Positions 1 to 35,033 of a stretch of DNA of 35,033 nt are shown one piece after another. The first letter of the stretch is position 1; each line of letters opens with the position of its first letter. The stretch is from a virus. Under the pieces are notes generated by a model that was given only the letters and a program-made list of their open reading frames with translations, was not told the DNA's origin and did not search any database. The DNA is taken from IMG/VR virus record IMGVR_UViG_3300046463_000297, positions 1-35,033 of that record. The stretch is one strand, 5' to 3'. Made by a program: the position numbers and the translations under genes.

Positions 1-190
1 TCGCCGCGCGCGTGAGTGCGATCGCGCTCAGAATGAGACCTTGGAGCCAGAGCGCGACCCATGCCGTACCCTCGCCGATGGCGCGGAGAACCGAGCCGAT
101 GACGAAGTTCACGAGAGTCGAAGCCGCGCCCTGCACCGTCGTCGCGAACCCGGTGAGGATTTGCGTGAAGGATTGTGTATTGACGCTCAT
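1..190 (-). CDS. Baseplate J-like protein, N-terminal part (runs off the left edge)
   Basis: Only the first 63 codons are inside the window; the reading frame is open to base 1. The N-terminus reads like the family, with SFTQILTGF near the start, then VIGSVLRAIGEG and VALWLQGLILS at about residues 31-56, which is the usual opening helix pair of baseplate J / Mu gp47 proteins. These form the wedge of the contractile-tail baseplate. The ATG at 190-188 overlaps the stop of the upstream gpW-like gene in an ATGA, so the two are probably translationally coupled. Position at the end of the baseplate cluster agrees with Mu gene order. Fairly sure. Confidence 0.8.
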   Translation of the reverse strand, partial: MSVNTQSFTQILTGFATTVQGAASTLVNFVIGSVLRAIGEGTAWVALWLQGLILSAIALTRAA

Positions 191-585
191 CGGTTGATGT
201 CGAAGGAAAGAAGTTCGGTTTCGCCGGTTATGACGTCGGCGTACTGGATATTCACGGTCGCGCCGTTGTTAAACGGGATGACATCGATCACCGGCGCCGG
301 CGTGCGCGCGACGCCAGGGAATGAAACGACGATGCTGCGCACGAGCGCGCGAATCTCGTTCACGTTGAGCGTGCTACCGATGCGCCGCGGCAGCGATGCG
401 CCGAAGTCGGGATGATCCGAGTAATCGGCTGTCGCAAGCGGGTTGCCGGCGCGGTCGAAGAGGGCGGCGTTCGTGAGCAAGCCGCGCAAGATTTGTTGCT
501 GCGTCGTGTCGGTTGAGTTCGCAAGCGCGAGGTCGCCCGAGGGGGAGACGTTTAGGTCATTCCCCCAATAATGAAACACGTCCAT
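187..585 (-). CDS. Baseplate protein of the gpW/gp25 (Mu gp46) type
   Basis: A 132-aa protein starting MDVFHYWGNDL. It has the gp25-like layout: a loop and helix with QQILRGLLTN (residues 28-37), the segment HPDFGASLPRRIG where the family carries its conserved glycines, then a helix (NVNEIRALVRSIV) and a beta-rich end. Family members form part of the baseplate wedge. I chose the ATG at 585; the frame is open further upstream, but that stretch is arginine-rich shadow sequence over the spike gene. It lies 4 bases after the spike gene and overlaps the J gene by ATGA. Confidence 0.78.
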   Translation of the reverse strand: MDVFHYWGNDLNVSPSGDLALANSTDTTQQQILRGLLTNAALFDRAGNPLATADYSDHPDFGASLPRRIGSTLNVNEIRALVRSIVVSFPGVARTPAPVIDVIPFNNGATVNIQYADVITGETELLSFDINR

Positions 586-589
586 GCGG

Positions 590-1222
590 TTATTCCTGCT
601 GAGTCGGCGCGTTCGATGTGACAGTCGACCCGCCGGATTGAACGCCCGTAACCGGGTGCGTGTGACCGTTGTAGATCGATCGCATTTGCGACATCGTGTG
701 CGAGTTAGACGCGGTGTTGTCTTGAATGTCGGCCTTGCTCGTGACGTTCTGATTGACGTTGAGCGTGTGATCCATCTGCACCGGGCCGACGAAGTGATGT
801 TGCGTCGCCGTGTAGGTGATGCTCGACGTCGCGGTGACGGTAATCGTGCCGTCGCCGTTGAACTTGAGCGCGCTGCCACTTTTGTGCACGATGTACGTGT
901 CGCCAGAAGGAACCGCCGGCGGCACATTCACGTTCGAAAAGAACCGCCCGAGGATGCGCGGTGCGGCCGGGTTCGACTCACTGAACGCGACCTGCACCAT
1001 ATCGCCCAGGTTCGGGCCGCACACGATTCCGAAGCCGTTGCCGACGCCGATCGCGCCAAGCGGAATCCAGCCGGCAACCTCAACACCTTCAGGCTGAATC
1101 GTGACCTTTACTGCGTGCTTCGCCGGGTCGTATGACGTGATGATTCCGGTCAGCGGCTTCGAGAGGTCGAGCATCGCGAGCGCCGCGCGCTGACTCATCG
1201 CGTTAGCGAGATGGCGCCCCAT
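590..1222 (-). CDS. Baseplate spike protein, gpV / Mu gp45-like
   Basis: A 210-aa protein with an N-terminal OB-fold-like part (GIITSYDPAKHAVKVTI, about residues 25-41) and a repetitive beta-helical C-terminus. The tip contains GHTHP (residues 186-190), the HxH motif that binds iron at the apex of phage P2 gpV-type spikes. The protein would form the central membrane-piercing spike under the hub. The start at 1222 gives a TGATG overlap with the stop of the gp44-like hub gene; the frame extends upstream but only antiparallel to that gene. Gene order (hub, spike, gpW, J) supports the call. Confidence 0.82.
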   Translation of the reverse strand: MGRHLANAMSQRAALAMLDLSKPLTGIITSYDPAKHAVKVTIQPEGVEVAGWIPLGAIGVGNGFGIVCGPNLGDMVQVAFSESNPAAPRILGRFFSNVNVPPAVPSGDTYIVHKSGSALKFNGDGTITVTATSSITYTATQHHFVGPVQMDHTLNVNQNVTSKADIQDNTASNSHTMSQMRSIYNGHTHPVTGVQSGGSTVTSNAPTQQE

Positions 1223-2352
1223 CAGGTTAGCTCCTGGGTGTCGGGTGAATGATTCTTCGCGCTGACGGTCAGCGTGTAGCCGCTGTCGAAACTCAGCGCG
1301 CGCCGCAGCGAATCGGGGTAGTAGGTCTGATCGAACGCCGTGCCAGTGCCGACGAGTTGAACGAGGCTTGCGACCGTCAGCGCGTCGTTTCCCGCGGCGG
1401 GAATCGTGAACTCGCAACGCATCTCGTGTTGAATGATCTGCGCGTACTTCGCTTGCGCGAACTGCAAGACCTTTTCCTGCGTCAGATTCGGGACGCTGTA
1501 ATAGTAGGTTTGCGATCCGCTGCCGATTTGCGAGGCGCCCGGCTTGACCGCCGTTTGCTTGTTCGGCGGATAAGTTGTCGTGAACGTCTTTTGCGCGGCG
1601 TCATTCCACGACCGCACGACGACGACGATTCCTTTCGATACCGTCAGCGCGCGTTCGAGCTTGAGCGCTTCGACGTTGCTGCGCGAGTAGCCGGTTTCGC
1701 TATCGGGCGGCGTCCAGGTGACGAGGAACGGCGTGACGCTCGCCGGGTCCGGCTTCGGCTGAAAGTTGAGCGTCTGACCGCTGACCCATACGTAAAACTG
1801 CTCGTTGCGCGCGAGCTCGCAGAGCAAATCCCATTCGGTGCGCGCCGCGGTCATCTTCTCGTGATCGATTTCGTAAAACTTGCCGGCGAGCGTTTTAGTC
1901 GCGGCGATGTTGGCTTTCATGCCGTGTCGATCGGCGAGGATTTGCGCGATCTGTGACGCGGTTTTGTTCTGGAATTTTTCCGTCGTCTTCGAATCGATTA
2001 AAACTCGGGTGAGGTCGCGACCGGATATGTGCACCGTGCCGGCGACTGGATCGTATTCGAGCGCGTCGACCTGCCCGTAAATGAGCGAGGTCAGTTCTTC
2101 GGCCGTCCAGTTCAAGCCGTCCGCAGGGATGCCCGCGAATATCTCAACGAAAATTTCGGTCTGACTCGTGATCCACGCGAGACTACGGTCGGCCGGCAGT
2201 TTGTTCGCGGCGAACGTGACGGAAAATGTGTCGGCGCTCAGGAAATTGTTGTTGTCAACTTCGAACGCCGTCCATCCCTTGATCGGCGAAAGAGTTCCGC
2301 CCTTCGTCGCCAACTTCACCGCGCCGCGTACCGCCTGGGCGGTGTTAGGCAC
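1222..2352 (-). CDS. Baseplate hub protein, gpD / Mu gp44-like
   Basis: A 376-aa protein with a GTG start (GTG CCT AAC). The family (phage late control D, gp27-like hub) forms the ring that joins tail tube to spike. Family-like features seen are the early beta-rich tube-like domain, the segment VDALEYDPVAGTVHISGRDL (about residues 93-112) and the LIDSKTTEKFQNKTASQIA helix-rich stretch that follows. The N-terminus overlaps the LysM gene by 8 bases and the C-terminus overlaps the spike start. Its place between a LysM protein and the spike is the same as in Mu-like and P2-like tails. Confidence 0.75.
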   Translation of the reverse strand: MPNTAQAVRGAVKLATKGGTLSPIKGWTAFEVDNNNFLSADTFSVTFAANKLPADRSLAWITSQTEIFVEIFAGIPADGLNWTAEELTSLIYGQVDALEYDPVAGTVHISGRDLTRVLIDSKTTEKFQNKTASQIAQILADRHGMKANIAATKTLAGKFYEIDHEKMTAARTEWDLLCELARNEQFYVWVSGQTLNFQPKPDPASVTPFLVTWTPPDSETGYSRSNVEALKLERALTVSKGIVVVVRSWNDAAQKTFTTTYPPNKQTAVKPGASQIGSGSQTYYYSVPNLTQEKVLQFAQAKYAQIIQHEMRCEFTIPAAGNDALTVASLVQLVGTGTAFDQTYYPDSLRRALSFDSGYTLTVSAKNHSPDTQELT

Positions 2353-3298
2353 TTAGAATCCCTCCTGAATCGTCGGTGTATGGCGGAATCGTGATCGCCT
2401 GATTGCCGCTGATGTTCGTGTCGCCGCCGAGCTGCGGGTTCGCCTTCTGCAACGCCGTCCAGCCGCTCACCTTGCCGTAATACTTCGAGGCGAGGTCGAA
2501 GAGCGAGCCGCCGGAGACTTGAACGGTTTTCACACCACTGTTTATCTGCCCGACGTTCGAACCCATGCGCCCGAGCACGCTGTTCAGGTTCACGAGCGCG
2601 GCTTGATTCGTCATCGCGTTGATTTGCGTGCTGAGTTTCGCGACGTTCGTCGACAGCGGGTTATTCGGCAGAATGCCGCCGAGCGTCGTGACGCTCATCA
2701 GCGTGTTTTCGGTCGACGAAATCAAAACCTTAACCTCCGAGCGCACGGCGTTGAGCGGTTGCAAAACGCTGTTGAGCGTGCTTTTCGCCGCGCTCGCGAA
2801 CGACGAAACGGCGCTAATCGCCGAGCCTAGCGACGCCATCGGCGCGGCGAGCGAAGGAAAGCCCGACGCCAGCGTGTTCGCGGTCGAGAGGTCGCCGTTC
2901 ATCAGGTCGTCGATCGTCGGCACTGCGCCGCCGCCGTCGTCGTTCAGATAGTCTTGAACGACCGTGCATGAGATGCGGTAGGGAATCTGATAGTCGCGCT
3001 GATAGTCCGCTTCGAACTCGGTGATGACGACTTTGTAAAGGAACTCGGACCACGACAGCGTGAGCGGCAAGCCGTCGTCGTGCATCGACTTCAGCGTGAG
3101 CGCGCGATCGAGCGCCGTCGTGCCGACGAGCCAGCCGGACCAGTCGAGCGGCGCGTGATCGGCGCCGAGCATGTCGACCTGTCGAGCGCCGCCGACCAGC
3201 CGGTGAACGATCGCCTGATGCCGCGACCGAACGTTGATGTGTTCGGGGATTTCGTACTCAGTGAATACGAAATCGCCCAAGGTGAGAACGGTCGCCAT
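2345..3298 (-). CDS. Tail/baseplate hub protein with C-terminal LysM domain
   Basis: A 317-aa protein. The N-terminal about 120 residues (starting MATVLTLGDFVFTEYEIP) resemble the N-terminal domain of Mu gpN / 'DNA circulation' type tail proteins. The middle is Ser/Ala-rich and helical. The end, about residues 260-310, is a LysM domain (SLFDLASKYYG, then WTALQKANPQL and AITIPPY), as in gp53/gpX-type baseplate proteins that bind peptidoglycan or act as structural connectors. It lies right after the tape measure gene and overlaps its stop. The exact structural role is inferred from position. Confidence 0.65.
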   Translation of the reverse strand: MATVLTLGDFVFTEYEIPEHINVRSRHQAIVHRLVGGARQVDMLGADHAPLDWSGWLVGTTALDRALTLKSMHDDGLPLTLSWSEFLYKVVITEFEADYQRDYQIPYRISCTVVQDYLNDDGGGAVPTIDDLMNGDLSTANTLASGFPSLAAPMASLGSAISAVSSFASAAKSTLNSVLQPLNAVRSEVKVLISSTENTLMSVTTLGGILPNNPLSTNVAKLSTQINAMTNQAALVNLNSVLGRMGSNVGQINSGVKTVQVSGGSLFDLASKYYGKVSGWTALQKANPQLGGDTNISGNQAITIPPYTDDSGGILSA

Positions 3299-5211
3299 TA
3301 GTAAGCCATCCCTGCGGACGCTTGTCCGAACGTGAAATCGAAGGTGTTCGAGTGACCCGGCGCGCTCGCAGCCTTCGCCATTTGCTTGGACAGCACTTCA
3401 CCAACCTTCTTCGAGTCGAGATAGACGTCGCCTTGCTTGCCGCCCGAGCCAGATTGCGCGGCGGTTTTGATGTGCGACGATGCGCCGTGCCACGCTGCGG
3501 AATAGGCTCGATCTGCGTCCGTCGCTTGGCTTTCGGTTTTGACGTGGGACGATGCGCCATGCCACGCCGCGTAATAGGCGCGGTCCGCATCCGTCGCCCG
3601 GCTTTCTGCGGGCGGCGCATTGCCGGCCTTGTCGCCGCCGGTCAGGAAATCAGGAAGGAACGACCTCACTTTCGCCCACATGCCCGAGACAATCTCGACC
3701 ACATAGGAGGCGAACGACGTGAACCCGCTTTTGATGTCGCCCCAAAAGCCGACGAGAAGACCCGCGACGACCGGAATCACGACCATCGCCGCAGCGATGC
3801 CGGCGGTCAATGCGCCGCCGATAATGCCGCCGAGCATCACGAGCGTTCCGCCCACGACCGCGACGACGCCGCCGACGACGAGCAGCGCGGCAAAGAGCGC
3901 CGCCGCAACTGCGATCGCCTTCACCAGGCCGGGATTGTTCTTCGTGAACGACTCGACGCCGCTCAGAACCTTGTTGAACGCATCCATGCCGCGATTCACG
4001 ATCGGCAAAACGTGCTCGCCGATGTTCGTCAGAATCTTTTCCCACGATGCGGCGGCGGTTTGCTTCTTGCCGTCGAACGTGTTCATCAGCGTTTGATACG
4101 CCGGATTGATGCCCTTTTGCTGCGCGACCGCGTGCTCTGAGTCGAGCAGCGTCTTACGGTTGCGATCGACCTGCGAATACAGCATGCCGCCAGTTCGCCC
4201 GAACAACTTGACGTTGTAATTGTCGCGATCGGCTTGGGTCTTGAGACCCATCTTGTCGTACATCGGGCGCACGAACTTTTCATACCATTCGGCCGGGTCT
4301 TGCTGAAGCAATTCACCGCCCGCGAGCAGGCCTTTCGACTGAATGTTCGCGACGCCGCCGTGCGGGTTGAACTTGACGTTCTGCCCGTTCCACAAACCCG
4401 AGTTGATGAGTTCGTGCACGATCTGATTCGGCAACTTGATATTGCCGTTCAGCCGGTTGTATGCCGTCATCAGCGCCGTACCGGCTGACGTGCCTTTCAT
4501 CGAACCCATGATAGGTTCAAGCTTCGAGAGGCCGGAGTCGGTGAGGTTGAGCGCCGAGACGCCGCCCCGCGCGAAGAACGCGCGCAAGTCTTCGTATTTG
4601 ATATTGCCCTGCGACGAATTCACCATGCGGTAATACAAATCCGCTCGCCGGTTGAATTCGGTCGCGCTATGCAAGCCGCCGGTTTCTTCGATCGCGCGCA
4701 GAAAGTTCATCTCGTCCGCGTGCGACATTTCCTTGCCGCTCGCCTTCGACAGCACGGCGAGTTTCGAGAGCGTCGGCGCCGCGAGCTTTGCGCCTTCGAG
4801 CGCCGCGCTGCCGGTGAGGCCCGATTCCCGAAACACGCCTTGCGCTTCGGTCATCTTTTTGAGGTTTTCGACATACGACGAGCCGGCGATGTTCATGTTC
4901 TTAGCGAACTCGAACGCCTCCTGATTTTGCTTGTCGCTCATGCCGAACAAGCTAAAATTGGCTTTCGCTTTCTCCCACTTCGACGCGGCATCAATGGCGG
5001 GCTTCAGCGAGGCCGCGATCGAAAGCCCCAGGCCGATTGCGATCGTTCCGCCGAAAGCGGCTTTGCTCGCGCCGCTCATGTTTCGAATCGAGCGCTGAAG
5101 GCGTTGCACCGTGCCTTCAACGTGCGAAAACTCACGCGCCATCTGCATTAAGCCGTGCGATACTCCATTGACGAGCGAGATGCGCACGCCAATTTTAAAG
5201 GCTTCATACAT
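3298..5211 (-). CDS. Tail tape measure protein
   Basis: At 637 aa this is the longest protein in the window. It has an N-terminal coiled-coil and Ala/Gly-rich segment (FSHVEGTVQRLQRSIRNMSG, about residues 28-47). A strongly hydrophobic stretch of about 65 residues (starting near AIAVAAALFAALLVV) could span membranes several times during DNA ejection, a hallmark of tape measures. The C-terminal part carries a 24-residue tandem duplication (separate entry). An AGGA ribosome site lies 8 bases before the ATG at 5211. Its length would predict a tail of roughly 95 nm by the usual 1.5 angstrom per residue rule. Confidence 0.85.
   Translation of the reverse strand: MYEAFKIGVRISLVNGVSHGLMQMAREFSHVEGTVQRLQRSIRNMSGASKAAFGGTIAIGLGLSIAASLKPAIDAASKWEKAKANFSLFGMSDKQNQEAFEFAKNMNIAGSSYVENLKKMTEAQGVFRESGLTGSAALEGAKLAAPTLSKLAVLSKASGKEMSHADEMNFLRAIEETGGLHSATEFNRRADLYYRMVNSSQGNIKYEDLRAFFARGGVSALNLTDSGLSKLEPIMGSMKGTSAGTALMTAYNRLNGNIKLPNQIVHELINSGLWNGQNVKFNPHGGVANIQSKGLLAGGELLQQDPAEWYEKFVRPMYDKMGLKTQADRDNYNVKLFGRTGGMLYSQVDRNRKTLLDSEHAVAQQKGINPAYQTLMNTFDGKKQTAAASWEKILTNIGEHVLPIVNRGMDAFNKVLSGVESFTKNNPGLVKAIAVAAALFAALLVVGGVVAVVGGTLVMLGGIIGGALTAGIAAAMVVIPVVAGLLVGFWGDIKSGFTSFASYVVEIVSGMWAKVRSFLPDFLTGGDKAGNAPPAESRATDADRAYYAAWHGASSHVKTESQATDADRAYSAAWHGASSHIKTAAQSGSGGKQGDVYLDSKKVGEVLSKQMAKAASAPGHSNTFDFTFGQASAGMAY
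3463..3606 (-). repeat. 72-bp tandem duplication inside the tape measure gene
   Basis: Residues 536-559 and 560-583 of the tape measure protein are near-identical copies of a 24-residue unit, ES-x-ATDADRAY-x-AAWHGASSH-x-KT, with three differences (R/Q, Y/S, V/I). The DNA copies have diverged at synonymous sites, so the duplication is not brand new. Confidence 0.85.
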
Positions 5212-5419
5212 GAGAAAATCCTATAGGTTTCGACTCCATGAATTCGCGGCGGATCGGTTCTCATTCGTCCAATACCCGAACGTGCGGCGCGTCGATGCGC
5301 GAAGCGCGCCGACCCTGGCGAAGCGTGCCGCCGCCGCTGTCGCGCTCGCGGTCATCGTGCCGCCCGCGTTCGCGCTGTTGTTCGTGCTGACGTATGTCGT
5401 CGCGAAGGCGTTTAGCTGA
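5210..5419 (+). CDS. Small single-span membrane protein on the opposite strand of the tail operon
   Basis: A 69-aa protein, MRKSYRFRLHEF at the N-terminus, then a basic stretch and a clear transmembrane helix (AAAAVALAVIVPPAFALLFV and on) with a short end. Codons have the G/C-ending bias of the phage genes, and the hydrophobic run is not what an antisense shadow would give. It fills the 200-bp gap between the minor tail gene and tape measure, where the minus strand has no better frame than a 44-codon one. AAAGG lies 9 bases before the ATG. Its ATG overlaps the tape measure ATG head to head, and its end overlaps the minor tail gene tail to tail. Function unknown. Confidence 0.55.
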   Translation: MRKSYRFRLHEFAADRFSFVQYPNVRRVDARSAPTLAKRAAAAVALAVIVPPAFALLFVLTYVVAKAFS

Positions 5420-5903
5420 TTTCGCGAGACGTCATTTGCGTACTCACGTCGACGCCTTCACCGAGAAAGCCGGAGACGAACGCGCGCCCGAGTAGGCGCT
5501 TGATCCATTCCTCGTTGTGAAGCACCGCCGGCCCGAGGAAAGGGCGGGGCGGGATTTTATTGGTCCCGAGTTCCTGATATACCGCGACGTCGGACTCGGA
5601 GCCGATCACCGCCTCTGTGCGGTTGTGTGCCGCCTTGATCGACTCGCGCAAATCGCCGGAGCGCAGCAGCGGGTCGTTCTCTGTGAATCCCTTGCGAACG
5701 CGATCATCTTTCGTCGCGTCAGCGAGTTCCGGCCATGCTTCAAAATGGCCGATTGCCGGCTGATAGTGGCCTAATTCCTCGCGCGCGGTGTCGCGCACGC
5801 GTTGAGCGACCGTTTCAAGCCCCGATTGCATTGCAAACGCGACAGCCGCATCGCGCGAGAGCAAGTGGGCCGCGAATGAGCCGAGACTGTTGAATGTGCG
5901 CAT
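5412..5903 (-). CDS. Minor tail / virion morphogenesis protein (HK97 gp10-like)
   Basis: A 163-aa protein whose ATG directly follows the TAA of the frameshifted chaperone. The segments AREELGHYQPAIG, then DPLLRSGDLRESI and YQELGTNKIPPRPFLGPA (about residues 110-130) are the pattern seen in phage head-tail or tail-completion proteins of the HK97 gp10 / virion morphogenesis group (L-R-x-SG, then 'ELG... PPRPFL.PA'). Its place between chaperone and tape measure is unusual for that group, which usually lies near the neck. Structural call good, exact role open. Confidence 0.65.
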   Translation of the reverse strand: MRTFNSLGSFAAHLLSRDAAVAFAMQSGLETVAQRVRDTAREELGHYQPAIGHFEAWPELADATKDDRVRKGFTENDPLLRSGDLRESIKAAHNRTEAVIGSESDVAVYQELGTNKIPPRPFLGPAVLHNEEWIKRLLGRAFVSGFLGEGVDVSTQMTSREIS

Positions 5904-6460
5904 TTACTCTTTCTCGAATTCCATGCGCTCGTAGTTGAATTTATTGCCTTCGAACTCCGAGAACACGATTGAAAAAGCCGTCCGCGTCGCGTCGTCAACA
6001 GAGAACGCGACGTCGAACGGCACGCCATTCCGAACCAACCAGAGCGCTTCGCGAACCGCAACGGAGCGCGCTAGTTTTTTACTTCGGCCTTCTGCTCGTC
6101 GGGCGATTCGCCGCCGAAGTTCTCCGCGACGGCTTGCATGACCGCGGTCACACCTTCTTCGTCGAGGCGCGTGATAATCGCTTCGATTTCGCGTTCGGTG
6201 TTCGGGTAGTTGACCGCGACGCCATTGATCGAGGTCACGAAGGTGATTGGGATCACCATGCCGACGTAGACCTGATTTTTTGCCGCTTCGCCGAGAATCT
6301 TCACGAGCCGGAACTGCGACAGAACGCCCGGCTTCTTCAGCGTCACCGTCAGGCCGTTCGCCGTGTCGATCGTGACCGCTTCGGCGGCTTTCTTCACGAG
6401 TTCTTTCGAAGGGGTATCGGCGGGTGCCGCTGCTTTCTTTCGGACGTTGACTGTCGTCAT
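5904..6460 (-). CDS. Tail assembly chaperone, long form (gpG-T type, by -1 frameshift)
   Basis: If ribosomes slip back one base on A AAA AAC (6074-6080), the 129-aa chaperone is extended by 56 residues, beginning LARSVAVREALWLV and ending YERMEFEKE, to 185 aa. The stop TAA lies at 5906-5904 and the minor tail gene ATG follows at once. The extension has no start codon or ribosome site of its own, is in phage-like codons, and occupies the only sensible frame in this stretch. Long and short chaperones coat the tape measure protein while the tube polymerises. The family is known to use this frameshift in lambda (G/GT), P2 (E/E') and Mu-like tails. Confidence 0.82.
6071..6460 (-). CDS. Tail assembly chaperone, short form (gpG type)
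   Basis: A 129-aa protein starting MTTVNVRKKAAAP, with a Lys/Ala-rich N-terminus and a mixed alpha/beta core (LTVTLKKPGVLSQFRLVKIL at about residues 37-56). It ends in VKN followed by TAG at 6073-6071, right after the slippery heptamer. It is placed between tail tube and tape measure, as expected for the abundant unshifted chaperone. Most ribosomes should stop here, giving an excess of the short form over the fusion. Confidence 0.82.
   Translation of the reverse strand: MTTVNVRKKAAAPADTPSKELVKKAAEAVTIDTANGLTVTLKKPGVLSQFRLVKILGEAAKNQVYVGMVIPITFVTSINGVAVNYPNTEREIEAIITRLDEEGVTAVMQAVAENFGGESPDEQKAEVKN
6074..6080 (-). other. Programmed -1 ribosomal frameshift site, A AAA AAC
   Basis: On the minus strand the reading is GTA AAA AAC TAG. 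The heptamer A AAA AAC is in the exact X XXY YYZ phase for a -1 slip and sits immediately before the stop of the short chaperone. After the slip the next codons are CTA GCG CGC and the frame stays open for 56 codons. Confidence 0.85.
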
Positions 6461-6476
6461 TTATGTTCCTTGTGGA

Positions 6477-6905
6477 TTAGAGTTTGATGCGCTGTTCTGC
6501 GACGAACGAAAGCTTTTGCTTCACGGTCTTGTCGCCTTCCCAATCGCCGGCATCGTCGAGTTTGAAAATCACGCCGACGAATTGATACTGCGACACGACG
6601 CCGCTCGCTTCGGTGATGGTTTCGGTGATGGTCGACGGCGCGAGGTCGAGACCGGCGTAATAGTTCGCCTCTTCGCTCGCGAAATAGTCGTCGAGCGTCG
6701 AGTCTTGTCGTTCGACTTCGAACGAGCCGGACCAGCCATCAGGGAAGCGAAGGTGACGCGTGCGACCGTCGAGACCCTTCACCTTGACGTCGGTGATGTC
6801 GGGTTTCGCGGTGAATTTGGTAATCAGCGCGAGATTCAATTGACCGGCCGGCGTCTGGATATTCACCGAGAGGTCGCGACCGATAGTAAAGCCGTTGAGC
6901 GGCAT
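6477..6905 (-). CDS. Tail tube protein
   Basis: A 142-aa, beta-rich protein starting MPLNGFTIGRDLSVNI. It follows the sheath gene and precedes the chaperone pair, the fixed position of the major tail tube protein in Mu-like myoviruses. The sequence GLDGRTRHLRFPDGWSGSFE (residues 44-63) fits the family's beta-hairpin region. Copies stack as hexamer rings inside the sheath. A terminator lies between sheath and tube genes, so expression may be separately tuned. Confidence 0.75.
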   Translation of the reverse strand: MPLNGFTIGRDLSVNIQTPAGQLNLALITKFTAKPDITDVKVKGLDGRTRHLRFPDGWSGSFEVERQDSTLDDYFASEEANYYAGLDLAPSTITETITEASGVVSQYQFVGVIFKLDDAGDWEGDKTVKQKLSFVAEQRIKL

Positions 6906-6917
6906 GTTTGAGCCTCA

Positions 6918-6942
6918 AAGAAAAAGCCCGCGCGAGGCGGGC
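6918..6942 (-). terminator. Intrinsic terminator after the sheath gene
   Basis: On the minus strand the stem GCCCGC (6942-6937) pairs with GCGGGC (6931-6926) around a 5-base loop and is followed by a T-rich run, TTTTTCTTT. It starts 7 bases beyond the sheath stop and ends just before the tube gene. Confidence 0.8.
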
Positions 6943-6948
6943 CGGGTT

Positions 6949-8499
6949 TTACTGAACGCTCGACTGGATTTGCACCGTCTGACCGCCTTGCAGGTTGATG
7001 ACGAAGAACAGCACCACCGACAGGTATTTCACCTTGACGTCGGCTTGCATGTACCCGTTCGCGACTGCCGAATCAGGGTTGTTCGCCTTGTCGATCTGCA
7101 CCGAGAACGGCGCTTGCGTCGGGTTGTTGACGTCGCCGATCATGTTCAGGCGCCAGAGGTTCGACAGGAACGCTTGCATCGCCGACTTGACGTCGTTGCG
7201 AAGGTCGACCGTCTGGTTCTTACCGATCACCGTGCCGAATGCCGCCGCGAGCGTGAGCGCGAGGTAATTCGTCATTCGGGTGTAGTTGTCGCCGTCCTGA
7301 CCCGCCGTGCTCGATGCGTTGCCGCCCGTTTGCGTCGCGTAGTAATTGCCGCCCGGCGAAGGGTTGCCGATCACGTCGAGACGCGCCTGATTGATCGCGC
7401 CGATTTCCGCGCTCGTGTAGGGCAGGCTTTGCGCGGTGCGCTGCGTGCCGACAATGCCATACAGCGGCTTGTTCAAGCTCGACTGTTCCGGCGAGAGCGC
7501 CGCTTGCTTGCCGGCCCAGAACGTAGCCGGCCCGAGCAAACGGTTCTGGCTGTTCGTGGCGTCGAAATACGTGATCCAGTCGCCGACGAACACCTTGACG
7601 CCGTAACCATCGGCGCCGGCCGTGTTCAGTGCGGTCGAGACCGTCGTGTAATTCGCGCTCGGTGCACCCTGCATGCCGAAATAGATGCCTTCGGAGAGAG
7701 CGAACGCGAGCACCGTCGACGCGGCGGAGAGGTCCGAATGATCGACCAGAACGCCGACCTGGGCGCCAGTGCCGCGCAAGCAATACATGCCCTTGCGCGT
7801 GCCGGCGTTGCCATCGACGCCGACGAGCAGCGAGTCGGTGAGCGTCGACGTGCCATCCGTGCCGGTCGTGAATGCCGCCGGCGTCGTGATGTTCGGTGCG
7901 GCAGTTGCCGGGCCGGTCGTTGCGACGACGAGTTGCGAGGGTCCGCGAACGTTCGACTGACCGTTGTTGATCGCGTTGACGACGTTCGTCCACAGCGCAG
8001 CGCCCGTTCCGGGAATGTTGTCGAACACTTCGGCTTGAACGCCAGGGAGCGAAATCGTCAGCTTGAACGTGCTCGCCTTCGTGCCGGCGGTCATTGCTGC
8101 GGTGATCGAGTTGCCGCGCGTGCCGGTGTAGAACGCCGTCAGGTTCGCGCCGATCGCCGGCGTTCCGTTCGTGTCCATCAGCTTACCGGTCGCCGCGAGG
8201 TCGGTGCCGTCAGTGACGCGCACGTATTGAACCGCGGTCGCGCCTTGCAGGAAGAACACGTTCATCGCGGTCGCGAGGTCGTATTTCCGGACCACCGGCG
8301 AGCCGAGCCATTGCGCGACGTCATTCGGCGAGCCGACGAGCACCGGCGCATTCACCGGCCCCCAGGAGCCGATACCGACCGCGCCGAGAATGTTCGACGG
8401 TACGCCGTTGATGATGAGGGGCGGCGGCTGAATCGACAGATAGACGCCAGGCGCGGAGAGGGCCGAAAAATTCAGCGAGCCAGCTTGATAAATCGGCAT
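6949..8499 (-). CDS. Contractile tail sheath protein
   Basis: A 516-aa protein. The N-terminus has the sheath-type opening (FSALSAPGVYLSIQPP, then a GAVGIGSWGPVNAPVLV block at about residues 39-55, then VFFLQGATAVQYVRV). These are the usual elements of phage sheath domain I. The C-terminal part includes NLWRLNMIGDVNNPTQAPFS and a final beta strand (YLSVVLFFVINLQGGQTV) of the kind that extends to neighbours. The size matches Mu gpL-type sheaths (about 500 aa). The gene marks the phage as a myovirus. Confidence 0.9.
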   Translation of the reverse strand: MPIYQAGSLNFSALSAPGVYLSIQPPPLIINGVPSNILGAVGIGSWGPVNAPVLVGSPNDVAQWLGSPVVRKYDLATAMNVFFLQGATAVQYVRVTDGTDLAATGKLMDTNGTPAIGANLTAFYTGTRGNSITAAMTAGTKASTFKLTISLPGVQAEVFDNIPGTGAALWTNVVNAINNGQSNVRGPSQLVVATTGPATAAPNITTPAAFTTGTDGTSTLTDSLLVGVDGNAGTRKGMYCLRGTGAQVGVLVDHSDLSAASTVLAFALSEGIYFGMQGAPSANYTTVSTALNTAGADGYGVKVFVGDWITYFDATNSQNRLLGPATFWAGKQAALSPEQSSLNKPLYGIVGTQRTAQSLPYTSAEIGAINQARLDVIGNPSPGGNYYATQTGGNASSTAGQDGDNYTRMTNYLALTLAAAFGTVIGKNQTVDLRNDVKSAMQAFLSNLWRLNMIGDVNNPTQAPFSVQIDKANNPDSAVANGYMQADVKVKYLSVVLFFVINLQGGQTVQIQSSVQ

Positions 8500-8666
8500 T
8501 ATTTAGCCTCCTTCGCGACCTTCACGCATTTGTCGGCGTGACCTTCGTCGATCACCTTCTGAATTTCGGCCGCATCACTGATGCGCGTGCCGCGCTCGGT
8601 GAAGCCGAATTGATGCAGCACGACGAGTTCGTAATCGAACGTCGGCGCGTCGTCTTGCTTTGCCAT
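8499..8666 (-). CDS. Short pre-sheath protein (Mu gp38 / DUF2635-like position)
   Basis: A 55-aa protein, MAKQDDAPTFDYELVVLHQF at the N-terminus and EGHADKCVKVAKEAK at the end. Its stop overlaps the sheath ATG by one base (TAATG) and it begins 14 bases after the preceding structural gene. Many Mu-like phages have a 50-80-residue protein exactly here (DUF2635, Mu gp38). I rely on size and position more than on sequence, so the family name is inference. Confidence 0.65.
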   Translation of the reverse strand: MAKQDDAPTFDYELVVLHQFGFTERGTRISDAAEIQKVIDEGHADKCVKVAKEAK

Positions 8667-8680
8667 GTGGGAGAGGGTTC

Positions 8681-9517
8681 CTAGACGGGTTTTAGAACGG
8701 CGCCTGCATCGGTCACGATGTTGAGGTCGCCGACAATGACTTGCGGCGCATTGATGACCTTCGTCGTCGAGTAATCGACGCGATAACGGAGGTCACGACG
8801 AAAGAGCCGCGCTTTCTCGCCGATGTCCTGCTGCGGGCTGTCCGCGTAGATGATTCGCGCGTTGAAGCCATCGGGCATCGCGAGAAACACGAGGTCGGCG
8901 AGATTCGGGTCGATCACGTTGACGAGCGCCGAGCGTTGCGCCGGCGTGCTGCACCAAAGCGTGATTTGAAACATGCGGTCTTGGTTTTTGATGACCTTGA
9001 TCGCGGTTCCAGTGCCGCCCGTTCGCAGCGCGCCGAGCGCTGCATTCGAGGGCAGGGTGATGTTCGCGCCCGAGCTTGTCGTGCCGGGATAGTCCTGCGC
9101 GATGACCGCGGCGAGTGCGGCGGCGATGCTTGTCAGCGTGTCGGTCGGCTGCACCGCGTAGGAATACGGCGAGTTACCGACGAACACCGCGAGGTTTTGC
9201 GCCGAGAACGGAACAGGCATTGCGCCGCCGACTGTTACGACGCTGCCCGCCTTCGCGAGCGTGATCGTCGGCGCGAAGGTCGCGAGCGGTTGCCAACCCT
9301 GCATGTAGCGGGTCGTTTTGCGCTCGGTCGGGGTTGCGTAGATCGACACATGCGCGACGCCGGCCGCGAGGTCGGAATCGAGCGTTGCGGCAGTAGGCCA
9401 ACCGGCGCCCACGCGCACAGGAAAGCCGACCGCCGAAGGGTTGTTCGTGCCGCTCGGGTAGAGCCAACCGGCAATCATGCCGACGAGCACGTTCTGAACG
9501 TCTGCTAGATCGCTCAT
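8681..9517 (-). CDS. Neck / tail-terminator-region structural protein
   Basis: A 278-aa protein starting MSDLADVQNVLVGMIAGWLY. The order (capsid, three small head genes, this gene, DUF2635-like, sheath) places it where Mu gp37, the tail terminator, would be. The middle region (VVTVGGAMPVPFSAQNLAVF, then TDTLTSIAAALAAVIAQDYP) looks like an added beta-rich domain of the type seen in phage adhesin-like or carbohydrate-contact proteins. The C-terminus (LRYRVDYSTTK) resembles tail-completion proteins. The start at 9517 has an ATGA overlap with the gene before. Role inferred. Confidence 0.6.
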   Translation of the reverse strand: MSDLADVQNVLVGMIAGWLYPSGTNNPSAVGFPVRVGAGWPTAATLDSDLAAGVAHVSIYATPTERKTTRYMQGWQPLATFAPTITLAKAGSVVTVGGAMPVPFSAQNLAVFVGNSPYSYAVQPTDTLTSIAAALAAVIAQDYPGTTSSGANITLPSNAALGALRTGGTGTAIKVIKNQDRMFQITLWCSTPAQRSALVNVIDPNLADLVFLAMPDGFNARIIYADSPQQDIGEKARLFRRDLRYRVDYSTTKVINAPQVIVGDLNIVTDAGAVLKPV

Positions 9518-10158
9518 GTCTGCCCCTGTTGTGCGGTGATGCGCCAGCCGAGGTCCGTCAGTTCCGCGCTCGACACGATGTAGCGGCGCCCGAGTTCGTC
9601 GGCGATCAGGTCGCCGGCGCGCAGGATGACGCCAGGCGCCGCCGGGAGCAGCACCGCCCACCACGCATCGCGAACGTCACCAGGCAGCGCGACGCCGCCT
9701 TTCTCGCCCTTCGTGCCTTGCAGCACCGAAGCCGGCCAACCGCTCATCAGCGGCGTCTCGTTCGCCGCGGTCGTGCCCTCATAGTCTGAGACGGCGCCAT
9801 AGGCGGTTTGAACCTGCGGGCGCGTGATATTGACCGTGCGATTGCACTCGACGACGAGAATCGGCAAAAGCGGCTGTTGAGCGGCGACGAAGAATTTCCC
9901 GGTATCGCCGATGAGGTAATCGCCAACCTGCGTAACGCGACCGTCCATCACGGCGAACCATGTCGGCTTGCCGTATTTGTTCGGGCGCCGATAGGTCATG
10001 TCTTCGGCGTTCAGACTCGCGAGAAAGCTTGTCGCAACGATCGTCGCGGCGCTCATGTCGACCGACGTCGGCCGGTAGAGCGTGAACGAACTGCCGAGGC
10101 GCTTCGCGACCTGCGCATATCCCTTGTAGACCTGGGCTTGTGCTTTGGCGCCGTCCAT
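9514..10158 (-). CDS. Head-tail joining region protein, unknown family
   Basis: A 214-aa protein starting MDGAKAQAQVYKGYAQVAKR. The middle has a small beta-rich domain (GRVTQVGDYLIGDTGKFFVA, about residues 79-98), and the end (ELGRRYIVSSAELTDLGWRI) is similar in style to phage head-completion or 'minor capsid' proteins that follow the capsid gene. Both ends overlap neighbours by ATGA, so it is firmly part of the virion operon. I do not recognise a named family. Confidence 0.6.
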   Translation of the reverse strand: MDGAKAQAQVYKGYAQVAKRLGSSFTLYRPTSVDMSAATIVATSFLASLNAEDMTYRRPNKYGKPTWFAVMDGRVTQVGDYLIGDTGKFFVAAQQPLLPILVVECNRTVNITRPQVQTAYGAVSDYEGTTAANETPLMSGWPASVLQGTKGEKGGVALPGDVRDAWWAVLLPAAPGVILRAGDLIADELGRRYIVSSAELTDLGWRITAQQGQT

Positions 10159-10544
10159 CAGACCACCAGCGTGATAGAACCGCCGCCGCCCGAGATGCCG
10201 AAGCCAGGTCCGGGCGGAATGCCGAAGAACGCGCACAGGCGCCGGCGCGTCGAGTCGAACAGCGCTTCGCGGTCGCGCTGCTCGTTTTTGTTGTGCGTCC
10301 ATACCGCGGCGACGTCGGTATCGAGGTTGTCGCTCGTGCCGTAGATCGCCGTTTCGAGCGCGGTGAGGTTCGTCAGGTAGTTGACGACAACCGCCTCTTC
10401 GGCGTCTTGCATGTGCGACACGCGATATTCGAGCGTGCCGTAATGCTGATAAAAGCGATGCCCGAACGCTTGAACGGGATCGCCACCAAAGAGCGCAAAG
10501 CCGCAAAAGCGTCGAACATCGACCCGTTGAGCGTCGGTGAGCAT
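10158..10544 (-). CDS. Head-tail connector / adaptor-like protein
   Basis: A 128-aa, mostly helical protein starting MLTDAQRVDVRRFCGFALFG. The opening TDAQRxDVRRFCGF and the body with repeated helices resemble the small helical head-completion proteins (gp15 / DUF1320 type) that sit under the portal. The end is Gly-rich (ISGGGGSITLVV). The start and stop overlap both neighbours by one to a few bases. Placement between capsid and neck genes agrees; the specific family is inference. Confidence 0.6.
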   Translation of the reverse strand: MLTDAQRVDVRRFCGFALFGGDPVQAFGHRFYQHYGTLEYRVSHMQDAEEAVVVNYLTNLTALETAIYGTSDNLDTDVAAVWTHNKNEQRDREALFDSTRRRLCAFFGIPPGPGFGISGGGGSITLVV

Positions 10545-10819
10545 TAGCCTTGCTCTCCATTGATGCCGAGCAAGCGCGCGCCGCGCTCGATCAGCAGTTT
10601 GATTTCGGCTTTTGCCGTCACGACTTCACCCGCGAGCCACGCTTGCAGGTCGCCGGCTTCGTCGTAAAAGCCGTGAGGCGCCGCGAGCGTCACCGATTCC
10701 GGGAGCGCGGGCGCATTCTTTGCCGCCTTGGCGGGCTTCGTGACCTTCGGTGCGTCTATCGGTGCATCCGAGGTCGCGAGAGGCGCCTGTGCGCCTTCTG
10801 GCGCGGTTGCGTCACTCAT
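10544..10819 (-). CDS. Small head protein, Mu gp35-like position
   Basis: A 91-aa protein with a low-complexity N-terminus rich in Ala, Pro and Lys (ATAPEGAQAPLATSDAP) and a compact C-terminal domain (VTLAAPHGFYDEAGDLQAWL, then GEVVTAKAEIKLLIERGARL). The C-terminal pattern 'hGFyDE.G..raW.aGevV....eI..L..rGa' is that of a small domain common after phage capsid genes. I prefer the ATG at 10819 because AGGA lies 7 bases upstream; 12 further codons are open upstream but overlap a hairpin. Confidence 0.6.
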   Translation of the reverse strand: MSDATAPEGAQAPLATSDAPIDAPKVTKPAKAAKNAPALPESVTLAAPHGFYDEAGDLQAWLAGEVVTAKAEIKLLIERGARLLGINGEQG

Positions 10820-10835
10820 GATTTCCTCGTGAAGA

Positions 10836-10853
10836 GGGGCGCCGAAGCGCCCC
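10836..10853 (-). terminator. UUCG-loop hairpin between capsid and the next gene
   Basis: On the minus strand GGGGCGC pairs perfectly with GCGCCCC around a TTCG tetraloop, in the gap between the capsid stop (10862) and the next start (10819). The tail is only TCTTC, so it may be a weak terminator or an RNA-stability or processing hairpin rather than a full stop. Confidence 0.5.
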
Positions 10854-10861
10854 ATGACCGA

Positions 10862-12172
10862 TTAGGCCGATTCGATCACGACAGCGCGCTTGAAGTAGCT
10901 GTTCGTCGCGGTCGGGATGATGTTTTGGTTCGCCGTGACGTCGGTCGGAACCGCGAAACCGCCGATCCAGTACCACGACTGAGCGATGATTTGTTGCAGG
11001 CGGTCGAGCGGTTCGCGCGTGACCATTGCAACGCCGTCGATCATTTCAATCAGCGCGTTGTCGTCGCCGATTTCGTTCTGCGTGATCGCCTCGTAATCGC
11101 CTTCGATCAGCGCGCCTTGACCGCACATGATGCCGCGGTGAACAGCGACCGAACCGAGCGTCTGTTGCGGTGCTTCGACGGTCGGGATGATGCGCAGGCC
11201 CATCAATTCCATGACCTGCCCCGTCTGGTACGCTTGCGAGCCGTACTGACCTTGATAGAGCAGCTTGAAATCCGCATCCTTGAACAGACCCTTCAACTGC
11301 GCGTTGTCGGCGTAGAAGTTGTAAAGGCCGCCGATCGTCGGCACGCGGTTGTTGCGCAGCACCGTCACGCCGGCGAGCAGGTCTTGCATCGTGAGCAGGT
11401 CGCCCGCGACGATTGCCGAGGTCGAGAGGCGAGCGTTCGGACGCAGCACCGAAGCGGCGTTCGAAGCGATGACCGAGTTGCCGGCCGTTGCGTCGGCGAC
11501 GGTCACGTTGCCCGAGAACGTCAGCGTGCCCGACACGCCTTGCGGTGCGGTCGACACGTTCGAGCCGTCGACAGCGACGCCGGTCAGCGTGTAGCTGTTG
11601 CCGTTCGCGAAAACGACCGCGAGCGTGTTCGTACCGGAAACCGGAACGAGAACGCCATTGACCGACACGTACTGGAAGCCGCGCACGTCGTCGACAGCAA
11701 CCGTCGCCGCCGGAGCGCCGAGGGTCGTGCGAACGCGGGTGTTACCCGACAGGTATGCGCCGAAAAGCTTGTTGCGCGCGAGACGGTCGAGCGATTGCAG
11801 CGCTTGAACGCCGTTCACATGCGCGTTCTGAAGGAACTGCGACGCGATGCCGACGCGAGTCGTGACCATGTTCAGGTCCATCGTGTCGCCGTACATGTCG
11901 ATACCGAGCGTGTACTGCTCGATCGTCCAGCCGGACGGCGTGAGACCGTTGTCCAGGTTCGTGTTGCCGGCCGGGTTCAGCGGAGCCGTAACGGGCGCCT
12001 TCAGGCCGCGGCGGGTCTTGGTGATCGTTTCACCGACCGCGTTCGCGAACTTCTCGCGATCGGCGACGGCGCGGTAGGTGATTTGCGATTCCAGACCCGA
12101 TTGAAATTCGCGAGCCAGGAAACCTTGCTGAATCGCCGGTTGAAGAGCGGCGGGGAAATTGCTGATCGGCAT
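10862..12172 (-). CDS. Major capsid protein
   Basis: A 436-aa protein preceded by a scaffold gene and two strong terminators. The N-terminal part (FLAREFQSGLESQITYRAVA, then a helix and DMYGDTMDLNMVTTRVG, about residues 93-109) and the C-terminal part (LYNFYADNAQLKGLFKDADF, then VMELMGLRIIPTVEAP) have the layout of HK97-fold coat proteins of the P22 coat / N4 gp56-like group. Between them, about residues 165-250, is a Val/Thr/Ser-rich stretch (VNGVLVPVSGTNTLAVV, then GTLTFSGNVTV) that looks like an inserted Ig-like or beta domain. Confidence in 'capsid' is high, in the subgroup moderate. Confidence 0.8.
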   Translation of the reverse strand: MPISNFPAALQPAIQQGFLAREFQSGLESQITYRAVADREKFANAVGETITKTRRGLKAPVTAPLNPAGNTNLDNGLTPSGWTIEQYTLGIDMYGDTMDLNMVTTRVGIASQFLQNAHVNGVQALQSLDRLARNKLFGAYLSGNTRVRTTLGAPAATVAVDDVRGFQYVSVNGVLVPVSGTNTLAVVFANGNSYTLTGVAVDGSNVSTAPQGVSGTLTFSGNVTVADATAGNSVIASNAASVLRPNARLSTSAIVAGDLLTMQDLLAGVTVLRNNRVPTIGGLYNFYADNAQLKGLFKDADFKLLYQGQYGSQAYQTGQVMELMGLRIIPTVEAPQQTLGSVAVHRGIMCGQGALIEGDYEAITQNEIGDDNALIEMIDGVAMVTREPLDRLQQIIAQSWYWIGGFAVPTDVTANQNIIPTATNSYFKRAVVIESA

Positions 12173-12190
12173 GTGTGATGCGTCCTTAAA

Positions 12191-12217
12191 AGCAAAAAGC
12201 CCGCACAGTGGCGGGCT
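12191..12217 (-). terminator. Intrinsic terminator between scaffold and capsid genes
   Basis: Minus-strand hairpin AGCCCGC / GCGGGCT with a 6-base loop, followed by TTTTTGCTTTT. It lies 36 bases beyond the scaffold stop and just before the capsid start. Confidence 0.8.
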
Positions 12218-12252
12218 TCGTTGGATGGGTTACTGCTCGGTTTCGGGCGGGT

Positions 12253-12855
12253 TTAGCGCGACGCCTTCAAGTACGCCGCTTTCTGTGCCTCGTAATCCTT
12301 CGCGTCTGCGGTGCGAACATCGACCGGCTTCGGGTCGCCGGCGGGCGGCGTCTTGCTCGTGCTCGACGTGCTCACTGCGGCGAAGAGGTACGGTTTCGCT
12401 TTCTTCGCGGCGTCGAACAGTTCGTCGGCGCCAATGAGGTCGCCTTTCTCGTCGAGCTTCACGCCGGCGAGGTCGAGCACCTTCAGCGCGTCGTTCACGT
12501 CGACGACGCCGTGTTTCGCGGCGACGGCTTTCAGTTCGGCGCGCAGCACGCGGTCGTTCGCGGCTTGTTCGGCGGCGGTGAGCGCGTCTTTGCTGCCGGT
12601 TTCGAGTTCCGCGACCTTCGCTTTGAGCGTCGAGAGTTCGGTGTCGCGTTCGCTGATCTTCAGCCGCCACGACTTGTTTTCTTCGCGCAGTTCGCTCACG
12701 TACTCGCGGGAAAATGACTCTTTCGGCGCCGCCTGTCGGTTGTCCGGTGCGTTGCCGCCAGCGTCATCGCCATCGGCGCCGAGGCGGAACGTTGCGGAGA
12801 AGCCGAGCAGGAAGGAAAGGAGATTCGAGATTCGCATGTGTGTGGATTCGGGCAT
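12253..12855 (-). CDS. Capsid scaffolding protein
   Basis: About 200 aa, very hydrophilic and helical. After a short N-terminus comes a long coiled coil (SREYVSELREENKSWRLKIS, then TLKAKVAELETG, about residues 48-86), a helical middle and a basic C-terminus ending YLKASR, the usual organisation of scaffold proteins that co-assemble with coat protein through a basic helix-turn-helix tail. It lies between portal and capsid genes, as expected. Two starts are possible, ATG 12855 and ATG 12837 (MRISNLLSF); the sequence does not decide. Confidence 0.72.
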   Translation of the reverse strand: MPESTHMRISNLLSFLLGFSATFRLGADGDDAGGNAPDNRQAAPKESFSREYVSELREENKSWRLKISERDTELSTLKAKVAELETGSKDALTAAEQAANDRVLRAELKAVAAKHGVVDVNDALKVLDLAGVKLDEKGDLIGADELFDAAKKAKPYLFAAVSTSSTSKTPPAGDPKPVDVRTADAKDYEAQKAAYLKASR

Positions 12856-12870
12856 CTGCCCGCCCTAAAA

Positions 12871-12896
12871 ATGAAAAAAGCCCGCATCGAGCGGGC
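12871..12896 (-). terminator. Intrinsic terminator between portal and scaffold genes
   Basis: Minus-strand stem GCCCGC / GCGGGC with a 5-base loop and a run of six T, then CATTTTT. It sits just after the portal stop (12923) and before the scaffold start. The stem sequence is the same as in the terminators at 6926-6942 and 12199-12216. Confidence 0.82.
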
Positions 12897-12922
12897 CGTT
12901 CGGTGTTGCGCATCGAGCGCGA

Positions 12923-14401
12923 TCAGTTGCCGGTGTTATCCGGCACTGGTTTCAGTGCAACCGCCTTCGCGACCTCGCGAGCGTCCGCATCAGCGGTTTC
13001 GCCTTTGATCCGCGCGAGTTCGGCGGGAACGTCTTCGACGTCGTATTGCTCGGCGATCGATTCCGTTGCGGTTTGCTTCGAGAGCAAGCCGCCCGACGTC
13101 AGTGCGCCGAGCGTCGTCGCTTCGTTGGTCTTGTCGGCCCAGGTGGGCGCATACCATGCCGGCCATTTCAGCGCGAACGGCTTGTCGGTCTTGATGACGG
13201 GAATCTTCTCGCCTTCGGAATTGACCAGTGCGGCCCGCTGCGACGCCTTCGCGATCATGCGATAGAGTTGCAGCAAGCCCTTTTCGCCGTAGGAAATGCG
13301 CAGCTTGTCGGCGAGCCAGATAAGCGCCTGATTCATGAGTTCCATCGCGCGCCCCGACTGCGCGGCGGCGATCTTGTCGGCGTCGGCCTTGTTGCCGTGA
13401 ATCGATTCGAGCGCAACCTGTCGCGCGAGGCGCACGTATTCGAGCAGCGCGTTCGTGCCGTCGCCGCTCATTTCGAGCAACTTCGCGTCGCCGTCAGCGC
13501 CGACCGTGATCGCGTTGCCGGCGCCCTTGACGAGCGGGCCGCCTTGACCGGTTGCCGGCTCTTTAATCATCAGCGTCGGGTCGCTCGCGTACTTCAGCGC
13601 GCGCCCGCCTTGCGAGAGCAGGTAATCAAGTTCGATGTTCGTGTCGATCGCCTTCGAGAACGTGCATTTGCCGTCGATGTCGTCGCCGCCTGGCAGGTTG
13701 CGAATCCAGACGATAGGCACGAAGCCGAGCGAGTGCGAGACCGAGCGCGAGGCGTCGCGCGTCATCGTTTCCGGTTCGTTGCCCTTTGCGACTGGCATCG
13801 GCTCGAACCATGATTCGGCGCTTTGGTCCCACTCGCGCCGAAACCAGAAGTCTTTCGCGAGGTCGTCGTCGCCGATCGGATAGCCGAGCGCCTTCAGTGC
13901 GCGGCCCTTCGTCTTGTAGAGTTCGACGACTTTCGCGAGCGAGTCGGGCGCGTCGTCTTGCCACACCGGCGTGAGGTATTGCGTGTTGAGCGCGTCGAAG
14001 AACAGCCGATTTTTCAGCACGCGCATCAGCACCGCGACCGAGCCGACCGCGCCACGCGTCGCCGCGTCGATCATGGTCTCGTTCAGGTGACAATCCTTCG
14101 CGATCGCTTCGAGCGCTTCGGCCGCGTCGGGGTTCTCGCTCGTGACCTTCGGAAAATGCTCTTCGGAGAACAGCAGGCCGACAGAATCATCGACGACCGA
14201 CGAGCAGAGCGCATAACGCACCGACGGTCGGCGATCGCGCAGCGGAATGTAATCTTCGGCTTCGCTCTTCTCAGTGTGGAAAGAGTAGGGAAGCACGTCG
14301 TATTGCGTGCCGTCGAGAATCGCCGTCAGGCATCCGATCAGGTGCGCTCGATCGGGCAAATCTTTGTCTTTCGTGTGCCGCGCTTTGAGGGTTTGCCACA
14401 T
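12923..14401 (-). CDS. Portal protein
   Basis: A 492-aa protein starting MWQTLKARHTKDKDLPDR. The length, the early segment VRYALCSSVVDDSVGLLFSE (about residues 61-80), a wing-like beta region, and the helical stem part (ALLEYVRLARQVALESIHG, then AAQSGRAMELMNQALIWLAD) fit portal proteins of the SPP1 gp6 / P22-like class. The portal forms the dodecameric DNA gate and docks the terminase. Its ATG overlaps the stop of the 59-aa gene (ATGA). The order terminase, portal, scaffold, capsid is standard. Confidence 0.82.
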   Translation of the reverse strand: MWQTLKARHTKDKDLPDRAHLIGCLTAILDGTQYDVLPYSFHTEKSEAEDYIPLRDRRPSVRYALCSSVVDDSVGLLFSEEHFPKVTSENPDAAEALEAIAKDCHLNETMIDAATRGAVGSVAVLMRVLKNRLFFDALNTQYLTPVWQDDAPDSLAKVVELYKTKGRALKALGYPIGDDDLAKDFWFRREWDQSAESWFEPMPVAKGNEPETMTRDASRSVSHSLGFVPIVWIRNLPGGDDIDGKCTFSKAIDTNIELDYLLSQGGRALKYASDPTLMIKEPATGQGGPLVKGAGNAITVGADGDAKLLEMSGDGTNALLEYVRLARQVALESIHGNKADADKIAAAQSGRAMELMNQALIWLADKLRISYGEKGLLQLYRMIAKASQRAALVNSEGEKIPVIKTDKPFALKWPAWYAPTWADKTNEATTLGALTSGGLLSKQTATESIAEQYDVEDVPAELARIKGETADADAREVAKAVALKPVPDNTGN

Positions 14402-14580
14402 CAGTGAATCCGGTATTGTGTGAGATGGGTCGAGCCGATCACGCCATCAGGAACGCGCGTCATGACTGCGGAAACCGTGTCGAAGCCCGTTTGCTCGAAC
14501 ACCGCTTCGAACAGCCGCGGCTCATGTTCCGGTTCGTAATGCTCCATTTGAAGCAAGGTCGAATAGGTCTTGATTTTCAT
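14401..14580 (-). CDS. Small protein between terminase and portal, unknown
   Basis: A 59-aa protein, MKIKTYSTLLQMEHYEPEHE at the N-terminus. GGGGAG lies 5 bases before the ATG at 14580. The start overlaps the stop of the homing endonuclease (ATGA) and the stop overlaps the portal start (ATGA), so it is translated as part of the packaging operon. No motif recognised. It may be a small portal- or terminase-associated factor, but nothing in the sequence shows this. Confidence 0.6.
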   Translation of the reverse strand: MKIKTYSTLLQMEHYEPEHEPRLFEAVFEQTGFDTVSAVMTRVPDGVIGSTHLTQYRIH

Positions 14581-15059
14581 GTGCGCTCCCCATGATTTGC
14601 GAATTCGCCATAGACCATCGCCGCCGCAAGCTGGCGAACTTCCGCAGCCTCTTCGATCGTGTCGTAGAGGCCGAGGTACTTCAGCTTTTTCTTCACATGA
14701 ACGTAAGCCTTCCACTGCCCCGTTTCTTTGAAGTAAGAGACGCCTTTCACGCCCGACGTATTGTTCGGCAGGGTTAGTCGGTTCATTCCGTTCTGCGAGC
14801 GGTTTGCGATGCGCAGATTTGCGCGTCGGTTGTTCGACTTGTTCAGGTCTATGTGATCGACGAAACGGCGATCATCGGGCGAGAGGCCGAGGATTTGGCG
14901 GTGCATGGATTGATACCGCTGCTTTCGCGTCGCGGGATCGTATGCCATGCGATACGCATACCCGACCTTATCGGCGCTCCACTTCCACTTGGAAAGCGAC
15001 TCGTAATCCTCGTCGTCGACAAGGGCAACAAATCCGCGCGTCAAAATCATCTCTTTCAT
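14577..15059 (-). CDS. HNH homing endonuclease with AP2 DNA-binding domain
   Basis: A 160-aa protein. The first about 90 residues form the HNH nuclease: MHRQILGL (52-59), then VDHID (67-71) and NKSNNRRANLRIANRSQN, the classical H...DH...N pattern of phage HNH enzymes. The end is an AP2 domain (SGVKGVSYFKETGQWKAYV, about 102-120, then LGLYDTIEEAAEV). It is a free-standing selfish element that cuts an uninfected or different allele and spreads with the neighbouring DNA. It sits between large terminase and the small pre-portal gene. AGGAG lies 11 bases before the ATG. Confidence 0.88.
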   Translation of the reverse strand: MKEMILTRGFVALVDDEDYESLSKWKWSADKVGYAYRMAYDPATRKQRYQSMHRQILGLSPDDRRFVDHIDLNKSNNRRANLRIANRSQNGMNRLTLPNNTSGVKGVSYFKETGQWKAYVHVKKKLKYLGLYDTIEEAAEVRQLAAAMVYGEFANHGERT

Positions 15060-15087
15060 GGGCGTCCAATCTCCTAGAGAGAGTAGT

Positions 15088-16392
15088 TTAGCGCACAAGG
15101 TGATCGGATTGTGTGCGTTGAGCCGGAATCCAGTTGTGTTTCGTCCACAAGTAATACCCGATCGAATCGGGCATGTGATCGGCGCCACTCTTTTTGTCGG
15201 GCTGCCCGGTGTTCGGGTCATACACAAGCTGCTCGAAGCACTCGATGACCGTCGCGCATGACGGGTCGACGAAATACCGGCGCTGCTTACTCCCATTCAA
15301 AAGCCAGCCGTTCACATAGTTCACTCGGTCCCGGATGGTCGGGTGAGCGCTCATGTGAATGACCTTCAGGCCCTTGTCGCGCAAGATGCCTATGTCGGTC
15401 TTGCCTTGCGCGCTCGTCTTTTGCTGCGTGCCGGCTGGATCGGGGTAGATGGTGATGTGCGACAAATCCGGCCTGGACGGGTCGAACGAGTCGCGCCCGT
15501 ATTTCCGAACAATCTCGTCGGCCATCTCGTGCGTATTGCTCGACTTCAGGCAGATTTCGCCAACACACCAGATTTCGCCGTTCGGCCGCTCCTGGTGGAC
15601 CGATGCGCTCATCGGCAGAACGTTGAAGTCCATTCCGATGTGAAGCGGCAGCGACGGATCAACCGGGCAGGCCTTCACACTTTCCTTGCGATCAAAGCAG
15701 GGGTAGACGACACCCTGCGTCAGATTCACAAATTCGCCCTGCAAATAAGCTGAAATCAACTGCGGCGGGTACGAATCCATCAAGCCTTGAATGTAGTCAT
15801 CGGGCAGGAACGGATTCGAGGCGGTCGCAGCTTGCAGCATGCGATAGCCGTTCTTCGGGTCTTTTTTCCACGTCTTATACGTGAACTTGAACCCTTCCGG
15901 CGTCGTGTAAGCGCTGACCCGGTTGAATGGCTTCGCGATGCCGCGAGGTCTCTGCCGATTCCGCGCAATGATCTTTTGCCAGGCGAGGCGGGCTTTGTCT
16001 TCGGTCAGCACGTCAAGCTCGTCGACGTGCGCGCGGTAGCTCTCGTAACCGACGATGCGCGCCGGGTTTTCGAGCGTGCGCAGAATGAAATCGCCGATGC
16101 CGCCGCTCGACGTGTAGATAATGTTTTCGGTCTTGTTATACCGATAGCGCACGCCTAGCTCGACTAGTTTTTCTTCCATGCGCGGCGCCATGATGAGGCG
16201 AATCAAGTCGAACGTCGGTTCGTACAGCGCGACCATCGCATCGCTCGAATCCATCGCGTCGCGCACAGCGCAGTTCGCCATCGTTTCGGACTTTCCTGTT
16301 CCAAAACCTGCAACAAATGCACAGTATTTATCCGTCATGCCGAAGAATTCAGCTTGCGGAACGGTCATCTTCGAATTTATGACGCGCGTCAT
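15088..16392 (-). CDS. terL: Terminase large subunit (packaging ATPase and nuclease)
   Basis: A 434-aa protein. The ATPase has Walker A GFGTGKS (residues 29-35) and Walker B AHVDE (121-125). The RNase H-like nuclease follows with GMDFN (253-257), IYPDPAG (about 315-321) and a late acidic pair in GADHMPDS (403-410). The enzyme pumps DNA into the prohead and cuts it. The start at 16392 gives an ATGA overlap with terS; an open frame continues upstream over terS but is unlikely to be used. The next gene downstream is the homing endonuclease. Confidence 0.93.
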   Translation of the reverse strand: MTRVINSKMTVPQAEFFGMTDKYCAFVAGFGTGKSETMANCAVRDAMDSSDAMVALYEPTFDLIRLIMAPRMEEKLVELGVRYRYNKTENIIYTSSGGIGDFILRTLENPARIVGYESYRAHVDELDVLTEDKARLAWQKIIARNRQRPRGIAKPFNRVSAYTTPEGFKFTYKTWKKDPKNGYRMLQAATASNPFLPDDYIQGLMDSYPPQLISAYLQGEFVNLTQGVVYPCFDRKESVKACPVDPSLPLHIGMDFNVLPMSASVHQERPNGEIWCVGEICLKSSNTHEMADEIVRKYGRDSFDPSRPDLSHITIYPDPAGTQQKTSAQGKTDIGILRDKGLKVIHMSAHPTIRDRVNYVNGWLLNGSKQRRYFVDPSCATVIECFEQLVYDPNTGQPDKKSGADHMPDSIGYYLWTKHNWIPAQRTQSDHLVR

Positions 16393-16928
16393 TCTGGCGC
16401 CTTCGGAGGGATGATTTCGATTTCCCACCGCGGCGGGCCGTCGTCACTGTCATCCGGCGGCGTTTCGCGCTGCATCTTCAGCAGTTCGGCGCGCGTGCGT
16501 TCGAGCGATTCCACGCGCCGCGCGATGCGCTCGACGTGCTCGCCGTAATCGACGCGCTTGCGCACCGTTTCATCGCCTGGGCCGAACTCGGACGCCTCGC
16601 GATCGTGACGCTGCACGACTTCGAGGCCGTCTTTGTCGCTCTCGAACGCCTTCGCTTCAGCATCGAGCGCCCGGCGCATGCGGAACCGCAGCAGCGTTAT
16701 TTCCGCGTCAAGCGTGCCGATGCGCGCCGTCACAGCGTCGAAGTCGCCTTTTTCCTCGTCGGTCAGGAACTTCCCGTAAATGCCATGCTTCGTGGCGTGT
16801 TGGTTCGCCTTGGGCGCCCCGTCCGATGCGCCGCCGTGAATGCGGCAGACGGTTTTACCGGGGACCGCCTTCGCTTGGCACTGCGCGCCAGTGGAGCGCG
16901 CGAACGCCTTGCATTGCGCGCGCTTCAT
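16389..16928 (-). CDS. terS: Terminase small subunit-like protein
   Basis: A 179-aa protein with an N-terminal Cys/His zinc-finger-like part (CKAFARSTGAQC, then TVCRIHGGASDG) followed by KANQHATKHGIYGKF (about residues 41-55). The 'HGG.s.GapkgN.nA.kHGiY' signature is typical of terminase small subunits or their N-terminal DNA-binding segment. The rest is a long coiled coil (VERIARRVESLERTRAELLK). I choose ATG 16928 because AGGAG lies 6 bases upstream; ATG 16946 would overlap the -35 box of the divergent promoter. Confidence 0.78.
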   Translation of the reverse strand: MKRAQCKAFARSTGAQCQAKAVPGKTVCRIHGGASDGAPKANQHATKHGIYGKFLTDEEKGDFDAVTARIGTLDAEITLLRFRMRRALDAEAKAFESDKDGLEVVQRHDREASEFGPGDETVRKRVDYGEHVERIARRVESLERTRAELLKMQRETPPDDSDDGPPRWEIEIIPPKAPE

Positions 16929-16939
16929 TGAATCTCCTG

Positions 16940-16967
16940 TTGACATATGCTCTCGTTAGGGTAGTAT
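16940..16967 (+). promoter_or_regulatory. Sigma70-like promoter for the plus-strand accessory genes
   Basis: TTGACA (16940-16945), 16 bases, then TAGTAT (16962-16967). It lies in the divergent gap between terS and the 17003 gene. Its -10 region on the opposite strand reads AAATACTACC, a motif repeated at other promoters here. Confidence 0.65.
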
Positions 16968-17002
16968 TTCAGCACAGCACAACCCGAAAGAGAGGATACG
17001 AA

Positions 17003-17140
17003 GTGAAAACGACGAGAACCGTCTATGTGAACATTTTCCCCGGCGGTCATGCCGACTGGTTCGACACCGAAGCCGAAGCCCGCGCCGGTCTCAATGCCCG
17101 CGCGCTGAAGATCGCCGTGCCCGTCACCTTCGAGGTCTGA
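17003..17140 (+). CDS. Small protein, unknown
   Basis: A 45-aa protein with a GTG start, preceded by GAGAGGA 6 bases upstream. The sequence begins VKTTRTVYVNIFPGGHADWF and ends VPVTFEV; the length and beta-like pattern suggest a small single domain. It is the first gene behind the promoter at 16940. No family recognised. Confidence 0.6.
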   Translation: MKTTRTVYVNIFPGGHADWFDTEAEARAGLNARALKIAVPVTFEV

Positions 17141-17141
17141 C

Positions 17142-17291
17142 GTGTCCTATGTGAAGTGGTGGATTTACCGGGGCGCCGCGCTTGTCGCGACGGTGATGCA
17201 AACGACCGAGAGCGGGGCGCTTGAACTCGCCGCGCTGATGACGCAGATTCCGAGCGATCAACTGATCGCGCAGACTAGGGAGCGGAAATGA
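17142..17291 (+). CDS. Small protein, unknown
   Basis: A 49-aa protein with a GTG start one base after the previous stop. It begins VSYVKWWIYRGAALVATVMQ and is amphipathic and helical, with no clear membrane segment. Its stop overlaps the ATG of the next gene (ATGA), which supports it as a real, coupled gene. No family recognised. Confidence 0.55.
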   Translation: MSYVKWWIYRGAALVATVMQTTESGALELAALMTQIPSDQLIAQTRERK

Positions 17292-18361
17292 CAGACAACA
17301 AACGCGCGGCAGACGATGCGGAGCGGCAATTCACAGAATGGTTCGCGAAAAACTATCCGGGACCGGACACGATCATCTATGACCCGCTTTGGCACGCGCC
17401 GAAGATTTTGCGCGCTGCCCGAGCCGCGCTGTCGGTCTGCGCCGATGGCGGCAAGGGTGAGGCGGTGTATCAGGTGCGAGGAAAGTTAGACCCAGACTAC
17501 GGCTGGACGGACCACAGAAAGAAGGATTTCGATGTAATGCGTTCTGACCTTTTCGAAAAACGCGTGCTCTACACAGCCCCGCAAGCCGAGTGCGCACCGC
17601 GTGAGGCGCAGCCGGTGGCGCATTTCATCTACGACAAGGAAGATGACTTGTGGGAGCAGGTGCGCGGCGAGTTTGCGAGCGATGCGGACGTTGTGCCGTT
17701 GTTCCGTCGATCTTCCCCGGAAAGCGCAAAGCAAGGCGATTTCGCGGCATTCTGTGAGCACTACATCGACGCATCAGAGGACGTGAACCGCGAATGGCTT
17801 TTCAATATCGTTAGCAAATGGATCCAATGGAACGCAGCCCCTACGCCTGAGTGCGCACCGCGTGAGGCGCAGCCGGTGGGGCCGAGAACAACGCTCAACT
17901 ATGACGGCACTTTTGATACCCCGTGCGCTCATTGCGGTGGGAACGGATGCTTTGCTTGTCTTAAAAGCGCAGCCCCTACGCCTGAGCGTGCGGACGCCGG
18001 GAAGGATGCGGCGCGGTATCAGTGGCTACGCGACAATTGTTTCGACTCTACGGAGCCGGGTGACGGTGACGCCTTCTGGCATACGGAACTGCATTTTGAG
18101 TCGGATGAATTGCAGTGCTTTGACAAGGCGAGCTTGGACAACGCCATCGACGCCGCAATCCTAGCCGCGAACAAGGAGACGCCTGAGCGTGCCGAGCCGC
18201 GTGCGCTGACGGATGATTCGTTGTCGGCGCTTTTCAAAGTGCTCATGCGCCGGAACATCGAATGCGGCATCGAAGCGTATCTGACGCTCAGATGCGTCGG
18301 CGTTCCCCCTTCGGAGAAAGACTTTCTGAGCGCCATCGAGCAGGCAGTGAAGGAGCGCTAG
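17288..18361 (+). CDS. Mosaic phage protein with repeated linkers and a Cys cluster
   Basis: A 357-aa protein built from short modules joined by near-identical linkers: ECAPREAQPV occurs at about residues 102 and 189, and AAPTPE at about 184 and 229. One module has a CxxC...CxxC knuckle (CAHCGGNGCFAC, about residues 214-225) like a zinc ribbon. Another is DAARYQWLRDN, a module common at the end of modular phage 'Ea22/ead-like' proteins. Such proteins vary by module swapping among related phages. Function unknown. The stop overlaps the stop of the convergent gene (CTAG). Confidence 0.7.
   Translation: MTDNKRAADDAERQFTEWFAKNYPGPDTIIYDPLWHAPKILRAARAALSVCADGGKGEAVYQVRGKLDPDYGWTDHRKKDFDVMRSDLFEKRVLYTAPQAECAPREAQPVAHFIYDKEDDLWEQVRGEFASDADVVPLFRRSSPESAKQGDFAAFCEHYIDASEDVNREWLFNIVSKWIQWNAAPTPECAPREAQPVGPRTTLNYDGTFDTPCAHCGGNGCFACLKSAAPTPERADAGKDAARYQWLRDNCFDSTEPGDGDAFWHTELHFESDELQCFDKASLDNAIDAAILAANKETPERAEPRALTDDSLSALFKVLMRRNIECGIEAYLTLRCVGVPPSEKDFLSAIEQAVKER
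17588..17879 (+). repeat. 31-bp direct repeat pair inside the mosaic gene
   Basis: A 31-base sequence beginning GAGTGCGCACCGCG occurs identically at 17588-17618 and 17849-17879. A second, 18-base repeat (GCAGCCCCTACGCCTGAG) occurs at 17834-17851 and 17969-17986. They encode the linkers between modules and could serve as recombination points. Confidence 0.85.
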
Positions 18362-18630
18362 ACCGGCCCCATTCCCGCCAGGCGGTCGGCTACCAATTTT
18401 GCGTAGCCGACAATATCGTGCCAGTTGTCGTGATAGTCCGGGTCGCCGTTCAGAATGCGTGCGATCTTGTCGCCGATGACCTCTAGAGCTTGCCGCTGAT
18501 CCGCTTCGAGCCGCGCCCATCCGGGAGCGCGCCACATCACATCTTTGACGCCCTGGGCGATGACAGCGTGATCGGCGAACACGCCGTATCGTGCGCCGCG
18601 CTCCGCGAGCGTTTGTGCGATGTCCGTCAT
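18358..18630 (-). CDS. DUF6378-like phage protein
   Basis: A 90-aa protein starting MTDIAQTLAERGARYGVF. The pattern 'aeRg.rYGdF...a.iaq.ik.....pgw..l...q.eALe.I..KiaRil.GdpdY.DnWhDI.GYa.L' is typical of a small protein very common in phages and prophages (I believe DUF6378). The tryptophan- and aspartate-rich core YHDNWHDIVGYAKLVADRL is at residues 66-84. It is encoded alone against its neighbours. GGGAGA lies 7 bases before the ATG. Function unknown. Confidence 0.75.
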   Translation of the reverse strand: MTDIAQTLAERGARYGVFADHAVIAQGVKDVMWRAPGWARLEADQRQALEVIGDKIARILNGDPDYHDNWHDIVGYAKLVADRLAGMGPV

Positions 18631-18636
18631 ACAGCA

Positions 18637-18665
18637 TTCTCCCGAGCCAAGAACAGAGATAAAAT
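18637..18665 (+). promoter_or_regulatory. Possible promoter for the secreted-protein gene
   Basis: TTCTCC (18637-18642), 17 bases, TAAAAT (18660-18665), 35 bases before the ATG at 18701. The -10 box is good and the -35 weak. Confidence 0.4.
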
Positions 18666-18700
18666 CCCGTCACGCCCATGAGGGCATCACGAGAGAGACC

Positions 18701-19054
18701 ATGAAAACGATAATCGCCGCAGTGCTCGCCGTTTCGTCGATCAGCGCGCAGGCATACGACAACCCGAATCAGGTCGGGCCAATGTTCATCAACGGGAGCT
18801 TGAACACGAAGGCGTGCGCACCTGGGACGTTCGACCGATCCGCGCATAAGTGCTTGACGCCCGAGCAGATCACGCAGCAGCAGAAGTTCGACGAGTTCGC
18901 CAAATCGCCCGGTTATGAGAAGTGGGCGCGGCCGACGAGCGGCAAGTCGCTCGGGCAAATGGAGAGCATTCCCGGCATCTGCGTCGGCGACGACTGTCAC
19001 CGAATCCGAAAGATTCAGCTATGGGATGCGCGCACAGGCGCGATGCTGAACTAA
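18701..19054 (+). CDS. Small secreted or periplasmic protein, unknown
   Basis: A 117-aa protein with a clear signal peptide, MKTIIAAVLAVSSISAQA, and likely cleavage before YDNPN. The mature part has four cysteines (in TKACAPGTF, HKCLTP and ICVGDDCH), which could form two disulfides in the periplasm. GAGAGA lies 6 bases before the ATG. It stands alone behind its own possible promoter, which is typical of a 'moron' gene expressed from a prophage to change the host. No family recognised. Confidence 0.7.
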   Translation: MKTIIAAVLAVSSISAQAYDNPNQVGPMFINGSLNTKACAPGTFDRSAHKCLTPEQITQQQKFDEFAKSPGYEKWARPTSGKSLGQMESIPGICVGDDCHRIRKIQLWDARTGAMLN

Positions 19055-19069
19055 CAGCGAAAATAGTTA

Positions 19070-19098
19070 TTGACTGTGCCATCTCTCCGTGAGAGTAT
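19070..19098 (+). promoter_or_regulatory. Probable promoter for the 19142-19742 genes
   Basis: TTGACT (19070-19075), 17 bases, GAGTAT (19093-19098). The -35 is good and the -10 moderate. The upstream flank (AACAGCGAAAA) and TTGACTGTGC recur at about 20691-20716. Confidence 0.5.
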
Positions 19099-19141
19099 TT
19101 GTCTCACGCGCTGACCGCAGCGCAGAACCGGAGAGAGAAAA

Positions 19142-19291
19142 ATGAAAACGGTAACTATCGCAGCCTTCGTCAATGGCAAGATGATGTCCAGCGTGACGAT
19201 TCCCGACAATCCGCGCTCGGTCGAGGGTGCGATTCGCCTGATGCGTGATTCGTACCCTGGCGCGATGGTTTGCCGGAAGCTCGCAGCATGA
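19142..19291 (+). CDS. Small protein, unknown
   Basis: A 49-aa protein, MKTVTIAAFVNGKMMSSVTI at the start and SYPGAMVCRKLAA at the end. The leader CCGGAGAGAGAAAA gives a strong ribosome site. The stop and next start overlap (ATGA). It looks like a small alpha/beta domain (two strands, then helix GAIRLMRDSYP). Similar tiny proteins are common in phage early regions. Function unknown. Confidence 0.6.
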   Translation: MKTVTIAAFVNGKMMSSVTIPDNPRSVEGAIRLMRDSYPGAMVCRKLAA

Positions 19292-19443
19292 ACCGCGCAG
19301 ACATCAACTACTGGCTGAACGAGTCGCCCGAAGCGAAGTTCGAGCAGAAGCAATCCGAACGCCTCGCGTACTACCGCCACCTTCGCGCGCAGGGCTTCGC
19401 GGCCCTTGACGCGTATCGATACATCAAGCACTGGAGCAAGTGA
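19288..19443 (+). CDS. Small helical protein, unknown
   Basis: A 51-aa protein rich in Tyr, Arg and Gln, starting MNRADINYWLNESPEAKFEQ. It is predicted helical. It overlaps both neighbours by short ATGA/TGATG junctions, so it belongs to one translation-coupled trio. No family recognised. Confidence 0.55.
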   Translation: MNRADINYWLNESPEAKFEQKQSERLAYYRHLRAQGFAALDAYRYIKHWSK

Positions 19444-19742
19444 TGATCCGAATCGAGATGATCGACCTATTCGGCGAGCGCATCGTTCAGGAAATCAGCG
19501 AATCGAAGTCGTCGCGTAAGCCCACGCAGCCGAAAGGATTTGCGTGGACACCAGGAACAGGGCCGGTAGGCGAGACGTGCAAGACATGCGAGCACGCAGT
19601 CGGGGCCGGGCAAACCGCTCGAACATATTACAAGTGCGCACTCATGCGGCATCATTGGACAGCCGGCCCCGGAACGGATATTCGCCTTCGCTCGCCAGCG
19701 TGTAAATACTGGGGAAAGGAAGCACCATCCGACCGCTGCTAA
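19443..19742 (+). CDS. Four-cysteine, probably zinc-binding phage protein
   Basis: A 99-aa protein. After a basic N-terminus come GETCKTCEHAVG (about residues 43-54), YYKCALMRHHWTAGPGTDIR (about 63-82) and SPACKYW. The order CxxC...C...C with 'W..Gp.tDIR...pAC..w' is a widespread small phage zinc protein, often near Nin-region or recombination genes. Its target is not known. TGATG coupling to the previous gene. I chose the ATG at 19443 over an in-frame GTG three bases upstream. Confidence 0.7.
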   Translation: MIRIEMIDLFGERIVQEISESKSSRKPTQPKGFAWTPGTGPVGETCKTCEHAVGAGQTARTYYKCALMRHHWTAGPGTDIRLRSPACKYWGKEAPSDRC

Positions 19743-19757
19743 CCCAGAAGTTACTAC

Positions 19758-19835
19758 TCAGGAGACTGTAAACAGCCGTCGCTTTGGCCGGTCCTGTCCG
19801 GGTGCCCCATCGCCAAATGAACTGAAATGTGCCAT
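19758..19835 (-). CDS. Possible 25-residue peptide
   Basis: MAHFSSFGDGAPGQDRPKRR and five more residues. The only support is the TGATG overlap with the preceding 98-aa gene, a junction type common here. It is very short and could be chance. Confidence 0.22.
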   Translation of the reverse strand: MAHFSSFGDGAPGQDRPKRRLFTVS

Positions 19836-20131
19836 CACAGCGCGGACCGCGTAGGATCGCAGCACACAGCGCCGAGCGCCTTCCAGTGCGAGCACCAGAA
19901 GCAACGGACCTCGCGCGCGTCTTGAGGTTGAACCTCGTGCGCGCGCGTGGTAGAGGGAGTGACCGGATTTGAACCGGCGAGCTTCGCTAGTCCTATGGCG
20001 TCGCATCCCAACTTGCGCGAAGCGTCCCGCGCGCATTCACTCCCGCCGATCATGCTATCAGACGCCAACTCGTGCGCGCGCGGGTAGTTAGTGACTCGGT
20101 AGCGAATCGCTTCACACAGCGCGTCGTTCAC
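19835..20131 (-). CDS. Cys-rich small protein with an embedded tRNA-like stretch
   Basis: A 98-aa protein with a GTG start that overlaps the stop of the zinc-ribbon gene (GTGA), the same coupling used by other genes here. It begins VNDALCEAIRYRVTNYPRAH and ends with VRCFWCSHWKALGAVCC, a CxxC...CC cluster that may bind metal. The phrase LAGSNPVTPS is what a tRNA T-arm plus acceptor gives in this frame, so part of the gene may derive from, or coincide with, a tRNA 3' end. RAHE occurs twice, 45 codons apart. No family recognised. Confidence 0.45.
   Translation of the reverse strand: MNDALCEAIRYRVTNYPRAHELASDSMIGGSECARDASRKLGCDAIGLAKLAGSNPVTPSTTRAHEVQPQDAREVRCFWCSHWKALGAVCCDPTRSAL
19955..20044 (-). 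other. tRNA-like sequence (T-arm plus acceptor stem), possible attachment-site relic
   Basis: On the minus strand the 3' end has CCGG-TTCAAAT-CCGG, a good T-arm, followed by CACTCCC, which pairs exactly with GGGAGTG 90 bases upstream as a 7-bp acceptor stem. I could not find a proper D-arm, U33 or an anticodon loop, so it is not a convincing functional tRNA. It may be a degenerate tRNA, a phage attP core copied from a host tRNA 3' end, or coincidence within a coding frame. Confidence 0.33.
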
Positions 20132-20367
20132 GAGTAGATTCCGCCCAATCCTGTCGGGCATCCCGCACTCGTGCAGACGTAGCACATCACGCCATTCAGC
20201 GCGATTCCGCACTTCGCGCACCGGTTCACCATGTCCCATCCGATCGGCAAGCCGGGAACAGGAACCTGCTTTTCGAGCCGCCGCACCTCTTCGCGCAGTT
20301 CCCGCACCTCTTTCAGCACGTCATCGAGCGTTGTCGCGGGTTTCATCAGCACGTCGTCGCCTTCCAT
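20128..20367 (-). CDS. Small coiled-coil plus zinc-ribbon protein
   Basis: A 79-aa protein. A charged coiled coil comes first (TLDDVLKEVRELREEVRRLE, residues 14-33), then a CxxC...CxxC ribbon (CAKCGIALNGVMCYVC, about residues 51-66). The layout suggests an oligomer with a small metal-binding head. The start overlaps the preceding gene's stop (ATGA) and its own stop overlaps the next GTG. Role unknown. Confidence 0.65.
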   Translation of the reverse strand: MEGDDVLMKPATTLDDVLKEVRELREEVRRLEKQVPVPGLPIGWDMVNRCAKCGIALNGVMCYVCTSAGCPTGLGGIYS

Positions 20368-20678
20368 CACCCAAACCTCGCAATGCGCATCCCGAGAATG
20401 TGCGCGTAGTCCCGCATGTATTCCAATTGCTTGCCGAGTAGGTGACGGCTGATTTCGTCGAGCGCGCGGTATGCCTCGGTTGCCATGTAATCGCAGAGCT
20501 TGTCGATTCGCCGATTGAGCGCGACCCTCTCGCCCATGACGCGCAATTGCCATTCAGCGAAGATTGACGGCCCGACCGGCTTCACCTGGGCCGATCCGCA
20601 CATCGAGCGCTCGGCACTCATGCAACGCGGTTCGCTCGTCGTGTCGACCAGCATCGAGAACCCGGCTTCGTCCATCAT
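20367..20678 (-). CDS. Helical phage protein, unknown
   Basis: A 103-aa protein with the start at an ATGATG pair (20678 or 20675). GGAGAAAGAG lies just upstream. The second half (VMGERVALNRRIDKLCDYMA and YRALDEISRHLLGKQLEYMR) is strongly helical and resembles a short domain frequently seen at the ends of phage hypothetical proteins ('ERv.L..ri.kL..fi........l....llL..Ql..M..Y...L..Ri'). Function unknown. ATGA coupling to the zinc-ribbon gene downstream. Confidence 0.65.
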   Translation of the reverse strand: MMDEAGFSMLVDTTSEPRCMSAERSMCGSAQVKPVGPSIFAEWQLRVMGERVALNRRIDKLCDYMATEAYRALDEISRHLLGKQLEYMRDYAHILGMRIARFG

Positions 20679-20887
20679 CTCTTTCTCCGAACAGCGAAAA
20701 CGGCGATTGACTGTGCAAATAGAAATCCCGACCATGCGGTGCTTTGCAGAGGATCGGGACGTATTACGCGGGCTTCTCTTTCGTCCGCTGTGCGCGGAAC
20801 CCGAAGGCAGCGCGCGCCATCTTTCACCCGCTCGTGACGCGCCTTGTGAATCGAGAGTCGGTTTCCGCCCATCGAGCGAACCGGCAT
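20675..20887 (-). CDS. Doubtful small basic ORF
   Basis: A 70-codon frame, MPVRSMGGNRLSIHKARHER at the start. In favour: its TGA overlaps the ATGATG start of the next gene in the coupling style seen here, and the first half has phage-like codons. Against: the second half has poor codon use, no ribosome site is obvious and the composition is odd. An alternative in-frame extension of the downstream gene (from 20921) is no better. Confidence 0.22.
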   Translation of the reverse strand: MPVRSMGGNRLSIHKARHERVKDGARCLRVPRTADEREARVIRPDPLQSTAWSGFLFAQSIAVFAVRRKR

Positions 20888-20910
20888 GCGCGGGTTCGTT
20901 GTATGGCCGA

Positions 20911-20989
20911 CCCTCAAGCATGACGGCGGGACTTATACCCGCAACTCGTCGTCATCACGGCTTTTATTAAGCTACGCCATGCTTGAGGG
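20911..20989. repeat. 12-bp perfect inverted repeat with an inner hairpin
   Basis: CCCTCAAGCATG (20911-20922) and its exact complement CATGCTTGAGGG (20978-20989) flank 55 bases. Inside is a second hairpin, GCGGG-ACTTATA-CCCGC (20926-20942). It could form a branched RNA or a DNA cruciform. The right arm overlaps the end of the small gene at 20967. Confidence 0.7.
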
Positions 20990-21122
20990 CGATCAGGTAG
21001 GGAAGGAACGCAGAGCGGCGCGCGACCTTATCGCCGAGATACCTGTGCTCCATTCGGTTACACAGTGGACGGCGGAACGCTTTCGCATCACTCGCGCATT
21101 CACGCGCCGCGCCCCTTCCCAT
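20967..21122 (-). CDS. Small basic protein, unknown
   Basis: A 51-aa protein, MGRGAARECASDAKAFRRPL at the start and LPYLIALKHGVA at the end. It starts 7 bases after the membrane-protein gene and reads in phage-like codons. GGTAACTCG upstream is a poor ribosome site, so its expression may depend on coupling. No family recognised. Confidence 0.4.
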   Translation of the reverse strand: MGRGAARECASDAKAFRRPLCNRMEHRYLGDKVARRSAFLPYLIALKHGVA

Positions 21123-21129
21123 GATCGAG

Positions 21130-21279
21130 TTACCGCAGGAACTTCACTATCGGCAGCACGACGATCGACAGCACGCCGACCGCGCCAGCGACCCAGGCGG
21201 CGCCGAGCGCGAGACCGATCACCAGTTCTTTCGCGTGATAGAGCGCGGCCGATGCGCGGCGGATTCGAATTGCTTTCAT
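21130..21279 (-). CDS. Small membrane protein, one transmembrane helix
   Basis: A 49-aa protein with a basic N-terminus (MKAIRIRRASAALYHAKEL) and then a hydrophobic run of about 27 residues (VIGLALGAAWVAGAVGVLSI and on) ending IVKFLR. The start overlaps the previous stop (ATGA). N-terminal charge and one long helix would fit a small inner membrane peptide such as a holin-like or superinfection-exclusion factor, but nothing specific shows which. Confidence 0.6.
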   Translation of the reverse strand: MKAIRIRRASAALYHAKELVIGLALGAAWVAGAVGVLSIVVLPIVKFLR

Positions 21280-21650
21280 GCTGCGGTTCCTTCTGTGATC
21301 GTCACGCACTCGCCAGGAGCTTTCGCCTCGCGGATATGCGGCGCCTCGCGTTGCAGATACTTTTCGTCGTATGCCGGCTTGCGGTCAGGTTCGCCGCTCG
21401 GCTCTTCGTCATCCTTCGTGGGCGCGATCGCGAGCAGAACGTGTTCGGCGATGCGGCTTGCCGGCCCGAGCGCGCGCGACACTTCGAGAGGGTCTGATTC
21501 GCCAGTCATGACGCGCCTCACGAGGCCAGTCATCGCGGCCCGGTATTGCATCGTGTGATCCGCCCAGGCGGGTTCGCTATGCCGGCCGGTGTCGATGTGC
21601 CACTGTCGAACGACTTCGTGAAGGATTCGCGCGCATGTTCCGGGAGTCAT
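21276..21650 (-). CDS. Phage protein, unknown, first gene of the minus accessory operon
   Basis: A 124-aa protein starting MTPGTCARILHEVVRQWHID. The first half is helical (HTMQYRAAMTGLVRRVMTGE), and the C-terminal part is charged and probably disordered (PTKDDEEPSGEPDRKPAYDE). It leads a set of coupled small genes running to about 19758. No family recognised. Confidence 0.6.
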   Translation of the reverse strand: MTPGTCARILHEVVRQWHIDTGRHSEPAWADHTMQYRAAMTGLVRRVMTGESDPLEVSRALGPASRIAEHVLLAIAPTKDDEEPSGEPDRKPAYDEKYLQREAPHIREAKAPGECVTITEGTAA

Positions 21651-21740
21651 CTAAGCCCTCTCATTGGGGTGAGATGCAAGGCATGACCGAACGGGACCGC
21701 CCCAGTCGTCGAATACCCTGCAACGTTCAGAGCATATCGT

Positions 21741-21765
21741 ATCATATCCGCGAGGTAGTTTAGAA
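21741..21765 (-). promoter_or_regulatory. Possible promoter with ACTACC element for the minus accessory operon
   Basis: On the minus strand TCTAAACTACC is followed 7 bases later by TATGAT (21746-21741), 91 bases before the first gene. There is no good -35 box. ACTACC near a TATGAT box also occurs at 28443 and 32493. Confidence 0.4.
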
Positions 21766-21814
21766 GCGCATTTTTCATCGGGTTTGCCCTATCGAATCAC
21801 AGCGAGAGATTCTG

Positions 21815-21844
21815 TTGACTGTTGGAATCTCCGCGCGGTATGAT
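21815..21844 (+). promoter_or_regulatory. Sigma70-like promoter for the 21878-22341 genes
   Basis: TTGACT (21815-21820), 18 bases, TATGAT (21839-21844), then the ATG at 21878 after GCGAGG. Confidence 0.7.
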
Positions 21845-21877
21845 TCACTCACTGGATCAACACCGCGAGGGACCGAA

Positions 21878-22003
21878 ATGCTGCGCTACTATGACGACTT
21901 CGAAGCCGACAACTACGACGAAGAAGAGATGACAGACGAAGAGCGCCGCGCAGCACGCGACGAAGCGCAAGCCGATCGACACTTTGCCCGGATGGACGAC
22001 TGA
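21878..22003 (+). CDS. Very acidic 41-aa protein
   Basis: MLRYYDDFEADNYDEEEMTD at the start and RHFARMDD at the end; 17 of 41 residues are Asp or Glu. Small acidic phage proteins can act as DNA mimics that inhibit host DNA-binding enzymes, but no specific resemblance is visible, so that is only a thought. GAGG lies 8 bases before the ATG. It is coupled to the next gene by TGATG. Confidence 0.6.
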   Translation: MLRYYDDFEADNYDEEEMTDEERRAARDEAQADRHFARMDD

Positions 22004-22341
22004 TGAACCGCCCGCAACTGAACAAGCTCCCGAAACACCTGCTCGTCGAGCTTCACCGCAAGGTGATCGGGGCGCCCGGCGACTACGCCAGGAACCCGAA
22101 AGAGCATTACGTCGACGCACTCGAAGCGCGAGGCACGGCAGAACTTTCCGAAGCGCTCGCGACCATCGAGCGCAAGCCGCGCAAGCCGCAGCAGCGCATG
22201 ATCGACAAGCGGAACGCACTAGCGAATGCGCGCGAGTTTCACGCAATCGCAAGGGCACTCGTTTCCTGGGGCGATGACCTCGCCAACAATCCCGAAGCTA
22301 TCCGCACGCTACAGGCGCGCGCGAAAAAGGCGCTCGGATAA
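22003..22341 (+). CDS. Basic helical protein, unknown
   Basis: A 112-aa protein starting MNRPQLNKLPKHLLVELHRK, Lys/Arg-rich and helical (ERKPRKPQQRMIDKRNALAN at about residues 56-75), ending QARAKKALG. It follows an acidic partner with an overlapping stop/start, so the two could form a complex; that is inference. A hairpin (22351-22370) and then a terminator (22415) follow. Confidence 0.6.
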   Translation: MNRPQLNKLPKHLLVELHRKVIGAPGDYARNPKEHYVDALEARGTAELSEALATIERKPRKPQQRMIDKRNALANAREFHAIARALVSWGDDLANNPEAIRTLQARAKKALG

Positions 22342-22414
22342 ATTCGGCTTGCCCGTCAACCTGGACGGGCTTCCGACCGTTTGCATTGTGATCTAGTGGC
22401 ATAGACCACGCCGC

Positions 22415-22438
22415 GCCGCTCCGTTGAGCGGCTTTCGT
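22415..22438 (+). terminator. Terminator-like hairpin, plus strand
   Basis: GCCGCTC (22415-22421), loop CGTT, GAGCGGC (22426-22432), then TTTCGTCATTT. It would end transcripts of the 21878-22341 genes. Confidence 0.6.
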
Positions 22439-22514
22439 CATTTGACGCTTGAAACGTCGCGCGGTCGCGCAGTTGAGCGCACCGCCCTTCGGGGAAAGGG
22501 CAGCACTTGGCCTT

Positions 22515-22613
22515 CCTTCGGGTCTCGCGCCTCATCACCGCCGCGAGGGGAGAGGGACGCGAGAGAGGTGACAGCGGAGCATTGCGCACCAGACAAAGCG
22601 CGAGACCCGAAGG
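22515..22613. repeat. 16-bp perfect inverted repeat, 67-base spacer
   Basis: CCTTCGGGTCTCGCGC (22515-22530) and its exact complement (22598-22613). Inside, TCACC (22534-22538) can pair with GGTGA (22567-22571), suggesting a stem within a stem. Confidence 0.8.
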
Positions 22614-22672
22614 GATCGGTTACGCCGATCAGTCGGCCCGATGTGGACTCGGGACTTGTGTCGCAGCGGGGC

Positions 22673-22712
22673 AAAAAGAAAGGGGCGCCAGCCTTTTAAG
22701 CTCGCGCCCCTT
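22673..22712 (-). terminator. Terminator of the repressor operon, minus strand
   Basis: On the minus strand AAGGGGCG (22712-22705) pairs with CGCCCCTT (22687-22680) and is followed by TTTCTTTTTG. It faces transcripts coming from the repressor and the 53-aa gene. Confidence 0.72.
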
Positions 22713-22820
22713 CAAGTACTACCCGGAGAATTCGGTACGGATTACTTCAACATGACAAAATTGTAGCCTAGCGTCCCGCCTCCGTCAATACCTTTGAGAG
22801 AGGAAACATCTCCGAACGAT

Positions 22821-22982
22821 TTAATGCGTTGCGCAATGACAACGAACGAACTCCCGACGCTCTTCAAGACTAAGCATGCTGAACGCCGCGACGAATTCCT
22901 CTTCGGTCATCATACGCGGCGCCTCGATCAGCGCGCCTTCACTCAGTTGGCCTTGTGCTGCCTTGTTTTGCTCGCTCAACAT
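22821..22982 (-). CDS. Small protein downstream of the repressor, unknown
   Basis: A 53-aa protein starting MLSEQNKAAQGQLSEGALIE, with a helical acidic middle (MTEEEFVAAFSMLSLEERRE). The leader AGGAAAGAAG lies just before the ATG. It sits between the CI-like gene and the minus terminator, so it is probably expressed in lysogens with the repressor. The frame extends 16 codons upstream through an Arg-rich stretch that I judge untranslated. Role unknown. Confidence 0.6.
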   Translation of the reverse strand: MLSEQNKAAQGQLSEGALIEAPRMMTEEEFVAAFSMLSLEERREFVRCHCATH

Positions 22983-23087
22983 TTTTCTTCTTTCCTTGGG
23001 TCTTGATCGACGCCGCCGCCGACTGAACAAATCATACCTTTGAGTGATCCGTATGACAAGGAAATCATGCGAGGAAAATAACAGTTT

Positions 23088-23100
23088 GTTACGGCGTAAC
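23088..23100. promoter_or_regulatory. 13-bp palindrome GTTACGGCGTAAC
   Basis: A perfect palindrome with 6-bp arms in the 157-bp gap between the CI-like gene and the 53-aa gene. Nearby (23115-23135) CCTGTCTTT occurs twice, 11 bp apart. It could be a regulator site for the 53-aa gene. Confidence 0.4.
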
Positions 23101-23139
23101 GGGAAAAATTACCCTGTCTTTCGCCTGTCTTTTCTGTGT

Positions 23140-23577
23140 TTAGCCATGCAACTTTGTCCGCAGTGCGCGCAGGATCGCCGTTTGTGCGGCGAGCGGGTCG
23201 CGTCGGTAAAAGTCGATTGCGGTTTCCAGAAACTCTAATTCGTCCGCGTCGGTAGGGTGCGCGATCGCTGCGGGTTGCTCTGAGTGGCTTGCTTGCACTG
23301 GCGCAATCGTCTCCGGCTCTCGTCTCTTCTCGTGCTGCTGATCCATCCAGCCATGAGGGAGCTTTAGCGCCTCTTCCATGAGTCGGGCCGTCTTCGGGCC
23401 GATGTTCTTATATTGGGTGTTGATGTGCGACATGTACGCCTCGCGCACGCCTAAGCGCTCTCCGAACGCCTTCATCATGCCTTTCTCCGGTGCGCCTGGG
23501 TCGTCGCGCCGAACCTCATCTTTGAAACGCTCGAACAAAACTTTGAAGTTTTTAAAGCGAATTGAATTGATGTCCAT
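23140..23577 (-). CDS. CI-like repressor with N-terminal HTH, no peptidase domain
   Basis: A 145-aa protein. A helix-turn-helix region lies at about residues 33-75 (KAFGERLGVREAYMSHINTQ, ending ALKLPHGWMDQ); the 'LPHGWMD' ending is common in phage and Burkholderia XRE-type repressors. The C-terminus (LEFLETAIDFYRRDPLAAQT) is a helical, probably dimerising tail. No S24 Ser/Lys protease domain is present, so RecA-triggered self-cleavage is not expected. It is divergent from the Cro-position gene, the classical immunity layout. CGGAG lies 8 bases before ATG 23577. Confidence 0.75.
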   Translation of the reverse strand: MDINSIRFKNFKVLFERFKDEVRRDDPGAPEKGMMKAFGERLGVREAYMSHINTQYKNIGPKTARLMEEALKLPHGWMDQQHEKRREPETIAPVQASHSEQPAAIAHPTDADELEFLETAIDFYRRDPLAAQTAILRALRTKLHG

Positions 23578-23627
23578 TGGGTAGCTCCGGCCGTAACAAA
23601 TATTATATTTTGGGTCTGATGGGAGGA

Positions 23628-23656
23628 AACATATCACGCCGGTACGCCAGTTGCAA
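23628..23656 (-). promoter_or_regulatory. PRM-like promoter for the repressor
   Basis: On the minus strand TTGCAA (23656-23651), 17 bases, TATGTT (23633-23628), with about 44 bases of leader to the repressor ATG. Confidence 0.55.
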
Positions 23657-23664
23657 CTTTTTCA

Positions 23665-23698
23665 ATTTGTAAAATCACTGTATGAAGGTAATACAAAT
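23665..23698. promoter_or_regulatory. Inverted repeat between the divergent immunity promoters
   Basis: ATTTGTA (23665-23671) and TACAAAT (23692-23698), exact 7-bp arms with 20 bases between, midway between PRM-like and PR-like boxes in an AT-rich gap. Candidate operator. Confidence 0.5.
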
Positions 23699-23707
23699 GC
23701 CTGCTTA

Positions 23708-23753
23708 ACTCTCTTTTAGGCTTGCATACTCTCCTGCGGGTGGCTATACTCTC
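23708..23753 (+). promoter_or_regulatory. PR-like early promoter with three ACTCTC repeats at 20-bp spacing
   Basis: TTGCAT (23722-23727), 17 bases, TATACT (23745-23750). ACTCTC occurs at 23708, 23728 and 23748, exactly 20 bp apart. They lie upstream of the -35, just after it, and at the end of the -10. The Cro-position gene starts at 23782 behind GGAGAGAGG. Confidence 0.7.
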
Positions 23754-23781
23754 TTCACCGACTACCGGAGAGAGGTGACAC

Positions 23782-24120
23782 ATGCAAGGCCAAAAGAACA
23801 TGTACGGCGTTCCGGCAGAGTTCGATACCCAGATTCGAGCGCTGCCGGCGCTGACCGCGCACCGGGTCTGGAAGCAGGCAGGGACGCGCGTGATGAGCGC
23901 GATTTGCGAGACGGCTGGCGTGAGCTACAGGGGTTTCGAGATGGTTCGCATTGGACAAAAGAACCTCTCGTATGCAAGCGCCCGCGTGCTCCAGTACGGG
24001 ATTTTTATGTCGCTCGGCGTCGCCGTCGATCTCGATACCCTGTGCAACGCGATCAACTATCGCGAACACCAAGAGGAATTAGAGCGCCAGGCATTCGAAG
24101 CAGCAAGGGCGGGCGCGTGA
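23782..24120 (+). CDS. Cro-position early regulator candidate
   Basis: A 112-aa protein and the first gene of the rightward early operon. The N-terminus is MQGQKNMYGVPAEFDTQIRA. The stretch RVMSAICETAGVSYRGFEMV and RIGQKNLSYASARVLQYGIF (about residues 36-75) could be a helix-turn-helix, but I do not see a standard XRE signature. The rest is helical and charged. Position opposite a CI-like gene suggests a Cro or CII role; sequence alone does not prove it. Its stop overlaps the next GTG (GTGA). Confidence 0.5.
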   Translation: MQGQKNMYGVPAEFDTQIRALPALTAHRVWKQAGTRVMSAICETAGVSYRGFEMVRIGQKNLSYASARVLQYGIFMSLGVAVDLDTLCNAINYREHQEELERQAFEAARAGA

Positions 24121-24983
24121 ACTACTACCCCCATCACATCGGCGACTTCAACGCCGGGACCGTGCGCATGCTGCGGCTGGAGCGCTGGATATACCGCGAC
24201 ATGATCGAGGTCTACTACGACACCGAGCAGCCGTTGCCGGCCGATCTTGACGCCGTATGCAAGAAAATCGGCGCGCGCGGCGAGGAAGAGCGCGCGATCG
24301 TGCAAGAAATCCTGAACGACAAGTTCACTCTCGAAGAGGATGGCTACCACCATGCGCGATGCGACGCTGAAATCGCCGAGTATCGCGCAAAGGCAGGCGT
24401 AGCAAGGGAGAACGGGAAAAAGGGCGGTCGTCCGAAGAAACCCAACCCTAACCCAGAAAAACCCAGTGGGTTCCTATCCGGTTCCTATCCGGATGCTACG
24501 GGTAACCCAGACGAAACCGGATCACAAGCTAACCAAGAACCAATAACCAAGAACCAAGAACCAAAAGAGAAAAGCACTGCTCGCTCTTCGAGCGAACGCG
24601 CTTCGCGCTTCAATGCCCGCGCATGGCTTGCAGAACACGACGTCGACGAGCAGCTTGCAAGCGACTGGCTCGAAGTGCGGAAGAAAGGCGGCGGCACGAA
24701 CACGCTGACGGCCTTCGAGGGGTTTGCGAGCGAGGTCGCGAAGGCGGGCATCAGCGTTGCCGACGCGGTTCGCTTCTGCGCCACTCAGCCGAAACCCTGG
24801 GTCGGATTCCGGGCGGACTGGTACGCCGAGCGCATGCAGGGTCGCCAAAGCTCGCTTGATCTGGCGAGACAGGTTCAGCAAAAAGCGGGTAGTAAATCGT
24901 CTGTAAATACTACCCCAAAGAGCAGATTTGATTTAAAATCTACGGAATACGACGGCCCGACTGATGCGCCGTTCGACTTTTGA
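24117..24983 (+). CDS. DUF1376 replisome organiser-like protein
   Basis: A 288-aa protein with a GTG start. The N-terminal domain (NYYPHHIGDFNAGTVRMLRL, then ERWIYRDMIEVYYDTEQPLP) is a clear DUF1376 domain, found in phage replication initiators. After NGKKGGRPKKP comes a low-complexity linker (about residues 104-160), and then a C-terminal helical domain (WLEVRKKGGGTNTLTAFEGF and on) like those that contact DnaC-type loaders. The gene is directly before the loader, as O and P are in lambda. The linker DNA carries iteron-like repeats (see next). Confidence 0.8.
   Translation: MNYYPHHIGDFNAGTVRMLRLERWIYRDMIEVYYDTEQPLPADLDAVCKKIGARGEEERAIVQEILNDKFTLEEDGYHHARCDAEIAEYRAKAGVARENGKKGGRPKKPNPNPEKPSGFLSGSYPDATGNPDETGSQANQEPITKNQEPKEKSTARSSSERASRFNARAWLAEHDVDEQLASDWLEVRKKGGGTNTLTAFEGFASEVAKAGISVADAVRFCATQPKPWVGFRADWYAERMQGRQSSLDLARQVQQKAGSKSSVNTTPKSRFDLKSTEYDGPTDAPFDF
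24461..24565 (+). other. Candidate replication origin: iterons inside the replisome gene
   Basis: Two exact 11-bp repeats TTCCTATCCGG (24471-24492) lie beside the palindrome ACCCAGTGGGT (24461-24471). Five in-phase 7-bp repeats AACCAAG/T/A cover 24531-24565. All are in the low-complexity linker of the replication gene, where lambda-like phages keep their origin. Confidence 0.5.
24905..24939 (+). promoter_or_regulatory. ACTACC-type element before the loader gene
   Basis: AAATACTACC (24905-24914), 19 bases, TAAAAT (24934-24939), 57 bases before the loader start. The same spacing (AAATACTACC, 19 bases, TATGAT) occurs at 32489-32523. Possibly an internal promoter. Confidence 0.4.
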
Positions 24984-24995
24984 CCGGAGAGTGGA

Positions 24996-25775
24996 ATGAA
25001 AGCTATCGAAGTTGACCGCATGGAATGCGCGACACACGGCGAATACTTCGCTCGGGCGATTGTCGGGCGCGATGGTTCGCCGATCCTGAAAATCACGCAT
25101 TGCCTCATCTGCGAGCGGAAAACCGCCGAGCAGCGCGAAGCCGAAGGTGCCGCGAAAGAGGCGAAGGCGCGTCAAGCTCGCATCGAGTCGCGCTTTGCGC
25201 AGTCAGGCATCCCGAGCGGGTTCGTCAATCGCACGTTCGCCACGTTCGACGCCGAGACCCAGGAGCAGCGCGCAGCGCTCGAACGTTGCCAGCGCTTCGC
25301 CAACGAATTCCCGGTCGCGCTGTCGTCTGGCGCCTCGCTCGTGATGCTTGGCGGCATCGGAACCGGCAAAACGCACCTTGCAGTCGCGATCGCGCATCAG
25401 GTGATGGCTCGGGCGCACACGGTCATGTACTCGACGGCGATGGAACTCGTTTCACGCCTGCGCGACACGATGCGCCGCGACGCTGCGGTGAGCACGACGG
25501 AATTGATCGATATGGCCGGCGCGGTCGACCTGCTGATTCTCGACGAGTTCGGCGTTCAAGGCGCGACCGAAGACGTGCGCGCTCACCTGACGAACGTTCT
25601 CGACCGCCGGTATCGCAACGCGAAGCCGACCATCATGATTTCGAACATGAACGGCAAAGAGTTCGCCGAATACGTCGGTGATCGCGTCGCCGACCGCCTG
25701 CGCGAGCGCTCGCGTGCGATTCAATTCAATTGGGAGTCGCAGCGCACGAAGAACCGTCTTTCGGCGGGGTTCTGA
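24996..25775 (+). CDS. DnaC-like helicase loader (AAA+ ATPase)
   Basis: A 259-aa protein. A Cys/His cluster (C11, H14, C36, C39) may bind zinc. The AAA+ core has Walker A GGIGTGKT (119-126) and Walker B LLILDEFG (179-186), a TIMISNM sensor-1 strand, and GDRVADRLRER with an arginine-rich end. It loads the host DnaB helicase at the phage origin. GGAGAG lies 6 bases before the ATG. It pairs with the DUF1376 gene upstream. Confidence 0.88.
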   Translation: MKAIEVDRMECATHGEYFARAIVGRDGSPILKITHCLICERKTAEQREAEGAAKEAKARQARIESRFAQSGIPSGFVNRTFATFDAETQEQRAALERCQRFANEFPVALSSGASLVMLGGIGTGKTHLAVAIAHQVMARAHTVMYSTAMELVSRLRDTMRRDAAVSTTELIDMAGAVDLLILDEFGVQGATEDVRAHLTNVLDRRYRNAKPTIMISNMNGKEFAEYVGDRVADRLRERSRAIQFNWESQRTKNRLSAGF

Positions 25776-25776
25776 C

Positions 25777-26055
25777 GTGAGCACGAGCACGCAAGCGCTG
25801 ATCGAGCATGAGGCCGAAGGCAAGGCCGATCGGCAGCGCATCGCCGTCGCGCGCTTTCTGCAGACGATCTACCCGGCCGGCGTCACGCGAAACGCCATCT
25901 CGCGCGCGCTTCGCCTTCCAATTCAATCCGTGACCGGTCGCGTGAACGAACTGCTCGCGACTGGCGCCGTCATCGAGCCGGGCGCCAGGATCAAAGACCC
26001 GATCACGCGTCGCACATGCAAGCTCGTCGCGAGCGCGCCGGACCTGTTTTCATGA
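25777..26055 (+). CDS. Winged-helix DNA-binding protein
   Basis: A 92-aa protein with a GTG start one base after the loader stop. It is a compact winged helix: GVTRNAISRALRLPIQSVTG (about residues 33-52) is the HTH, and NELLATGAVIEPGARI is the wing. Such small proteins in phage replication operons may be regulators or helper proteins. An open frame extends upstream over the loader end but lacks support. Confidence 0.65.
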   Translation: MSTSTQALIEHEAEGKADRQRIAVARFLQTIYPAGVTRNAISRALRLPIQSVTGRVNELLATGAVIEPGARIKDPITRRTCKLVASAPDLFS

Positions 26056-26279
26056 CATGGGAGAGGCGCGGCGATACGCGCGACCCGCTCGTGATCCTGA
26101 TCGAGCGCGAGGAACGGAACCCACAATGCAAACATTGCGTGTGGTCGATCGGTAAAACGGAATTGCTAGGGGATTGGATATGCGCGAAGGAACGAGTAAT
26201 GCGACATCGGTGCGGCGAGTTCAGCCCTTTGCAAGCGTACATCGAGCGCTCGAAAGCATTTTCGAAACGCTCGCACTGA
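26052..26279 (+). CDS. Small Cys-rich protein
   Basis: A 75-aa protein, MTWERRGDTRDPLVILIERE at the start, with NPQCKHCVWSIG (about 26-37), WICAKE and RHRCGEF, a CxxC...C...C zinc-type set. The ATG overlaps the previous stop (ATGA). Its last 100 bases overlap the start of the HTH gene in another frame, which is longer than other overlaps here. Similar 'C.hC........C' proteins occur in many phage early operons. Function unknown. Confidence 0.65.
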   Translation: MTWERRGDTRDPLVILIEREERNPQCKHCVWSIGKTELLGDWICAKERVMRHRCGEFSPLQAYIERSKAFSKRSH

Positions 26280-26785
26280 TCGAAGCCGTCAAGGTTCCCG
26301 GCTATTCCGAGTCGGTCGCGCGCTCGACCGTCACCGAGAAAGTCGAGTGGACAGACCGAGTGACCGACGCCGCCTGGGCGATGCAAGCGCTCGACTCGAC
26401 CCTGAGCGCCATCGAGCGCGCCGCGGTCGTCGCACGCTATCACCGCGACCCAGGCACATTGCGACGGTATGAGGGGCGCCGATGGAGTGCCGCAAAGGCC
26501 GACGACGCCGATCAGAAGCACGCGCACGCGCTCGCGCTGCTCAAGCTGCACCTGACACACCTTCACGCGAAAGGCGACCTCCTGGAAGCCGTGATAGAGC
26601 GCGAGTTCGTGCACGGCGAATCCTATATGGAGACGACGCGCCAAATCGGCGAGCGTTTGAGCGTCGGAAAATCCTCTGTCGACCGCCTGGCGCAGAAGGT
26701 CACGCGCGCCGTGCACTCTCTCGAAGTGACCGCGCACTCAGCGCTCAAAGAGCGTTTCGCGGAGCTTGGATTCGTGCCGCGTTAA
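26180..26785 (+). CDS. HTH regulator, possible late-gene or antitermination protein
   Basis: About 201 aa. The C-terminal 45 residues hold a helix-turn-helix (TTRQIGERLSVGKSSVDRLA, about 155-174), preceded by a helical body (HAHALALLKLHLTHLHAKGD). Gene position at the end of the replication operon is where phages often keep Q-like or sigma-like late regulators, but I see no decisive signature. The start is uncertain: ATG 26180 has AGGGGATTGG upstream, TTG 26174 and GTG 26210 are alternatives; all overlap the Cys-rich gene. Confidence 0.6.
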   Translation: MREGTSNATSVRRVQPFASVHRALESIFETLALIEAVKVPGYSESVARSTVTEKVEWTDRVTDAAWAMQALDSTLSAIERAAVVARYHRDPGTLRRYEGRRWSAAKADDADQKHAHALALLKLHLTHLHAKGDLLEAVIEREFVHGESYMETTRQIGERLSVGKSSVDRLAQKVTRAVHSLEVTAHSALKERFAELGFVPR

Positions 26786-26795
26786 TTTCATCTCT

Positions 26796-26839
26796 CTCGG
26801 ATAGAAAGTGCTTGACACTACATATCCGAGTGATATGAT
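26796..26839 (+). promoter_or_regulatory. Strong sigma70 promoter with an inverted-repeat operator
   Basis: TTGACA (26812-26817), 16 bases, TATGAT (26834-26839). CTCGGATA (26796-26803) and TATCCGAG (26823-26830) are exact 8-bp arms flanking the -35. It drives the recombination genes from 26883. Confidence 0.75.
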
Positions 26840-26882
26840 TCATCTCAGCAGCACACACACAACAGCGAAAGGAAACACGATC

Positions 26883-27110
26883 ATGAGCCAAGCCAAAACC
26901 CTCCCGCAGTTCAAAGAACTCATCGAAGCCGCGCGCTTCAGCGCAAAGAGCGGCGTCGACGTCGCGAACATGCTCATCGAGCAAGACGGCGCATCCCGCA
27001 AGACCCATCAAATCTATCTTCGCCAGCAGCAGGAGCGCGCCGCTGAAATCGAGCGCCAAATCGAGCGCCTTGAGCGCATGGCGACGTTCTTCGAACAGGT
27101 GTTCGCATGA
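26883..27110 (+). CDS. Small helical protein, unknown
   Basis: A 75-aa protein starting MSQAKTLPQFKELIEAARFS and ending with a coiled coil (AAEIERQIERLERMATFFEQ). It is the first gene behind the 26812 promoter, with AAGGAAA about 9 bases before the ATG, so it should be strongly expressed. Its stop overlaps the start of a small membrane peptide. No family recognised. Confidence 0.6.
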   Translation: MSQAKTLPQFKELIEAARFSAKSGVDVANMLIEQDGASRKTHQIYLRQQQERAAEIERQIERLERMATFFEQVFA

Positions 27111-27193
27111 CCGCCCGCGCGGTTGATTGGGCCGTTGCGATCGCCTTCGGGCTTTTCCTTGGCTACATGGCGGCGAAAGGAATCGCGCCATGA
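27107..27193 (+). CDS. 28-residue membrane peptide
   Basis: MTARAVDWAVAIAFGLFLGY and eight more residues: a short single transmembrane helix. ATGA overlaps at both ends with its neighbours, which supports it despite its size. Function unknown. Confidence 0.45.
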   Translation: MTARAVDWAVAIAFGLFLGYMAAKGIAP

Positions 27194-27321
27194 ATGACGA
27201 CGATCGCGAAGTGCAGCAACACCTCGAAGAGCAGCAACGGCAATACCTCGAAACCACCGGAGAAAATCAAAATGAGCAACGCACTGAAAGTGTACGAAGC
27301 AATCTGCAATGTGACTTCTGA
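27190..27321 (+). CDS. Small Gln-rich protein, unknown
   Basis: A 43-aa protein, MNDDDREVQQHLEEQQRQYL at the start. It overlaps the membrane peptide by ATGA and the Erf gene by 50 bases. The overlap with Erf, and with its ribosome site, may couple the two. No family. Confidence 0.4.
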   Translation: MNDDDREVQQHLEEQQRQYLETTGENQNEQRTESVRSNLQCDF

Positions 27322-27931
27322 TATGTCCCGCGAGGGCATTGCGAAGAACAACCGCAACCAGCAACAAGGGTACAATTTCCGAGGCATCGACGACGTGTAT
27401 AACGCGCTGTCACCGCTGCTCGCGAAACACAAGCTCGTCGTCATCCCGCGCATGATGAAACGCGAATCGACGGAGCGCACGACGAGCAAGGGCGGGGCGA
27501 TCTTTTACACGGTCGTCGAAGCTGAGTTCGATTTCGTGAGCGCTGAGGACGGCAGCAAGCACACGGCGCGCACGTTCGGCGAGGCGATGGATTCGGCCGA
27601 CAAGTCGACGAACAAGGCGATGAGCGCCGCGTACAAGTACGCCGCGTTCCAGACCTTCGCGATTCCGACTGAAGGCGACAACGACGCGGACGCGACGACG
27701 CACCAGGTCGCGCCGACGGTGAGCGAGGCCGATGCGAAGGCGCACGTTGACGCCATCAAAAAGGCAACGACCGGCGACGCACTGCGCGCAGCATTCCATA
27801 CCGCGAAGGCCGCAGCCGAAGCGGTGAACGACCGGCCGGCATTCGAGCGGTTCGTGACCGCAAAGAACGAGCGCGTCGCGGAGATGCAAGCCGCGGCAGC
27901 ACAGAAAGCAGCAGAAACGCAACCCGCTTAA
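27272..27931 (+). CDS. erf: Erf-family single-strand annealing protein
   Basis: A 219-aa protein. The N-terminal 140 residues match the Erf pattern: 'KNNRNQQQGYNFRGIDDVYN' at about residues 26-45, ALSPLLAKHKLVVIPRMM, and FGEAMDSADKSTNKAMSAAY (about 106-125). Erf proteins pair single strands during phage recombination and genome circularisation. The C-terminus is a linker and Ala-rich helix. GGAG lies 9 bases before ATG 27272. SSB, VRR-NUC, NinB and Ref-like genes follow. Confidence 0.88.
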   Translation: MSNALKVYEAICNVTSDMSREGIAKNNRNQQQGYNFRGIDDVYNALSPLLAKHKLVVIPRMMKRESTERTTSKGGAIFYTVVEAEFDFVSAEDGSKHTARTFGEAMDSADKSTNKAMSAAYKYAAFQTFAIPTEGDNDADATTHQVAPTVSEADAKAHVDAIKKATTGDALRAAFHTAKAAAEAVNDRPAFERFVTAKNERVAEMQAAAAQKAAETQPA

Positions 27932-27946
27932 CAGGAGCGAACAATC

Positions 27947-28417
27947 ATGGCTTCATACCAAAAAGTAATCGTGGCTGGAAATTTGGGCCAAGACCCGGAA
28001 GTGCGATACCTCACGAACGGCGACGCCGTTGCGAACTTCAGCGTCGCGGTCTCCGAGAACTGGAAAAACGCGGCCGGCGAAGCCCAGGAGCGCACCGAAT
28101 GGTTTCGCGTCGTCTGTTTCAAGCGTCAGGCGGAAATCGCCGGCGAATACCTGCGCAAGGGCGCGCAAGTGCTCGTCGAAGGCAAGATGCAGACGCGCAA
28201 GTATCAGGCGCAAGACGGAACCGACCGTTACGTGACGGAGCTTCGCGCCGATACGTTCAAGATGCTCGGATCGCGCAACGACAGCCAGGGTGAGCAGCCG
28301 CGCAACCCGAGCACCGGCGCACCGCGCCAGCAGCGCGCGAACGCGCCCGCACGCCAGCAGCCGAGCGCGCCGAGCGGCGGCGGATTCGACGACATGAGCG
28401 ACGATATTCCGTTCTAG
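27947..28417 (+). CDS. ssb: Single-stranded DNA-binding protein
   Basis: A 156-aa protein with the typical OB fold ([20 protein letters not shown], residues 8-27; [20 protein letters not shown], 52-71; [18 protein letters not shown]). It has a Gln/Pro/Ala-rich linker and the acidic tip DDIPF, which docks partner proteins. It binds single strands in phage replication and recombination. AGGAG lies 9 bases before the ATG. Confidence 0.95.
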
Positions 28418-28435
28418 CGCGGGTGTTTTTTTCTG

Positions 28436-28478
28436 TTGCATGACTACCTTTGCGTGAGTATGATTCCGCAAAGGTAGT
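28436..28478 (+). promoter_or_regulatory. Promoter fully covered by a 12-bp-arm palindromic operator
   Basis: TTGCAT (28436-28441), 17 bases, TATGAT (28459-28464). ACTACCTTTGCG (28443-28454) and its exact complement CGCAAAGGTAGT (28467-28478) surround the -10 box with a 12-base gap. Half of it, CCGCAAAGGTA, recurs over the promoter at 30064-30074. Confidence 0.78.
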
Positions 28479-28494
28479 TCAACCGGAGAGGAAA

Positions 28495-29250
28495 ATGACA
28501 ACAAGCATCACCGGGTTTGACCCGATCGCCGCCAGCGTTGCGGCACTCAAAGCAAAGTTCGAGAACGTCACCTATGACGTGACGACGACGGACGGCATGA
28601 AAGCGGCGAAGGCCGATCGCGCGGAACTGAAAGAATTCCGCCTGGAAGTCGAAGCCGTGCGCGTGCGCCTGAAGGAACCGCATCTGCTCGCGGGCCGCGA
28701 AATCGACGATCACGCGAAAACGCTGACGAAGGAAATCACGACACTCGAAGCCGCGCGCGACGAAGTGATTCGCGCCGAAGAGCGCCGCAAAGCGCAAATC
28801 AAAGCGGAGAGGGAGCGCGCCGAGCGCGATCGCATCGCCGCCGAAGAGCGCGCGAAGGCCGCGGAGCGCGAAGAGCAGTTGCGCCGCGAGAACGAAGCGC
28901 TGCGCGCGCAGATTGAAGCCGCGAAGGCGCTCGAACCGGCGGTCGTGACGGCGCTCGACGACGGCACGTTCGAACCGGTCGCGACTGGCGTTCCGGCCGC
29001 GCACGATCCCGCGCTGCTCGACCTGATGGCTGACGACGGCTTTCGCCCGAGTAAGCCCGCGGCGCCCTTATTCAACGCTCGCGCACCGCAATTCGAGTCG
29101 CGCGCCGTGCGCCGGCTGTCGTTCGACAGCTTGCCGACCGCGAACGAAGTCGCCGCCGCTCTGAGCGCGCACGCGAAGCAACGCACGAACGTCCGACACG
29201 TTACAGACGTGCTCGAAGCAATCCGCTCGATCATGAGCAAGGGGGAATGA
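28495..29250 (+). CDS. DUF1351-like coiled-coil protein (recombination-associated)
   Basis: A 251-aa protein. The N-terminus (AALKAKFENVTYDVTTTDGM, residues 15-34, then KADRAELKEFRLEVEAVR) resembles DUF1351-type proteins that accompany phage annealing proteins. The middle is a long charged coiled coil (RAEERRKAQIKAERERAERD and on). The end (LPTANEVAAALSAHAKQRTN) is a separate small helical domain. It has its own regulated promoter. Role unknown; context suggests DNA recombination. Confidence 0.68.
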   Translation: MTTSITGFDPIAASVAALKAKFENVTYDVTTTDGMKAAKADRAELKEFRLEVEAVRVRLKEPHLLAGREIDDHAKTLTKEITTLEAARDEVIRAEERRKAQIKAERERAERDRIAAEERAKAAEREEQLRRENEALRAQIEAAKALEPAVVTALDDGTFEPVATGVPAAHDPALLDLMADDGFRPSKPAAPLFNARAPQFESRAVRRLSFDSLPTANEVAAALSAHAKQRTNVRHVTDVLEAIRSIMSKGE

Positions 29251-29543
29251 CCGTGAGCGCGAAACATACGCCGGGACCGTGGTCGCTCGATTCGGACGCG
29301 GGTCAAGTTCACATCGTTGCGGCCGGCGCTGCCATTGCGCGAGTAATGGCAATGAGATCGGACGGATGCGGAGAAGCCAACGCCCGCCTGATCGCCGCCG
29401 CGCCCGACCTGCTCGCCGAACTGCAAAACATCGCAAACGCAAATCCGTCGTCGTGGGATGAGGAAACGCGCGATCAATTTCAACAGTGGGCGCAAAACCG
29501 CGCTCGCGCCGCGATCGCCAAAGCAACCGGGGCGCAGTCGTGA
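29247..29543 (+). CDS. 'HTPGPW' phage protein, unknown
   Basis: A 98-aa protein with KHTPGPWSLD near the start and EANARLIAAAPDLLAELQNI at about residues 47-66. This 'HTpGPW ... A.N.rLIaaAPdLLaaL' pattern marks a very common family in phages of proteobacteria. Function not known to me. The ATG overlaps the previous stop (ATGA). Confidence 0.75.
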   Translation: MTVSAKHTPGPWSLDSDAGQVHIVAAGAAIARVMAMRSDGCGEANARLIAAAPDLLAELQNIANANPSSWDEETRDQFQQWAQNRARAAIAKATGAQS

Positions 29544-29830
29544 GCGGCGGATATTGCAGCGAATGCGACGCCTATGCGCTCTCGATGAACTATCACCGAT
29601 GCCCGCCCGCCTGGGAGGTTCGCGACGCGGACGACTGCGATGATGACGACATTCAGACCGTCAAAGCGCACGAAGCCAGCGACGCCGCCGAGAAGTACGC
29701 CGAGCAAAGCGACAACGAATGCGGCGAAACAAACGAGCGAACGGTTCTCGTCCGAAAGCCGGGCGGCGAATGGCAGCGATTCAAAATCACGTTCGATTAC
29801 AGCGTCGACTACTACGCACACGAGGAATGA
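29540..29830 (+). CDS. Small protein with N-terminal Cys/His knuckle
   Basis: A 96-aa protein with a GTG start (GTGA overlap). It begins VSGGYCSECDAYALSMNYHR followed by CPPAW, a CxxC...HxC zinc-type motif, then an acidic linker, then a beta-rich end (RTVLVRKPGGEWQRFKITFD). Similar short phage proteins carry 'C..C........HrCpP.w.v'. Unknown role. Confidence 0.65.
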   Translation: MSGGYCSECDAYALSMNYHRCPPAWEVRDADDCDDDDIQTVKAHEASDAAEKYAEQSDNECGETNERTVLVRKPGGEWQRFKITFDYSVDYYAHEE

Positions 29831-29831
29831 A

Positions 29832-30053
29832 ATGACCGAACAAACGAAGAACTCAGCCGAGGCATTGATCGAACTGCGCGCAGCGCTGCACAAGCTCGAC
29901 CAGTCGATGACGAGCGGCGTGAATGCGGAGAGCGCGAAACTCGCCGCAGAAGTCGCGCGCCTCGCCGTTACGCTGGAAAACATCGTTGTCGACGAGCGCT
30001 GCGAAACTCTCGCCAAGCAAATTTTGGCGCATGCGGAACGCATCTCCGCTTGA
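29832..30053 (+). CDS. Small helical protein, unknown
   Basis: A 73-aa protein, MTEQTKNSAEALIELRAALH at the start; fully helical, probably a helical hairpin. It starts 1 base after the previous stop region, and its stop lies inside the next promoter's -35 box. No family recognised. Confidence 0.55.
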   Translation: MTEQTKNSAEALIELRAALHKLDQSMTSGVNAESAKLAAEVARLAVTLENIVVDERCETLAKQILAHAERISA

Positions 30054-30078
30054 CGGTATCGCACCGCAAAGGTATTCT
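30050..30078 (+). promoter_or_regulatory. Promoter before the exonuclease gene
   Basis: TTGACG (30050-30055), 17 bases, TATTCT (30073-30078). CCGCAAAGGTA (30064-30074), identical to one arm of the 28467 palindrome, lies on the spacer and -10. Confidence 0.6.
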
Positions 30079-30096
30079 ATCAACGTCGTCACAGCA

Positions 30097-30124
30097 GGAG
30101 CGCCTTTAGAGCGCTCCCATTTTT
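30097..30124 (+). terminator. Leader terminator / attenuator before the exonuclease gene
   Basis: GGAGCGC (30097-30103), 7-base loop, GCGCTCC (30111-30117), then CATTTTT. It lies downstream of the 30050 promoter and 30 bases before the exonuclease ATG, so transcripts from that promoter meet it after about 40 bases. Confidence 0.72.
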
Positions 30125-30153
30125 CGACTACACAACTACCCGAGAGAGATGAT

Positions 30154-30972
30154 ATGAACCAGCAACTCGAAGTCGTGTTTGACCTGGAGACTATTCCGAA
30201 TCAAGACCCGGAATTGCTCGACTCGATCTGCGCCGACCTGCGCGAGAACTTCAAAGCGCCGAGCGACATGACCAAGGAGCGCGCGTGCGCCGAACTCGGC
30301 ATGACCGACCCGAATGAGGTCAAGTTCACGTCGAAGGCGCGCGCGCTCGAACTGTGGGTTGATCGGTTCCGCGACGAAAAGCTCGAAGCGACCGCGCTCG
30401 AAACGCTGCACAAAACATGCTTCGACGGCGCGCTCGGGCAAATCGCGGTCATTGGCTTCGCGCTCGATGACGCGCCCGCGATGGTCTATCAAGCCGACTC
30501 GCTCGAAATCGCCGGCGAGATGCGGCTTATCAGCGACTTTTTCACGACGCTCGCAGAGACTTATTCGCCGTCGTCGATGCGCAATCCGCTGTTCATCGGT
30601 CACAACGTCGCCGGCTTCGACCTTCCGTTTCTGTTCAAGCGCGCCGTCGTGCTCGGCATCAAGCCGCCGGCGTTTATCCCGTTCGGCGCCGCACCTTGGG
30701 CCGACAGCGTGTTCGACACGATGGTTCGATGGGATTCGCGCAATAACGTGTCGCTCGACAAGCTCTGCAAGGCGCTCGGCGTGCCGGGCAAAACGGAAGG
30801 GATGAACGGCGCCGACGTGTGGCCGATGATTCAAGCCGGCCGCATCGGCGAGGTCGCCTCGTATTGTCTCGATGACGTCGACGCCGCGCGCAACGCGTTC
30901 CGCCGGATGACGTTCCGCCCGCTGCCGGTCGCGCCGGTCGTCGAGCAACTTGAAGATGAGTTCGCGTTTTGA
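30154..30972 (+). CDS. 3'-5' exonuclease, DnaQ/PolB proofreading type
   Basis: A 272-aa protein with the three exonuclease motifs: FDLET (9-13, Exo I), HNVAGFD (150-156, Exo II) and YCLDD (237-241, Exo III, YxxxD). This is the 'predicted 3'-5' exonuclease related to PolB' type found in phages without their own polymerase. It may trim DNA ends for Erf-mediated annealing. The leader ACTACCCGAGAGAG precedes the ATG. The stop overlaps a TTG start (TTGA). Confidence 0.86.
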   Translation: MNQQLEVVFDLETIPNQDPELLDSICADLRENFKAPSDMTKERACAELGMTDPNEVKFTSKARALELWVDRFRDEKLEATALETLHKTCFDGALGQIAVIGFALDDAPAMVYQADSLEIAGEMRLISDFFTTLAETYSPSSMRNPLFIGHNVAGFDLPFLFKRAVVLGIKPPAFIPFGAAPWADSVFDTMVRWDSRNNVSLDKLCKALGVPGKTEGMNGADVWPMIQAGRIGEVASYCLDDVDAARNAFRRMTFRPLPVAPVVEQLEDEFAF

Positions 30973-31154
30973 GTGAGCAACACCGCGCGGAATGCTATCA
31001 ACGATTCCGCGACGCAGTGCGCGACGGTCGCGCCGGCTATTACGGGAAAGCCGGCGCGCTCGTCGAGAGGATAAGGGCAGAGCACGGCGAGCAAGCCGCG
31101 CAAATCGCCCGCAGAGAACTGAAAGCGTACATCAAAGACGACAAACGGATATGA
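30969..31154 (+). CDS. Small helical protein, unknown
   Basis: A 61-aa protein with a TTG start that overlaps the exonuclease stop (TTGA); it begins LSEQHRAECYQRFRDAVRDG and ends YIKDDKRI. It is basic and helical. Its own stop overlaps the VRR-NUC start (ATGA), so it sits in a chain of coupled genes. No family recognised. Confidence 0.5.
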   Translation: MSEQHRAECYQRFRDAVRDGRAGYYGKAGALVERIRAEHGEQAAQIARRELKAYIKDDKRI

Positions 31155-31546
31155 AAGAGGCAAAGCGCGGCGTCGAGCATGTTCCGACCGAATCGACGGA
31201 GCAGCAAATGTTTTTCCAGTGGGTTCGCGCAGCGTTCCCGAAGTTGATCGCGTTTCATTGCCCGAACGGGGGAAAGCGTTCGCTGCGCACTGCGGTGCGC
31301 CTGAAGAAAGAAGGCGTCACGACCGGGATTCCCGACATCATCATCGGCAAGGCATGCGGCATTTACTGCGGCATGTACATCGAACTGAAGCGCCAGAAGG
31401 GCGGCGCACTCAGCGAAGCGCAGAAAGACATGATCCGCGAACTGAAGGCCGAAGGCTATTACGTCGCGGTGTGCCGCGGGTTCGAAGAGGCTCGCCAGGA
31501 ACTAATCGCATATCTCGCGCTCGGGGATCACCGCACCTATGGATGA
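31151..31546 (+). CDS. VRR-NUC nuclease
   Basis: A 131-aa protein with a PD-(D/E)xK core: an early glutamate (E17), HCPNGGKRS (36-44), GIPDIIIG (59-66) and YIELKRQKG (76-84), then LSEAQKDM. This is the stand-alone VRR-NUC family, thought to cut structured DNA such as branches or flaps. It overlaps NinB by 8 bases and belongs to the recombination operon. Confidence 0.9.
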   Translation: MKEAKRGVEHVPTESTEQQMFFQWVRAAFPKLIAFHCPNGGKRSLRTAVRLKKEGVTTGIPDIIIGKACGIYCGMYIELKRQKGGALSEAQKDMIRELKAEGYYVAVCRGFEEARQELIAYLALGDHRTYG

Positions 31547-31937
31547 AGTCGCCGTAATTCTCAACGATGCGACGCGCCAGCGGGCCGCGCAGGCGTTTGT
31601 GGACGCTCCCGATGGATGGGCGATGACACTGAAGCCGCCGACCCGCACAACCGAGCAGAACGCGCTCCTATGGCCGCTGCTCACCGAAGTCTCGCGCGGC
31701 GTGTGCTGGCACGGTCAATATCTGTCGAAGGAATCTTGGAAAGACGTCTTTACGGCCGCACTTCGCAAGCAGCAAGTCGTTCCGGGTCTTGATGGCGGCT
31801 TTGTCGTCTGCGGGTTGTCGACGCGGGTTTTCAGCAAAAAAATGTTCTCCGACCTCATCGAATTGATTCTGGCGTTCTGCGCAGAGCAAGGGGTTCGGAT
31901 TTCCGCACCAAAGGGGTATGAATCATGGCAGCAGTGA
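31539..31937 (+). CDS. ninB: NinB-family recombination protein
   Basis: A 132-aa protein matching NinB: PPTRTTEQNALLWPLLTEVS (about residues 33-52), then WKDVFTAALRKQQVVPG and the ending ISAPKGYESWQ. In lambda NinB (Orf) is a recombination mediator that loads annealing protein onto SSB-coated DNA. Here Erf, SSB and NinB occur in one region, consistent with that role. Confidence 0.9.
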   Translation: MDEVAVILNDATRQRAAQAFVDAPDGWAMTLKPPTRTTEQNALLWPLLTEVSRGVCWHGQYLSKESWKDVFTAALRKQQVVPGLDGGFVVCGLSTRVFSKKMFSDLIELILAFCAEQGVRISAPKGYESWQQ

Positions 31938-32476
31938 ACAAGCGCGGCGAAACCTATCACCGCTTGATCGCGCTACTGAGCGCATCGGGCCGCGCGATGA
32001 CCGAGAAGAGCATTCGCGACGAACTCGGCGTGTCGGCGTCGGTCTCCTGGAAAGTCATAACCCAGGCGCGCGAAGACGGTCAGGTCTATATCTGCAAATG
32101 GCTTCGCGCGACCGGCACACCGACCGGCGGCGTCATGACACGCATGTTCCGATTCGGCACGCGCAAAGACGCAGCGCGACCCGGCGCGTCGACGAACGCC
32201 GAGAATCAGCGGCGCTCACGCGAGCGCAAGGCGGCGGCGAAACTCACCGAGCAGAATAAGCGCGACTGGCATGCGAAGCGCGACGAGGCGCGGCGCGTGA
32301 CGCGCGAGGCCCGCGAGAAAGCGAAGTTCGAAGCCGCAGAGAAAGCCATGCGCGACGCCGACAAGGCGATTCGCGAAGCGGCACGCAAAGCGCAGCGCGA
32401 GACCGTTCAGCGCGTCAAGGCGATCGTCGCGCAGCAACCGCGCAATCCGTTCGCTTCGCTGATGGCTCAAGTCTAA
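31925..32476 (+). CDS. Winged-helix plus coiled-coil protein
   Basis: A 183-aa protein. The first 80 residues are a winged-helix domain (YHRLIALLSASGRAMTEKSI, then LGVSASVSWKVITQAREDGQ). From about residue 90 on it is a long basic coiled coil (RREREAARK-type sequence, many Arg/Lys/Ala/Glu). It looks like a DNA-binding protein with an extended oligomerisation arm. It overlaps NinB by 13 bases. No named family. Confidence 0.68.
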   Translation: MAAVNKRGETYHRLIALLSASGRAMTEKSIRDELGVSASVSWKVITQAREDGQVYICKWLRATGTPTGGVMTRMFRFGTRKDAARPGASTNAENQRRSRERKAAAKLTEQNKRDWHAKRDEARRVTREAREKAKFEAAEKAMRDADKAIREAARKAQRETVQRVKAIVAQQPRNPFASLMAQV

Positions 32477-32488
32477 AAATTCGCGCGT

Positions 32489-32523
32489 AAATACTACCTT
32501 TTCGAGAGCAAAGCCTGTATGAT
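32489..32523 (+). promoter_or_regulatory. ACTACC-type promoter before the HNH gene
   Basis: AAATACTACC (32489-32498), 19 bases, TATGAT (32518-32523), no good -35. GAGGTAG (32534-32540), near the HNH start, is the opposite half site. CGAGAGCA also follows the ACTACC here, as on the minus strand at 16969. Confidence 0.5.
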
Positions 32524-32544
32524 TAATCACGTTGAGGTAGCAGA

Positions 32545-32880
32545 TTGAGCAAGGCAACACCGGCAGCAGAGCGCCGTTACATGGGGTTCGTCGCGGCGCG
32601 CGGGTGTTGCGTGTGCCGGCGCCTGGGATACGACGTCGACGACATGCAGGCGATCGTTCATCACCAGGCATTCGGTCGCGGAGGGTGGGGCAAGTCGTCG
32701 AACTATCGAACGATCGGAGTGTGCGGACATCACCACGTCGACCCGAAGGAAGGCATTCACGGCATCAACAACGCCGAAGCCTACGAAGAGTTTTACGGGT
32801 TCAGCGAGCACGAACTAGTCGAAGAAACGCAGCGCGCGCTCGAACGGTACGTGCCGCCAAAAGAGAGGGTTTATCAGTGA
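32545..32880 (+). CDS. Ref-like HNH nuclease
   Basis: A 111-aa protein. It has ERRYMGFVAARGCCVCRRLG at the start, IVHHQAFG in the middle and GVCGHHHVDP before HGINNAEAYEEFYGFSEHEL. The 'C..C ... HH ... C..HH' zinc/HNH set and 'e.fyG.se.eL' end match phage P1 Ref and relatives, which help RecA-dependent cutting. TTG 32545 has GAGG 7 bases upstream; ATG 32581 is a shorter alternative. It adds to the recombination set. Confidence 0.8.
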   Translation: MSKATPAAERRYMGFVAARGCCVCRRLGYDVDDMQAIVHHQAFGRGGWGKSSNYRTIGVCGHHHVDPKEGIHGINNAEAYEEFYGFSEHELVEETQRALERYVPPKERVYQ

Positions 32881-33281
32881 AGTCGATCAGCACACAACAG
32901 ATTTTGAATTTCATGCGCGAAGGTCAGGCGTACTCGCGCGCATCGTTCTATCGCGAGTTTCCGGACGTCGACACGAAGCTCGTGAACGACGCGCTGCTAC
33001 TGCTCACGAGCCGCGGCGAGATTTGGAACGGGAACATGCTGACTTACGTCAAGTTCGCGCCGAAGAGCACGAAGGCGAGCACAGTGCCGCAGATTTGCCC
33101 CTCGCACACTTGGGGCGATCTGACCGGGTACGAATCGAACCTGCGGCGATTCCGCGGCACTGCCGAGGCAACGCGCGGCGAAGGGTATGCGGCGCCGGAG
33201 TTCGGCGGGAACGCGATGACCGGGCGCGCGAGCAATGAGAGTTTCCAGCAACGCGCGGTCTCTATTCGGGTGATGCAATGA
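32877..33281 (+). CDS. Small winged-helix-like phage protein, unknown
   Basis: A 134-aa protein with a GTG start overlapping the HNH stop (GTGA). It begins VKSISTQQILNFMREGQAYS and is helical with a possible winged-helix (ALLLLTSRGEIWNGNMLTYV), then a Thr/Ser/Gly-rich, perhaps disordered tail. Gene position in the nuclease operon suggests a DNA role. No family recognised. Confidence 0.6.
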   Translation: MKSISTQQILNFMREGQAYSRASFYREFPDVDTKLVNDALLLLTSRGEIWNGNMLTYVKFAPKSTKASTVPQICPSHTWGDLTGYESNLRRFRGTAEATRGEGYAAPEFGGNAMTGRASNESFQQRAVSIRVMQ

Positions 33282-33631
33282 ACATTTACCGGCACAAATT
33301 CATCGCGGCATGTCCCGCGAACGGCGCGCAAATCGCTTACGAGCTCGTGATCGAGACCGAGCAAATGATTCGCGTCGAGCACATCACGACAGCCGCCGCG
33401 CTTCACAAATCCGGCTATCACGAGGAAATCGCCGACGACTTCGCGAAGCGCTTCGGCGGACGACAAACCATGCGCGCCCATCATCACGGCGTCGACATCG
33501 AGACGCAGCGGGGATTCGATGCGCCATGCGGCGCAAAGCTGACGCAACGCGTTCAGGTCGGCGCGACAGTGTTCGAGAAAGGGACTTCGGGCGAACTGGC
33601 TGTCGCCGCCATCAAAAAGGGTTCGGCGTAA
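33278..33631 (+). CDS. Phage protein, unknown
   Basis: A 117-aa protein, MNIYRHKFIAACPANGAQIA at the start; beta-rich first half (AYELVIETEQMIRVEHI), then a helix, HHHGVDIETQRG, and a short end. The ATG overlaps the previous stop (ATGA) and its stop overlaps the XRE gene start (TAATG). No family recognised. Confidence 0.6.
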   Translation: MNIYRHKFIAACPANGAQIAYELVIETEQMIRVEHITTAAALHKSGYHEEIADDFAKRFGGRQTMRAHHHGVDIETQRGFDAPCGAKLTQRVQVGATVFEKGTSGELAVAAIKKGSA

Positions 33632-33876
33632 TGGCTACCGTGAAAATAACCACCGTCGCACAGTGGCCGGAAGCGCCCCTATGCGTAGGCGAGCGCCTTC
33701 GAGGTCTGCGGGTAGAGCGCGGGCTGCTTCAGTCGACCGTCGCGAAGGCCGTAGGCTTGCAGCCGAAGACCATCGGCGGTTTTGAGCGAAGCGCGTATGA
33801 CCCAAGCTGGAAAAATTTCACCGCGCTCGCCAAATTTTACGGTGTTTCACTTGACTGGCTGGCGGGGCTGGAATGA
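33631..33876 (+). CDS. XRE-type HTH regulator
   Basis: An 81-aa protein that is essentially one HTH_3 domain: ERLRGLRVERGLLQSTVAKA (about residues 21-40), VGLQPKTIGGFERSAYDPSW, and ALAKFYGVSLDWLAGLE, the normal ending of this family. It is a small DNA-binding repressor or modulator, separate from the CI-like gene, and might act on the ACTACC-type promoters. It overlaps the TGT-like gene (ATGA). Confidence 0.8.
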   Translation: MATVKITTVAQWPEAPLCVGERLRGLRVERGLLQSTVAKAVGLQPKTIGGFERSAYDPSWKNFTALAKFYGVSLDWLAGLE

Positions 33877-34634
33877 TCCACTATCACGGCTTGCCGATCA
33901 CGCCTGCAACGGCGGCAGTAGAAGCGATTTCCGGCGGTCACGCGTTCGTGTCGTTCCGCCATCCGGGGCAACTCGGCGTCGCGATTGAGTGCGCGCAAAC
34001 CTTCGCGGTTGACAACGGCGCTTTCAGTGCATGGCGAAGCGGAAACCCGGTCACAGACTGGCGCCCGTTTTACGAATGGGTCGCCGAACTGCACCGATAC
34101 CCTGCGTTTGACTTCGCGGTGATTCCGGATGTGATCGACGGCGACGAGGCCGCGAACGACGCGCTGCTCGACGAGTGGCCCTGGAAGGATAGCGCCCCCT
34201 GGATCGGCGCCCCTGTGTGGCACTTGCACGAGAGCCTTGAGCGGCTTGAGCGCATGGCGTTTAAATGGCCGCGCATTTGTCTCGGCAGTTCTGGCGAGTT
34301 CGCATCAGTCGGCACGACCGCCTGGTATGCGCGCATGGCTGAAGCGATGAACGTTCTGTGCGACAAAAGCGGCCGGCCGATTTGCAAGATTCACGGTCTG
34401 CGCATGCTTGATCCGGACGTTTTCACGCGCTTTCCATTCGCCAGCGCAGACAGCACGAACATCGGTCAGAACATCGGCATCGATAGCAAATGGCGCGGCC
34501 CGTACACACCGGCCAGCAAAGAGGCGAGAGCGCGAGTGATGCGCGAGCGGATTGAGGCGCACCAATCGCCGATGTTTTGGAATCGCGAAGTGGCGCCGAT
34601 CCAGGCGGAATTTACTTTGGAGTTGGCAGCATGA
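33873..34634 (+). CDS. Probable TGT/DpdA-like enzyme (tRNA or DNA modification)
   Basis: A 253-aa protein. The pattern of short motifs on a likely TIM barrel, DNGAF (47-51), IPDVIDGD (84-91), HLHE (117-120), CLGSSGE (136-142), KIHGLRM (172-178) and SADSTN (191-196), resembles phage proteins related to tRNA-guanine transglycosylase and DpdA, which insert 7-deazaguanine bases in tRNA or DNA. No other genes of that pathway are in the window, so the enzyme may use a host precursor. This is a family guess from remembered patterns, not proof. Confidence 0.45.
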   Translation: MIHYHGLPITPATAAVEAISGGHAFVSFRHPGQLGVAIECAQTFAVDNGAFSAWRSGNPVTDWRPFYEWVAELHRYPAFDFAVIPDVIDGDEAANDALLDEWPWKDSAPWIGAPVWHLHESLERLERMAFKWPRICLGSSGEFASVGTTAWYARMAEAMNVLCDKSGRPICKIHGLRMLDPDVFTRFPFASADSTNIGQNIGIDSKWRGPYTPASKEARARVMRERIEAHQSPMFWNREVAPIQAEFTLELAA

Positions 34635-34702
34635 GCATCGCAATCGGATATGCCGCGGCACTCGTGCTAATTCTGATCTTCAACCGCGGGGCGAATCGGT
34701 GA
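34631..34702 (+). CDS. 23-residue membrane peptide
   Basis: MSIAIGYAAALVLILIFNRG and three more residues: one short hydrophobic helix. The ATG overlaps the previous stop (ATGA), and its stop overlaps the next GTG (GTGA), which is good support for such a small gene. Function unknown. Confidence 0.45.
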   Translation: MSIAIGYAAALVLILIFNRGANR

Positions 34703-34896
34703 CCGATCACGACATTATCGGCGACGCGCTGAAGCTCTACGCGGCGCGCGCCATCGAAGAGGCCGGCAAGCTGGCGCAGAAGTCGCTCCGGTTCCCGAGC
34801 GGGGCGCCGGCGAGCGCGAAGCAGGTCAGCGCGGCGTTCCGGCTCGCGGAGCGCGCGCGGCAGCTTTGGAAAAACCATCAGAAGAATGTCGCTTGA
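34699..34896 (+). CDS. Small basic helical protein, unknown
   Basis: A 65-aa protein with a GTG start. It begins VTDHDIIGDALKLYAARAIE and continues as a basic helix (SAAFRLAERARQLWKNHQKN). Small helical proteins like this often end an early operon. It converges with a minus-strand gene 11 bases further on. No family recognised. Confidence 0.55.
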   Translation: MTDHDIIGDALKLYAARAIEEAGKLAQKSLRFPSGAPASAKQVSAAFRLAERARQLWKNHQKNVA

Positions 34897-34907
34897 CATA
34901 AAGCGAT

Positions 34908-35033
34908 TTATCGAAATTCCCGGATCGTGTTCGCTAGGCGATTGTCATCCTCTTGGGTCCATCCTGGCTCGAAAGAAGTCAAGCTGTGCCACAGCATATA
35001 AGCGCCCCATGCCCACGTGCGCCCCAGTTCCTT
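34908..35033 (-). CDS. C-terminal part of a minus-strand gene (runs off the right edge)
   Basis: The minus frame is open from the right edge to a TAA at 34910-34908, giving 41 residues: TWAWGAYMLWHSLTSFEPGW in the middle and TIREFR at the end. The Trp-rich, structured look and lack of stops support coding. It is convergent to the early operon. Function unknown; too little is seen. Confidence 0.5.
   Translation of the reverse strand, partial: KELGRTWAWGAYMLWHSLTSFEPGWTQEDDNRLANTIREFR

Follow-up and report, generated by a model that had tools for sequence, protein, structure and literature searches.

A perfect palindrome over a phage promoter is probably a double operator within a wider repressor regulon

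We find that a perfect palindrome at positions 28443-28478 of the window (the whole stretch of 35,033 nucleotides of viral DNA analysed here, IMG/VR record IMGVR_UViG_3300046463_000297) is real and probably functions as a double operator, and comparison with related phages gives us fair confidence that it would serve an immunity repressor with a regulon of known type. About ten similar sites lie across the promoters of the phage, and all of its genome is probably kept silent by one repressor. This type of control is already known, but in this case the binding code is legible directly from the sequence, providing a readable operator code for an uncultured temperate phage family. With that code, sequence data suffice to call promoters, the targets of the repressor and superinfection groups. 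The phage also offers a compact test case, in which a small peptidase-less repressor would silence about ten promoters by means of paired and single dyads.

The palindrome and its promoter

The segment 28436-28478 reads TTGCATGACTACCTTTGCGTGAGTATGATTCCGCAAAGGTAGT. As an earlier note on this DNA had observed, its left arm, ACTACCTTTGCG (28443-28454), is complemented exactly by its right arm, CGCAAAGGTAGT (28467-28478), and the two are set around a TATGAT box, most of which lies in the 12-nt spacer between them (TGAGTATGATTC), and among inverted repeats with spacers of up to 40 nt this is the longest perfect one in the window. The promoter concerned, P28436 (plus strand), comprises a -35 element TTGCAT (28436-28441), a hexamer identical to that of the promoter PR, and a -10 element TATGAT (28459-28464) at a spacing of 17 bp; because its -35 matches the consensus at 3 of 6 positions, P28436 was missing from the promoter scan. 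The intergenic gap that holds the palindrome extends for 77 bp (28418-28494) from ssb to the next gene (28495-29250, plus strand), which comes after the Erf and SSB recombination genes and matches PHROG 16469 and 17928, phage families of unknown function.

Compared with related phages, the palindrome resolves into two operator sequences. OpA (28443-28459, plus strand, ACTACC-TTTGC-GTGAGT; PWM score 14.0, rank 5 of 35,017) consists of the left arm plus 5 bp and occupies the spacer of P28436, and OpB (28462-28478, minus strand, ACTACC-TTTGC-GGAATC; PWM score 11.4, rank 9) corresponds to the right arm and spans the end of the -10 to the start site. The two are mutually inverted and their centres lie 19 bp apart. 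Their cores are identical (TTTGC), a point against the operator reading, as the model sets no such requirement. The proposal that a dyad-binding phage regulator would cover this promoter is retained, with two inverted 17-bp operators in place of the single dimer site first envisaged. Judging from the comparison of sequences, significance attaches to the 17-bp dyad and not to the 36-bp repeat, and eye-catching palindromes of this kind are best interpreted against relatives.

When viral contigs were scanned for the palindrome, two phage records proved nearly identical there (G001 and G002). The scan also returned L004, whose exact palindrome we judged to be a coincidence: its arms are 9 nt apart, its genes are unrelated and the phage has 46% G+C. 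Leaving that coincidence aside, the palindrome is confined to the window, G001 and G002, apart from a degenerate version before a dUTPase gene in L037. Further relatives were found via the protein encoded at the cro position, for a total of roughly a dozen distinct records, in which this protein is 65-96% identical. Another palindrome, perfect or nearly so (CAATACTACCT...AGGTAGTATTG), occurs in L036 (18085), L038 (15240), L041 (18423) and L045 (18769); in three of the four it stands before a cytosine-methyltransferase-like gene, and its right arm coincides with the -10.

An operator code across the phage promoters

Comparison of promoters among about a dozen related phage contigs gives an operator consensus in the form of a 17-bp dyad, RCTMYC-N5-GRKAGY, of which ACTACC, found at varying positions in most of the relatives' promoters when these are lined up gene by gene, is one half. 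Exact matches to the consensus occur twice in the window (16949 and 32493, both intergenic; 0.07 expected), and 31 times in 12 related records versus 4 times for a reversed-pattern control, with corresponding counts of 26 and 0 in early-region stretches. With a PWM trained on sites of relatives only (strings identical to window sites dropped and the palindrome absent from training; the relatives share ancestry with the window, and the training set is to that extent not wholly independent), 13 matches in the window score at least 10, versus 1.9 expected in Markov sequence, and both palindrome arms fall within the top nine of the 35,017 scored positions. Twelve of these 13 matches are intergenic, in a window that is 89% coding and 11% intergenic, and the thirteenth (15068), which has an in-frame ATG just past the site, may be intergenic as well. 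Four matches (15068, 16979, 30135 and 32525) overlap Shine-Dalgarno sequences, which may be the source of their scores and makes them less certain; the other nine are all at promoters.

The conservation of these sites over the phage family is also informative. Half-sites are held at 0.86-1.0 and the central five bases drift at 0.51-0.78 (half/core/half 0.93/0.58/0.87 at PR, 1.00/0.78/1.00 at P16940 and 0.93/0.51/0.86 at Po25678), the pattern expected of a dimer touching two half-sites. Two other descriptions of the same sequences were rejected: a conserved TACCTTTGMG box, which is a half-site plus the core of the dyad and whose copies at 23035 and 30065 are the weaker sites, and a special -10 promoter of the CAAAGGTA type, which fails at 28443 and 22787. 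We found no description of RCTMYC-N5-GRKAGY as an operator in the literature searched, and a pattern scan of viral contigs returned, outside this phage family, only one coding stretch of low-G+C phages. Operators were not above control at distant repressor loci in genomes (L023-L035, 31-36% identity). In L022, a contig labelled Mucilaginibacter that may represent a misbinned phage belonging to this group, an exact operator (GCTACCGTGGCGGTAGT, 8599-8615) lies downstream of a repressor 36% identical.

At PR (TTGCAT 23722-23727, TATACT 23745-23750, plus strand, 17-bp spacer), the operator (23728-23744, plus strand, ACTCTC-CTGCG-GGTGGC; PWM score 11.3, rank 10) fills exactly the 17-bp spacer and is conserved in all 11 phages compared, so that P28436, with its TTGCAT, its 17-bp spacer and an operator within, repeats the layout of PR. 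Examined for the three tandem operators of a lambda-type OR, PR shows one strong site, with flanking ACTCTC boxes that score only 5.8 (23708) and 0.0 (23748). The operator is also present at about eight promoters besides P28436 and PR. It lies in the spacer of P16940 (TTGACA 16940, TAGTAT 16962) as an exact consensus (16949-16965, plus strand), in that of P21815 (TTGACT 21815, TATGAT 21839; site 21826-21842, plus strand, PWM score 9.2, part of a family of 18 related sites) and in that of P23059 (TTGTCA 23059-23054, TATGAT 23036-23031; site 23033-23049, minus strand, PWM score 9.4, rank 16), which sits upstream of a small ORF. Other copies cover a leftward -10 (TATGAT 21741-21746; site 21743-21759, minus strand, PWM score 13.1, rank 6), the upstream edge of the -35 of a minus-strand sRNA promoter (TTGACG 22788-22783, TACAAT 22765-22760; site 22787-22803, minus strand, PWM score 14.9, rank 4) and the position just upstream of P26812 (TTGACA 26812, TATGAT 26834; site 26789-26805, plus strand, PWM score 10.3), where a second, weaker site scores 8.0 (26821-26837). 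At P32518 (-10 TATGAT 32518-32523, plus strand), an exact consensus (32493-32509, plus strand, ACTACC-TTTTC-GAGAGC; PWM score 15.2), conserved in the phage family, lies over the -35 region, and a second site (32525-32541) scores 11.8.

The earlier note had noticed that part of one arm recurs at the next promoter and had suggested that one regulator may control both units. The recurrence is confirmed (CCGCAAAGGTA is found again at 30064-30074, inside TTGACG-17-TATTCT) and the idea of one regulator for several units is upheld; its restriction to two promoters is not, the regulon being far wider and including PR. The 30064 copy is itself a weak member (30060-30076, minus strand, in P30050; PWM score 6.1, rank 43): the CGCAAAGG stretch is unconserved in relatives, which retain only ACC-N5-GGTA at this site. 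In the same place (30050-30126) an intrinsic terminator comes no more than about 40 nt after the promoter, the whole preceding an exonuclease-like gene; this would be a short RNA or an attenuator, and relatives keep the arrangement with a stem that is changed but intact.

Candidate regulators and alternative readings

Divergent repressor and cro-position genes flank PR. The CI-like repressor (23140-23577, minus strand, 145 aa) has an N-terminal HTH and belongs to the repressor family PHROG 12107; no peptidase domain match was found in it, and its modelled C-terminus consists of two helices only. Its recognition helix, REAYMSHI, is nearly invariant, with single changes, in 11 homologues that over their full length are as little as 57-66% identical to the repressor of the window. 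The Cro-position protein (23782-24120, plus strand) is all-helical and HTH-like in a low-confidence model. We favour the CI-like repressor, which appears the likeliest operator binder, because its recognition helix is constant and the corresponding Cro-position segment varies, whereas the operator code stays; the two proteins likely share operators. Both had been named as candidates in the earlier note, along with an XRE protein (33631-33876, plus strand, HTH_3), which we rejected as shared regulator: it is missing from three related records (G001, G002 and G003), all of which have operators and two of which have the palindrome. A longer stretch with the XRE gene and its neighbours (33278-34634) is missing at this place in G001 and G003. 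A wHTH protein (25776-26055) was likewise dismissed as the regulator, having no match in L048, where operators persist. A conserved protein (26180-26785, plus strand) has, towards the C-terminus, an HTH like that of sigma region 4 and resembles an antiterminator Q by eye; it has no family match in PHROGs or Pfam.

We propose that a dimer of the CI-like repressor recognises the 17-bp dyads. At P28436, OpA in the spacer (28443-28459) would take one dimer and the inverted OpB, which lies over the start site and the end of the -10 (28462-28478), would take another, the two possibly paired as a tetramer and together excluding RNA polymerase. In a lysogen, the repressor would shut the early promoters via some ten further sites, PR included, and upon its loss or upon induction those promoters would open together. 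What the comparisons show directly is the sites, how enriched they are, where they lie in promoters and how they are conserved; from this we infer the identity of the binder, its dimeric or tetrameric state and its action by repression rather than activation.

It is unlikely, in our estimation, that the Cro-position protein is instead the main operator binder, lowering the early promoters in the lytic cycle, with the sites of the CI-like repressor elsewhere. The PR transcript codes directly for this protein, every relative has it (65-96% identity) and, besides its predicted all-helical fold, it gives weak HTH matches that include 434 Cro; moreover, the PR half-site (GGTGGC versus GATAGC) tracks the Cro type, and CI and Cro may well have common sites, as in lambda. 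However, its presumed recognition segment differs between groups (SYRGFEMVRIGQ changing to RYESFALVRIGK), yet the unlinked P16940 operators keep identical half-sites, and the covariation at PR may be linkage, since PR and cro are adjacent. A dual switch, which we would also regard as doubtful, could combine repression at spacer-filling sites (PR, P28436 and P16940) with activation at P32518 and Po25678, two promoters with a poor -35 in which the distance from ACTACC to the -10 is constant at 25 bp, and with a repressor-controlled sRNA (22673-22753) pairing with early-gene ribosome sites as a second layer.

Two further readings dispense with a DNA-binding protein at the palindrome. That it acts as an RNA hairpin in read-through from the ssb operon, hiding or exposing the ribosome site of gene 28495, seems very improbable: the RNA would fold into a long stem just upstream of GGAGAGG (-23.2 kcal/mol, z -4.1), but any perfect inverted repeat necessarily folds, that ribosome site is not occluded by the stem, and the half-sites recur at promoters upstream of start sites, often as single copies without a hairpin. 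At the 32493 promoter of L036, GATAGC even spoils RNA pairing with CTACCT yet fits the operator code. The palindrome had also been described as far beyond chance, and for the window as a whole this does not hold: among 200 Markov-1 random windows, a perfect repeat with 12-bp arms and a spacer of 3-40 nt was present in 25%, at a mean of 0.4 per window, so that about one in four windows of equal size and composition should contain a comparable repeat. For the 77-bp promoter gap the claim does stand, none of 20,000 local shuffles having produced such a repeat. Both arms fit an operator code learnt elsewhere; a functionless chance repeat is thus extremely improbable.

Likeness to known systems and a nearby sRNA

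The double operator of an immunity repressor, our preferred reading, has several precedents. The operators of lambda CI and Cro are 17-bp dyads at OR and OL, and here, too, a 17-bp dyad lies in PR between divergent genes for an HTH repressor and a cro-position protein. In contrast to lambda, in which the sites are confined to OR and OL, operators are found here over many promoters, and the 145-aa repressor lacks the LexA-type self-cleaving peptidase domain; strictly speaking, it is therefore no lambda CI. Phage P1 has paired, inverted 'bivalent' operators around promoters, which would appear to be the closest likeness to the 28443 palindrome. The C1 repressor of P1 binds 22 dispersed 17-bp operators of asymmetric consensus (PMC8546580); the proposed arrangement resembles it in having one immunity repressor with many operators genome-wide at lytic promoters, and differs in that its operator is a symmetric dyad.

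The nearest solved relative of the CI-like repressor is Rep of Salmonella phage SPC32H (5d50/5d4z), the homology lying mainly in the HTH region (profile E 1.2e-4 to 5d50, which also tops the fold search). Rep is a tetramer on palindromic DNA sites and is undone by an antirepressor (PMC9638917), and a Rep-like tetramer would suit the paired operators here. In mycobacteriophage L5, one repressor acts at more than 20 genome sites, the stoperators; each is an asymmetric 13-mer to which a monomer binds, and in many cases they are outside promoters (PMC9283540). One repressor with many sites is likewise what we propose from the present sequences, although here, unlike in L5, the sites are dyads overlapping promoters.

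A candidate phage sRNA of about 81 nt (22673-22753, minus strand) follows a strong promoter (TTGACG-17-TACAAT), ends in a GC-rich terminator with a T-run and is present in all 14 phage stretches compared; a search of Rfam gave a sub-threshold match only. Among nine aligned sequences, its upper stem shows changes on both sides from GC to CG, and its stretch UUCUCCGGGUAGU pairs, above shuffled seeds, with the ribosome sites of cro, 24996, erf, 28495 and exo.
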